64,000 nucleotides of DNA from Morinoia aosen (lineage: Eukaryota; Arthropoda; Malacostraca; Amphipoda; Talitridae): positions 24,729,360 to 24,793,359 of the forward strand of contig CM059562.1 in assembly GCA_030386875.1 (NCBI GenBank), given 5' to 3'. Positions 1 through 64,000 of the stretch are shown one piece after another (position 1 is the first letter of the stretch; each line of letters opens with the position of its first letter). The position numbers and the translations under genes were made by a program. The notes beneath the pieces were generated by a model. That model saw nothing but the letters and a program-made list of their open reading frames with translations. It had not been told where the DNA came from and did not search any database.

Positions 1-2514
1 AAAACTGTACCGTTTGTTCTTCGCCCGCACGGCGAGACAAAAAGACTTGCTATAGCACAGGTACATTTTATCGTAGCTATTTAAAGCTCTACTCGTCGTG
101 ATCAGGGTGGTTGGTAGAGAGAAATTTAATAGATTCATGGGGAGAATGACTGGATAACGTTTCTAACGAAGACAAATTTCGTTAGAAAATTGAAAACGGT
201 GTGAAGGTTACGGGTGTCGCAACAGAATCACGTCAAGAAGCCGCCGTAGGCTGGCATTTCTATTCCATGATCCTGACTCATGCACGGCTTTTTTCACTTT
301 TTTCAAGCACTCTGGTCATCTAATTTGTAGCAAGCTGAATTTAGCGCTCGAAAAATCTATACGAAATGGTTTTCGCAGACTAAATGGCTTTAAAAAAGCG
401 CCCCAAAGAACCTCTACTGCTTTTCATGTTGATTGTTTCAAAGAAAAGCTGATGTGTATCGGATAGTAAATTTCTTTTCGCAAAATAAGGTGAGTAACAT
501 TAGGATATTAAATTTATTCGAATACCATTATTTATATGACGCAATTTAAAAGCTTGCGTTAGCTCGTAGTAATGGAAAGAAAGTAAAACAGGAGTTTATT
601 TCTGGAAACTTGAGACAAAAAATCATCACATCGAGTTTTAAAGTTTGTTTAACTCATAATTCCAAACGTCTAATTTGTGGAAACACCACCATGATTACTC
701 TAATATCTACGGCAGTGGTTCAATCAACTGAGGGTGAAACAGTAAAAATATATTGTTTTATTTTGCAGTGAGTTCAGGCAAACAATAAAATGCCTACGCT
801 CTCCACTGATAGGATAAAAGCGTAGAGACGGTGAAACAGAAACCCCTTGGACGACATACTGTAGCCTTCATATTGGTAGATGAGACTACACGATTGCACA
901 ATATTAAACAATCTACTGAGGACATAATAACTGAAAACAAAATGGTACTGATGACACGAAAGGTTTACTGTTCAGTAATTTGATCTTAGGAGTACTGTAT
1001 GCATGCGCGTTCGCTCATAGGAGTGAGCCTAGTTCCTGCATGACTAATTCAAAAATACCGTTTCTACATAATGCCGGCCAAAATAATTATCATTCATTGG
1101 AAAATAGAATAATAGCAGTAGTTATAAAGAACATTGTACAACACGCTTGTTAGAAATATGAACAAAATTTTATTCTAAGTAAATTTTAATGCTTGTACAT
1201 GATACAATGTATGAGAAAAGGTGAGATAATTGGTTTATAACTCTCGAGCCTTAGAGGTCGTTCATTTTGCTATTTATTTACACAGACACGGACGACGTGC
1301 TAAGAGGTAACTAAAAATACCTGATTCTTGAACTGAGCCAATGTACCAACTTTTTTAGTGAATACCAGTGTTATTTTTAACTTATGCAAAAAAATTTGTG
1401 CCTGCTGGTGGCAGAGTGTTTTATAAGTGCAGCTGTCACAATTTCTATTTATTTTGCATTGAAATGAATTGTTCCATTCTGCTCCATAAAATTGACAGTT
1501 ATATTGCTCGTGTACTTGAAAAAAATGTTTTAAATTGAAAATGCAAAAATGAGCTGGTTTCTGATTTACGGATGTAAAAATCAGAAAATTCCATTCAAAT
1601 TTAGAGTACATTAACGTTTCAGGCTCCTTGATTAAATCCTTGATTGCAAAAATATATGAACATTGGTACTCGAGCTTAAGTGAAAATACTGGGAGAGACG
1701 TGTTCATTAGAAGCTACATATAACTGCATACACAAATTCTATGTATACGGTACAAATTAACTTAATTAGTTGAAAGATAAATCGATAATTTTTCACATAG
1801 CTACATTTAAAAGGGTATGAATAGATGTCGTTATATGTGTATGAATGACATTTAGAAATTAAAATGTATGAATGAAATTTCAATATTTGAATGCGTTAGT
1901 TGGAGTGTTTGGTTTAGGTAATGATTTTAATTTCAATGCTGAAATACACTCCATCCATTCAACTGCAAATCTCAGCTCGGACGAAAGGAAATAGGTTTCT
2001 TGAATACGGAAATACTTAGATATTCTATCATCTGATATATTTTTATGAAGAAAGAAAAATTGGCGCCATGGGTATCGCCTGGTCTCTGCCGTATTGACTG
2101 CAAGAGAACACTTCGCTGGTCATTATAAACGGGCGTGTTCCTACATTAGTAGTGTTGGTGTTCTTTTGTTCGTGTATTCTCCATTAAGGGTTTTCTCATC
2201 GCGAGTGTTGGCATGATTTATAAAAGTTATGCTGAAGAATGCATTGAATAAAACCTCCAAAGAATTGTTGCCGTAAAAATTTGGATCACGTACATGGTTT
2301 CATGATAAACTGTGTTATGTGAATAGGCTAACTTAACGATCTACGTGTTTGTTTACCCGAATATTGAGCTAAACCATTCATACATCTTAAGCCTTCCGTT
2401 TAGTAGAAATAGAAGTATTGAGTAGACGCCTTCATTGCAAACTCCGTGAACCGCCTTCTCTGTTACTCTTGACGCCGTCATTGCGATGCACTGAGTAGTC
2501 TGGAACGTTGAAAC
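1..2514. other. No recognisable gene or repeat
   Basis: AT-rich sequence in which I see no family motif. A 135-codon open stretch on the minus strand (1300-1707) has several cysteines but matches nothing I recognise. Because this lies just upstream of a fucosyltransferase exon transcribed on the plus strand, the segment is probably part of that gene's preceding intron. I searched by eye for the upstream GT10 exon motifs and did not find them. Confidence 0.4.
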
Positions 2515-2690
2515 ACGAGCTTTGGTTCATGAATCGAACCATGTTTCAGAATCACATAAAATATCAATATCATCAGAAAGCGACACTACTCTACTGGTCT
2601 CCGTTTTCTCGTTCAAGCTGAATGCATTAAAATCCTTTATTCTTATTTTATTTATATTCGTAAAAGGCGTTCATTTGAGGTTGCGCACTT
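2515..2690 (-). repeat. Old LINE scrap (APE endonuclease N-terminus)
   Basis: This segment is a diverged copy of the antisense sequence at 13540-13700, the start of the endonuclease domain of the large LINE in this window. Both contain, in the same order, the stretch reading (on the plus strand) gaatcgaaccatgtttc / gaatcaaaccatgtttc and then matching blocks over about 160 bases. By eye, identity is roughly two thirds. It is short, has no open frame on the minus strand and carries no ends, so it is a decayed fragment of a related family. Confidence 0.6.
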
Positions 2691-2888
2691 GTTATGTCTT
2701 GGAGAGTATTTTGCGATAACTTTCGGTTCAATGTTGCGCAGTTTGCTGGCTTAGATATTAGTATCCTACCATTATCTATTCGAAAATAAAGGGTTGTTCT
2801 TTATGGTTCCTTTGAAATTTATGTAGTAGAGATAATTAAAATAATGATAAGTCACTGAAAATTTATATTGTTAAATTTCACTTCAAAG

Positions 2889-3047
2889 CCACGACATCTT
2901 ACCTGTGGTGTACGGTTTGGGGCCGTACGACGATTTTGCTCCTCCACACTCCTACATCAATGCGCTCGACTTTGCCAGCATTCGTCATTTGGCCGACTAC
3001 TTAATTTTCCTCGACAAAAATTTCACTGCTTACAACGAATACTTCCA
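2889..3047 (+). CDS. Alpha-1,3-fucosyltransferase (GT10), internal exon
   Basis: The plus-strand frame encodes HDILPVVYG, then YDDFAPPHSYINALDF, then LADYLIFLDKNFTAYNEYF. This is the conserved C-terminal half of the GT10 donor-binding domain. Enzymes of this family work in the Golgi lumen and move fucose from GDP-fucose onto GlcNAc in an alpha-1,3 linkage. The exon is 159 bases long. It follows an acceptor ending in caaag at 2888 with a T-rich run before it, and stops at a GTAAGT donor starting at 3048. Both ends split a codon after its second base. The frame is closed just upstream, so it is a real internal exon and not part of a larger one. NFT is a possible N-glycosylation site. Earlier exons (membrane anchor, N-terminal Rossmann half) must lie left of the window or in sequence I could not recognise. 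Which insect FucT paralogue this is cannot be told. Confidence 0.85.
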
Positions 3048-4324
3048 GTAAGTTTTTAAAATAGTACATATCTCCGAGTTAATGCAGGTATTGAAATGCT
3101 CGTATTGTTATCTGTTATAGTATACGTCCTATCTAAAAACGGTTATTTTGAGATGCTTTTCTAAAATTAATTTCGTAGATATGCGTTTTGTACGAAAAAT
3201 TGATTGGAAATTCTCTCTTTTTTGAGCTTTCACTTTTCTTTCTGTTTTACTCTTTCCTCTTAAAAGAACGCCAGCTTGAGGAGATTTCTAGTTCTGAGCT
3301 ACAAATCTCTTGCAACAGATTTAATTTTATTTGCAACTTAATTTATAATTGTGCCTAAGATCTTTGGAACAATTGTTATGCATGTAGTAAAAGGGCTAAA
3401 TAACGCTGCAATACATTGTGCGTGTGTTAAATGCAGAGTTGCTGGTACCGGAGAGGAGTTCAAAGATTTGTAACATTTCACCTTCTACGTGGTGGAAGTC
3501 CGTTTCTCAGTGCACCTGAATGATAATCAATTTATGAGATATTTGAAAAAATGTAGAAATCTAAGTGAAAACAAACATTTAAGATGAAAAATCGTTTTCA
3601 ATTTATTCTATTTATATAATTCACAACGCTGGGAATAAAGGAGTTTGTTATAAATCCATTCCCTAATTTCTTTTACAATACGAAAATATGAAAATCCATC
3701 ATTACATTTGGTAGTTATTTTAAACTCCTAAATAGTTAGGAGAAAATAATTATCGCCCTAAAGAGAATGAAAGAGAAATAAGAACAGTAGCACAGCTCCT
3801 TTCTACTGCTGCCTCGTCAATGAACGATAGGTTTTAGTCATCTAGAATATACCACAACACCTATGTGTGATCTGCGCTCTGCACAGTTCATTATAAGTTA
3901 TCTCAATCACACTCTCTTAAGAGGTTTTTATCTTATCAGAAGCTGATCATACAACCCGTCTAGCGACTGAGAGTATCTTCTAAGTTTTAGGTTCTTCATT
4001 CTTGAGACATTAGCATTCTTTACGTCCATATGATTTAATCAACGCCTGTTATAAGACTGGTCATGGTCATCGTTTTTGTGAGTTTTTATGCTTACGTGTA
4101 CTATATGCGTAACGGTGTTCCCTAGCCATAGGACGAATGATGTATCAGTCCGTCGAGCATTTGTGGTACCGAGCTGAAAAAAAAACATTACGAGTGAGTG
4201 CTATGTCAATGAGTATCAAATATCTCTGTTTAAAATTTTTCTGTCGGAAACACGGAAGCCAAAAATGTCTCGTATAGCGTCATTTTGTGACAAAAAAATT
4301 TTATTGATGAATGTTGAACAAGCA

Positions 4325-4355
4325 TTCATCCGTGCTTTTTCAAAGCACGGATGAA
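4325..4355. repeat. Perfect 14-bp hairpin
   Basis: The arms ttcatccgtgcttt and aaagcacggatgaa pair perfectly around a 3-base loop. It lies in the fucosyltransferase intron, in unremarkable AT-rich sequence. It is too short to assign to an element. Confidence 0.7.
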
Positions 4356-4547
4356 AAACAACGCACCGCATACAAATGACGATTGTACCGCAACCTTTAA
4401 ACTGATTGTAAATTTAATTGAAAATTTTCATACCTGAAATGTTCCCATGGTACAAAAAAGTTGAGGATCGCTCACCTTTAAAGTCACTGAATCACTCTCA
4501 ACTTTCGTCAAGCTTAGACCTCCGCAAGGACACGGTTGTGGTGAAAC

Positions 4548-4805
4548 CACGGTAAAGGAAACAAGGTAGGGTCATTTCTATGGGAGAAAATACACCTCCT
4601 CTTGTTCGGCTAGCCAATAGAAAGGCTTTATGACGTCACCAAAACGCCATGTCGTTGGGCCAATAATGGAGCCAGATTTTTGATGATAGCAGTGCTACCA
4701 GATGCAATATGAGAGCTGCTATTGGTTCGTTGCCGTGACGTCAGCAAAACCACAACGTCGACGAAAAAAAGACTGGTTTGAACCTTTATTGTTTCCTCTA
4801 CCATG
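4548..4805. mobile_element. P- or hAT-like MITE, 258 bp
   Basis: The ends are inverted repeats: cacggtaaaggaaacaa on the left and, reverse-complemented, catggtagaggaaacaa on the right (15 of 17 match). The 8-base direct repeat ggtgaaac lies immediately outside both ends (4540-4547 and 4806-4813). An 8-bp target duplication with termini beginning CA fits the P and hAT superfamilies. Internally there are two CRE-like TGACGTCA-type sites (gacgtcac and gtgacgtcag). No transposase frame is present, so it is non-autonomous. Choosing between P and hAT would need a family match. Confidence 0.8.
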
Positions 4806-5036
4806 GGTGAAACCAAAAGTCCGTCAGTTCTCGATGGATTTTTCTGAAACTTTCACAATAAGAGTAAAATGATAGGGTATTTCTTTTTGAACTCGTGTGT
4901 TTTTTCGTAAATTTACAAGATATATGATTTTTTAAAAAACCCTGAAAAAGTGGGTATTGCGGAAAATTACCCATCACTAACAATTTTGAAGTTACAGAAG
5001 TGAAAAAAAGGTTTTATAGGTAGCTAATTGTCTTGT

Positions 5037-5610
5037 CTAGAGATCCGGTGCAAAAGTTTTTCGATAATTTGATCTTTTGAATTTTAAGAATTTTTTCGCC
5101 AAAAACTGAACACTTTTTTCGCTTGTCGAATTATTTTGCTTATAATTTTCAACATGAATTGAAATAAAAAACTTTTACACCGCCTCTCTAGATTTTTAGA
5201 ACCGCTTTCGATTGATTTATTTGCCATTCCTGTACCTTCAAAACTGTGGGAGAAGGACCACTTCAAAGGTCAAAAGGCAAGTTTTCACGAGAGCGATTTT
5301 TCTAAAAAAAATTCCTTCCATAATTTTTGTACTAATTTTTTTTTTAAATGAACTCAACTGATTTTGTAGATCTATTCAAGTTCAATCGATTGATATATTA
5401 GCCATTCCTGTACCTTCAAAACTCTGCGAAAGGATCCATATCAAAAAACAATGAATGCAAGTTTCAAAACTTTATTTTTTTTTAAAAAGTTTTTTCTTAA
5501 TTACAAACTAATTTTTTTTTAAATCAACTCTGTCGCTTGGTAGCTCATTTTGAGCCTTTTCAAATGATATATTGCCATTCTTGTACCTTCAAAACTGCGG
5601 GAGGCGATTA
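5037..5610. repeat. Imperfect tandem repeat, about 178-bp unit, with an inverted pair
   Basis: The phrase attcctgtaccttcaaaact recurs near 5225, 5404 and 5578 inside longer similar blocks, giving about three units. The first unit carries an inverted repeat: tctagagatccggtgcaaaag near 5037 pairs with its near reverse complement near 5172-5192. This could be a minisatellite or a decayed MITE cluster. Confidence 0.6.
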
Positions 5611-6481
5611 TATGTTTACACAACAGCTAATTAGCTGATGACTCAGAGCAGCCGAACTCAAAACAAACACTCAGTTACATCATCATAATTAACACTGAGT
5701 GTTAGAATGATTCGTTTGAGTACTAAAGCCTTTCAAGCAAGGCCATGAATGAACTATCAAGTAGAGGAACATCCAAAACTGATTCGTAATTATGAGGGGG
5801 GGGGGGGGGAAGAGGGATATCACTCATACATTGGCGCGCCAAGGTCAGGTTAGTGCGCGTCGTCTACTCCGTCTAGCGTACTTGAGAGCCAATTATATCG
5901 TTGGATGCGCAAGAAAACTCTCTATAAGATGAGTTTATAAACCGAAAAACTACCATTTTCCAAATTCGACCCAGACCGTGTTCTTGAGGGGGTCATTCCG
6001 TTTTTTTTTAATTTTGACCCGATTCGTTAGAAATTTGGCCAGTATATATATATATTTGTTGAAAAAAACTTTTACTCATGTAATTTTTTCGATTTAGGCC
6101 TTATTTTTTAGAAAAATACGAAATATTAGTTTTTTGGTACATTTTTATGGACATTTCAAAACAATAGAAGTCATTGAGTTTTAATGCTAGAACAAAACCA
6201 AAGACAGTTTTAGAATCCTTGAAGCATTGTAAACAAAGTTTCGGTAGCAAATTTTTCATTTCCCGTTTTGTTTTCCTTTCATATGGAGTCGGCAATTCAG
6301 GATTTTTGGTCCCCTTGTACCCCCCTGGGGGGATCTAGTGTCCGTAGAGCCATAGAATTGTAGGACCGAATAGTCCACCACCTAAAGATCCTTTTTCAAC
6401 AAAAACATAAAAAAGGCTCATCGGACCGACTGGGGCCTGACAGGGGCCTGGGATGACCTCCTCAAGTTCTGTCATATACCT
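5611..6481. other. Unassigned intron sequence with a G14 run
   Basis: No family motif was recognised. A run of 14 G lies at 5796-5809, a short TA run sits near 6045, and several T-rich stretches follow. No convincing frame. Confidence 0.4.
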
Positions 6482-6670
6482 CAAGAAAAAAAATAAGAAA
6501 GAAAAGAAAAACCGTTTATTTCCAAAATGGTTGGCACATGAAATACATGATAAATTATTGGCTTTAAAAATTTCTTAATATAAGATGTCATTAGACAAAC
6601 GTACTGTACGAGGAGTACTTATAGACACTATACGTGGTCTACTAATAGACAAACCATACGAGGTATACTA
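6482..6670 (-). mobile_element. LINE 3' end (truncated copy) with minisatellite units
   Basis: Read on the minus strand, this ends in a TTTCTTTCTTTT-type tail. The tail is preceded by a terminal motif (cgtttatttcca, then attggctttaaaaatttctt) also seen at 6671 and, more distantly, at 9115 and 17440. Two or three units of a 26-base minisatellite (agacaaaccatacgaggt) lie at its upper end. It abuts a longer copy of the same family, as if one inserted at the tail of the other. Confidence 0.65.
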
Positions 6671-7330
6671 AGAAAGAAAGAAAAAAGAAGCAAAAACGTT
6701 TATTTTCAGTTTGCCACATGAGATACATGCCAACATATTGGCTTTTAAAAATTTCTTAATATAAGACGTCCTAAAACAAAAGTTCCATACGAGGAGTACT
6801 AATTGACAAACTATGCGAGGTGTACAAATAGATAAGCCATACGAGGCATAATAATAGACAAACTATACGAGGGTACTAATAGACAAACTATCAGAGGTGT
6901 ACAAATGGATAGACCATACGAGGCATATTAATAGACAAAATATACGAGGCGAACTAATAGACAAACCATACGTGGCGTGCTATTAGTCTAACTCTGCCAA
7001 GGGGTAGTTGAATAAGAAATGAAAAATATCATCTTTTGGATATTTTATATTCCAAGAGATGGCTAACAACTTATAAATAATTCGAATCCTTCTAAAGAAT
7101 TCTTCGGAACTCCCAAGTTATTAGTTGAATTATCGAAGTAAGAAAAAGACAAAAAACGCTATGCCGGAGCAGATTGAAACACCATCGTAAATGACAATCA
7201 AGTATTGAGAAGAGGTTAGTCACGAAGTAATTTATAAAGAACATCGCGCAACACAGCAGGTACATCTAGAAATTCGTAAACAAACTTACACTCAAAAAGG
7301 AAATGCGTGGCTTGTTCAGCATACAAATAT
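6671..7330 (-). mobile_element. LINE 3' end: ORF2 C-terminus, minisatellite 3' UTR, tail
   Basis: The minus frame from about 7311 down to the stop at 7217-7219 reads AEQATHFLFEC and ends YKLLRD. THFLFEC is the Cys/His cluster found near the C-terminus of many APE-type LINE ORF2 proteins. The 3' UTR below it holds about eight units of a roughly 26-base minisatellite (tactaatagacaaaccatac type) between about 6790 and 6990. It then ends in the shared terminal motif and a (TTTCT)n-like tail. The copy is 5'-truncated near 7330, the usual result of target-primed reverse transcription. Its clade cannot be set from this short piece, but its 3' terminus resembles that of the OTU-bearing LINE at 9099. 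Confidence 0.7.
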
Positions 7331-7571
7331 AGAGAAAATTTTTGCACGAGCGCTTTATTTCATTTGTCTATTTATACTTTTAGATTCTTCTAATCACAGA
7401 AATGCCCTTCGAGGTCGTGATAGATCGATTTATGAATCAATAAGCAAACGCAATCAATTTGTTTTTTATTTCTGGAATTTGGTATAGTGTTAACTGATCG
7501 CAGAGCTTTAGTTAAAATGTAATGTGTCATGAGGTTTTGCTTTTACGCAAAAATAGAAATAGAAACATATA

Positions 7572-8040
7572 CAGTGGCGCCAGAAAGTAACTCCGCACTG
7601 CCTTATTTTTTATTATATTTTGAATGATAGCAAATATAACTAATCATTTGAAGCAAACTTTACACCATAAAATTCTATGCCTTTTAATCTATAGATATGA
7701 ATTCTGAAATTTATTTTTCTGCTACCCAGTATCTGTGTAGGCGTCATTTCATATGAAATGGACAAAGCCTGCAGGGCAAAAAGAAACTCCGCATGTTAGG
7801 ATTTTGATGTAAATATGCCACAATGTCCGCTTTTAAGCTGCGATCGGGTATTTGTAGTTGTTATCAGTTCTAGTGAAGACCATGAAGTGCTAAAATCTTA
7901 AATAAATTTTAGTCATGCATCGTCTTTCCATTGATAACTGCAAGGAGATAATTAAACTACACAACAATGGAATATCCAACCGTGAAATTGGTCGTCGATT
8001 GAATTGTGACGAAAAAACCGTCCGACTAACAAATTATTAA
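7572..8040 (+). mobile_element. Tc1/mariner 5' end: terminal repeat and transposase start
   Basis: The element starts after a TA dinucleotide with cagtggcgccagaaagtaac. A partial inner repeat (aaagaaactccgca near 7783) echoes aaagtaactccgca in the tip, the inner/outer direct-repeat layout of many Tc1-like ends. An ATG at 7915 opens 41 codons, MHRLSIDNCKEIIKLHNNG then ISNREIGRRLNCDEKTVRLT. This is the first helix-turn-helix of a Tc1-family transposase, which binds the element ends. The frame stops at 8038-8040, where the match ends and a LINE fragment follows. The catalytic DDE domain and the 3' terminal repeat are absent, so it is a dead 5' half. Confidence 0.8.
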
Positions 8041-8074
8041 TATAACCTTATAAATTAATTATTAATTGAACCTT

Positions 8075-8745
8075 AAGGAATGCCAAAATTATTTGGTTTG
8101 AATGATGACATTTTGTTATTCAAGCACACTGCATGAGAGCGGTTTAGTAGGTAGCTTTCAAACCACTGAGTGTCTATGCTGAGGTTTGAAATTTTTTGTA
8201 GAAGTTTTTTATGCTCAACACCATCGAAAGCTTTGGAGAGATCAAGCAATAGCAGGAGAGTTATTTTTTTTGTCCATATCATTGTAAATTTTTTCTGTTA
8301 TGTTAAGTCTTGAGTACTGGTGTTTCTTCTGTAAGCATATTGATTGCGGTGAAGTAGATGTGACTCTTCTAAGTAAGACGAGAGCTGGTTTGTCATTACT
8401 TTTTCCAGTATTTGGGACATAACAGGCAGGAGACTGATTGGTCTGTAGTTTGACGCTATGTCGATATCACCAGATTTGTGTAATGGCTTAATAATGGATA
8501 GTTTCCATTGATCGGGAAACTTTTTTGGGGCTATAGATGTATTTATGATCAAACAAATCAGAGGTGCTGTGACGGGGAAGCTGTCTTCTATACATTGGAG
8601 GCTAGTGCCATCATGTCCTATCGCTTTAGCATTTTTTTAGTGAGTATAAGATTTTTCGCATTTCTGTTACGCTAACTGACTCTGGTCTCCATTTGTTTCT
8701 AGTAATTGGGGATGAAACATCGCTCAGATTTGCACCTGTGGATGT
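8075..8745 (-). mobile_element. Diverged LINE reverse-transcriptase fragment
   Basis: Two minus-strand frames encode RT palm motifs: YRPISLLPVMSQILEKVM, then LLLLLDLSKAFDGVEHKKLL and WFESYLLNRSHAV. The order and wording match the RT of the LINE at 10869-13277, but many positions differ, so this is an older copy or a sister family. The YADD catalytic loop, endonuclease and 3' end are missing. It adjoins the dead Tc1 half on its left without a visible target duplication. Confidence 0.8.
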
Positions 8746-9120
8746 GTCAAACCGATATTGCTTTAGAATAGCAATAAATAATAATTGGTACCTATTTTAT
8801 AAAATTAACTGTGGGTAAAAAACAATTTTTCCAGGTATAGCTTCACTTCCTTAACAGACCGGCTCTTAATGAAAAAAAGCACCCTCAGAACGGGCTAAAA
8901 AGCGCAATGAATAGCTTATTTCTACCGTCTAAATCTCCTTTAAAAGTCCCTAAATCATTTTTACGAGCAGGTTAATTTCATGGCAACGCTTCACCTGAGC
9001 TAGCTCAAAAATTTACTGATATGCACTACATTTATGTAACTCAACGCGCCTCGATCTAAGCTATCTATTTGTCTATCGGCTCACTGTATTCCCTGATGAA
9101 AAGAAAGAAAGAAAGAAAAG

Positions 9121-10868
9121 AAAAACGTTTTATTTCCAATAGAGATGGTACAAAAGTACCATCATTGGTTTTTAAAATATCTTGAAATTAATACACTTAG
9201 ATGATACACACACACGAGTATTGAAAAACTCGTGTCACTAGTCAAAAGAAATGATTGAGGGCAATGAACTCCTAATCTAGCTTAATCTACATTTGATAAT
9301 ACATGTAATGATAGTTGTAAGAGATAACACAATTTCATGGACGATGCATTTTCATTGTGGGGTGAAAACACTTTTGACAGTTTACATGTACATGACATAA
9401 AACTTCGCAATTCTTGACGCCAGGAAATAATATATGAAATCGCTTGTTTCGGTCAATGTTCACAAGTGTCATTTTAAGGAAGCATGAAAAAAAGAAAAAT
9501 ATATATATATGTACATATAAAAATATATCCATATACACACATATGTACACATACGTATGCATGTGTGTGTATATCCATACACACACTCACACACACACAC
9601 ATACACACACACACACACATATATACATATGTGTACATATAAGCATGAGGACCAAGAAGATTATAGGTTTTGTATTTCTGATTCAACAATTTTAATATAA
9701 CGGTCATTAGTTAACAAGCATTTTATTTAAATATAAATGGATGATCGCACAACAAATGTATAGTTTTTACATGAATGCTTTACAATACTAAATATATGAC
9801 GAGTTAGGTAATGTTACAAGTTGAGAGTGCACAGAAAAAAGACCATTATCTCTAGTAAAATGCTAGTTGTCAGTCTAGTACACACATATGTGCACGTATA
9901 CATGTAAATATTTACACATACACATGCACACATATACCCACGCACATATTTACACCTAACTCGTAAGCATACACAAATGCATTTCTATGCATCGAGGCAA
10001 TACATACGCATTCTACAGAGTGTCATACGCATAGCGTGGACACGTACACATTTACACAAGTAAGCATGTGCGCAAATATCAGCGTAAACTAGTCAGTATA
10101 AACCAGAATTCCAATCGAGGGAAACGGAGAAAATATCTTTTATTATAGCATGAATTTTATAAAATTTCGTACTAAAAATAGTGGCACAAAACAGTCTACT
10201 TAAGTCAGAAACATGAAAACGATTGTGGGACGTGAATAAGAAAGAAAACATTAATGTCCTATAATGGTTTCATATTAGAAAAAAAAATCACATGATCTTT
10301 GAAATATGGCGCAAATTGTCGTCAATTGATAAACAAACATAGGTATCACATTATTATAAGCATATAACTATAAGCCGAATAAATATATTACTGCAGTATA
10401 AATGGATGATCACACAACGAATTTATTTTTTTTACATGGATGCTTTACAATTTCATATTAGAAAAAATACATTATCTTTGTAATATGTTGCAGAATGTCT
10501 GTAATTGATCAACACACACACACATAGGTACCATGACGGTCTAGTTTGATGCTTGCACAGAAACGGAGAGGAATGACATAAAATGCACCTTCGACTGGTT
10601 CATCTACTCTAGTGCACACAGTTGTACGTGCACATATACACACCCATATGCGCACATACACCTATATACGTACACACATATACAAGTAAGCATGTCCGCA
10701 AATGACAACGTATAGGCGGTCAAATCATAATACCTACGCATACTTCAAAACTGTTGTTTGATGTCTTGAATTATAAAACAATGAGCGAGGGAGATTGTTC
10801 AGCAATGGAGATACCAGGTAAATGAGATTCGTCAGTACTCATTCAGTATGTTCTGTAACTAAGGATTA
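9121..10868 (-). repeat. Long microsatellite-rich LINE 3' UTR
   Basis: This lies between the ORF2 stop and the terminal tail. It contains CA/TG runs at about 9530-9640, 9890-10060 and 10600-10690, and repeated blocks such as ggatgatc(g/a)cacaac at about 9737 and 10404. Homologous UTRs occur at 17445-19380 (-), 37672-47179 (+, interrupted) and 61207-61722 (-). The long non-coding tail is thus a stable part of the family and not flanking DNA. Confidence 0.8.
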
Positions 10869-13277
10869 TTATTGAGACACAAGATGACGAGTTATTTTGG
10901 CTTTAAATTCTCTCGGTCTTTGAGGAACTTTAATACTCAGGGGAAGTTTGTTCCACAGTAAGGCGCCTGATGTGGACAGAGCCGTCTGCCCTAAGTGAGA
11001 TGAACGATAGTTGACTAAGACATTATTGTTTCTGTTCGGTTTTTGATTGGTTACAGTGGGTGGATGGAAACGCACTATCTCAGCATTGCTCTGAGGAAGA
11101 TATAACGAAGAGAATACGTATTGGGCCTTCTGCATGAGGAGCCTTTCTTGGATAGGGATCCAGGCGAGTTTATTGAGGAGAGGGGTTACGTGATCACTTC
11201 TTTTGAAATTACCGTTGCATACCACCTTGGCTGCAAAATTCATGCATTTTTGTAAGTCCCTTTGAAGGTATTGAGGTAAGTCTCCCCATACTAGGCTGCA
11301 GTAGTCAATGCGCGATAACACAAGGGATTGAATGGCTAATAATCTGGATTTTTCGTCTAGCATACTTTTTATACGATGAAAAAACATTAAAGTTCCGTAG
11401 ATTTTGTTGCAAGTAGTCTCAACGTGAGGTTTGAAGGACATATTTCTATCGAACCAGATACCTAGATTTTTAACTTTTTCTGATGCATTAATTTTAGCAT
11501 TTCCAACTGCAAGAGTAAGATCTGAAGTTTTTTTAATTGCATCTTTGGATCCAAAAATAATGCATTGTGTTTTATTAGCATTTAATTTGAGACCATTTCG
11601 GTCGTACCATGATTTCAGGCTAGTCAGTAAAGTTTCGGCTTTAATTTGCGTCTGTGGTATTTCCGATACAGAACTTGTTATTGCAATTTGAACATCATCT
11701 GCATACATTGAGAACCGTGTGTTAGAAGGCATTGGGGGGAAATCATTAATGAAAATAGAAAACAGTAGCGGACCAAGAATGGATGATCCTTGGGGAACAC
11801 CAAAATTGTTTTGAATGAATGGAGACAATTTGTTTTCTATTCGGACTGCATGAGATCGATTTGACAAGTAACTTTCAAACCATTGCGTGTCTATTCCCAA
11901 GTTGAGTATTTTACGTAGAAGTCTTTCATGTTGGACGCTATCGAACGCCTTAGAGAGATCGAGTAGTAGCATGAGTGTTACATTCTTTTGATCGATGTCA
12001 CTGTATATTTTTTCAGATATATTGAGCAGAGCGTCTTGAGTGCTAGTATTTCTTCTATAGGCATAATGATTTTGGTGGAGTAAATTTGACTCGTCCAGGT
12101 GAAATGACAGTTGATTTGTCACCACTTTCTCCAATAGTTTGGACATGACAGGCAAAAGACTGATGGGCCTGTAGTTTGATGCTGTATTTAGGTCACCACT
12201 TTTGTGCAACGGTTTAATAATGGAGTGTTTCCATCGGTTTGGAAACGTATTGGTTACTATTGATGTATTAATTATCAGACGAATCCACGGTGCTGTAACA
12301 GGGAAACTGTCTTTGATATATTGAAGACCATCATGTCCAACTGCCTTTGTGTTTTTTAGTGAGTATAAGATGTTTCGTAACTCTGGTAAATCGACAGGGC
12401 GTGGTCTCCACTGTACATCAGTCCTCGAGGGTGCAGTGGGGCATGAATTTTCAATTGTCGTTTCATCTGGATTGGTACACACCTCACTGAAAACTTGAGC
12501 CCCTACTTTTGAAAAGAATGTGTTGAAATCCGTGGCTGTTGCCAAGGGATTTGCAAAATTACTTATGCGATCTAAATTTTTATATGGGGCTACCTCACTA
12601 ATGATTTCCCAAGTTCGCTTCGGGTTATTTTTAGCCGTTATCAGTGCCTGGTGGAGGTGAGTTTGTTTCGCTTCAGTGATTTTCTTTCGAAGAATTTTTT
12701 CATGTTCTTTATATCTCTTGTATAAGGTACTGTTTGATCTATTGTTTTTGTACTCTCGCAAGTTAGCTTTCTTTATTCTGCTCATCTCTTTAACTTCGTC
12801 AGTAATCCAAACAGTCCGTTTTGGCTTGGTTTTTTTGGTGACGTAAGGTGCACATTCGTCGAGAGCTGCTGTGAAGTTCTCGTTGAAAATTGACACTTGT
12901 ATGTCAACATCGTCAGATTGCATCATTTTCTGGAATTCGGTAGACCTATCGAGTAGTTTTTCTTGAAATAGTTCTGCTGAATAGTGCCTTTTCGAGCGAT
13001 AGGTCATTAAGCGGTATTTATGTCTTTCCTTCGCAATATTAATTTCACATTCTATAGAGTGGTGATCGGAAATAGAAGGTGATATTACTGTACTAAGTAT
13101 TGCGGTGGGATTATTTGTGATTGCTAGATCGAGGAGAGTTGCAGAGACTTTAGTGATGCGAGTCAGTTCTTTGACCATTTGTGATAAGCTTAGTTTATAC
13201 AATAGTTTGCTTAGCTGATTGTTTTTGTCCGTTAGGTCAACATTGAAATCTCCGAAAGCAAAGAATGATTTTTTTGC
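10869..13277 (-). pseudogene. LINE ORF2, reverse transcriptase part
   Basis: The open frame (777 codons from the first Met, open up to 13277) copies RNA into DNA at the nicked target. In order it shows GDFNVDL (endonuclease, just upstream of that Met), LLDLAITN and SDHHSI (endonuclease end), a basic linker with WITDEVKEM, YRPISLLPVMSKLLEKVV, LDLSKAFDSVQHERLL, GVPQGSSILGPLLF and the catalytic YADD (MYADDVQIAI). A thumb region and a C-terminal tail ending RHLVSQ follow. I see no RNase H domain, as is usual in CR1/L2-type elements. The frame continues upward into the endonuclease, separated only by the in-frame TAG at 13278-13280. Confidence 0.85.
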
Positions 13278-13832
13278 CTAAAGGATTTCTTTGAAGGTTT
13301 CCTCAATGAAATCTAGTGTTAGGTTTAGGGGAGACGATGGGTGCCGGTAAAGGCTGCCAATGATTATTGATTTGTGTTTATTTATTTGCACTTCTAACCA
13401 AACCATTTCAATGCCTTCGCAAACTTTATTCGCTAGTAGTGAAGATGTTGAGTAAATTTCTTTCACAAAAATACAAGATCCACTACCTCGGTTGGTTTTA
13501 GCGCCATCGTAGCGGTACAACACGTAATCAGGAATGTTAAAAAATGAACTTTGGGTTCGTGAATCAAACCATGTTTCTGAGACACACAAAATGTCAATTT
13601 TTTCAGTGACCAACATTACTCTGATTTCATCCAATTTACCATTCAGGCTTCGAGCATTTACATGCTTGATTTTGATTTTACCTATATTAGCACGCTTTTT
13701 AAAGGTAGCGAGGTTACTATCTCGGTGGGATCGTTCAGGGGATTTATCGATTTTGTCTAAGTTGCCCAGGGTGTTTGGCCCAGCATCTGCTATGTAAGAA
13801 AGTCTAATATTTGGCTGGGCAGCGGCACTTTG
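13278..13832 (-). pseudogene. LINE ORF2, APE endonuclease part
   Basis: The minus frame runs IKHVNARSLNGKLDEIRVML, then ILCVSETWFDS, DYVLYRYDGAKTNRGSG and IIGSLYRHPSSPL. These are the N-terminal Asn, the catalytic SETW and the central motifs of APE-type LINE endonucleases, which nick the target to prime reverse transcription. The GDFN motif follows just below the in-frame TAG. The frame is open from the TGA at 13833-13835 downward. Its first 60 or so codons (QSAAAQPNIRLSY onward) have no recognised motif and look like a linker between OTU and endonuclease. Confidence 0.8.
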
Positions 13833-14312
13833 TCAAGATGAGGTAACCCCGGTCTGATTTTTGCCTTGTGTGACAAGAGCACTGTAGTGATCGTTTTTAC
13901 GATGAAGCAGTAGTGGAGGGTTATTATTTGATAACTCTGAAATGGGAACGACTGATACTTTCAAAACACAATGATCTCGTTCATCCAGGACGAGAAGTTT
14001 TTGGCCTGTCACATTCGAAATGATTAGTGGTATAAGGTCTACAGCAGCTTGGTCAAAATGTTTTTCGTCAATGTAATTATCTATGAGGTTTTGCATGTCG
14101 CCACTGTTCTTGTCAAAAAACTTAGCATATGTGCTGTAGTTTGCTTTACTCTCTGTTTTGATTGCAGCCTTAAGGGAATTGTAATTCCATTTTGATGCTG
14201 GTTGTTTTGTAAGTAGATGAGCTACTGCGTGGAGGAGGCAGTGGCCATCGGCTTTGGTGGGAATCAGTTTTATGTTCCATTTTCGTTTCAATTCATCCAT
14301 TGTGGAATTCAT
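13833..14312 (-). CDS. LINE ORF2 N-terminus: OTU-type cysteine protease
   Basis: The 159-codon frame has the OTU signature: KADGHCLLHAVAHLL with nucleophile Cys25 in a DGxC context near the N-terminus, and NDHYSALV with His142 near the C-terminus, at the spacing usual for the fold. OTU proteins are cysteine proteases that usually cut ubiquitin-like conjugates. In a LINE the role is unknown; self-processing of the polyprotein or evasion of ubiquitin marking are guesses. Its ATG overlaps the ORF1 stop as ATGA (14312-14309). It ends at a TGA (13833-13835), after which the same frame goes on into the endonuclease, so it was probably the N-terminal domain of one long ORF2. Either the TGA arose from a CGA codon or the domain is made separately. 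Confidence 0.8.
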   Translation of the reverse strand: MNSTMDELKRKWNIKLIPTKADGHCLLHAVAHLLTKQPASKWNYNSLKAAIKTESKANYSTYAKFFDKNSGDMQNLIDNYIDEKHFDQAAVDLIPLIISNVTGQKLLVLDERDHCVLKVSVVPISELSNNNPPLLLHRKNDHYSALVTQGKNQTGVTSS

Positions 14313-15070
14313 GCGTTCACAAATGGGGCTGGAGACGTTTTTTTCGCACTTTTTTCATCATTAAGAGGTTCTGAGAGGTGCGGGGAATTTACGTTTTTCT
14401 GGCTCTGAATTCCCGTTCTGTGGTGATTTCTCGTATGGGGATTTGCAGAGAACTGAGAAATGCTCGTGTCAATTATATTTTTCTGGTGATGATTGTGCAT
14501 ACCGTTGGGTAGTGGATTTTCCATCGATTGTCGACTGCAATTTTGCAGCGATTTCTCTCTTCATGTTGATTTTACTGCTTCCGAGTATGTGATTGGATGT
14601 TGATTTATACTCGTGTCTGAGAGGGGCTTTTCATCCTCTTCATTAGCATTGGATAGCAATGAAAACCTATTTTTTGTAGGCACTCCGCAGTTGTTTGTGG
14701 CGGATGCAGGAGAGGGCTTGTTATATGAGGGCAAACATCGGGAGGAGAGGGGAGGAGAGGGTTTGTTATATGAAAGCAAACATCGGTTTATGCTGCTGGA
14801 GGTTTCACGTGGATAGGCGGTCAAATTAGAACAATCATTCAACTCATTTTGCTGTTTTGAATAATCATTAGAGTATTCAATTTCTTCATTCAGATCATGG
14901 GAGTTTCTGACACAGGAGATAAAATGTGAAGTTAGTCTCAAAGGTGATTTTAGAGCAATTTGTTGAAGAAAATGATGCGTGTCTTCTCGCGTAACGGGCC
15001 AAGTGCGGACATTGCTGTAAGCTTCATCAACAGGACCGGTTTTTACATTTGCACATCTAATGTGTGTTTC
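14309..15070 (-). pseudogene. LINE ORF1 (unrecognised, Ser/Asn/Pro-rich)
   Basis: One minus frame is open from 15070 to 14309 except for a TGA at 14561-14563. The protein is low in hydrophobics, rich in Ser, Asn and Pro, and has a repeated segment (LSYNKPSPPLSS / LPSYNKPSPA). I see no CCHC knuckle, RRM or esterase motif. By position it is ORF1, which in other LINEs gives the RNA-binding chaperone. No good Met starts it: 14941 is a TTG, and the frame closes at 15071. The true start is therefore lost or further up in another frame. Its stop overlaps the ATG of the OTU frame by ATGA, a layout known to allow coupled re-initiation. Confidence 0.55.
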
Positions 15071-15537
15071 TTACCTCAGACTTGACTCTTCTAGTGTAAT
15101 GATATATTTTGCACCATTATTCGAGCTGTTATATAGAATATAAAGAAAATGTTTAACGTCTTAGTTTGAAACTCAACTGTTAGTGCATTTTTTGTAGATA
15201 ATATCAGAGTGACATCCGTGTTGTAATGTTTGCAGCTTTAACTAAGCGCAACTCCACTAACCGGTGGAACTCTCACACCAGTAGACAGAAATAACGTCCG
15301 TTTGTGGACGGATTTTTTGAGAATCAGGCTGTTTCTAAATCTTCATCATTCATTTCTTTCTTCTCCAATACAGAAAAGAATATGGACAAAAGGCTTTCCA
15401 TTTTAAGCCCCATTGTATAAAATGAAACACGTTTTCCTCTACAAATAAATTTTTCTCGGGAAGTCTATTAACAACTAAACGTTATGGGTTAGCAAAATGA
15501 AGTAAATTAACCTAAAATGAATCTATCGCTTGGACAG

Positions 15538-15751
15538 GTGGAAAGTTCACTACGAGGCTTCGTACAACCATCCAAACCATCACCAGCATCGCCAGAACAT
15601 ATCTTGGTGTCATCTCTGCGAGAAGTTGCACTCAGACCAGGACGCGAGAGTCCACACCCACCTCAACGAGTGGCACAAGAACTCCCATACCTGTTTGTGG
15701 CCAAGCGAGGGCGCTCTGAAGCAGTTTCTCAATGAAGAAACCATAGTTTAA
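15538..15751 (+). CDS. Alpha-1,3-fucosyltransferase (GT10), terminal exon
   Basis: After the acceptor ttggacag the frame reads (Q)WKVHYEASYN, then NISWCHLCEKLHSD, HTHLNEWHKNSHTCLWPSEG, and ends with TAA at 15749-15751. The WK start and the CxxC-x-x-LH cluster are the hallmark of the C-terminal end of animal GT10 fucosyltransferases, where paired cysteines form disulfides in the Golgi lumen. The exon begins with the last base of a codon, matching the split codon left at 3047. NIS is a possible N-glycosylation site. The exon is intact, so despite the LINE-laden intron the 3' part of the gene looks functional. Confidence 0.88.
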
Positions 15752-15890
15752 CATCAGACCCATCAGTTAAGAGCTACAAATCATGTCTACTGAAATATTA
15801 TGTTTTATTTTGGTGAGAATATGTCAGTAGCGTCTTGTAAGTGCAGCTGTACTCGTATAACTACATTACTCCGGCCAGAGATTAAAGTTC

Positions 15891-15896
15891 AAAATA
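15891..15896 (+). promoter_or_regulatory. Candidate polyadenylation signal ATTAAA
   Basis: The variant hexamer ATTAAA lies 140 bases after the fucosyltransferase stop codon in otherwise featureless sequence. It is plausible as the gene's polyadenylation signal, but the hexamer is common by chance. Confidence 0.3.
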
Positions 15897-16159
15897 GAAG
15901 TCACGTTATTTATATTTCCGTTATACTTCCTACAATGTCCCAAGGATGCCGTAATTAATCGGTTTAAAACTGAACATCATGCAATCAAAAATGTTCTCAA
16001 TGTGGGTCACGGATTGTCAGATATTTATTCCTGAAACTTTTGAGTTCTGCATGTGATATCGACTAAATCCTATTCCATTATATGTTTAATTCCCCGCACA
16101 TGTTGTTGCGAGTGTGTATTAATGTTTGCTTTAACGGTTGAAAAACGTTTCACACCTAT

Positions 16160-17424
16160 AAGGAATTTAAAATTTATCATTGCTTCCAAGGAATAACCGT
16201 TGCAAATTACCCTTATAGTTCCCACAGGAAATTATAGACAATTGCGTATATTTTAGTATTGATTCGTAGCTAGTGTGTAGTGGAGGAGGTAAATCGTGGG
16301 TGTAGAAGCTGTAAAGTGTGGGGGATAAAAATGCTCCTTGGGGTACGCCGGTGTATGAAGGGAATTTGGGTCCTATGAAGTTTGCTATTCTTATTGATGC
16401 TGTTCTGTTGTTCAAGTAGTTGCTTAGAGTCCGTACAAATAGAGAGAGGAGATTTTTTGTGATAGTTTGAAGATTAAACCAGAGTACCACACCTTGTCGA
16501 ATGCTTTTTTCACGTCTCTTAAACAGATGCATATTTTACACTTTTGTACTAGTTTGATGGATATTATTTCGTGCAGTGATGCTAGGGCCGTGTGAGTTCC
16601 TCGGTTACATCTGAATCCATGTTGCCTGCTGTTGAAATGATTGTGAATTGTGAAAAAATTTGTCAATCTGTTTAAAATTTCATCTAGTAATTTTCCCTGT
16701 GCATCTAGGAGGAAGATCGGCGTATTATTCCGCACTGATTTTGGGGATGAATTTGGTTTTGGTAGAAAAATAATTGTTGCATGTTTAAAGCTGTCGGGGA
16801 AGTGGCCTGCAGATATAGACACGTTGAAGAGGTAAATGAGGAAATGTATCATGTTTTTTGGCCGGGCTTTCAGTTGCAGAGGGGTTATTCCTGTTATTCC
16901 TGGTGCTTTCCGTTTGAATATTCGTAGCGCGTGCAATAGCTCCTCATATGATATAGGGGGAAAATGAATTGGATCCAATCTGTTAATATTTCCGGTTCTG
17001 TAAGGGACAATCGAATTTGCTATATTGTTCATGCGGTCTTGTACTGCTTCAATGTGTTCTCTGTCAAAATTTGGTTCGTCCTGCTCAATAAATATTTTCT
17101 CCCAACGCTCTCTGAAAATAGGTCCTTTTTCTTGTGGTGTGTGTAGTTGAGTTCCATTATTTTCTATGTATGGGACTATTTGTTTCAAGTTATCGAGAGT
17201 TCAAAGTCTAGTCACCCCCAGATAGCGTGCTGGCGCGGTAATTTCTAGTCCTGAGTTCGAGTCTCGCGAACTCCTCGTACATTTGTTTTAAGTTATCACC
17301 CATTATCTTCTTGCAGGGTGACCAGAATGCCTTCGGGTCCTCCTGCAGTTCAAGATTTTGAATCAGTTCCTCCCAAGTTTCATGATATTTTCTTTTGTAT
17401 ATTTCTTGTAGCTTGGTTTTGATT
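16160..17424 (-). mobile_element. I/Jockey-type LINE, ORF2 RT part (lower fragment)
   Basis: Minus frames at 16424-17188 and 16167-16532 encode the RT. Motifs are ISYEELLHALRIFKRKAPG and ITPLQLKARPKN, then AGHFPDSFKHATIIFLPKP, HGFRCNRGTHTALASL, DVKKAFDKVW and GVPQGAFLSPTLYSFY. The frame shifts between the two and the YADD loop is not preserved, so it is dead. The linker YKRKYHETWEELIQN-LELQEDPKAFW at 17300-17400 lies upstream in the same element. The remainder of the element, with its endonuclease and ORF1, resumes at 19415 beyond an inserted LINE piece. The 3' end is lost near 16160. Confidence 0.75.
17195..17280 (+). repeat. Short tRNA-like SINE insertion, 86 bp
   Basis: It is flanked by the 17-base direct repeat atttgttt(c/t)aagttatc (17178-17194 and 17281-17297) and interrupts the LINE ORF2 linker. 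Inside are a possible A box (tagcgtgctggcg, from about 17223) and a good B box (gagttcgagtctc, from about 17253) at tRNA-like spacing. There is no clear tail. It may be a tRNA-derived SINE or a reverse-transcribed tRNA-like RNA. I could not fold a convincing complete cloverleaf. Confidence 0.5.
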
Positions 17425-19414
17425 AGAAAGAAAGAAAGAAAGAAAGAAAAACACTTTATTTCCAATAGAGATGGTACAAAAGTACTGTCATTGGTTTTTC
17501 AAATATCTTAAAGTTAATACACTTAGATGGTACACATACATGAGTATTGTAATACCCATGTCACTAGTCGGAAAGGAATGAGTGAGGGTAATGTGCTCCT
17601 AATCTTGCTTAATCTACATATGATAATACTTGTAGTGTTAATTATAAGAAATAACACAATTTCATGGACGATGCATTTTCATTGTGGTGTGAAAACACAT
17701 TTGACAGTTTACATATACTTGACATAAAATTTCGCAATTCTTGACGCCAGGAAATAATATATGAATCGCTTGTTTCGGCCGATGTTCAAAAATGTCATTT
17801 TAAGGAAGCATGAAAAAAATATATATATATACACAGAGAAGCATGAGGACCACGAAAATTATAAGTTTTGTATTTCTAATTAAACAATTTAACATAACGG
17901 CCATTAGTTGATAAGCATTTTATTTAAATATAATTGGATGATCGCACAACAAATGTATAGTTTTTTACACGAATGCTTTACAATAATAAAGAGATGACGA
18001 GATAGGTAATGTTACAAGTTGAGAGTGAACAAAAAGAAGACCATTATCTCTAGTTGAAAAGCTAGTTCTCAGTCTAGTACACACATATGTGCACTTATAC
18101 ATGCAATTACATACACATACATATGCACATACATACCTACGCACAACGCACATACTTACACCTAACTCGTAGGCATACACAAATACATTTCTATGCATCG
18201 AGGCAATTACAATACATATGCATTCTACAAAATGTATTGTATTGTTATTGCCTACATTCTACATTGTGCGATGTTCTGAAATATAGGATAATGAAGCACA
18301 GGGTAATGAACAATGGAAATTCGTGACAACTTTTCAGTGTGTGTTGCTGCTTACAATTTCTAATGAAATATTGTACCGATGTTTAAATTAGATATTGTAT
18401 TGAAAAGATCATTGGTTGATAAGCGTCTTATTTATCATATGTGGGTGATCGCGCGACAAATATATGCATATATTTTTTATAAATGATTTACAATAATGAA
18501 GCGAAATGAAGTATTACGTAGTGAGTAGTGACGCATACACCCATCTACGAACGCATAGTGTGCATAAGTACACATATATACAGGTTAGCATGTACGCAAA
18601 TATCAGCGTAAACTAGTCAGTACAAACTAGCATTGCGATGAAGAGACTCGGAAAAAATATCTTTTGTCACGGCATGAATTTTATGAAATTTCCGTACTAC
18701 AAGTAGTGGCACAAAACAGTCTACCTGAGTCAGAAAAATGAAAACGATTGTTCTACAATGGTTCCCAAGTACAGAAAATCTTAAGTGACGTTGTTGTAAC
18801 ATACTTTAGAGCGTAAGAGATGGAATGATAATATACACTACACTAGCTTAATAAGAGCATTTTTGGACGTGAAATAAGAAAGAAGACATGAATGCCCTAT
18901 ACGGGTTTCATATTAGAAAAAAAATCACATTATCTTTCTAATATGGTGCAGAATGTCTGCAATTGATAAACACACACACACACATAGGTACCATGACGGT
19001 CTTGTTTGATGCTTGCACAAAAACGAAGAGGAAAGACAAAAAATGCGTCCTTCAGCTGGTTTATCTAGTCCAGTGCACACAGGTGTACATGCACATACAT
19101 GCACATACAGGTGTACATGCATAAGCGCACATACACCCATATACGTACACACATATACAAGTAAGTATGTTTGTAAATGGCAGCGTATAGGCGATCAAAT
19201 CATAGTACCTACGCATACCTAAAAACTGTTGTGTAATGTCTTAAATCATAAAACAATGAGCAAGGGAGATTGTTCAGCAATGGAGATACCACGCAAATGA
19301 GATTCATCAATACTTACTCCGTATGTTCTGTAACTATGAATTATTTTTGAGACGCAAGATGACGAGTTATTTTGGCTTTAAATTCTTTTGGTCTTTGAGG
19401 GATTTTAACACTCG
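17425..19414 (-). mobile_element. OTU-LINE family, 5'-truncated copy (3' UTR only)
   Basis: The piece starts with a (TTTC)n tail at 17425-17450 read on the minus strand. It follows the 3' UTR of the element at 9099-10868 block by block, and stops about 60 bases inside the ORF2 end (ttttggctttaaattctt... at 19371). It split an I/Jockey LINE whose parts lie at 16160-17424 and 19415-20985. Differences from the other copy are mostly single bases and microsatellite length. 5' truncation is the normal product of LINE insertion. Confidence 0.8.
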
Positions 19415-20379
19415 GTCAAGTGTCTATTGAGTTCTATATAAGGGCCGTATGCGTAAACATATTGCATTGTATGTTGGTATTGTGCTTGTAATTGCAGGGT
19501 TTCATGAGTTGGTTTGATTCCTGGAATGATTCTGTGAGTAATAAGGGGAACTGTTGCTCTGGTGTCATCCAATACGTGTTTTGTCCATATATCCAAATAT
19601 CTATTTCTTTAAGCGTTGGGTCCTGTTTTAAAGGGGGTGTGACTGTTGAAAGTATCTGTCTATAGGCTTTCCAATCTGCTTTATGAAAATGTTTTCGAGG
19701 TTTTATATGAATTTGTATTGGATTTGCCGATATTGTTGCTATTATGGGAATATGATCTGATGGAGTGATTGGTCCCGGCTTCAGAAAGATATTGTGGTAA
19801 GCTTGTTTGTTCTGTAGGACTATATCTGGTGAGGAGGCGCTATTTTGTGTTATTCTGGTGGGAAAATATGGTCCAACGTATGTGTATTTGTGTCTTGAGA
19901 TTAAATAATAGAGATATTTCCCCTGTTACTCCAGCGTGTGTATCCTGTTATAATGTGTGCTGAATTAATGTCTCCTAGAAAGTAAGTTGGGTGAGGTCTA
20001 TTGAAAAGTGTGTGAAAGTCTGTGAAATCTAGGTAGTCCGTTCTGGGGGGTGTATAAGTAGTGCCAATAGTGATTGGTCCCTGGAGCGTATCTATTGTTA
20101 CTGCTATCATGTCTGAATGAAAATTATCGTGAAGTCTGTATGAAATGCTTTTCTTGAGTGCTGTTGCGGTGCCTACGTGATTTTCGTTTAACTTGTTTGA
20201 ATAAAATGTATTGTAATTGAAGATGTTGAGGGGTTGGTTGTTTATAAGACAGTGACTATTGATGAGTTTTATGTCTGGATCAACCGTTTTTATATATGTT
20301 GGCTAAAGTGATTCTATTGGTGTTCCAAGATTGTACGTTATGTTGTATTATTATTTTCTTCAGAGTCATTATTGAACAA
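19415..20379 (-). mobile_element. I/Jockey-type LINE, ORF2 start and APE endonuclease (upper fragment)
   Basis: An ATG at 20369 opens MTLKKIIIQHNVQSWNTNR, the endonuclease start. After decay the motifs continue as DMIAVTIDTLQGPITIGT, TYTPPRTDYLDF and TYFLGDINSAH (the GDxN motif). The stretch ends at YGPYIELNRHLTE, where the inserted LINE tail begins; the ORF2 linker resumes at 17424. Several stops break it. Endonuclease wording (Y-T-PPR, LGDIN-AH) is typical of the I/Jockey branch rather than of the CR1-like LINE nearby. Confidence 0.7.
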
Positions 20380-20985
20380 TTAATTTTTTTTTGGTGGCTG
20401 CTATTAGTGATTGGTGTCTTGGAAGGTTTATGAAGTCCTCATGTGGACTGATGTTTAGTTTAGTTCTTGTGAATTGGACCCTATTGTTTCTGATGTATTC
20501 CAGTAAGGTTTGTGATCTGATGTCCTGAACTATAAATTTTAATCCCTTGTCATTTCATTTTCTGTTGAGTTCCTGAATGTACCATTCTGTCAGGGATTTT
20601 CTGGGATTGGTGAGTTATCGATGAAATTTCTGTTTAGTTTTATATGAAAGTTGTGTTTGTTGTCTAGTACTATTCTTGAATTTCCCATGTCATCACTTAT
20701 CCTGCGCTTTATTCTTGCTTCTGTGTCTGTTGTTTCCTCCATATGCTCCTGCTCACATTCTAGAGACACATCTACCGTTTTTTCCTGTTCTGTTTCCATC
20801 TCCTGTTGGGTTGTTTCTGATTTGTAATAAAAATTGAAAATTGCGGCTGAGCCACGATCTGGAAAGGTGGGATCAATATTAAAATTCAGTTTTAGGGATT
20901 GTGATAGAAGGTCGCCAAACTTTTGGGTTCTATTGAGCGCTGCTATACGTGCTTCTAAGATGAGTGATGTAAGTTTAATATGTGT
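20380..20985 (-). pseudogene. I/Jockey-type LINE ORF1 remnant
   Basis: Minus-strand frames read RTQKFGDLLSQSLKLNFN, IDPTFPDRGSAAIFNFYYKS, METEQEKTVDVSLECEQEHM and, after frame decay, LEYIRNNRVQFTRTKLNISP and DFINLPRHQSLIAATKK. This order (charged spacer followed by a conserved C-terminal block) fits the ORF1 of I/Jockey-type LINEs, and it sits directly upstream of the ORF2 ATG. No CCHC knuckles were seen. Clearly dead. Confidence 0.55.
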
Positions 20986-21165
20986 TTGTGTGGTGGGGCT
21001 CTGGGGCCGGCGCTGGGGTGCCGGACCGAGCCTCTACAAGCCGCACGCTCCGAGCAGCCAGGCGACATCTGAAGACACCCACGTGCGCTTAGATAAGTCT
21101 CGACCGCTTCTAAAGCGCTACCACAAGCCGCCTAACCAGAGAGTTAGTTTGGCTTAGTGAGGCCA
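20986..21165 (+). other. GC-rich orphan segment with an open frame
   Basis: This stretch is much richer in G and C than its neighbours. It carries a frame reading PSLYKPHAPSSQATSEDTHV, then LDKSRPLLKRYHKPPNQRVS, ending at a stop near 21157. It lies between a minus-strand LINE ORF1 and a plus-strand Penelope-like remnant. It may be a host fragment carried along by an element, or a leader of the Penelope-like element. I recognise no domain. Confidence 0.3.
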
Positions 21166-21780
21166 CACCAAGGGCTATATAAACAGCTACGCGGCTACTA
21201 CCCTATTTTGGTTCCCCCATCTGAAAAACTGGCCCGTGAATTAAAGTCTCTTTTTGATAGGTATTTTCCTACTATCAACCTACGTGTAATTTTGATTAAT
21301 AAGGCAAAAATAGGTTCTTTTTTTCGGCACAAGGAATCCATCCCTGGTCTAATGCGTTCTTGTGTCATTTATAAATATAGTTGTGTGCAGTGCACATCGG
21401 CGTACGTCAGGATGACGTCACGCAGTATTTACACAAGAATAGCAGAACACCGCGGTAGGAGCCACCGTACCGGGAACTTACTTGCACATCCTCCTCATTC
21501 AACCATACGCAACCATGCTGAATAGTGCAATATAGTAGTTCGTGAGGAAGATTTTAAAGTCATTGATAGCGCTCCTAATGAATTTGACCTACGAATTTTA
21601 GAATCCCTTCATATTTTTAAAGGAAAACCTTCCCTAAATAATATGCTTAGTTCCTATCCCCTTCAAATAGTAAATCCATACTGTGTCTTTTTTCGTTACC
21701 TTTTTGTTAGTTTTTAGTCATAGTTTGACAATTATTTATCTTTTTGTTGATACAATTGTGTTCGTTTTACTTTCTTGTTT
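21166..21780 (+). mobile_element. Penelope-like element remnant: GIY-YIG endonuclease
   Basis: Frames on the plus strand read LRVILINKAKIGSFFRHKES, then CVIYKYSCVQCTSAYVRMTS and RIAEHRGRSHRTG. After an in-frame stop they continue DFKVIDSAPNEFDLRILESL and PSLNNMLSSYPLQIVN. This is the GIY-YIG nuclease tail with the CxxC insert typical of Penelope-like elements, which nick DNA for priming. The usual YVG is YVR here and stops follow, so it is dead. The RT is missing. It is a different, older family member from the copy at 23798-29991. Confidence 0.75.
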
Positions 21781-22937
21781 TGCTTGTGTGGAAGGTTACT
21801 ATTTTTCCGTAGAAGCTCCCTCGAGTCTATCATGGGGTATAAGGCCCGTTAAGGAATAGTAACGAGTCGGTCGGAGGAATGGATATTTTTTAGATTACTG
21901 GGGCCAGTAATCCCAAGAAGTAAATAGAACGTAAAATAGTGTGGCTAAAAGGGTGTAAACAGAAGGGGGTAGCTGTGATCTGACGAAGAACAAAAAGGTT
22001 AATACAATATAAAATAATGCAAGCATGAACTAACAAAAATTACACAGTTACATAAGAAAATGAACGAAAAGAATTTATTTTATTTGCCAGCAATAATAAT
22101 TAGCTTTAGTGAATGCAGGACAGGGTCCATCCGCCTGCTAAAGCAGAAATGACTATCGTACACGGGCTACTTTACGAAATACGACTTATTAACCGACCTT
22201 TGTGACATTGAAAACACATTAATTATTATTTATTCATCAACTACTAACTATTTCAATCTATCAAACAATAAAAATTAATTAACTCGTCGGCCATTGCTTG
22301 AATACTAATGAATTAATGGTTTTAGAATTTAACCGTTGATCGATGCCTAATTACAAACTGTTTTAATATCTAGTTACACGATGTTCTCCTGTAATTACTA
22401 CCTACAAAATCTAAATGCTTGTGACAAAACAATAATTATTATTGGGGCCCTTTTATATGTCCGCCGAATCAATCGCCGGTCACTTGCTGTGCGCCGAGTC
22501 ACTATTCACTTCTACACAAACTACATCAAAAGCGTGATGGTATTAAATACACTGTAATTCATTCGACTCGAGCACTTTTTACACATGAACACATTTTACA
22601 CATAAGCACACTTTACCAAAAGTAGACACTCACCCCAGACGGTTTTATGGAGGACACGGTCCGACAACATCGTACTACGGCTTGTTGGGAAATGGGCTGG
22701 TGACTACCACTCGACTATCGGCCTTGGCAAAATGTTGCCATAGAGCCTTTAGTATTTCGATGCGTGATGCGCTTGGGAATTTTTTTTTTTTTTGGTGTCG
22801 ATAAAATGACATTTGAATCGAAACCGACACTTTAGTTTTAATATATAATTCGTTACAATATATTTAGAATTTCACTAGGCACCACACTTGTATTCTTCGT
22901 ATTGTTTGTACTTTTTGCACTTTTTTGAATTTGTCGC
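21781..22937. other. Unassigned AT-rich sequence
   Basis: The first 250 bases may still be the 3' tail of the Penelope-like remnant. The rest has no recognisable frame, terminal repeat or RNA gene. A T12-type run lies near 22785. Confidence 0.4.
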
Positions 22938-23524
22938 GTCTTACAAGACGCGAATTTTGAGAAATATTATCCGGCAACATTTTGCGGATCCGTGCTGGTC
23001 AGCAAGACTGACGCAGCGTTCTATTTGACTAAAGGGCGCGTGGAAAGAACTTCTCCCCGGATAATTTTAAGTTTCTGTGTCCTTTGGTAGTGTGATATGT
23101 GTCAGAAAACTATTAATTCAAAACGTGTTTTCGAACTAGCTATACTTGTCGATTCGCCGCCATGTATTGTGGGTTTGGTGAGCAGCCGGTTCTAGAGTAT
23201 TCAATGATGCTGCTGGACACCGGCGAAAACACCTACATCGAGTTAGACTGTAGTGGGTTACTGTAGTGTGATGCTAGAGATTTAACAATTCAGACGGTGT
23301 AACCTAAGGTATTTAGCAGGCCTAGTGAATGTGTGGTTCTTACAAATTTGCTTATTAAAAACTTGACTTTGAATTTGAGTTGAATATTAAACTCCAGTTT
23401 AATCATTCACAACTTAACCGTGCGTAGCTCAAATTTTATTATGAAACAAAAATATTTTTTCTGTCAATATCTTGTTGGCTCCTCACCCAAGAGCTGTGCT
23501 GGGCAAGTTGCGCCAGCCAGTAAG
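22938..23524 (+). repeat. Old dispersed repeat (copy 1)
   Basis: Blocks of this segment recur in reverse orientation at 62033-62890. Examples are gcggatccg with flanks, ggataattttaagtt, and agctgtgctgggcaagttgcgcca near 23494 against its reverse complement near 62043. Order is conserved over about 580 to 850 bases, but identity is patchy. No coding capacity was seen. Family unknown. Confidence 0.6.
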
Positions 23525-23993
23525 TGTAATATAGCGAGTAGTGTAAGTTCTAGTTAGAGAGACCTAAAGTTGGCAACGCTCGTGAGAACAACACTCGCAG
23601 CCAGTCTTCTATTGGTCTCGGGCTCAACAACAAGTAAATGTTGGCCGAGTGTGTATATAATTACCTACTGTGGCTAAGTATCTAACTTTCTAATTTCTAA
23701 ACTAATGTACTTAATTCTACTCTACTCTTTTCTATATATTCCCACCTATCTCCGCTCTACTCTTGCTAGCCACATGTCTGGTAATTGAGTATTTAAGAAA
23801 TAGAGAAGAAGTACTTTAAAAACATTTACTCCGAACGTTTCGAGCCTAAGCTCATTCTCAACAAAAAGTCTGCAAATAATATAATAAACAAGTTAGTACA
23901 CCCAAAAATTACAGAAGCGCAGAATATAAGCACAATAAAAACAAACAAACAAAAATAATAATAATTTATCGGTTGACTATTTTCAAAGGGTAT

Positions 23994-24317
23994 TGTAATA
24001 TCTTGGAATTTCAGCAAGATATAAGGTTTACTGGACAGCACTTGTAGATCGGTTAGCCTAGCCGTAAACTAGGCAAGAGGATAACAAAACGAACAGCAGG
24101 ACTAGTATTGTACTGATCTCTAGTTCACACAGCTTGCTCTTAAGTCTAGTTCGAACAATGAACTTCCGCCCGGCCGTAGGGGCGCTTCCGACCTATCCGG
24201 CGCTCGTAAATACCAGGCGCGCATCGGCTGTTCCGCCGGAAACTCCGAGCGAGCGAGACTCATAAATCTCCGCAGCCGGAACCTCCATAAATATCACAAG
24301 AGCATCACTATACAACA
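23994..24317 (-). repeat. 3' LTR of Gypsy copy A
   Basis: This is near-identical to 28395-28721 and includes a GC-rich central block (cgcccggccgtaggggcgc) and a TATAAA-poor promoter region. It is bounded by the ggtat target repeat on the outside and the purine tract on the inside. Confidence 0.88.
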
Positions 24318-24362
24318 ACTTCCCTCCCTTTAGATGAATATGTGACAAAGGGAAGGAGGAAC

Positions 24363-25547
24363 TCAACAACCTATTCGTATTACAGGTTTGGTTATTCTGC
24401 CTGATCTACGAGGTTCATTTTGCGCAGGAGAGCTGTTAACAGGAGTCTCTGCTGCTCCACTCCCGGTAGATTCCAAACTACTGTTCAACAGCTGATTTGA
24501 ATGTCTCTTCCAGATTACATTTAATGCTAATATTTGAACATGAAAGATATTAACGGCAACTTTACTAACAATAATTCCCTTCAACCACTTGGGACCATTT
24601 CTTAAATTCAGAGCGAGAACATGATCCCCGACATCAAATTGAGTTACATACATAGGCTTAGACCTGGACACAGAAAATTTAGGATGAACTCTATCTTTGG
24701 AAGCAACAAATTTACGATTGTTCAGCGCAACAGAGGGAACAATTTTTGTAACACTATGCGGAATACAATGCGATTGAAATAATGCTTTCGCTAGACGGGA
24801 TTTGAACGATTCGGAAGAAGATAGTTTTTTCAACAAGTCTTTAATGACTCTTACCTCCCTCTCAGCTTGACCATTGCTTGCTGGAGAGTAGGGCGGAGGT
24901 GTGAGGTGCTCAATGCCGTTGGAAATAAGAAAATCTTTGAAGTCTTGAGATGAAAAGTTAGAAGCATTGTCACTTACGAGCACATCACACAACCCGTTTC
25001 TGCTGAAAATCATTCTCAACGCATCGACAGCATCTGACACACTCGTGGATGGTACCACTTCACATTCAATATATTTAGATAATGCATCTACAGCAATGAA
25101 AACAATTTTATTCTCGTAGAAAAATTGATCGACATGAATGCGTTCAAAAGGACGAGAAGGAGTAGGCCATTCTACATTTCTAGACTTAGGTTTTGCTCGA
25201 TTTAATTGACATTGGGGACAACATTTTACGATGTCTTCAATAGTTTTGTCCATTCCGGGAAACCAAATAACAGATCTGACCAACGATTTCATGCCCCAAA
25301 TGCCAGGATGTCCATCATGAAATGTTTCAAGGACTAAACTACGCAGTGACTTGGGAATAAAAACCCGTTCTTTATAAAGTATGCAACCTTTAATGATGGT
25401 CATCTGAGGTAGCAGGTTCTTAAATTTTGAAAAATTGGGATCAGGTTTAGGAGGCATGCCAAACTTTATGTATTGTTTAAGTTGGCATAGTTCGCTATCC
25501 ATATCAGTATGAGTTTTTATATTTTCACACGTGACGAGTTTTATCAA
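24363..25547 (-). pseudogene. Gypsy copy A: integrase region
   Basis: An open frame of 394 codons with an HHCC-type zinc-binding head (HDGHPGIWGMKSLVR then CPQCQLNR), a DDE core (HVDQFFYENKIVFIAVDALS; LVSDNASNFSSQDFKDF; SNGQAEREVRVIKDLL) and a basic tail. Integrase inserts the DNA copy into host chromosomes. It overlaps the upstream polymerase frame by a few bases. It belongs to the nested Gypsy fossil. Confidence 0.85.
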
Positions 25548-27312
25548 GAGTGTTCACAGCAAAAATCATTTCGTACGGTTCTAGCTCCCTTACAGTCGTA
25601 GGTAGTGGCAGCCTACTGAGACAATCGCTATTTACGTTACATTTACCTTTCGAATATCTGAAAACATAGTCAAACTGGGAGAGTCTAAGAGCCCATCTTT
25701 GAATTCGAGCGGAACAGTTGAGAGGTACACCCTTGTTATGTGCAAAAAGTTTACAAAGAGGTTTTTGATCATTATGGATAATGAACTTAGCACCAAGTAG
25801 AAATTTCTTGAATTTCTCCACGCCAAAAACCACACTAAGGCTCTCCCTTTCAATGTTGGAGTAGTTTTGTTCTGCACTATTTAGAGATCTTGAAGCAAAT
25901 TGAACAGGACACCAATCATGAGAAGGACTAACGCGTTGCATGAGTATGGCAGCAACTCCATAACCCGAACTATCAGTTTCAAGAAGGGTTTCATGATTGG
26001 GATCAAACAACTTTAGAGGTTTATGCGAACGAAAGATGTCCTTGATTTTCTGGACACTTTCGTCCTGTTCTGGAGTCCACCGGAACTGTACATTTTTCTT
26101 AAGCAGCGAATACAGAGGATGCATGACATTAGAAAAGTTGGGTACAAAACGACTATAGAAGTTACACAATCCGATGAAAGCTTGCAACTGTTTGAGGTTT
26201 TTAGGAACAGGAGCATTGAGAATAGCTTCTACTTTCTCAGAGTTAGGGTGAACACCCTTCTTATCGAAAACGTACCCTAGATAAGACACACGATCAGTTA
26301 GAAAGGCACATTTAGACAGATTTAAGCGAATTCCAGCGTTTTTTAGGACAGACAGGACCTTGTCAAGAACTTCCAAATGAGCATCATATGACGAGGTCAA
26401 AATGAGGAGGTCATCCTGGTACACAATGATGTTATCGATGCCAGAAAGAGTCCTATTCATGAATGCTTGAAAAATGCCGGGGCTTGCACGTAGACCATAG
26501 GGTAAGTAATTGTACATAAATAGACCTTCAGAGGTGCTAATGGTCGTAACTTTCTTTGATTCTTCGTCCAACGGAATTTGCAAAAACGCGTTAGACAAAT
26601 CGATTTTTGAGAAAAACTTAGCGTCTCCGACTTGAGAAATGACATCATCAATAACAGGTAGTACAGATTGAACTGGATTCAGAAAATTAATAATGGAAGC
26701 TGAAAAATCTGCACAGATTCTCACACTGCCGTCAGACTTTAGAACATTAACGGTAGGAGATGCCCATTGGCTATCATACACTTTGGTGATTTTGCCCATA
26801 CTCTGCAAGCGTTCCAGTTCGGTTTTGACAGAGTCTCTTAGTCTTACAGGAACCGGGCGTGCTTTACAAAATACAGGAACTGCATTAGGCAACACATCAA
26901 GATGGACTGTTTCTTTAACGTTAGACTGTGAATCAGAGGACAAATATTCGTCATATTTTAACGACAAACTTTTCGGCAAACTATGACAATCCGTTTTATT
27001 TATGGAGTCGTATTTATCAGGAATGACAATGTTTACGTTTAGTTTAGAACAAATATCTCGCCCAAGTAAGTTGATTCTATCATCTTCCACAATGAGAAAC
27101 TTATGATTAAAACTCACATCTTTGTACATGACAGTTACTGAAGCTTGACCAAGGAGGCTTACCGAGACACCACTGTACCCGAGAATTTTGCTGCATGTAG
27201 GATTTACCACAGCACCAACTTTGATTGCATCTCTTTTACGTATAGTTGACACGGCACTGCCGTTATCCAACAGGAATTCAACAGGTTTACTATTTAAGTT
27301 GCATGCAATCAT
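25525..27312 (-). pseudogene. Gypsy copy A: protease, reverse transcriptase, RNase H
   Basis: A 595-codon open frame. The order is aspartic protease (VEFLLDNGSAVSTI), RT (KIDLSNAFLQIPLDEESK, LPYGLRASPGIFQAFMN, catalytic YQDD) and RNase H (LLETDSSGYGVAAILMQ, YSNIERESLSVVFGVEKF, HNDQKPLCKLF). The YQDD in place of the commoner YVDD or YLDD, and the LPYGLRASP motif, fit the Mag-like side of Gypsy, which is tentative. Confidence 0.87.
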
Positions 27313-27347
27313 AGTGGGCTCTTTAGTGACGGGAATTACAGTGGTGT

Positions 27348-28274
27348 TTACTCTAAAAAATTAGAATCATTTGGGGAATAATCAGAACACTCATGTAGAT
27401 GATTACCGTCACCACCTTCGTTCCCAGGTTTTTGCAACACAGCTTCATTCTTCTGTAGAGGCATCCGTGAATTCTTCATTAACACGTCTTCTCTCCCAAC
27501 GTTGCCACAGCAACCGCTTCTTCCCGACTGCACTGTGTAAGTGCGAGCTGCGTCAAATTCTCCTTGTGTAGGTCCCCTTCGTGTAGGCATAGCAGGAGGA
27601 GGCCGAGCTGCATTTGTAGATTTGCAAACCTTAGAGATGTGGCCTAATTTTCCACATGTGTGACATTTCAATTTCAAAGCATAGCAATTCTTTGCAAGAT
27701 GCTTTTGCTTGGTTCCGCAGCGAATGCATATGTAGTTCGGCGGGAGTTTTTCTGTAGTGAAATACGATGAAGATGAATCCTCACGAATGATATCTTGAGC
27801 GTCGGAGCTTAATTGTTCGATAAGTTTTGCGTGTTCAACGCATTCGTTGAAGGACTTGCTATCGCACTTCTGTAGAACCGCGCTGAGAATTTGCGCTGAG
27901 TGTAGCCCAGCCACGAAGGCATCTCTTAATAAACGATCACGACAGCAATTACCATAATTGCATGCAGATGCTAAGTCATTTAACGTTTTAGCACAACTTT
28001 CTATGGATTCATTAGCACCTTGTTTTCTATTTAGAAATGTAACCGATGCACCGACGATGGATTTTTTAATTTCAAATTGCTGTGTTAATTTTTCTTCAAG
28101 TTCCTCATATGTAGCCTCAGTGAGTAACGTAGGTTTAATTCTTCGTTGTAGATCAGTAATTATGTTTACAGGCAAAGCTTTGAATAAAATACTAGCTTTT
28201 TTACCGACATTATTTCCTGCTTTCTGAAGAGCGTCTGCACTTTGTACTTTCCAGCGCTCCAAGAATTCACTCAC
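27348..28274 (-). pseudogene. Gypsy copy A: gag with two zinc knuckles
   Basis: A 308-codon open frame. The N-terminal half resembles retrotransposon capsid (FLERWKVQSADALQKAGN; LEEKLTQQFEIKKS). Two CCHC-like knuckles follow near residues 180-220 (CIRCGTKQKHLAKNC and CHTCGKLGHISKVC). Two knuckles are common in the Mag lineage. Gag packages the element RNA. Confidence 0.82.
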
Positions 28275-28394
28275 TGTTTACACTTCCACGTCGAACGGAG
28301 GGCAGCTGACTGTAGAATATGCCATCTTAATTTCAGAGCACTTTTAATTTTAAAGTTCAAATTCCCTTCGCAAGTTCGAAGCCTCGTCGTCAAT

Positions 28395-28721
28395 TGTAAT
28401 ATCTTGGAATTTCAGCAAGATATAAGGTTTACTGGACAGCACTTGTAGATCGGTTAGCCTAGCCGTAAACTAGGCAAGAGGATAGCAAAACGAACAGCAG
28501 GGCTACTAGTATTGTACTGATCTCTAGTTCACACAGCTTGCTCTTAAGTCTAGTTCGAACAATGAACTTCCGCCCGGCCGTAGGGGCGCTTCCGACCTAT
28601 CCGGCGCTCCTAAATACCAGGCGCGCATCGGCTGTTCCGCCGGAAACTCCGAGCGAGCGAGACTCATAAATCTCCGCAGCCGGAACCTCCATAAATATCA
28701 CAAGAGCGTCACTATACAACA
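28395..28721 (-). repeat. 5' LTR of Gypsy copy A
   Basis: The partner of 23994-24317, next to gag, with TG/CA-type ends and the ggtat target repeat at 28722. On the minus strand this is the promoter-bearing end. Confidence 0.88.
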
Positions 28722-28726
28722 GGTAT

Positions 28727-29536
28727 GCACTCTGCATTTCGTTGAGGGAAGGTTTAAGTTTATGAATGAATAAGGACTCTAAAATACGTAGGTCTAAGCT
28801 GGCGGTACAGGTATCTAATATTTTAAATTTGCTAATGTCAATAATCTGTTCACAGGAAATATTACTACAATGTTGTCTGATGCTAGAATGACTAGGAGAG
28901 GTAAGCAAGCGACCTGTTCGATGACTCCGACCTGCATGTTCAGCAACCCTGACGTAAAGTGCTCGATGGGTGGAACCCACATACTGCGATGCGCAATGCG
29001 CACAACTGAAATTATAGACGAGGGAAGATCGCATGCCGGTCGGGAGCACATCTTTAAATCTAAAAAATGATCCAATGGTACGCTTGTTCACTAAAATAAT
29101 ACGAAAGGAAATGTCTGGGAAAAATTTAGTCAAAAGCATTAAAAGATCTTTTCTCAACTTTTCTGATTGATATCCAAAATATGGCAACACACAATAACTA
29201 TAGTTTAGAGCTTGAAGACGAGATTTAGGAATAAATTTACTGTTCAGGAATTTATTAATGGAACGAAAAATAACAGAATGTGGATAACCATTAGCTGTAA
29301 AATAAGACTGCAAAAAAGTAAATTCCTTATGGAGATCAGTGTAATTTGAACAAATATTATAGGCACGAGTAATAAGGGTGGAGATGCTATTCAGTTTGAA
29401 TCTCTTGCAACAGAAACTAAAGTAACTTAGACCTAACCCGGAGAATGTTTGTTTTCTGTAGACTGAGGTTATGAATTTATTACCCGATCGGTGAACATTG
29501 ATATCAAGATAATTTAATTGGTCATTATTTAGGGTT
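28727..29536 (-). pseudogene. Penelope-like element: RT end and GIY-YIG endonuclease
   Basis: One minus frame is open from about 29535 to the Gypsy insertion. It shows RT thumb motifs (FITSVYRKQTFSGLGLSYF), a conserved segment (LQALNYSYCVLPYFGYQSEK, FRIILVNKRTIGSFFRFKD) and a well-preserved GIY-YIG domain: FSCAHCASQYVGSTHRALYV, then RVAEHAGRSHRTGR and LDLRILESLFIHKLKPS. The YVG and downstream Arg/His/Glu positions are kept. The catalytic RT core is absent because the element turns into its inverted copy at 29536. Penelope-like elements occur widely in arthropods. Confidence 0.85.
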
Positions 29537-29991
29537 GCTGAACATGCAGGTCGGAGTCATCGAACAGGTCGCTTGCTTACCTCTCCTAGTCATTCTAGCA
29601 TCAGACAACATTGTAGTAATATTTCCTGTGAACAGATTATTGACATTAGCAAATTTAAAATATTAGATACTTGTACCGCCAGCTTAGACCTACGTATTTT
29701 AGAGTCCTTATTCATTCATAAACTTAAACCTTCCCTCGACGAAATGCAGAGTGCATACCCTCTGAAAATAGTCAACCGATAAATTATTATTATTTTTGTT
29801 TGTTTGTTTTTATTGTGCTTATATTCTGCGCTTCTGTAATTTTTGGGTGTACTAACTTGTTTATTATATTATTTGCAGACTTTTTGTTGAGAATGAGCTT
29901 AGGCTCGAAACGTTCAGAGTAAATGTTTTTAAAGTACTTCTTCTCTATTTCTTTCATTGTGAATTTGCTTCGCAAAATCGATTTTCCTTTG
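29537..29991 (+). repeat. Inverted 3' half of the Penelope-like element
   Basis: This is near-perfectly complementary to 28727-28935 and 23798-23993 put together. It contains SPSHSSIRQHCSNISCEQII and the C-terminal end LKPSLDEMQSAYPLKIVNR with its stop, followed by the 3' UTR. With the opposite copy it forms a head-to-head inverted structure. Confidence 0.85.
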
Positions 29992-30521
29992 ACTATTTAA
30001 GTTGTAAGATATCTAAGAGGTGAGTGAATTATTTACTTGTGATGTGTCATTGCATTGTCTATTTATGTCAGCACTATCACTGTGTTGTGTCTATGTGGAA
30101 CCTATACTGTGCTCTAGTGTAGGATTACTAAGTCTATCATATTGGCGACGAGGTGTTGGTAGAACTCCTGGGAGTGACTAAGTAGTAGTGGCTAGTGAGG
30201 GAACATAGAATTTACCTAGTGAATTTCTTTTTGCTGTTGTTCTGCTCACTGGTGTTGCTAGACTGGCTAGACTAGTGAAGAAACTCAGAATTAATCTAGT
30301 GGTTGTACTTTTTGTGCTGTGATTTCTTTTCTTCTTTTTTCTACTTTTCACAGTGTGTTAAACTTACTAAAAATTCAATATGCCATTGATAGGTTCAGTG
30401 GGAGAATTTAATCCTTTAGAGGAAGAATTTGGAGACTATGAAACTAGATTACACTGCGAACTGATGTTAGGCAGGAAAGTTCGCTCTCGTCTTGATCTAC
30501 TTTGGCCGTCAGAAGCAACTT

Positions 30522-30742
30522 ACTTATTTTTTCTTCTCAGTTACTCCAATAGCCGTCTCATTGTGTCACGGATTTGGCTTTGACAGTTGTCATTGATGTG
30601 TGCGTGAGTGAACTGTCCTCCTTTGATCCTATGGGTGCATTACAAATGTGAATTTGTCAATGTGTTCTTTAGCTGGAGAGACTTATTTTTTCTTCTCAGT
30701 TACTCCAATAGCCGTCTCATTGTGTCACGTATTTGGCTTTGT
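30522..30742 (+). repeat. 62-bp direct duplication
   Basis: acttattttttcttctcagt and the next 40 or so bases occur at 30522-30583 and again at 30681-30742, almost unchanged, with about 97 bases between. It follows the broken end of the plus-strand Gypsy fossil, so it may mark a repair event. Confidence 0.75.
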
Positions 30743-31309
30743 TTTTTATATTTTGACCAGTTACTCCTCATCTATATTTTAACTGGGAGCTCTCTTATCA
30801 TGTGGTTATTCATCATTTTGTCACAGTCTAAAAAATGTCCTTGTTGTGCAGTTTTACGGCGTCACGGATACCGAAATAAAGACAGAGCTTCAAGCCCTTT
30901 TTTGTCCGTCCCCGCCCGTTACTCTGTCTCACAAGCGAAGACCATAAAGCCGCGGTTGAGACAAGACAGAATTCTTTGCATTTTACAGAACTGTGGATGG
31001 AGCTGGAATCCGAAACGTTTTTGATTTTTTTTTCAATTTGAGTATATATGACTAGTTTTATTAGCATTTTCTTCGCTTTTAAATTTTTACTAGCAGTGCG
31101 ATTCAAGTAAAGTGATAAATTTTTTATATACCTCATGTGCCATACTGTCAGCGATCTTCACAATAATACAGCATTTATTCCAATTGTGTTGTCCTTACCC
31201 TGTCGGGTTCGTTTGTACCTCAGGCACTCGCTTCGGGCAGAGATATTCACAGCCTTTAGATATTCGCAGTCCACCCGGAGCGTAAAGCAGCCTGAGGAAG
31301 AACACACTA

Positions 31310-31690
31310 CAATACCATTCGCGCCAATTTCTGAACTACATGGAACTACTCAGTTTAATTAAAGTATCTGTGCGTTATACGGTTATTATTTATCACTGCT
31401 TTATAAACAATACAAGCACTGAGAACATGGTTACTGCACCAGAATGTTAAAGTTAACATGCAATAAATTATAATTACCCGTTCTCTCCGCCCCCGTAGCC
31501 GCAACAATACAGTTGTCATTCGCACCAATCAGTTAACTATATAGTACTACTCAGGTTTATTAAACTATCTGTTCGTTATTTGTGTAGTTATAGATACTCA
31601 CTACATTATAAACGAAACGACTACTTGGAATATGAATACTACAGTAAAGTATGAAAATTAAACTGCATTAAATCATTATTTTAAGTTAAT
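31310..31690. repeat. Tandem duplication, about 203-bp unit
   Basis: cattcgcgccaatttctgaa at 31317 and cattcgcaccaatcagttaa near 31520 open two similar blocks. Each block continues with (g/t)gaactactcag, attaaa(g/c)tatctg and a cataaa/tataaac stretch. By eye about three quarters of positions agree. A short CCTAA-like run (31695-31725) follows. Confidence 0.6.
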
Positions 31691-31743
31691 ACAACTATCC
31701 TAACCTAACTTAACCTAACCCAAACTGATCTAGATGTGGTGCT

Positions 31744-31790
31744 AGTAACGCATTTAGGGGTTCTAGCATGGAACCCCTAAATGCGTTACT
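31744..31790. repeat. Perfect 20-bp foldback at a Gypsy fragment edge
   Basis: agtaacgcatttaggggttc (31744-31763) is the exact reverse complement of 31771-31790, with a 7-base loop. The right arm is the first 20 bases of a Gypsy RNase H fragment, so the left arm is an inverted copy of it. Confidence 0.85.
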
Positions 31791-32140
31791 GAGGGATAAA
31801 ACCATTTAGAAGTGGGATGGAAGGCAGGAGAGAGCATTCCATAAATCTAAACAAGCCCTTCTAGACTCCCAGACCTTAATCCATTTTGACCCTAAACTAC
31901 CGGCAGTAGAAGGGGCTGACAGAAGTGCGTATAGTGTGGGAGCGGTGCTGTATCACTTTATTGATGAAATTAAACTATTTTGCCTCTCGAACTCTTAACA
32001 GCATTACAGAGCGTAACTACTCCCAGACTGAGAAAGAACCCTGGCTATAGTTTTTGCGCTACGGAAATTCCATTGCTACTTGTGCAGACAGGAATTCACA
32101 GTGATCATCGACCTCAAACTTTTAAACCACTGCCAAGCAA
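31771..32140 (+). mobile_element. Gypsy RNase H fragment (fossil)
   Basis: The plus strand matches the reverse complement of about 42800-43170, the RNase H part of Gypsy copy B, over about 360 bases. Landmarks include gagggataaaacc, agtgcgtatagtgtgggagc and ctactcccagactgagaaag. It is clearly broken in several places and well diverged, so it is older than copy B. Confidence 0.75.
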
Positions 32141-33559
32141 ACCACACTGAAAGAAACAGTGGTTTTGAGGCATCTACAAGGCGCACAATACGTGAACAAA
32201 GGGGCACATTTAGACAAATCAGTACTCTAAAAAAATTACCTAAAGGGAATGAACACAGTCTTTCAAGTTACGTATGATCAGCTAGGTGAGCTTACATAAC
32301 TTACAGTTAAAATTACAAAATCAAAAAGGGGCAATCTTATCACACTATTTAGACTGGTATGCAATTTTCAAAATAATTCCACATAAGTCTGGCAAGAATC
32401 ACATTGCTGTGCAAGTCAGAGTCTTGAAATCACACTAAAAATAGCTGTGAATAGCAGCTAGGATCTATACAACAGAGAGTGCATAGATCAAATTAACAAC
32501 TGAGCACAACGAATCCCGCTGTGAATTCTAGCAAATAACTTAAATAGCACTGACAAGCACATATCAAATAAGGCTCAACTATCAAATCAAATAAATATGA
32601 CTGAGTGTTAGGAAGAGAGACTTACAACACAACAACAAAGATCAAAAACAGACTTAAGAACATAACTGTCAGTGTTAGCAATAGAATTGCCTAACATTGG
32701 CATCACTAATGGAGATCACCAATGTAACTAGAATTGTGGGAGTAAACAACAGAAAAGCTGTGACAGCATATATTCCAACCAACAGTACTTGAAGTTTCCA
32801 ACAACTCTCACTGTGTCTCAGGATTTACTGCCACTCTCCAGTTTAATGTCCCACACAAAATATATGCCTAGACACCAGAGCCAATAGCTTAATTTGCCTA
32901 TATCACTTGATATTTAACACTTTTTACTTACATTTCTTTCTCTGGAGTCTACACATTACAATCAAACGGTTTTCTTACATGACTGGTGGCATTGAACTTG
33001 AACTTGAACTTGAAATTGAGGGCCGACAGCGTCGGGGCCTTTGTAACGGCCTACAAACGGCATCTTTTTCTGTTCGCAGAGTTTAAATACCTAAAGTCCG
33101 GAAGCGAGCGTTTCCGGAAAACGAGTGAACTTGTGGAATGGTTCTATCGAGGTTCGAAGGTATAAATTTTATATCGCTGTTCGAAAGTATAAATTTTCTT
33201 AAATGCTGTGAAAGCAGCTCACATTAGGAATGTGTCTTAGCGTTATATTATTGATTTCTTCGAATCTGGGATTCTAGCTTGAGTAAAGTAACCATTAGTA
33301 TGAGTTGAGTGTTTTATAATTATCATGATTTTTGCTAAGTCTATATTGAAAGAATCATATAGTGAATATGCTTTTTGGAAAATATCTAGGGCACATTATG
33401 TAAGCATTTTCATTGTACTGGTAGCTGGTAATGGCCTATATTTTTCATTGAGAGCAACTAAATCAAGTTCATCCCTAAATCAAGAGCAACTAAATCAAGC
33501 TAACAAATCTCTTCGCACATCTGGGTCTGACATAACTGTAGTGAACTCCCTCAGTCGCA
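32141..33559. other. Unassigned sequence with a (GAACTT)n patch
   Basis: No family motif was recognised. About four units of gaactt lie at 32993-33015. Near 33140-33200 two similar blocks (ggttcgaaggtataaatttt and gttcgaaagtataaattttc) repeat. An 81-codon plus frame at 33325 has a hydrophobic run but no known domain. Confidence 0.4.
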
Positions 33560-35060
33560 CTTCAGCCTGATTTCATAAATTATTAAAACTATCTTCTAAA
33601 AATTAAATAAGATTAACACAATCATTCGTACAATTTTAGATTACATAATTCATTTTCCATTACCCCGAAATCTATTAAAATTTGAACCGAAAATACTTCG
33701 ACATTTCCAAAAATTAACTCCCACGCGTTTTGATGCAGAACCATTTCGCAAGCGTTTCCGGTTATCGTACGTATATAAAGCCAGCTCTCCAGGCAGAGTC
33801 CGTGATTCACGTAAGAGATTCGTCTGAGTGTAGTGCTTGGGCCCCAGAGGAGCATATGATCTACTGGACCACTTATTCCACGCACTCACAAACACGTTAT
33901 GGAGCCAAACTCTAACCTCTTAATTGCAGCTACCCTGCATTAAGATTAGAAAGAGATTACCTCCTCCTCCTCTCCAAATTTACTAATCTGGAAGGCCTGC
34001 ACCCCTGCAGCTAAGCCTCTGAAATCTCTAGTTAAGACTATTGAGTCGAGAGCCTTCATTCCTACCGAGTTTACCCAACCGTTAAGCTTTTACCTACTTA
34101 GCGTCGGAAACTTCCACACTTAACACCACAGTAAACTTCACACTCCAGTACACGCTTCCACAAGCCTGAGCTGGAAGCGCACCGCCTGAAGTTCTTCAAC
34201 CGCCTCGGACTCTTCCCAAGAACGTCTCACGAACTGAGCATCGAGCCTCGCCCGCCAGACGTCAACCTCCACTTAATAAACGAGGCGAGATAGTCTATTC
34301 TCTCATTCTCCCCAAGTGATGGTTCGTATTGTAGTTTTCATGAACAAACTGTTTGATTATCTGACGTTTGAAAATACTGCGTCCGGACCCTAACTCCTTC
34401 TGAGCAAGCGGCCATATCATTTCATTTCAATATTGATGCCTTCCCGGGCATCTGGTGACCTCAAATTATCACAGAAGACCAAACTTTGTTCCATTTAAAA
34501 TCAACCAAATACCAAAGCTTACACTGGTAACCCAAAATTTAGACTGGCGATTGTAAAGTAATTTTTCAGTTGAAGTTGAATTATTCGGCCTACCCGAGTA
34601 ACTTCAAACATTAAATAACCACTTGATTTGACTGAAGTTGGTTATCACCGCCCCCACAATTTCGTGCCTATCCCCTGACGACTGCCCCAAGTAACTGAGC
34701 ATTACTCAGCCCAAGACACGTAGTGGCAGTACGCCACTTCTGAAGGGACCTGACTTGTAGCGAACACCTCAGCCACACTTCAGCCTAATTTCATAAATAC
34801 TAAAAACTAACATCCTAAAATTAAATTATACATATGTAATTATTTTTATAAATTTACAAGACCGAATTCATTCGATAAAACCCGAAATTTTACCAAAAAT
34901 GTATTTCGAAAATTTTTGCCGATCACGTTTCCGTCCGTCACTTCCGTTGGAAATATTGCGCAGAACCATTTCGCAAGCTTCCGATAGCCAGCTTTCCAGG
35001 CAGGATCGTCATTCACGTGTAGATTCTTCTGAGTATAGTTCTTGGGCCCCAGAGGGGCGC
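33560..35060. repeat. Direct-repeat pair around 0.9 kb, LTR-like and degenerate
   Basis: Blocks at about 33560-33860 and 34785-35055 share order and wording: cttcagcct(g/a)atttcata at the start, gcagaaccatttcgcaagc in the middle, and ttgggccccagagg(a/g)gc at the end. The left copy has a possible TATA box (gtatataaag) at 33772. The spacer has no coding frame. Two similar same-direction blocks around a short non-coding core suggest a small non-autonomous LTR element (TRIM-like) or a segment duplication. Broken and old. Confidence 0.45.
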
Positions 35061-36075
35061 ATGTAAGTAACAAGTGTTAATGTTAAGTGTTTCATTGTGC
35101 CTATGTATCGTTCTGTAGAACTCAATTCATGTAATTAACTTAGGAACATCTTCTCTGTGTTATTCGGTGCAAGCGCTTAGGCGGGCACAAGTTGTTCAAG
35201 CTTACTGCGCCATTTTGTGATTGTTGTGTTCCTTTTCTTGTGTTCCCAGCCTCTGATTATTATTGGTGCTCTCAATTATTGCATTTTTCAATAAAGTTTA
35301 GGTATTGAAATAATTATGAAATTTTGATAGTTGCACAGTCAACGGTTAAAGTCAAAATTTAAAAAGCTTTGATAGGTTATCGCAGCTAACAGAGTTGCAT
35401 TGTTTTTAGTTGCTCATTTCATACCTGATTACATGTGGCAACATGTTTTTATAAATAGAACCTGCATTCTTAATATAAATACTTTAGAAACATTCCCCAT
35501 ACTATTGATGTTTGGAAGGCTGGTTAGGTAGCTAGTAATTTGAGTTGATTTTGGACACTATGCGTCGGTTTTTCAGCGGGAATAAATTGTTAAGGTATTC
35601 ATGTTAAATTTAAGTCATGTAGGACTCAATTCATGTATTAACTTAGTAACATTTTCTATTCAATTATTGTTTCGCAAATAAATTGCCTGATGTGTTGGAG
35701 AAGCAGTTATTTCTTGGAAGCCAGAATTAAGCTATCACAACTCTTTTGTTTGTCTTGAAAGTAGTTAGGTGTTAAGCTGGAATAGTTGTAGTCCTGCTCC
35801 TGAGAACTTCATATTTAGAGGTTTCACCTTTTTCTCATACTTGCTGTTTAGAAACTCCTTATTTTCGCATTATCTCAGTGCTGTAGATATTTTACTTCTA
35901 GTGTTAATTCACTGTGATTAATTACTCAGTTTGTCTCTGTTTGTGGCACCTTAGTCTTGTTCCTTCATGTTTCTGCAAATTAATAGGAAAGGTGCCTCAA
36001 GTTAATTCAATTTTATTAAATATTTTGGGGCAATTCTGGCTCGCATGAATATTGGGCAATGAGAAACCTGTCCTT
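35061..36075. other. Unassigned sequence
   Basis: AT-rich. A block with ctcaattcatgta(a)ttaactta recurs at about 35120 and 35627, a weak repeat. No gene seen. Confidence 0.4.
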
Positions 36076-36403
36076 AAGGCCCGAATACACGAACGCTAAT
36101 CACCGTCACCGATCCTTATGAGAGCCGCTTAGCCCCACCCAATGCAGCTAAGCTCCACCCACTGCAAGCCAAAATGACCCTAATTTCGTGAGCGGCACCG
36201 ATCCTTATGACCGTCACCGGCATATCAAGCATGTTAGATATTTTCCCTAATCAGCGTCAATTACAATGAACGATGACGGTGAAGAACGCGCGTGTATAAG
36301 CTCGGCAGTGACCGTTCACGCTCACTGCTTACTGGTGGGAGGGGCTTAATGCCGCTCATGATGATCGGTGACGGTGAAAAAAGCGTGCGTGTATTTTGGC
36401 CTT
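36076..36403. mobile_element. MITE with long inverted ends, 328 bp
   Basis: The left end aaggcccgaatacacgaacg and the right end (reverse complement aaggccaaaatacacgcacg) agree at 17 of 20 positions. The match continues through a caccgtcaccgatc block, giving ends of about 40 bases. The inside repeats the caccgatccttatga phrase. No frame is present. The target duplication is ambiguous, so the superfamily (perhaps PIF/Harbinger) is open. Confidence 0.65.
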
Positions 36404-37671
36404 TCTTATATCATACCTCTTGTGCCAAAAATCCTAAGAGTTTTGTGCTCTAAGTGTTACAGGATGTTATTGAAGGTATGATTGTTAGTTCATTTCTGAA
36501 AATTGTCTGAATAGTCTAGAGTACCAATTCCTCAAAATTCACTCCAAAATTACCCTGGTTCCCTGGGTTGGAGTATTAGTTCAACCTGCAAATTCCTGTT
36601 GTCATTTTTGCTGCCTATTCTCCTCTCACACATTGTCTTTTTTAGGGTTTACTGCCAGAAGTGTTGTTGTTCAATATAACCAATAGGATGCCAAAATATT
36701 CTGTTATTCTGCGCCATCCTTGTCATTGTTGCCTTGCTAGCCTCCGAGTAAGCTTTATTGTGCTCTCAACTGGTACGATTTTTAGCATTGTGCCTTCAGG
36801 TGTTCCTGATTGGCTAGGTAAATTAATTCCCCTCTGGATAACCTAGAATAACCTTAAGGTTCTTGTATTACTCAATTGTTAGCTTAAGAGTAACACTTAA
36901 TTCAGTCTTAGATACTCATAACTTAGCTGTTGAAGCTCTGTGGTGCCTTCTGATATTTTTCAAATGGGATAAGCTAGCATTGATCCAGCTAACCTTAGAC
37001 TTAGTATGGCTAGTGAAGTAAGTCCTTGACTGTTTGCTTAGTGTAAATTGTTCTAATATAGCAGCTGCCAGTCCTAAGGCACTTGTGTATTCTATTAAGT
37101 GTACCCTAGAGTATTTGGCTGCAACCTCCTTATATAAAATCAGCCAAGCTTTCTTACGACGACTTATCCAGTAACGACCCTGTATCTCGTAGACTGACCT
37201 TGCACTCCATGCAGGAGATAGTCAAAAGATATGCCCCGCTCACTTCTAGTAGTACTCTGAGCATAGTCTTGGGTTAGAGAAATGGGAAAAATTGCACCTG
37301 GGAATTTCATGATTGTCCATACGATTTACTCAATTGTGCGATTGCCGTCGGCCGTATTCGGGCGCCAGAATACGGTTGAGGTACCTGCATAGAGACTCCT
37401 CGATCCGAGGCAATCTTGTGAATCAGCAGTAGCTCGCAGCCTGGCTTGTGCAGCGATTGTTCTCCCTCTTTAACTGTGCTTGAACAAGTGACCCAACTCC
37501 TCTCTCCCATACAGAAGAACCTACGAAGCCAACACACAACACAACCACCTAGTCCTCAATCCAAGCCATTGAGCCCAAAAATCTTGACCTTCCTCAGACC
37601 CACTTTAGGAGTCCCGCACCTTCACTCAGCCACACGGCTCCACACGCAGTAACCCCACCAGGTACTGCCTC
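36404..37671. other. Unassigned sequence
   Basis: No family motif or long frame. Short open stretches near 37310-37650 look like chance. Confidence 0.4.
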
Positions 37672-37902
37672 CTGGTATCTCCATTGCTGAACAATCTCCC
37701 CCGATCATTGTCATGAAATTCAAGACATCACACAACAGTTTTGAAGTATGCGTAGGTATTATGATTTGATTGCCTAAACGCTGCCATTTGCAAACATGCT
37801 TACTTGTATATGTGTGTATGTACACCTGTGTGCACTAGAGTAGATAAACCAGTCGAAGGTTGCATTCTATGTCATCCCTCTCCGTTTCTTTGCAAGCATT
37901 AA

Positions 37903-39383
37903 GGGAAGCGTTTTGGCATGTTCCCCTTAGCTGCAGTCCAAAAGTCGATTCTCCCGAATTTTTTTTTATTGCTTTAAATGAGTTTTAGATATGTCCCCGA
38001 ATGTCTGTAAAAATATCAGGAACGTATCCCAGAGCTAACGTCCCCCCCGGGGGAGGGGGTAGGGCATCCCCCTTACGGACCTTTTTTTCCATTTTTGAAC
38101 CTAGAGCAATGAAATTTGGTATACTGAAAGGAAATGCAATTTTGAATCATTTATCATCAATGACAAAATGCGATTTTCTTGAAAAGAAAATGGGAAATCA
38201 TAGAAAACGAAATTTTTGGTGGGTTTTCTAAATGTTTCTCCTCCTACAGTTTTTGAGCTACAGTAATGATTTTAATATCATTGAATGCAGAATAACGTGG
38301 ACATTCAAGAAAAAAAAAGTCCTCAAATTTTCAATTTATTTTATTTTATTTTTTTTATATCATTCATATTCATATTCCATCATTCATATTCCTCAAGGTA
38401 AGCATCCTCCATCCGAATATTTTTTTTATTATTAAATTTGGAGCAATGAAATTTGGTATACTGATAGGAAATGCAATTTAGAATCATTTGTCATTTATGA
38501 CAAAATGCGATTTTATTGAAAAGAAAATAGGAAATCATAGAAAACGACATTTGGGGGGGGGGTTTCTAAATGCTTTTTCTCTGATAGTTTTTGAGCTACA
38601 GTAATGATTTTGGTATCATTGGATGCAGAATAACGTGGACATTCCAAAACCTTGAATGCTTTTCCTCAAATTTCCAATATAAAAATTTAAAAAATTAAAA
38701 AGAAAAAAAATCAAAATATTCTCGAGAAAATTCAAATTTATGACGTCATAACTTTGAAACAAGAATGAATTTTGAAAAACTTCTCAATACATTGTAAAGC
38801 CCTTATTTTTCTGCATCCAATGATACCAAAATCATCACAGTAGCTCAAAAACTGTAGAAGGAGAAGCATTTTTTCTTAAAAATAGGTTTTATAAAAAAAG
38901 TAAGTTATCAAGACGTTTGTCGTTATAACTCCGAAGTTTACAAAGCTAGAGCAATGTGGTTTGTTGCATTTGAAAGTGATACGTGTGCTCTATCTAATTT
39001 ACTAGTAGGATTTCAAAATTTTTTCTGTGAAGCTTTCCGTGGATTTATTTTCCCTAAAAATATAACTTCTGCCCTGACACTACAAAAAAATCATATAAAT
39101 TCTGAATGAAATACAAAAAAAAAATCCACTAGTAAATTAGATAGAGCACACGTTTGACTTTCAAATGCAACAAACCGCATTGCTCTAGCTTTGTACATTT
39201 CGAAGTTATAATGAATAATATTTGTATATATATAATTTTTTTTTAATTATTAATTTTCTATGGCCTTATGAAAAATTTTTGTTTAAGATAAGTTGTTACA
39301 AATGTGGAGATCTAGTAGTCTGCAAATTTTCATAGGCCTAAGTCCAATAGAAAAAAAGTTTCAGTTTTTTGGAAACGCTTCCC
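37903..39383. mobile_element. Non-autonomous DNA transposon with TTAA target, 1.48 kb
   Basis: TTAA lies on both sides (37899-37902 and 39384-39387). The ends are inverted (gggaagcgttt at left; its complement at right, 11 bases). The uninterrupted LINE shows gcaagcatcaaactag at this place, so one TTAA was duplicated. TTAA targets suggest a piggyBac-like element, but the GGG tip is unusual for that group, and a TA target with an AGGG tip cannot be excluded. Internally there is a tandem pair (38100-38300 and 38440-38640) and a large inverted pair (about 38935-39020 and 39125-39210). No transposase frame was seen. Confidence 0.7.
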
Positions 39384-39929
39384 TTAAACTAGACCGTCAT
39401 GGTACCTATATGTGCGTGTGTTTATCAATTGCAGACATTCTGCACCATATTACATAATGTGATTTTTCAAATGTGATTTTTTTCTATTATGAAATTGTAA
39501 AGCATCCATGTAAAAATAAAACAATAAATTCGTTGTGTGATCATCCATTTATACTGCAGTAATATGCTTATAATGCTTATAATTATATGCTTATAATAAT
39601 GTGATACCCATGTACATCTGTAGGTTTATTAATTGCCGACAATTTGCGCCATATTTCGAAGATAATGTTATTTTTTTCAAATATGAAACCCTTATAGGAC
39701 ATTAATATTTTCTTTCTTATTCACGTCCCACAATCGTTATCATGTTTCTGACTTAGGTAGACTGTTTTATGCCACTAATTTCGGTACGGAAATTTTATAA
39801 AATTCATGCCATAATAAAAGATACTAGCAGGACCCGGCTAAATTCCACGGACAATGTCATCAATAAGCTTTGGAGACTCGTGAGAAAATTCTGTCGACAT
39901 TATTTACCAAATTTGAACATAACATATTC

Positions 39930-40762
39930 TAACCTATCTTGTCCTAACCTAAGCTAACCAAATCTATCCTAACCTAACTTTACCCAACGTCATCCTTAGG
40001 CTAGGTGGACCCGTGAAAAAATTTGGTCAACAATACCTAACAAATTCTTCTATAATATATTTTAACCTAACTCATCCAAAACTAACATATACTAACCTAT
40101 CCTATCTCAACCTATCGTATCGTATCCTAAGTGAAGCTAACCTGATAATAAGGCAAACATAAAAAACATCAACCCTTAAAAAAATTTATCGACATAACCT
40201 TCCTAACCTACCCTAACCTAACATATCCTAACCTGCCCTAACCGAAGCTATACTGATAACATGTTGAAAATAAAAAACTTGTACCCGTGAAAAAATTTCG
40301 TCAACATTATCTAACAAATTCGACCATAACCCATTCTAACCTAAGCTATCCTAACCTAACATATTCTAACCTATCTCTTCCTGACCTAAGCTAACTAAAC
40401 CTATCATGATAATATGTCAAACATAAAAAACGTGGACCCGTGATAAAATTCTGCCAACATTACCTAACCTATCCTAACCTAACATATCTTAAACTATCCT
40501 AACCTATCCTATCCTAACCTGTCATATCCTAACCTAACATATCCTAACATAACTTAACCAATGTCATCGTTAGGCTAGGTGTGCCCATGAGATAATTCGG
40601 TCAACTTTATCCAACAAATTCTAACAACATATTCTAACCTAACCTATCCTAACATGTATACACTAACCTATCCTATGCTACCCGAAGATTTTCTGATTTG
40701 TCAAACATAAAAAACTGTTGACCCGTGAATGAATGTCGTCAACATTACGTAACCTGTGCTAA
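39930..40762. repeat. CCTAA/CCTATC arrays with recurring spacer
   Basis: Short runs of cctaacctatcctaac alternate with a spacer of about 60 bases (gctaggtggacccgtgaaaaaattcggtcaac, cut here) roughly every 170 bases. The pattern resumes at 45909-46200 past the Gypsy insert. CCTAA is the arthropod telomere unit, but the runs are too degenerate and interspersed to be a telomere. Confidence 0.8.
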
Positions 40763-40767
40763 CTATC

Positions 40768-41185
40768 TATTATAGAGTGGATAGCCCTACACTAGAGCAC
40801 ATTATAGGTTCCACATAGACATAGACATAGACACAACACCGTTATAGTGCTGACAATCATACACAATGCAATGACACATCACTTTAGGTAAATAATGCAC
40901 TCACCTCTTGGACACCTTAACTTAAATACTGACATGTGGTTAGCAAGAGTAGAGCGGAGATAGGTGGGAATATATAGTAAAAGAATCGAGTAAGATTAAG
41001 TACATTAGTTTAGAAATTAAGAAGTTAGATACCAACTACAGTAGGTAATTATATACACACTCGGCCAACATTTACTTGTTGTTGAACCCGAGACCACTAG
41101 AAGACTGACTTGCCAGTGTTGCTCTCTCGAGCGCTGCCAACTTTTGGTCTCTCTAACTAGAACTTACACTACTCGCTATATTACA
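40768..41185 (-). repeat. 3' LTR of Gypsy copy B
   Basis: Near-identical to 45491-45908. On the minus strand it runs TGTAATATAGCGAG to ATAATA. The outer side carries the ctatc target repeat. Confidence 0.88.
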
Positions 41186-41250
41186 CCCCTCCCTCCTTAA
41201 TTAGAAACCGCCCCCTGTATCCCCAATCCCCTTATTCAATATAGTCAATT

Positions 41251-43497
41251 CTAAAGGTCCATTCTCACCACAGGCTTCCGAGCCCGGGTAGACCTGCGGG
41301 AGATGCTAGCACTTGGAGGCTCGTGCATCCTAGCCTCCTGGGTGGGAATCGGGTAATCAGGTGTTTCGGAGTCAGGTTCATTGGTCGGAGGTGGTGGGTA
41401 TGAATTTTGAGCAGGTTGTGGAAACACAACGGTTTCCTCCGTAGGTTGTTCCAAGGGTTCTGGGATGGTGTTCGAGCAGGTAATAACTTGGTCCTGGTGT
41501 CGACGAACGACCTCTCCCCCCTTCAGTTGGCACTTGTAGGATACCGGGCCTGTTTTCTCAATGGTGGTAGCAGGGGTCCATTTTGGGGAAACCGGCGTGT
41601 ATTGACGGACCATCACAGGTGACTCCGGCGGAATGTCAACCGCGCGAGACCCTGGGTGGTATCTTTTCTGAGCGTCCTGGCGTTGAGCAGCTTTGGACGC
41701 GATTTCTTCTGACGGCCAAAGCAGATCAAGACGAGAGCGAACTTTCCTGCCTAACTTCAGTTCGGCGGGCGTAACACCTGTTGTCGTGTGGGGTGTCAGC
41801 CGATAGTTGAACAGAAACCTGTCTAGTGCTAGGCGTAGGGGTTCCGTTGACTTCCGAATATTCTTCTTGAACGTTTGTACCATACGCTCTGCTTGTCCAT
41901 TTGTTGTAGGGTGGTATGGTGCGCTCGTAATATGTCGCATACCACATGCCTTCACGAATTCTTGGAATTCAGCCGATGTGAAACACGTTGCGTTGTCCGA
42001 AACAATTGTAAATGGAAATCCAAATGTCGCAAAAGTGTGTTTCAGGCACGAGATCGTTTCGCTAGAGGTTGTAGTAGATGTGGGAAAAATTTCAACCCAC
42101 TTAGAGTGTGCATCCACGATCACTAGATAGTATTTTCCATCCATTGGGCCCGCGTAGTCAATGTGTATGCGAAGCCAAGGCTTCGCAGGCCATTCCCACG
42201 GATGGAGTTCAGCTTTCGTTGGTGCAGCTCGAGTGCTCAGGCACTCGCTGCATGACTTAGTCGTTTCTTCTAGATCTTTGTCCAGCAGCGGCCACCATAC
42301 ATAGCTGCGAGCTAACTCCTTCATCCTGGATGATCCAGCATGGCCAGAGTGAAGTTCGTCCACAATGGCTTGTCTGAGAGCTTGGGGTACAATAATTCTT
42401 GCTCCCCAGAGCACACAGCCATTTTGTGTGGACAATTCGTCTTGCCTCCTAGTATACAGAGCGAGATCAGGGTCACCAATTACCGTCGAAGGCCAGCCTA
42501 CTTGGCAGTATTTGTATACCTCTGAAAGTACTGGGTCCCTTAGGGTGCCGTCGCGGATGTGGGTGCTGGTGACTGGAGCTGACTCGAGGAAGTTTACTAA
42601 GGACGTCCATTCCGCAGGAATAGGTGTGGCTTCCTCGGGAGTTGTCAAGGATAGACGACTGAGAGCATCAGCCGTGCCCAACAGCACGCCAGACCGGTGA
42701 CGCAAGGTGAACTTGTAGGACTGCAGTAGTAAAGCCCACCTTTGAATGCGCCCGGATGCCATCGGAGGAATGCTTCTACCCGGATCAAATAGCCCTAACA
42801 AAGGTTTGTGGTCCGTAACCACAGTGAAATCCTGTCCCCACAGGTAACAATGGAATTTTCTGAGTGCAAACACCATAGCCAGAGCTTCTTTCTCAGTCTG
42901 GGAGTAGTTGCGTTCTGTTGCTGTTAGAGTTCGGGAGGCAAAATAGGCGGGGCGTTCAATCCCATCAATAAGGTGACACAGCACCGCTCCCACACCGTAC
43001 GCACTACTGTCAGCCACTACCACTATGGGTTTCTGAGGGTCAAAGTGGACTAGCGTCTGAGAGTCCAGGAGGGCTTGTTTAGATTTCTGGAAGGCTCTCT
43101 CCTGACTTGCATCCCATTTCCAAGGGGTTTTATCCCTCAGTAAGGTATTTAGGGGCTCCAGCATGGTTGCAGATGATTTTAGAAATTTCCTATAGAAATT
43201 TAACAGCCCAAGGTAGGCTCTCAGTTGAGTCACATTAGTAGGAGCTGGTGCATTCTGGATTGCTGCTACCTTCTCTGCAGTGGGGTGCAATCCATCCTTG
43301 TCAATTTGGTATCCAAGGTAGGATACCTGTGGCACTCCAATTTGGCATTTATCCATTTTCAGTTTTAGCCCTGCCTCCTGTAGTTTAGATAAGACTTGAT
43401 AGAGACGCTTGTTATGCTCTTGCTCATTAGTGGCACTCACTAGGACGTCATCCAGGTAGCAGAACACTCCTGGGAGGCCCTGCAATAGTCCTTCCAT
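41251..43497 (-). pseudogene. Gypsy copy B: RT end, RNase H, integrase
   Basis: A 748-codon frame. It opens with the catalytic loop region (VFCYLDDVLVSATNEQEHNK) and the primer grip-type VSYLGYQIDKDGLHPT. RNase H follows (VVADSSAYGVGAVLCHLIDG; YSQTEKEALAMVFALRKFH; VTDHKPLLGLF). Then comes the integrase zinc head (HSGHAGSSRMKELARSYVWW), the DDE core (HIDYAGPMDGKYYLVIVDAHS; IVSDNATCFTSAEFQEF; NGQAERMVQTFKK) and a tail. The wording is that of the K02A2.6/Mag-like Gypsy lineage. Confidence 0.87.
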
Positions 43498-43538
43498 GGC
43501 ACGCTGAAAGATTCCAGGTGCAGAGGCTATGCCGAAGC

Positions 43539-45269
43539 TTAGCCTATTATAAGCAATAGACCTCTATGGGTGTTAATCACGGTGAGCTCCTTGGATTCAT
43601 CATCCAACGGAAGTTGGGCGTACGCTTGAGACATGTCTAGCTTGGAGTATATAACTCCTCCGGCCAACCCGCTAAATAAATCTTCCACTCTGGGTATAGG
43701 GTAGGTATCAAGCCTAGTGGCTCTGTTGACGGTTAGTTTGTAGTCCCCACATATTCGGATGCTTTGATCAGCCTTGAGCACAGGGACGATAGCCGCTGCC
43801 CATCTTGAGTACTGTACAGGGGTGAGGATACCTTCCTGCACCAGTCTATCAAGTTCTGCCTCCACCTTAGGTCTAAGTGTGTAAGGCACGTTCCTGGCCT
43901 TACAAAACTTTGGTGGTACGGCTGGATCCACTTCTATTTTGAAATTCCTTCCCTTAAAGCAACCTAGACCTGGTTGAAAAAGGTCGGGGAATTTATTTGC
44001 TAACTCTTTAGGGCAAGTGATCAATTTTTTGACATTATTTGATACTATAGTTAGCCCAAGGAAATCAATCAGGTCCCTACCCAGCAAGGCTGGCCCCTCC
44101 CTGTCTACAACCACAATAGTTGCTAGCTGAGGAAACATACCACTAGATTCACGCTGGATGTTAGCCCTAATCTCCCCACAAACTACTAGCTCCGCTCCCC
44201 CATAAGTCCTAAGCTTAACATCAGAAGGTCTCAGCTCGGGTCTTGACTTAGCTGGTATTTTAGAGTAGGTGGCCATTGAAAGGATAGACCTGGCAGCACC
44301 TGTATCTACCTCCATCTCTAATGGCACACCATTTAGTAACAATTTTATTTTGATTGGGGGTTTCATTTCCTCGGCTAAAGCAAATATTTCCCCATAACAC
44401 CCATGATTGGGGGCTGGGTAGTCTGCACTGGTTCCGTTGTTAGTTCCATTAGGGTTAGGGTGGTTTTCCCTTCCCCTTTTTTCATGCATAGCATGCACAA
44501 AATTATTTTTGTTGCCTTTATCAGATTTCTGCCCTTTTGTTAGTTTGAAACAGAATTTTTTTAGATGACCTTTTTGGCCACAACGATGGCAATTACTGTC
44601 TTTATAGGGGCAATCTCTACGCCAGTGCAAACCACCACAGCCGCTGCATGCTGATTTGGGGCTAGCTTGTGCCTGAGTCTTGCCCTGAGGCTTGTGCGCA
44701 GTTTGCTTAACTCTGCTCTGACCTACATTTAGAATTGAATTTGGTTGCCTCAACCCCACTGTTTCTCTCATTGTGGTTTCTTTAGCAGTAGCTAGATCCA
44801 TGGCCTTTTGCCATGTCAGGCCAGCTTCATTCAGCAAGCAATTTTGAATTTCATTACTGGACACACCCAAAATTAGTCTGTCCAGTAAGGTTTCTTCTAG
44901 CACTTTCTGTTTGAAATTACAGGTTTGAGAAAGGGCTTTCAAGCTAGCCACAAAATCAGCAATGCTTTCCCTTTGTCTCTGATTCCGCTTATGGAACCTA
45001 AACCTCTCAAAGATCTGATTTCTTGTTGGCTTAAAATGCCGTCTCAACGTTTCCACAATCTCGTCATAAGTAGCATCAAGGACTTTTTTCGGAGACATAA
45101 GGTCTTTTATCAACCTAGCAATTTTAGGACCCACTAGTGAAATTAGTGTTGGGGCTTTTTCTTTTTCCCCTATTTTGTTTATTACAAAATAGCAGTGTAA
45201 TCTAGTTTCATAGTCTCCAAATTCTTCCTCTAAAGGATTAAATTCTCCCACTGAACCTATCAATGGCAT
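43539..45269 (-). pseudogene. Gypsy copy B: gag, protease and RT start
   Basis: A 576-codon frame starting MPLIGSVGEFNPLEEEFGDY. A capsid-type region (FKPTRNQIFERFRFHKRNQR) is followed by zinc knuckles (CSGCGGLHWRRDC, CHRCGQKGHLKKFC), aspartic protease (LEMEVDTGAARSILSM) and the RT fingers (GDYKLTVNRATRLDTYPIPR; SKLDMSQAYAQLPL). The same gag start occurs at 30380 in the older plus-strand fossil, so both belong to one family. Confidence 0.86.
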
Positions 45270-45490
45270 ATTGAATTTTTTTTAGTAAGTCAAACCCTCT
45301 GTGAAAAGCCAAAAAAAAAATTCACAGCACAAATAGTATAATCACTTGATCAATTCTGAGTTTCTTCACTAGTCTAGCCAGTCTAGCAACACCAGTGAGC
45401 AGAACAACAATAACAAAAAAAATTCACTAGGAAAATTCTATGTTCCCTCACTAGTCACTCCCAGCAGTTCAACCAAATCCTTGTCGCCAA

Positions 45491-45908
45491 TATTATACAG
45501 TGGATAGCCCTACACTAGAGCACAGTATAGGTTCCACATAGACATAGACATAGACACAACACCGTTATAGTGCTGACAATCATACACAATACAATGACAC
45601 ATCACTTTAGGTAAATAATGCACTCACCTCTTGGACACCTTAACTTAAATACTGACATGTGGTTAGCAAGAGTAGAGCGGAGATAGGTGGGAATATATAG
45701 TAAAAGAGTCGAGTAAGATTAAGTACATTAGTTTAGAAATTAAGAAGTCAGATACCAACCACAGTAGGTAATTATATACACACTCGGCCAAAATTTACTT
45801 GTTGTTGAACCCGAGACCACTAGAAGACTGACTTGCGAGTGTTGCTCTCTCGAGCGTTGCCAACTTTTGGTCTCTCTAACTAGAACTTACACTACTCGCT
45901 ATATTACA
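45491..45908 (-). repeat. 5' LTR of Gypsy copy B
   Basis: The partner of 40768-41185. It lies next to the primer-binding-type sequence, and the ctatc target repeat follows at 45909-45913. Confidence 0.88.
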
Positions 45909-46369
45909 CTATCCTAACCTACCCTATCCTATCCTGACCTAACCTATCCTGACCTAACCTATCCTGACCTAACCTATCCTGACCTAACCTATCCTAACCT
46001 ATCCTAACCTAACCTATCCCAACCTAACGTAACTTAACCTATCCTAACCCTACCTATCCTAACTCAACTTAACCAATACCATTGTTAAGCTAGGTGGACC
46101 CGTGAAAAAATTCGGTAAACATTACCCAAGAGATTATAACATAACGTATTCTGACCTTCCCCATGCTAACCTAACATATACCAACCTATCCTATCCATTC
46201 TACTTGTTACCGTATATATAGTATCCTCGTAGACACGATAACGCGAGTCTTCAATGATTCAATAGCGATAATTCTCCGATAATAATTGTCATTACCGATA
46301 ATAATTATCATCAAAGAGAGCAACCTTTGTTCTTCAATAATTACTGTTATTTAAAATCAAATTTGTATG

Positions 46370-47010
46370 CAATGCAAAGTTTGAAAAAACCAAAGAAAGT
46401 AAAAGAAAAATAAAAAAATAAAAAATAAATAAAAAAATGAATACATAGAAAATATTTAAATAGAAAAAAGTAGAATAAATAAAAAATTTTTAAAAATTAT
46501 ACAAAAAAATTTAAAAAAAATTAAAAAAATGAAATAAACAAACTATACATAAGTTGAAAGTGAATATGCAAAAATAAAGAAAAATAAAGAAAAATAAAAA
46601 AATGAAACAAATAAAAATAAATAACAAATTGAGAACAATAAATAAATTGAAAGAAATAAAAAATTATTTAAAAATAAAAAATACATGAAAAATTAGGAAA
46701 CAATAAAAATACAAAAAAAAATAAAATAAATGAAAAATTGAGAAAAAATAAAAAAATTATAATAAATAAAAAAAATAAAAATAAAAATAAAAAATTTGTA
46801 ACATATATAAAAATTTAAAAATAAATGAAATATAACAAACAAATGAAAAATTGAAAAAAAATAAAAACCTAAAAAATTACAATAAAAAATAATTGAAATA
46901 AATTATAAAATAATTACCAAATTAACGAAAGTTAACAAATCAAAAATAAATTACCAAATAAAATAAAAATTAACGTATAAAAAATACTAACTATAAAATA
47001 AATAATATAA
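46370..47010. repeat. A/T-only low-complexity tract in the Helitron
   Basis: About 640 bases built mainly of aaataaaa-type words on the plus strand, with almost no G or C. It lies near the 5' end of the Helitron (minus strand). Probably slippage-expanded sequence. Confidence 0.8.
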
Positions 47011-47179
47011 ATATCCCTCCCCTAACTGACCTATCCTATCAAGCCTATTAGATGTAGAGCGTTACCCACGAATTTAGTTTTAAGCGTATTAATATATAGA
47101 TTTTTTCCGTTTCCTCGATTGGAATGCTGGTTTATACTGATTAGATTACGCTGATATTTGCGCACATGCTTACTTGTGA

Positions 47180-49815
47180 AGTTTCGGCGTTGCCCGTTAA
47201 TTGAAATTTTTAAGTAAAGTTTCTAGTACACCAGTGGATGTTCTGGAGTCGTCAGCAAGGCTTAAGGCATTCGGTATTAAAAGGTCACCAGACGCCCGGG
47301 TAGGCGTCACTTAACAGATAAATAGTGATATATCTGACAGTCCTCAGAAGGAGGTGTCCTGACGCGACTACTGGCGCCTCTAACTAATCAAGAGAAAGCC
47401 CATTTACCAACACTTGAAGGGTAATGAAAATGTCAGGTTACGCTCGCCTGATTTTTATTCCCTAGTGATGGAATGCTGAGGCGAGGCTTGATCCGTGGGG
47501 TCTTGAGGTGTCCTTGGGGATCTTCTCTTTGGAGGCGAGAACTTCCGTCGCTGCGCTCAAGGGTCCGTCTCGGAAGGCGTGTAATGAGAAGTGTAACTTG
47601 GGAATGTGTTTGGGGTTTGCGTAACGTGTCGCCAATGTGGCAAATTCAAGTGTTATAAATTGCTGGCGGAAAACTGTCACCGTTATGGGAAGGACAACCG
47701 GTGAGTAAACAAGGTTTAGGTAATTATTATTGTGAAAGAACCGGAAAGGATTCGAAAGACAATCCGGCAGAGGTATTTGGAAGAGTTGGAAGAGGCAGTA
47801 TTCTTTGAGCCGTTGTGATGGTTGAGTGGCTATACTGCAGGAAGGTAGGTGCGAGTAGTGTGTTTGATTCCTAAGTGTTTTAGGAGTGGGTTGTGGTGCG
47901 ATGTACTCGTGGGTCCTGTGCGGGAACAATCAGCTGGGTTACTGTGCACACATGAGCAAGCACTGACACACGAGCAAGACTGCCTCACAATGTGCTTACA
48001 TGGAAGAACTTGACAGAGGTCTAGTACTCAAGGTAAACTAACAACTCGGCGCCTGAGCCGCAGCTTAACCTAGTTGGAACCTAAAATCAGGTGTTTTCCT
48101 AAGGACCATCTGACACGTCCTAACCTAACATCACTAGCAGTCAACACAGTTTTTGGTCATTAGAAATGGTAATAGTAATGGTATCTGGTCATTAAAAATG
48201 GTATTCTTCTGCAATAGCAGATTTTTACAACTAGGTCATGGAAGTTAACTCTGTACAAAGAAGGGAACTACTGACTGTGCATCGATAGAAAGGAGACTTT
48301 ATTTCCCTAAATCAAGGAAGTCACATCTTCCTAATCTAGGCTACAATTTTACTAGAATGCACAAGTGCTTTTGGTTGGCAGCTGTGGTATTAGAACGGGC
48401 TATTAGACAGCCAAAGACTGTCTGCAATGAATATATCTAAGTTAAAAATTAACTAGGATCAAACAATAGCAGGAATAGCCGCACAAACTTTAAATTTAGA
48501 AGTTGGATTACACTAATGAAAATATTAAGGTGCCTGAGTTTAGCTAAATTAATTTCAAGTTGATACGGGAATGGGAATCAGTATGCTTGACACAATGGGA
48601 CTCTGAAACCTACCTAACCTATGTAGCACATAAATTAAGACAATTTTTACCTTATTCACCCGGCACAAGGAAATTAATGAACCTAGCTTAGATAATTACT
48701 AATACATTAATAAGTGAAATAAGAACTTTAATAAGAACTTTGCGCCGGGTGAAGGTTCATACCTTATTTAATAATTAATTAACTACAGCACATGAAACAC
48801 TGTGAATCAAGTGAAGCCGCATGGTCCATATGACACATTAATTATGAGCCTGGAAAATTGGGAGTCTGAGCCACTCGATTAAGGACAATTTTGGAACTAG
48901 AACTTTGAAAACTTACTAACTAATTTTACAAAAGTGAGGGTCTCTATTTTACAAAGTACATATTGAAATATTTATCTCTAATTGTATAGCACTCAGAAGC
49001 ATGACAACTGAGATATGAGCAACCTTCAGCGCTATATCCTTAACAACTATTGGCATGTCTAAATTATTTAAGAAGGAGAATTTCCCTTGATAATGACTTG
49101 ACATTTAATAGGGAGTTGACAATTTCATACTTCTGAAAATAATGACAGCAACTAGATTGCTACTATGCATCCTGCAGAGAATAATTCTCCTGGCTAGTCC
49201 AGCCAGTTGCTTCTAGTCAAATTCTGAGGATTACTTCTAAGAATTGCTTCTTGGAAGAACTATGTTGTTAAGAATCCCTGTAAGGCCAGGAATAAATTGT
49301 TTGCCCAACACTCTAAATAGGGTATACAACAATACACTAGGAACAGAGGCACTGTGAGAACCACAACTTCTGGGCAAGAAATCCTACATCACACTTTTAG
49401 CACTATTGGTAATTTGAGGTAATCCTACTTGATATTTACACAACACAATATTATTTACATGTTTCATATAATATATATAGTTACCCGTAGATCAGCACAA
49501 GCAAAACCAATAATTTAAGTCTCACCAGTGAGGAAAACCAAGATGTGCACACTCTGAATGATTTAAGACAAGTCTTCGCTTGGCCGGATCAAATGTTGCT
49601 AACGCGCGGCCATGAGAGGTTTCGTTAAGGTTTGAAAGTGATTTCTTAGAGATTGAATTTTTAGGTACACACTTTTAATAAAATTGGGGATAGTGATTAA
49701 TTAATTTCGTAATGTAATTTTATGATAATGGTTGAATTTATATAACTGAATTTTTAAATGAACGTTCTACAAATTCGTAAATTTTGGTTGGTAAGGGGCT
49801 GGAAGCATCCACTAC
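47180..49815. other. Unassigned 2.6 kb, possibly a long LTR
   Basis: No frame with a known domain; a 155-codon minus frame at 47462 looks like chance. It lies directly below the pol end and purine tract of a minus-strand Gypsy fossil, so at least its upper part (from 49816 down, tgtagtggatgc on the minus strand) should be that element's 3' LTR. Some Gypsy groups have LTRs over 2 kb. The far end was not found. A short inverted pair (cacccggcaca near 48657, tgcgccgggtg near 48741) lies inside. Confidence 0.4.
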
Positions 49816-50561
49816 ATCTACTCCCCCGCTAAGGAGACTGAAAGGTCTGGTAACAGTGAAGCTGTTACCTGAGAGATGCCCGAAAGAATAACGAAGGAAG
49901 GTCCCGAAAGAAAGCTTGACAGAGGAAAACAGGGAACAGTTGACAGATCAGAGTTCACCACCCTAAGTCTGCGCATAACGGGCTGGCGGACGACTAGGTC
50001 TGCCAAACCTGCTACGGCGCTCGGGGGCAGTAGAAGGGTTAAGCTGTGGAGCTGTGAAAGTTGTCGTTAGGATTCCCAACTGGGACAACGAAAGAGTATC
50101 TGTGGCATTTTCGTGATGGGGAACAACAGTATCAGAAGCATCAGCCGAAATGGGAGCACCCGAATTACGAGGTTCCGAAAGCGTTCTTTGAACGGTATTC
50201 GGGGGAACGATGAATTCGTTGCACTCCATAGTGGGAGGAAGGGTCTTAGCCCAAGCAGACAAGTGTGCAAACTAGTGGACTCAACAGGTGTTGACCTGAG
50301 GCTAATTTGCAGCCTGGGTTGTGACTCATGAGAGTTGGTGGGAAGGTCATCAGGAAGGGACACATATGCGGCCTTCAAGCGACCGATGCTAACACTGTCG
50401 CTCATGGTACCCCTTTCATTTATGAAAAATTTAGGTGTCCTTTTGAGGACCTTGTAGGGGCCATCATAGGGACGTCGCAAGGGAGTTTTTACACCATCCA
50501 CCCGAACGTAAACATGGGTACACTTGTCCAAGCATGGGTCTAGGCTTTCAGATGGTAAAGG
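49816..50561 (-). mobile_element. Gypsy fossil copy C: pol 3' end
   Basis: A minus frame reads CTHVYVRVDGVKTPLRRPYD, then GPYKVLKRTPKFFINERG and VSIGRLKAAYV. This is the C-terminal DNA-binding tail of a Gypsy integrase. A further frame ends SRFGRPSRPPARYA, the usual basic end. A G-rich purine tract (gcgggggagtaga) precedes the likely LTR start at 49816. Everything upstream is cut off by the BEL element at 50562. Broken, with several breaks. Confidence 0.75.
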
Positions 50562-52027
50562 TGTGGGAAAATCTCCCACATGCTCGCGAGGTGCACTTGT
50601 CAGTCGGAACCGTGGCGTGAAGTTGGGCGAGTCGCTTTGCTTCTTTCTGTTGTTTTCAATCGTTTGCAGTCAGTGGGAAGTAATTTCGGTGGAGTTTTTC
50701 AGTTTTTAGTTAGGATTTAAGGTGAGCGCTGGTCTGTTGCTGCATTGGAGTCGTCCTCCCGGTGTCAACCCTCTAATTTGTCACAATACCTAAGTATCTC
50801 TAATTTCTTGCTGCTTCTGTGTTTCAACTATTTTTACGTTTGCGTGACTGTGGCTGTTATTCAGTTTTTGCTTATTTTTGGGTGTATTTAAATCTCTTAA
50901 AGGTGTTCAGGGTTTTAAACATTGAACTTTAAATATTGAATTTACGGCAAAGTGCCGATACTATTAGGGATTGAGCTTTGCTCAAATCCCATTGAACTTG
51001 AATTGAACTAACGGCATCCCGCCGTACTATATTAGAGATTGAGCTTTGCTTATATCTCAGTGAACCTAAATTCTTTAACATCAGCTCCTAATACTTGGAT
51101 GCGCTACCTCTCATCCTTGAGCTGTTTAATAATTTATTTCCTCTGGGCCTATGACTTTCAACCGATTTAAAACCTTGAACTATTCTTTCTGTCCTTACCT
51201 GAACACCTGCCTTTGACTGTTTTCCTCTAAATTTCCTAACATTCTTCTAAAAGTGGTATAATACTCACCAAGTGTGGCAATAAACTTGGGTGAGTTATTG
51301 CAGGTTTGATTTGTCGATATTGATTCTGACTCATTTGAATTTGTTTGTTTTTGTTTGCTCTATTTGTTCGTTATTTTGGTTGTACCGTTCGTTTAACTTG
51401 GTTTTGTTTGTCTTCAGTATGATTTCTACGTTCCGTGCCATTGACACTGGGGGCACTCCACTGGCAGTTTTCTTTCTTCAGTCCAGCGTCTCGTCTTCCT
51501 CACCTCTAACGTGCAACTTCACCTAGGCCTTGCGGGTGCGTGTAGGTGTGTTGTCTACATTGATATTCTGAAATTGTTTTCTGACAATGGTACTTTTGAG
51601 TCTGGTCTTGTTCTTTTGTACCTAATCTGAACTTACCTTGTTGTTGTTTCGCTTCAGGTCGGCATGTGGCCTCTTACTCTGGCTTCACGCTCTGGCGGCG
51701 ACGTTTCTGTTAAAGCACACCTTGCTCTGCCCTGCTGAGATGCCGCTCGGTTGTTGTTTCCGTGCCTTGACGCTGCGAAGCATCCTTCCTACTGTCTTTG
51801 AGCAACTGTCGCACACTATTGAACTTTGAAACTTTGAAACTTTGAAACTTGAAACTTAAACCTACTTATGAACAGATGTGTTCACCTCTGAAGGCCTAAA
51901 GGTATAAACTACCTTGTACGGCTCCTTAATAAAATATTAAAAACTTGTACGACTTTGTTCCTTGTCGATTATTAATGAAAATAAAACTGAAAATGAAAAT
52001 GAAAATGAAGTTGTGGAATTTCCCACA
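50562..52027 (+). repeat. 5' LTR of the BEL/Pao element, 1.47 kb
   Basis: It starts TGTGGGAAAATCTCCCACA and ends TTGTGGAATTTCCCACA, both near-palindromes, with TG/CA ends. The first 404 bases recur almost unchanged at 57534-57937, and about 567 bases recur at 63434-64000. It includes small internal repeats (gattgagctttgct twice near 50972 and 51038; ctttgaaa units at 51826-51850). Confidence 0.88.
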
Positions 52028-52150
52028 ATTTAATACCAAGTTTACTGACAAGACGAATGCTCGATAAACTTTAACTTCTTCTTGCTTCGCTTTGACTGTC
52101 CTCTATCTTATCTATCTCCTTTCTGTGTAATTGTAAGCTAATCCGTAACC

Positions 52151-53059
52151 ATGACCAAGCCCTCCCTAGCGAAACAGCGTAGCGTGTACCGCGCCAAGAT
52201 TACCAGGGGCCTCCAGCGTGCCGCGCTGGCTGTGACGGACCGGGACGCTGTGCATCTCCGCATCTGCTGTGAAGAGATCCGGCGGTCTCTGGATCAGGTG
52301 AGAGCTTTTGACGAGAAAATTATAGATGAAATGCTGTCTAGTTCGGTGGATGGGGACTCCGTAGAGGTAGAAGCTTCAAGTCAATTTGACTATGCATCCG
52401 ATGTCGAATGCAAATTAAAAGTAATGATGAATGACCTTGAAGCCAGTACCAAATCAGAGTCGTCTAGTACGTCACGGCAGTATGTGCAAAAGGTTAAATT
52501 ACCTGAATTAAAATGTGGAACTTTCAATGGCGAAGGGGCAGCCCATATGAAGTACTTCTCATTTTTGACTCAATTCAATGATGCCGTGGGCCATCGTGAC
52601 AATTTGTCTTCCTCAGCAAAGCTGTTTTACCTAAAAAGTTTCTTGTCGGGTTATGCCCTTAAGCTTGTTGAGCATCTAAGCATAACCGACGAGAATTACT
52701 GTGTTGCTCTAGAGCTACTAGAAAAAGAATTTTTGAATAAGGATGCCCTAGTGAATAAATTGTGCATCAAATTAGTTAACTTGAAATGTAAATTTCATTC
52801 TTCATTTGAAGAAACTAAGATGTTCTTGAGTGAGGTGAGAAGTATTTTGGCAGATTTGCGTGTAAACGATTGTGATATCTTGAGAGAACGTGTAGCAGGT
52901 ATCGTAGTCAGCAATATCATTTTCGCCAAATTGCCTAATCCATTCAAGCATGCGTTGGTCACAAAGTTGAACAACAACTATCCGTCTCTGACAGACATTT
53001 TTGACAACTACGTTTCGGTTATCGAAACTCTCAGAATTAAAAGTACTCCTTTTCTTTAG
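52151..53059 (+). pseudogene. BEL element: gag
   Basis: A 302-codon frame from the first ATG after the LTR (accATGACC). It starts MTKPSLAKQRSVYRAKITRG. A coiled, charged N-terminal third is followed by the BEL/Pao gag core (KVKLPELKCGTFNGEG; SSAKLFYLKSFLSGYALKLV; LLEKEFLNKDALVNKLCIK). Gag packages the element RNA into particles. Confidence 0.82.
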
Positions 53060-53107
53060 TCAACCGATAAAACTAGTCGTGTAGAGAATACTAGGGTTGA
53101 TACCGGA

Positions 53108-56100
53108 GTGAAACCGAAGTTTCTCCCACCTAGACAGGTGTTCGCTAATTCTACTTTGTCTACCTCTGGTAAAAGAACCTGTAAATTTTGCTCAAGCATG
53201 AGCCATAACATGCTTCACTGTGAAGCCTATCCTTCTTACCAGAGTAGAGTAGATAGGTGTAATGAACTTAAAATTTGTGGCCACTGTACCAGCACTAAAC
53301 ATACCAGGGAGCAGTGTCCCGGGAAACTTGACTTTGAGTGCTTTTCGTGTAAGCGTAATTCACACATAGCAGCCTTGTGCCCGAAAGGGAAGTTTCGTGA
53401 CCTTAAAACTAATTTGTGTCTGAACTCGTCAGCCGAGTCTAAATCTCTGTATATCTTGCCCACGATTTCGCTTAACGTGAGTCGTGGCAATATTGCTACT
53501 CCTGTGCGTTTTTTGCTGGACACTGGTTCCCAGAGGTCCTACATTAGTGGTACCGTTCTTGATAAAATGAAATTTCCTCCAGGCCGTCAAACAATGACTT
53601 ACAGTGTTAATACATTCCTAGAGAAGGGAACGAAAGAGTTCTCGGAAGTTAGTTTGGGTCTGGAATTTTCCCCAGACACGAAAGTGCAAATGCCCATTCT
53701 TGTCGATGACTCGTTAAAATTGTCGTTAGACGTAGCTTATTTGGGTAAAGCTGTCACGAACTTATCGACTGGGTACAATTTGCTCGATTCCTTTCTGTCG
53801 CAAACCTCTGATACGGGTAATGTTGAAGGTGTCCTGGGCACTGATGTCCTGCCGTATTTACCTAATTTGACAATGATTTCCTGTATGAAGGGATCCGCTT
53901 TTCATTGCGGTAATGGAATTATTCCATTTGGGCATGTTGAGGGTTTCTTGACCAGAGATCAAGCTTCCTCTCTCTATGCAGAGATGCAAACTTCTCTGGG
54001 AACCTTGAGTTCCACTGTCAATTTCGTGCTCAATCCATCCGCTTCGCGACCTGATCCAATTCATAGCATTTTGAAAGAGAGTGACGTAGAAGGTCATCTT
54101 GATAAAATATTTTGCCTAGAATCCATAGGCATTTCTAATGATGAACCAGCTGCGCTCTCAGACCAAGAGAAAGTTGCAGAATTTAAAAAAGACATTCAGT
54201 TTGCGGATGGAAAGTATCACGTGAAGTTGCCGTGGAATGAGAGAATCTCAGATGTGCCTGATAATTTCGCTGTAGCTAGAGCAGTGTTGAATAAAGTAGT
54301 TGACAGACTTGAGAAAAAGGGCCTTTATGGGGAATATGATGCAGTCTTTCAGCAGCAGCTGGAAGAGGGCAACATTGAGGAAATTCCTTTGGATTCCTCT
54401 AGAACTGGGGCGAGGGTTTTTATTCCTCACAGGGAAGTCGTTAGGGATTCCCCAAGTACAACCAAGGTGCGCCCTGTCCTCAACTGTTCCTTAAAAACCA
54501 ATGATAGCCCTTCCCTTAATGAGGCTTCTTTTCCTGGGGTTGATCTGATGAGTGATCTGTTCAACTTGTTAATTAATTTACGTAAAGATAAATATCTTGT
54601 GCTTTCTGACATCAGGAGAGCTTTCCTTCAGATTAAGCTTAGTTCTGAGTCTGACCGTGACAAATTCTGTGTGCTATGGAAAAGAGGGGGAAAATTGGTC
54701 CTTTACCGTTACACTACTATAGTTTTCGGGTTCATAGCAAGTCCGTTCATCTTAAATTATGTCATTAAACATCATCTTGAGAAATTTCCTGACGACATGT
54801 GTAACCATTTCCTGACTAATTGCATGTATGTAGATAATCTCTTTATTACAGGTAACGATGAAAAAGAACTTGAAAATATCTGCGCAACTGCGCTTGAACG
54901 TATGAAGTCAGGAGGGTTTGACCTTGGATCATGGTGTACTAATGCCCCTCAATTGCAGATCGCCTTCTTGCAAGATGGCTTAGCCAGTGATCATGCAGAT
55001 GCTGAGGTGAAAGTGTTAGGCTATAATTATTGTCCTGAAACTGACCGCATTCGAATTGCATTTCAGCCTTCGAACAGAGAGCCTCCTAAAATTACCAAAA
55101 GATTCGTGCTTTCTTGCATCGCTAAATGTTTCGACCCCTTAGGTCTCATGAGCCCAATAACTGTGAAAGGAAAGACCTTAATGAGGGACATGTGGAGGCT
55201 CGGAATCGCGTGGGATGCGGAATTGCCAGACGACTTGAAGGCCAGGTGGCTTTCCTTGTGTCAGGAATTAGAGCAGTTGGGCTCCTTTGCCTTTGAACGC
55301 CAGGTGTTTGCTTCCGATGAAAGCGTGCGCTTGGTAGTTTTCACAGATGCCTCCAAAACTCACTACGGTTGTGCAATTTACGCCGTTGTGTCGGACGGAG
55401 GCTCGTATCGCTCTAATCTGCTTTTCTCTAAAAATAAAATTGCCCCAATGAAAACAAAGTCTCTTCCTACGCTAGAGCTCCTAGCAGTCTTCCTTGCTTT
55501 GAAGTGTTTACCTAATGTGCTCAAATCCTTGAACACTCGAGTAACGAGCATAACCTTTGGTGTTGATGCACAAATTGTGCTATCTTGGATTTTTAATGGC
55601 CATGTCAAGACGAAGAATCTCTTCGCCAATAATAGAGTGAAAGACATTCTCAGATTTAGAGACTTGATTTTGCAAGAACATGGCCTTGAATGTCAGTTTA
55701 AATATGTCCCATCGGAAATGAACCCAGCAGACCTACTGACGAGAGGCCTGACTATTAACGAGTTGAATAAAAAATTGAACCTTTGGAAGCATGGCCCTGA
55801 ATTCTTGTCTCATGATCAGATAATCTGGCCTGAATCTCCTCTCCATTGCCTGCCTGTAAAATCCAAGTACGTAGCTATCTGTACTGCTCAGGCAGAGAGA
55901 GAGGGTATTGCAATGCCCGTGTTTCCTGTTGATAAATACAGTAGCCTTGACAAATTGATTAGCGTAACTGCCAAACTATTCGAATTTGCAAGCAATTGCA
56001 GACGTGAGTCAGTCTCTCACTTGGAATGCAGAGCAAAAGCTCGCTTGTACTGGCTGAAAATAGAGCAGGTTCGACATTTCGAACCTGAATTAAAATTCCT

Positions 56101-57511
56101 TGCTGGCTCCGATCGCGTCTCTACGCCCGCATTGGTTAAAAATCTAAATTTGTTCCTAGATGATGACGGCCTATTACGATCCAAAGGTCGTCTGCAAAAA
56201 TGCATTAGTTTATCGTACGATGTTACTAACCCAATTCTTCTTTCCAGAGACAGCTTCTTAACTAAATTGGTAATAGAACATAGTCATCAGAAATGTAAGC
56301 ACTTGGGTGTCTCGTCAACCTTGAACGCGCTGCGGAACATGGGCTATTGGCTGCCTAAGCCCAGGCCGTTAGTTAAAGCTGTAATTAAACAGTGCATACA
56401 TTGTAAAAGATACAATGCTGTAGCGTTCCGTTATCCTAAACCCACTGATTACATCAGCGGAAAAGTGAACTTCATCAAGCCCTTCCAACATGTAGGTGTC
56501 GACTTCACTGGACACTTTAACGTAAAATTGGGCGAGACTGGCACTAAAATGTATCTAATTATCTTTACATGTCTCAGCGTCAGAGCCATTCACTTAGAAC
56601 ATTCACTTACTAACTCTTTTCTTTCAGCTTTCATAAGGTTCAGCTCGAGGTATGGTGTTCCTACAGCGTTATATAGCGATAACGCACCCTCGTTTAAACA
56701 AGCTGCCGATTTGTTGAATTCATCTAGTTCTAACGATTTAATTTCGTATTACTTGGTTAAAAATAACGTAAAGCATATTAAAATTCCCCTGTATTCGGCA
56801 TGGTATGGCAGTGCATGGGAGAGGTTAATTAAAGTTGTGAAGAGTTGTCTCTATAAGTGCATTGGCCGAAGTAAAATGGAATATTTTGCCTTTTTGACAA
56901 TTTTGGCCGATATTCAGAATGCTATTAACAGTAGGCCTTTAACTTACTTGAATACTGACGATCTTTCTCAGGCTTTCATTACACCAAACTCGTTTGTGAA
57001 GTTCGGTGCTACTGATAATTCTAGTCTTTCCTTTGGTTCAACCTTTACGGGTGAACCCAACCTTCCTTCTAGAGAAGAGTTAAAAAAGACCTTGGAATTG
57101 CGAGAAGACGCCTTAGACAGGTTTAAACAACTGTGGTATGAGGAATATTTGCTCTCGCTTCGCGAAACAAATAAAGACGTGTATCAGCCTGAATGGGAAG
57201 ATACCATTAAAATTGGAGATGTTGTCCTTATCTCGTCTACGACAAAACCTAGGCCTCTGTGGTCGTTAGGTAGAGTTAGCCAGTTGTTCACTGGAACCGA
57301 CGGAAAAACTCGTTCCGTCGAGGTTGTGCGACCCGATAAAACTACCGGTGTTTACGCAATCTCGTTATTGTATCCTCTTGAACTCAATCTTGATAAAATT
57401 TCAAGATTTCAGGCTCCTAATGTTTCTTCTCACGTTGCAGAGCAAGCGGCCAGGCCGAGAAGGGTGGCGGCTGAGCGGTGTCTTGAGCGGATGAGGGATC
57501 AATTAAATTGA
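53108..57511 (+). pseudogene. BEL element: zinc knuckles, protease, RT, RNase H, integrase
   Basis: A 1467-codon frame. In order: Cys/His knuckles (CKFCSSMSHNMLHC, CGHCTSTKHTREQC, CFSCKRNSHIAALC), aspartic protease (RFLLDTGSQRSYIS), RT (LSDIRRAFLQIKL, FGFIASPFIL, catalytic YVDN), RNase H (VFTDASKTHYGCAIY, LPTLELLAVFLALK), the integrase zinc head (HSHQKCKHLGVSST, CIHCKRYNA), DDE core (VGVDFTGHFNV, LYSDNAPSFK, SAWYGSAWERLIKVVKS) and the BEL C-terminal domain (WEDTIKIGDVVLIS). The length is typical of BEL/Pao pol. Confidence 0.88.
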
Positions 57512-57533
57512 TCAGTTTCCGCCCCCGGGAGTG

Positions 57534-57937
57534 TGTGGGAAAATCTCCCACATGCTCGCGAGGTGCACTTGTCAGTCGGAACCGTGGCGTGAAGTTGGGC
57601 GAGTCGCTTTGCTTCTTTCTGTTGTTTTCAATCGTTTGCAGTCAGTGGGAAGTAATTTCGGTGGAGTTTTTCAGTTTTTAGTTAGGATTTAAGGTGAGCG
57701 CTGGTCTGTTGCTGCATTGGAGTCGTCCTCCCGGTGTCAACCCTCTAATTTGTCACAATACCTAAGTATCTCTAATTTCTTGCTGCTTCTGTGTTTCAAC
57801 TATTTTTACGTTTGCGTGACTGTGGCTGTTATTCAGTTTTTGCTTATTTTTGGGTGTATTTAAATCTCTTAAAGGTGTTCAGGGTTTTAAACATTGAACT
57901 TTAAATGTTGAATTTACGGCAAAGTGCCGATACTATT
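57534..57937 (+). repeat. Partial 3' LTR of the BEL element
   Basis: Matches the first 404 bases of the 5' LTR with one visible substitution, then ends abruptly at the edge of the opposed gag fragment. Confidence 0.85.
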
Positions 57938-60530
57938 AGTAAGAGTGCTCTCCTTCGGGGCAGACGTCGTCGTTCACCTTGCCGACCACTGCCCAGCCCA
58001 AGGCGGTGTGGTGGACGAACGGAGCCTTACGACGTTGTTTGTCGGAGTGGCTGTAGAGTAGGTCTCCACAGTCCGTCCCTAGGAGCACCGCGACTTCTGC
58101 GTGTTTGTCCAAGGGCAAGAAATGGTGAGCGAAGTGCGATATCTCCGTGGTTCTTGCGACGCCTTCGTAGGTCGCAACTGCTTTCTTTCTATCGGGGATG
58201 GAGTTGCATTCCAACATCGGTGGGAGCTCGAATGTTTGGTCTTCGGACACTCCCTTTATTTTCAGCCCTGACACGCGTCTGCCGTATCGAGCGGCGGATT
58301 GATCGGTCAGCGTTTCGGGCTCGTAGTGAGACTTGGGGGTTGTCACGCGGAGGGCGTTCAACAGCTTAGGAGAGCAGAAGGACGTGGTACTTTGCTCATC
58401 TAAGATTACGTAGGCGCGGCACGACCGACCCGTGTTCTCGTCGATAACGTCTGCCAGGACAACTTTGCTGCATGCACCCTTCTCGGCTGCGGGTACGCGA
58501 GAGGCCAGGGCCACGGCTCTCAATCTCTCCCCGAGTTCGCTCTGAGCTCTGTCGTCGCTCGGTTCTCGACTGGGTCTCTCCCGACGAGTGGTTTCACTCG
58601 AATTTCCCGCTGCTCGCCAGTTGATGTGAGCGGTTGTGGTGTGATTCTCGGCTCCGCAATCGTCGCACTTCACGATCTCTTTGCAATGCTTTGCCCAATG
58701 AGTCCCCAGACAGCGGTAGCACAGCTTGTGCTCACGTATGAAGTCCTTCTTCTTCTGAGGTTCCATCTTTCTTACTGCTTGGCACGAGTTCGTCGCATGT
58801 TGTGCACTCTGGTGTAGGACGCAGCTGCCGGTTTGATTCTCCGAGGACGTGTAGAGGACTCGCGGGGCTCTTAGATTGGGGCGAGCGGGGGCCGCGGTCT
58901 CGCGTCGAGCACTCATCCAGTTGAGGTTCGATGCCCCGAAACTGTCGCATTGGGTATCTGACAGCGTTTTGATGAAATCGCAGAACTTCGCGAAATCAGG
59001 TAACGATCCAGTTAATCTTCTGTGCCTGCTTCTTTCGTTTCTCCAGGCATCTAAAACGAAGAAGGGCAGTCTCTCTACAATGGGGGATAGCCCTACGTCG
59101 GTGTTCAGGAAGGAGAGGCCGTGATTGTGCTGCATGGTGTGATGAATCGCTAGACAGGCGTCGCTGAACTTCCGCAGCTTGAGGCTGACCGTGCGGTCGC
59201 CTTTAGATCCCTTGATGTCCGAGGCTTGCGCGAGGCGTTCGAGCAGAGTGTCGGCTACCCGGTCGTCAGAGCCGAAGCGAGTCTTCAATTGTTCGACGAT
59301 GTGGGTGAGCAGGGCCGCTGTGTCTAGGTACGTTGCGGCCAGTATATCGTTGATCAGGCTCCTCGGCTCTCCGCAGGTGTGGTTTGTGAGGATCTCAATG
59401 GCGTCGATGGGCTCCACGGCGAGTCTTTCCATCCTCCTCTTGAGGGCGTCGAACCATCTGTGGAACAGATGGGCCTCTCCCGCATAAGGTTGGCTAGGCC
59501 CTTTCTTTAGGTCTTCGATCATCGAGAGCCTCGTAGCTCCGTCGATCACTGGTGGCCTTGCTTCGAATACTATGGCAGGCGAGCTGGTGGAAGCGCTAGG
59601 CTGGAATGCTGGTGCGGAGGGATTCATCAGGGGTGCGAGTGCGGTGTCACCGGGTAGAGCGTTCGCGACTGCCGTCGCGCCCCTTGCGGGCTCCACGACG
59701 TGGCGTTGGAAAGCTTGGTCGACCCAGGCACCTGTCCGAGCGTTTTTGCTCTCAGTGTTCTCTTCACCGAAGGGCTGATCATTCTCCGCTCGGTTCCCGT
59801 TCCTCAGTTTCGACCTCTCGATGGTGATTCGTGCCAACAGTACCGATGGCTCTTCAGTGATGTAGATAAGCATCTGCTTATTGCCTTGGCCAGGGGGCTC
59901 GCGGCGCTCGTATTCGCCGTCCTTGTGACGAGGGCTGGCGCTGAGAAGGCTCTGGCTTCGATCACTCTCACTGTCTTGGCTCTGGCTGTAATAGCTCGAG
60001 CCTTGGTGACTCTGACGACGATGGCAGGGGCTGGCCTGGTCTCTGCCCCGACGGTTGGAACGGTGTCCGCTCCTGCTCTCGGCCAATGATGGTTTTGGGG
60101 GCTTGTTCTGATAGGCAGCGCCTTGCTGCTGGTTCTTGGACGAGGTCCTCTTCGACCTCGAGTTCTTGCGCTGGGAGGGTTCCTTTGTCACACTCCGTGA
60201 CGAGCTCCCCAGGAGCTCCTCACTTCTGCGATCCATTGAATCCATCAGCTTCTTCCTGCGGGCCCTGGCGATTGTCAGCGAGTCCCGGACTGCTGTCGCT
60301 TCTGCTGTGGCTCCCGAGCCCTCTAGAGCTAGGACCAGCTGGTCTCCGATTCGCTTGACGGTCTTAGCCTTTGCTCGGATTCCAGCGTGGACTTGATCCA
60401 CCTCGCTGGGCGTCTTGAGATCTCGTGGTACTGCATCATTCAGGAGACTGTTCAAGGCTGCTAGCTCCGTATGGAATTGTTCTTCCAGCTGTGGAAGTCT
60501 AGGCTTGCTCTTTCTTCCGAGAGAGGTCAT
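57938..60530 (-). mobile_element. Second BEL/Pao element (fossil): gag and protease only
   Basis: An 864-codon minus frame starting MTSLGRKSKPRLPQLEEQFH. An Arg/Ser-rich spacer is followed by the Pao-type gag core (SQPYAGEAHLFHRWFDALKR; LTHIVEQLKTRFGSDDRVA), zinc knuckles (CYRCLGTHWAKHC, CDDCGAENHTTTAH) and a retropepsin-like domain (CRAYVILDEQSTTSFCS) ending in a conserved BEL segment (VAVLLGTDCGDLLYS; HTALGWAVVG). GC-rich, unlike its neighbours. The RT and beyond are missing where it meets the other BEL LTR at 57937. A different BEL family from the one on its left. Confidence 0.82.
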
Positions 60531-61206
60531 TTCTGTGGTCTCGGATATATATATATTCGCCGCGGGCGGCTGAGAATCTGCTGTGGGCCTCCTCTTTGGA
60601 GGGCTTCTTCGTGGGAGGGCACCTTCCGCTGACGTCTATTCACTGTAATGTCGTGCGCTAGCGGAATTGATCTTCGCTTCGGCACGCCATTGAACGGAAC
60701 TCGGTAGGATGCCCAAAGGGAAACGAGGTCTCTTCAGGTTTTTTATTTCTTATCCCCTGGTTCCGTGAATCTGCCCAGAAAGGTATGATTCAGAGTCGGA
60801 CCACGAATTGCATGACATGAGAAGCCTAATTCAAGATCATAGTCGAATGATTAACTGATGCATATAGCACCGCACAACAAGAAAGTAACTCACACCTCAA
60901 GGGTACACGAGAAATAGCTGAGTGGGACATAAGAGGCCATAGAATAGTAGCACATAAAAAGAGAATTCACCGCCCTGCTAACGACGTAGCACAACAACAA
61001 TTCGCATTACCATTACTAGTATTATCATATAAGAAAGTTTTAGCCTCCCCTGACCGCGACAAAGGTGTCCCAAGAGAGGAAAGAGGAAGGCACCATCTAG
61101 CGTGTAGTTGGGGGAACGCGGAATCTACGCACAGGGTGCACAGGAACAGTAGGCTGGGAAATAAGTTCACAAACAAGAAAGGTTTCCGTTGCATCGACGG
61201 GGAAGA
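60531..61206. other. Unassigned; likely leader or LTR of the second BEL element
   Basis: It lies just upstream (minus strand) of the gag start. A TA run (atatatatatat) sits at 60547-60558. No partner repeat exists in the window to define an LTR, and no frame is convincing. Confidence 0.4.
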
Positions 61207-61722
61207 AAAATAAGTCTCTAGTCGAGTAACACATTTGGAAAGAACACATTTATGATATACACACACGAATATTGTGAACTCGTGTCACTAGTCGAAGGGA
61301 ATGATGAGGGCAATGTACTCCTAATCCTGCCCGATCTACATTCGATAATACGTGTAATGACAGCTATAAGAGACAGCGCAATTTCATGGATGATGCATTT
61401 CCATTGTGAGGTGAGAACGCTTTTGATAGTTTATATGTACATGGCATGAACTTCGTAATCCCTGACGCCAGGCAATAATACATGAATCGCTTGTTTCGGC
61501 CAATGTTCAAAGTGTCCTTTTAAGGAAGCACAAAGTTACATACATGAATGTACATCCGTATCCAACAATCCTAACACAGCGGTCATTAGTCAATAAGCAC
61601 TTTATCTGAACAAAGGTGGACGATTGCACAACAAGTTTATAGTTTTCACATGAACGCCTCACACTATAAAGGTATGACGAGTTAGGTAACATCACAAGTT
61701 GAAAGAGGATACTCTAAAATAC
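61207..61722 (-). mobile_element. OTU-LINE family 3' UTR fragment (fourth copy)
   Basis: Follows the pattern of 9190-9840: acacacacgaatattg, aactcgtgtcactagtc, aatttcatggatgatgcatt, cttgacgccagg-like, cgcttgtttcggccaatgttc and ggtatgacgagttaggtaac. More substitutions than the copies at 9099 and 17425. The CA-rich middle is shortened and no coding part is present. Confidence 0.75.
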
Positions 61723-62032
61723 TTACAGACGATGAGGAAAGGTCCCTCAGTTTAGACATGTGACAGCTTATTTTAATCTGCAAAATAAGTGCCTACTCTG
61801 GCTTTCTTTACCCTATCTGTGGAAAAGAGACAGCAAATTAGGTCTCTAAAGCAGGAGCAGGTCACTCAGGTCATCAAATCACCATTATCAATAAATTCTA
61901 TTACAAACAAAATGAGAGAGGCAAGTGCACGTTTGTCGACGTCGCTTTGAAAACACAAATCATATGAGCTGGTGGTCTCAAATTTCTGCGCCTATTCTCA
62001 GTCTACTGAATGCCGTAACTTTAGGCTTCCAC
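61723..62032. other. Unassigned sequence
   Basis: About 300 bases with no recognised motif between a LINE 3' UTR fragment and an old dispersed repeat. Confidence 0.4.
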
Positions 62033-62890
62033 CTTGCTGACTGGCGCAACTTGCCCAGCACAGCTCATAGGTAAGAAGCCAATCGACTAAATTTAATTGC
62101 TTGGTTCACATCTTTCTATTAATGAATGTTATAAATAATAAAAAGACAAGAGATAATACAAAGACAAGAAAATCGTGTTCCCAAGTTGGTACAAGTCTGG
62201 CACGACGTGCCATGAATTTTTTTTATCAACAACTGATGTCTAATCCATGGAAGAATCACCATAGCTTTTATTTTCAGTACACAAATCTTTCAATAGTGAA
62301 GCAGTGGTTGGTTTGTATTATCAAATAAATATAAAATTTGCTATCTTGTGTTAATCTATGAAATGCAATAAACTTCAAGTAATCCTCTGTGTAGACTAAG
62401 AGGCATTGAAATGTCAGTCTCTCCATGTTGCATTTACTGCCCATGACACTGTTTACAATATTATGTATGACAACATAGCTTACATGGCTTGGCTATTATG
62501 TAAATGTTGTTGAGCAAAAGGTTTGGACATTAACACAAATCACTTAGAGCAGTGAAACAGAGATAGGAAAGTTCATTAGTAAAATCACAGTGTTCAGCTA
62601 AAATACCGTTAAACCAGAACCTGACTAATTCCCAGCATTACACTGCAGCTTACTGGCTACACCGTGTGAAAACACCCGAAAAATATAGCTAGCGAGGTAA
62701 CACGTCAATCGAATGGGTTTTTTACTCGAGTTCACTTCCTAAACAACGCAGAACTTAAAATTATCCGGGAACCTGTTCCTCCCACGCACTTCAAACAAAT
62801 AAAACGTTGGCGTCATTCTTGCGGACGAAGCGCGGATCCGCAGAATGTTGCCGCAATGAATTTATCAAAATTCTTCAAATTTCCTCACTT
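62033..62890 (-). repeat. Old dispersed repeat (copy 2)
   Basis: Reverse-oriented relative of 22938-23524. tggcgcaacttgcccagcac at 62043, ttaaaattatccggg at 62756 and gcggatccgcagaa near 62831 have their complements in the first copy in the matching order. It is longer here, so one copy has lost or gained blocks. Confidence 0.6.
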
Positions 62891-62906
62891 CTTGTACGAC
62901 GTGACA

Positions 62907-64000
62907 GTGCTACTGATAATTCTAGTCTTTCCTTTGGTTCAACCTTTACGGGTGAACCCAACCTTCCTTCTAGAGAAGAGTTAAAAAAGACCTTGGAATT
63001 GCGAGAAGACGCCTTAGACAGGTTTAAACAACTGTGGTATGAGGAATATTTGCTCTCGCTTCGCGAAACAAATAAAGACGTGTATCAGCCTAAATGGGAA
63101 GATACCATTAAAATTGGAGATATTGTCCTTATCTCGTCTACGACAAAACCTAGGCCTCTGTGGTCGTTAGGTAGAGTTAGCCAGTTGTTCACTGGAACCG
63201 ACGGAAAAACTCGTTCCGTCGAGGTTGTGCGACCCGATAAAACTACCGGTGTTTACGCAATCTCGTTATTGTATCCTCTTGAACTCAATCTTGATAAAAT
63301 TTCAAGATTTCAGGCTCCTAATGTTTCTTCTCACGTTGCAGAGCAAGCGGCCAGGCCGAGAAGGGTGGCAGCTGAGCGGTGTCTTGAGCGGATGAGGGAT
63401 CAATTAAATTGATCAGTTTCCGCCCCCGGGAGTGTGTGGGAAAATCTCCCACATGCTCGCGAGGTGCACTTGTCAGTCGGAACCGTGGCGTGAAGTTGGG
63501 CGAGTCGCTTTGCTTCTTTCTGTTGTTTTCAATCGTTTGCAGTCAGTGGGAAGTAATTTCGGTGGAGTTTTTCAGTTTTTAGTTAGGATTTAAGGTGAGC
63601 GCTGGTCTGTTGCTGCATTGGAGTCGTCCTCCCGGTGTCAACCCTCTAATTTGTCACAATACCTAAGTATCTCTAATTTCTTGCTGCTTCTGTGTTTCAA
63701 CTATTTTTACGTTTGCGTGACTGTGGCTGTTATTCAGTTTTTGCTTATTTTTGGTGTATTTAAATCTCTTAAAGGTGTTCAGGGTTTTAAACATTGAACT
63801 TTAAATATTGAATTTACGGCAAAGTGCCGATACTATTAGGGATTGAGCTTTGCTCAAATCCCATTGAACTTGAGTTGAACTAACGGCATCCCGCCGTACT
63901 ATATTAGAGATTGAGCTTTGCTTATATCTCAGTGAACCTAAATTCTTTAACATCAGCTCCTAATACTTGGATGCGCTACCTCTCATCCTTGAGCTGTTTA
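62907..64000 (+). mobile_element. Second copy of the BEL pol end and LTR, running off the window
   Basis: 62907-63840 repeats 57005-57937 with about five differences by eye. It contains the last 169 or so pol codons (from DNSSLSFGSTFTGEPN) and the LTR start. From 63434 it continues as LTR past where the copy at 57937 stops, following the 5' LTR to the window end. Its left edge is inside pol, which normal LTR insertion does not produce. Broken copy, young. Confidence 0.85.

Follow-up and report, generated by a model that had tools for sequence, protein, structure and literature searches.

The locus raises two linked questions: where an OTU-type cysteine protease domain belongs within a LINE retrotransposon, and how the endonuclease and reverse transcriptase (RT) encoded behind it are produced. 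They are considered here for a window of 64,000 nucleotides from Morinoia aosen, the whole stretch of DNA that was analyzed, in which the element lies on the minus strand. The element belongs to the non-LTR (LINE) retrotransposons and has an APE-type endonuclease, and a preliminary description had placed its protease domain at the start of ORF2.

Organization of the Window Copy

The span 14312-10869 translates to 1148 positions with two internal stops, one after residue 159 and the other within the endonuclease. Its first 159 residues (14312-13836, minus strand) hold the DGHC block with C25 and the NDHYSAL block with H142, as the preliminary description had reported. That description also had a single frame running through OTU domain, endonuclease, and RT; the common register was read correctly, but the frame is interrupted by a UGA at 13835-13833 and a TAG at 13280-13278. 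The parts of the copy are given below, L045 and L046 being relatives from the same family.

14339..15052, minus strand: ORF1 remnant, from about residue 482 (tblastn of L046 ORF1 residues 482-719, 95% identity)
13836..14354, minus strand: open frame of 173 codons, stop to stop, C-terminal part of ORF1 (tblastn of ORF1 residues 715-887, 96%)
13836..14312, minus strand: predicted OTU cysteine-protease domain of 159 residues with C25 and H142 (Pfam OTU, predicted structure and fold match, invariant D22/C25/H142)
13833..13835, minus strand: UGA stop of ORF1, followed by CAA, the proposed readthrough site (kept in family copies)
13659..13832, minus strand: linker of 58 codons lacking ATG, from the UGA to the NARSL motif (NARSL at codon 59, first ATG at codon 73)
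13281..13832, minus strand: first open piece of ORF2, linker and N-terminal APE-type endonuclease (open frame; Pfam endonuclease families in the intact L046)
13278..13280, minus strand: TAG within the endonuclease, a defect of the window copy (L045 and L046 open there)
10869..13277, minus strand: remaining endonuclease, RT, and ORF2 C-terminus with stop (open frame of 802 codons; RVT_1 in L046 ORF2 at 3.7e-38)
10232..10868, minus strand: downstream non-coding part, matching L046 to the end of the compared stretch (blastn of 15052-10232 at 98%)

Position 10232 marks the end of the stretch compared with L046 and is not a mapped 3' end of the element. The copy is 5'-truncated at 15052, where the match starts at ORF1 residue 482, and the ORF1 remnant at 14339..15052 is read in a frame shifted by one relative to the OTU frame, which is preceded by a run of seven A. 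Since the copy is truncated, its ORF1 pieces are mutually out of frame, and its endonuclease contains a TAG, the anatomy of the element was taken from relatives.

A second place, on contig C7 of genome G000 (26129188-26129523 and 26134725-26135201), matches window positions 8301-8636 and 13836-14312 at 100% with near-equal spacing; lying about 1.39 Mb off, it represents either a recently duplicated segment or a duplication introduced by the assembly. Arrays of the repeat TTAGG (15,492 overlapping matches in all) occur on contigs C1 and C2 of this genome, also far from contig ends, e.g., at C1:29645251. Such repeats and Chitin_bind_4 domains, which the Pfam profile matched 115 times, are typical of arthropods and point to an arthropod host; a mollusc haemocyanin profile had no match in the host genome and none in the control genomes.

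Organization of Related Copies

Loci L001-L048 were fetched and compared with the window (L029 is the window itself, and L001 equals L028); they were picked mostly for their OTU score, for resemblance to the window, or because they had long open frames, rather than at random, and only two families were encountered, the window's own and a sister family. In the window's family, the ORF1 frame of L045-L048 spans 896 codons and ends with the OTU domain and then UGA; counted from the first ATG, it comprises 887 aa in L045 and L046, and among these four loci ORF2 is intact (988 aa) only in L046. In the sister family, L018 has an ORF1 of 796 aa and an ORF2 of 987 aa, and ORF2 is intact in L018, L021, L026, and L027 among the 20 fetched copies. 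The Pfam families Exo_endo_phos, Exo_endo_phos_2, and RVT_1 exceed their cut-offs in the ORF2 of both L046 and L018.

Where relatives have a long ORF1, the OTU domain forms its last ~150 residues and thus does not begin ORF2; the placement given in the preliminary description was rejected, as the UGA closes the OTU frame. In both families, ORF2 starts at the codon right after this UGA, in the register of ORF1. Among the best 150 of 3993 candidates, the only ones scored, OTU frames of 890-901 aa were present in 35 by hand count, and RT frames of 985-987 aa were likewise counted by hand in 34 of 150 best candidates. The longest frame in 450 scored rows of best candidates measures 1,084 aa, as against the ~1,780-1,880 aa of a fused frame, so that no ORF1-ORF2 fusion is encoded in those 450.

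The window also contains, at 8064-8748, 18873-19413, 37671-37902, 39386-39724, and 2345-2658, fragments that belong to one or other of the two families or to elements related to them. On the minus strand, 16167-17200 holds the degraded RT of another LINE, one that is more distantly related. In L027, the region upstream of the OTU domain reflects a truncated sister-family copy inside the endonuclease-like frame of another LINE, which cuts off ORF1 and yields a chance chimeric frame of 884 aa. Adjoining the LINE in L017 (2-3280, minus-strand reading) is a 1093-aa open frame ending STRARKPVVRMDL, perhaps another retroelement. A search of viral contigs with the sister-family ORF2 returned no relatives.

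Identity of the OTU Domain

The Pfam OTU profile matches the sister-family ORF1 at E 1.9e-7 and 32.1 bits, above the cut-off of 23.3, and the 159 residues of the window at E 4.3e-4 and 21.2 bits, just below it. In a search of the host genome with the OTU profile, the best 150 of 1842 candidates were all above the cut-off. The AlphaFold2 model of the domain (mean pLDDT 75) gave 37 matches in the PDB at E <= 0.001, and all 37 are OTU-family proteases, at 11-20% identity. Sequence searches of solved structures with the window domain alone gave two weak matches (E 0.22 and 0.75); with a profile of 14 copies, the distinct sequences matched at E <= 1 numbered seven. OTU proteins account for six of these (best E 0.016), and the second-ranked match was an unrelated protein at E 0.031.

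The presence of the domain in other copies of the family was borne out, with 96-100% identity among the best 150 of 3993 candidate places. All of 14 sequences compared have D22, C25, and H142, with the two families 50-52% identical to each other; in OTU enzymes, the D-G-x-C motif and the histidine supply the catalytic residues. The assignment of a predicted OTU-type cysteine protease to an APE-type LINE, first made in the preliminary description, is thus supported by profile, modeled fold, and conservation across two diverged families.

Length Variation Ahead of the OTU Domain

In the window's family, a run of A that immediately precedes 14354 on the minus strand, seven in the window copy, sets the frame in which the domain is read. 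With eight A, the OTU domain continues the frame of ORF1; with seven, ORF1 ends ten codons on in another frame, and the domain is left in a separate frame of 173-174 codons. Copies with exact flanks comprise 126 with seven A and 136 with eight A genome-wide (126/262 short), so that about half of them do not encode a fused ORF1-OTU protein. Among the 20 window-family loci that were read, the domain is out of frame in 12 and in frame in 8, and causes other than run length also occur (e.g., in L043, L038, and L034).

On a tree built from the remaining sequence of these copies, the frame state changes 7 times, much as with shuffled labels (mean 6.5); 414 of 500 shuffles were as low as the observed value, and grouping the out-of-frame copies in a single clade is rejected (p-AU 2e-97). 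However, good support is confined to 3 of the 17 inner branches of this tree, which by themselves require no more than 2 changes, and the branches of two rows are long, perhaps owing to host flank. Being scattered over the tree, the state of the run seems to change often. The variation fits slippage in transcription or reverse transcription, homopolymer mutation, or assembly errors, and the fused ORF1-OTU protein could be one that is not needed in cis in every copy.

The UGA Junction

The junction was read in those 48 of the 49 sequences (the window and L001-L048) in which the search motif is present, representing 46 distinct places; L025 was dropped. The first stop after the OTU domain is UGA in all 48, followed by CTA in 27, CAA in 20, and TAA in 1, with UGA-CAA characteristic of the window's family and UGA-CUA of the sister family. 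NARSL, a conserved endonuclease motif, is in frame in 42 of the 48 loci, the remaining 6 being shifted or rearranged ahead of it. Each of these 42 has its first ATG in the ORF2 frame after the motif, usually at codon 73 versus 59 or 64 versus 56, so no AUG in this frame precedes NARSL.

Genome-wide, UGA occupies 564 of 574 exactly flanked junctions of the sister family, and the window's family has 290 such junctions, among which 100 listed ones comprise 98 UGA, 1 UAA, and 1 UGU; these counts reflect what replicating copies carried and not selection as such. The shared UGA-C alone carries little weight, given that ORF1 could be ended by any stop, and the stronger argument is the cross-family one: an in-frame UGA-C at the same place, with no AUG between it and NARSL, despite extensive divergence. 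Silent sites between the two families are saturated, third codon positions agree in 44-49% in the OTU, endonuclease, and RT regions, and the linker protein is 24% identical. The linker dN/dS of ~0.63 between families derives from 45 codons; within the sister family, the changes are too few to be informative.

A single in-frame stop between two frames of the same register, the second without a usual start codon, suggests occasional readthrough. We propose that the element may be a gag-stop-pol-like LINE that makes ORF1p-OTU together with a minor readthrough fusion to the endonuclease-RT, with the OTU domain acting as a deubiquitinase-like enzyme; this reading has slightly better than an even chance. 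The seven-A copies of the window's family, in which ORF1 and the OTU domain are in different frames, count against it. Most ribosomes would halt at the UGA and release ORF1p-OTU, and a minority would read through it to produce ORF1p-OTU-endonuclease-RT, leaving ORF1p-OTU in excess of the enzyme, as in the gag-pol of MuLV. UGA CUA is a derived consensus for high readthrough in human cells (PMC4359377); the sister family fits this consensus in full, and the UGA CAA of the window's family fits UGA-C only. As for RNA structure after the UGA, none of six folds was stabler than its shuffles (z -0.17 to -1.21). A 7-bp stem in the window's family was rejected as a stimulator because its stability (z -0.6 to -1.2) does not exceed that of shuffled sequence; the sister family has no stem of note. 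Such a structure is not present at every readthrough site.

LINEs are known to obtain a second protein by reinitiation, 2A sequences, or frameshifting, and the yeast LINE Zorro has an in-frame stop. The main rival to readthrough is non-AUG initiation within the linker, which, together with termination-reinitiation, would have ORF2 translated separately and produce no fusion protein. Reinitiation is used by the LINE SART1 and, by proposal, by L1 (PMC5972666). The linker of the window's family has a near-cognate CTG at codon 22 in good context (A at -3, G at +4), and that of the sister family has one at codon 43, either of which might serve for non-AUG initiation. However, the two positions differ between the families, no in-frame AUG precedes NARSL, and reinitiation needs no common register in both families, although shared descent could keep it. 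We consider separate translation rather unlikely.

UGA is also the codon for selenocysteine, and editing can turn UGA into UGG. Removal of the stop from the RNA by editing or splicing, or its decoding with the help of a SECIS element, would equally join the two frames. Selenocysteine decoding was rejected, as Rfam matched L018 and L046 11 times at E <= 1 and none of these matches is a SECIS; explanations of this class as a whole appear very improbable.

Constraint and Predicted Role of the OTU Domain

Between the families, the OTU protein is 52% identical with a dN/dS of ~0.18, a rough value because dS reaches 2.1; by comparison, the ORF1 N-terminus and spacer are 29-30% identical, and other parts of ORF1 59% and 39%. 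Within the sister family, five pairwise OTU dN/dS values range from 0.37 to 0.81 on 7-15 changes each and neither show nor exclude constraint.

The OTU domain might alternatively be a binding or structural domain devoid of activity, or be dispensable. In about half of the exactly flanked window-family copies, the length of the A-run cuts the domain off from ORF1; these copies lie dispersed over the tree, and the domain of this family scores under the Pfam cut-off. Nevertheless, invariance of the presumed catalytic residues in 14 of 14 sequences at 50-52% identity argues against this alternative, which we regard as improbable.

Most OTU enzymes act on ubiquitin chains. Judged from sequence, the domain is probably a deubiquitinase of the ORF1p particle or acts on a ubiquitin-like tag; with less certainty, it may shield the ORF1p-RNA particle, and the enzyme that is made in small amounts, against the ubiquitin system of the host. 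The place of the domain, exactly between ORF1p and endonuclease in the predicted fusion, would also suit a protease that, as in retroviruses, processes the readthrough product, here by cutting it between the OTU domain and the endonuclease. However, the linker in which the cut would fall is 24% identical between families, and inspection by eye shows no common motif; this is a slight argument against a specific cleavage site there, and the usual ubiquitin-chain substrates of OTU enzymes likewise speak against processing; this role is accordingly given a low probability.

An OTU domain of the deubiquitinase type, if fixed in ORF1p, would suggest that ubiquitin-based restriction of LINE particles is strong enough to provoke an answer. 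Additionally, the in-frame UGA retained in both high-copy families, in one of them within a published high-readthrough context, provides a case that can be tested with reporters. The UGA that the preliminary description read across is, in our view, of greater interest.

Comparison with Known Elements

The OTU-ORF1/UGA layout was not found by title or the start of the abstract in the open-licence part of PubMed Central, a scope that leaves out Repbase and most subscription papers, so that the layout may be in print elsewhere. Dualen/RandI LINEs carry an OTU-type protease, as does the window LINE. These elements have an RLE besides the APE endonuclease (PMC4640811), whereas Pfam matched neither RLE (E <= 0.1) nor RNase H in the ORF2 of L046 and L018; the element is therefore not filed under Dualen/RandI. 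NeSL and Utopia likewise combine a cysteine protease with a LINE, but theirs is Ulp1-like and N-terminal and belongs to RLE-type elements (PMC4640811).

ZfL2-1, a CR1-clade LINE with an esterase-type ORF1p, resembles the window LINE in having two ORFs and an ORF1p with no recognized RNA-binding domain (PMC3905857). ORF1 here ends in the OTU domain, and a search for an SGNH esterase domain in it gave no Pfam or PDB-profile match and no fold match at E <= 0.001 for a model of pLDDT 50.5. Helentrons, eukaryotic mobile elements as well, are described in PMC4067079 and PMC6431247 with an OTU-like cysteine protease and an AP endonuclease; unlike the window LINE, they are rolling-circle DNA elements with Rep/helicase and without reverse transcription.

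With respect to expression, LINEs bearing 2A sequences show translational recoding in a LINE (PMC4981915), as is proposed here; 2A recoding itself was rejected, since the forward frames of L018 and L046, read in element orientation, contain no NPGP. A likeness also exists to the gag-pol of MuLV, with a UAG between two same-register frames (PMC5009743), and to Candida Tca2, with a UGA in this position (PMC2194720), each having, like the window LINE, one stop between frames of the same register. They are retroviruses or LTR elements with a stimulatory pseudoknot, whereas no stimulator was found in the window LINE. The chances appear evenly balanced that a LINE has independently reached the retroviral gag-stop-protease-pol plan, with the A-run perhaps acting as a second switch in the window's family, where eight-A RNA would give ORF1p with the OTU domain and seven-A RNA an OTU-less ORF1p.
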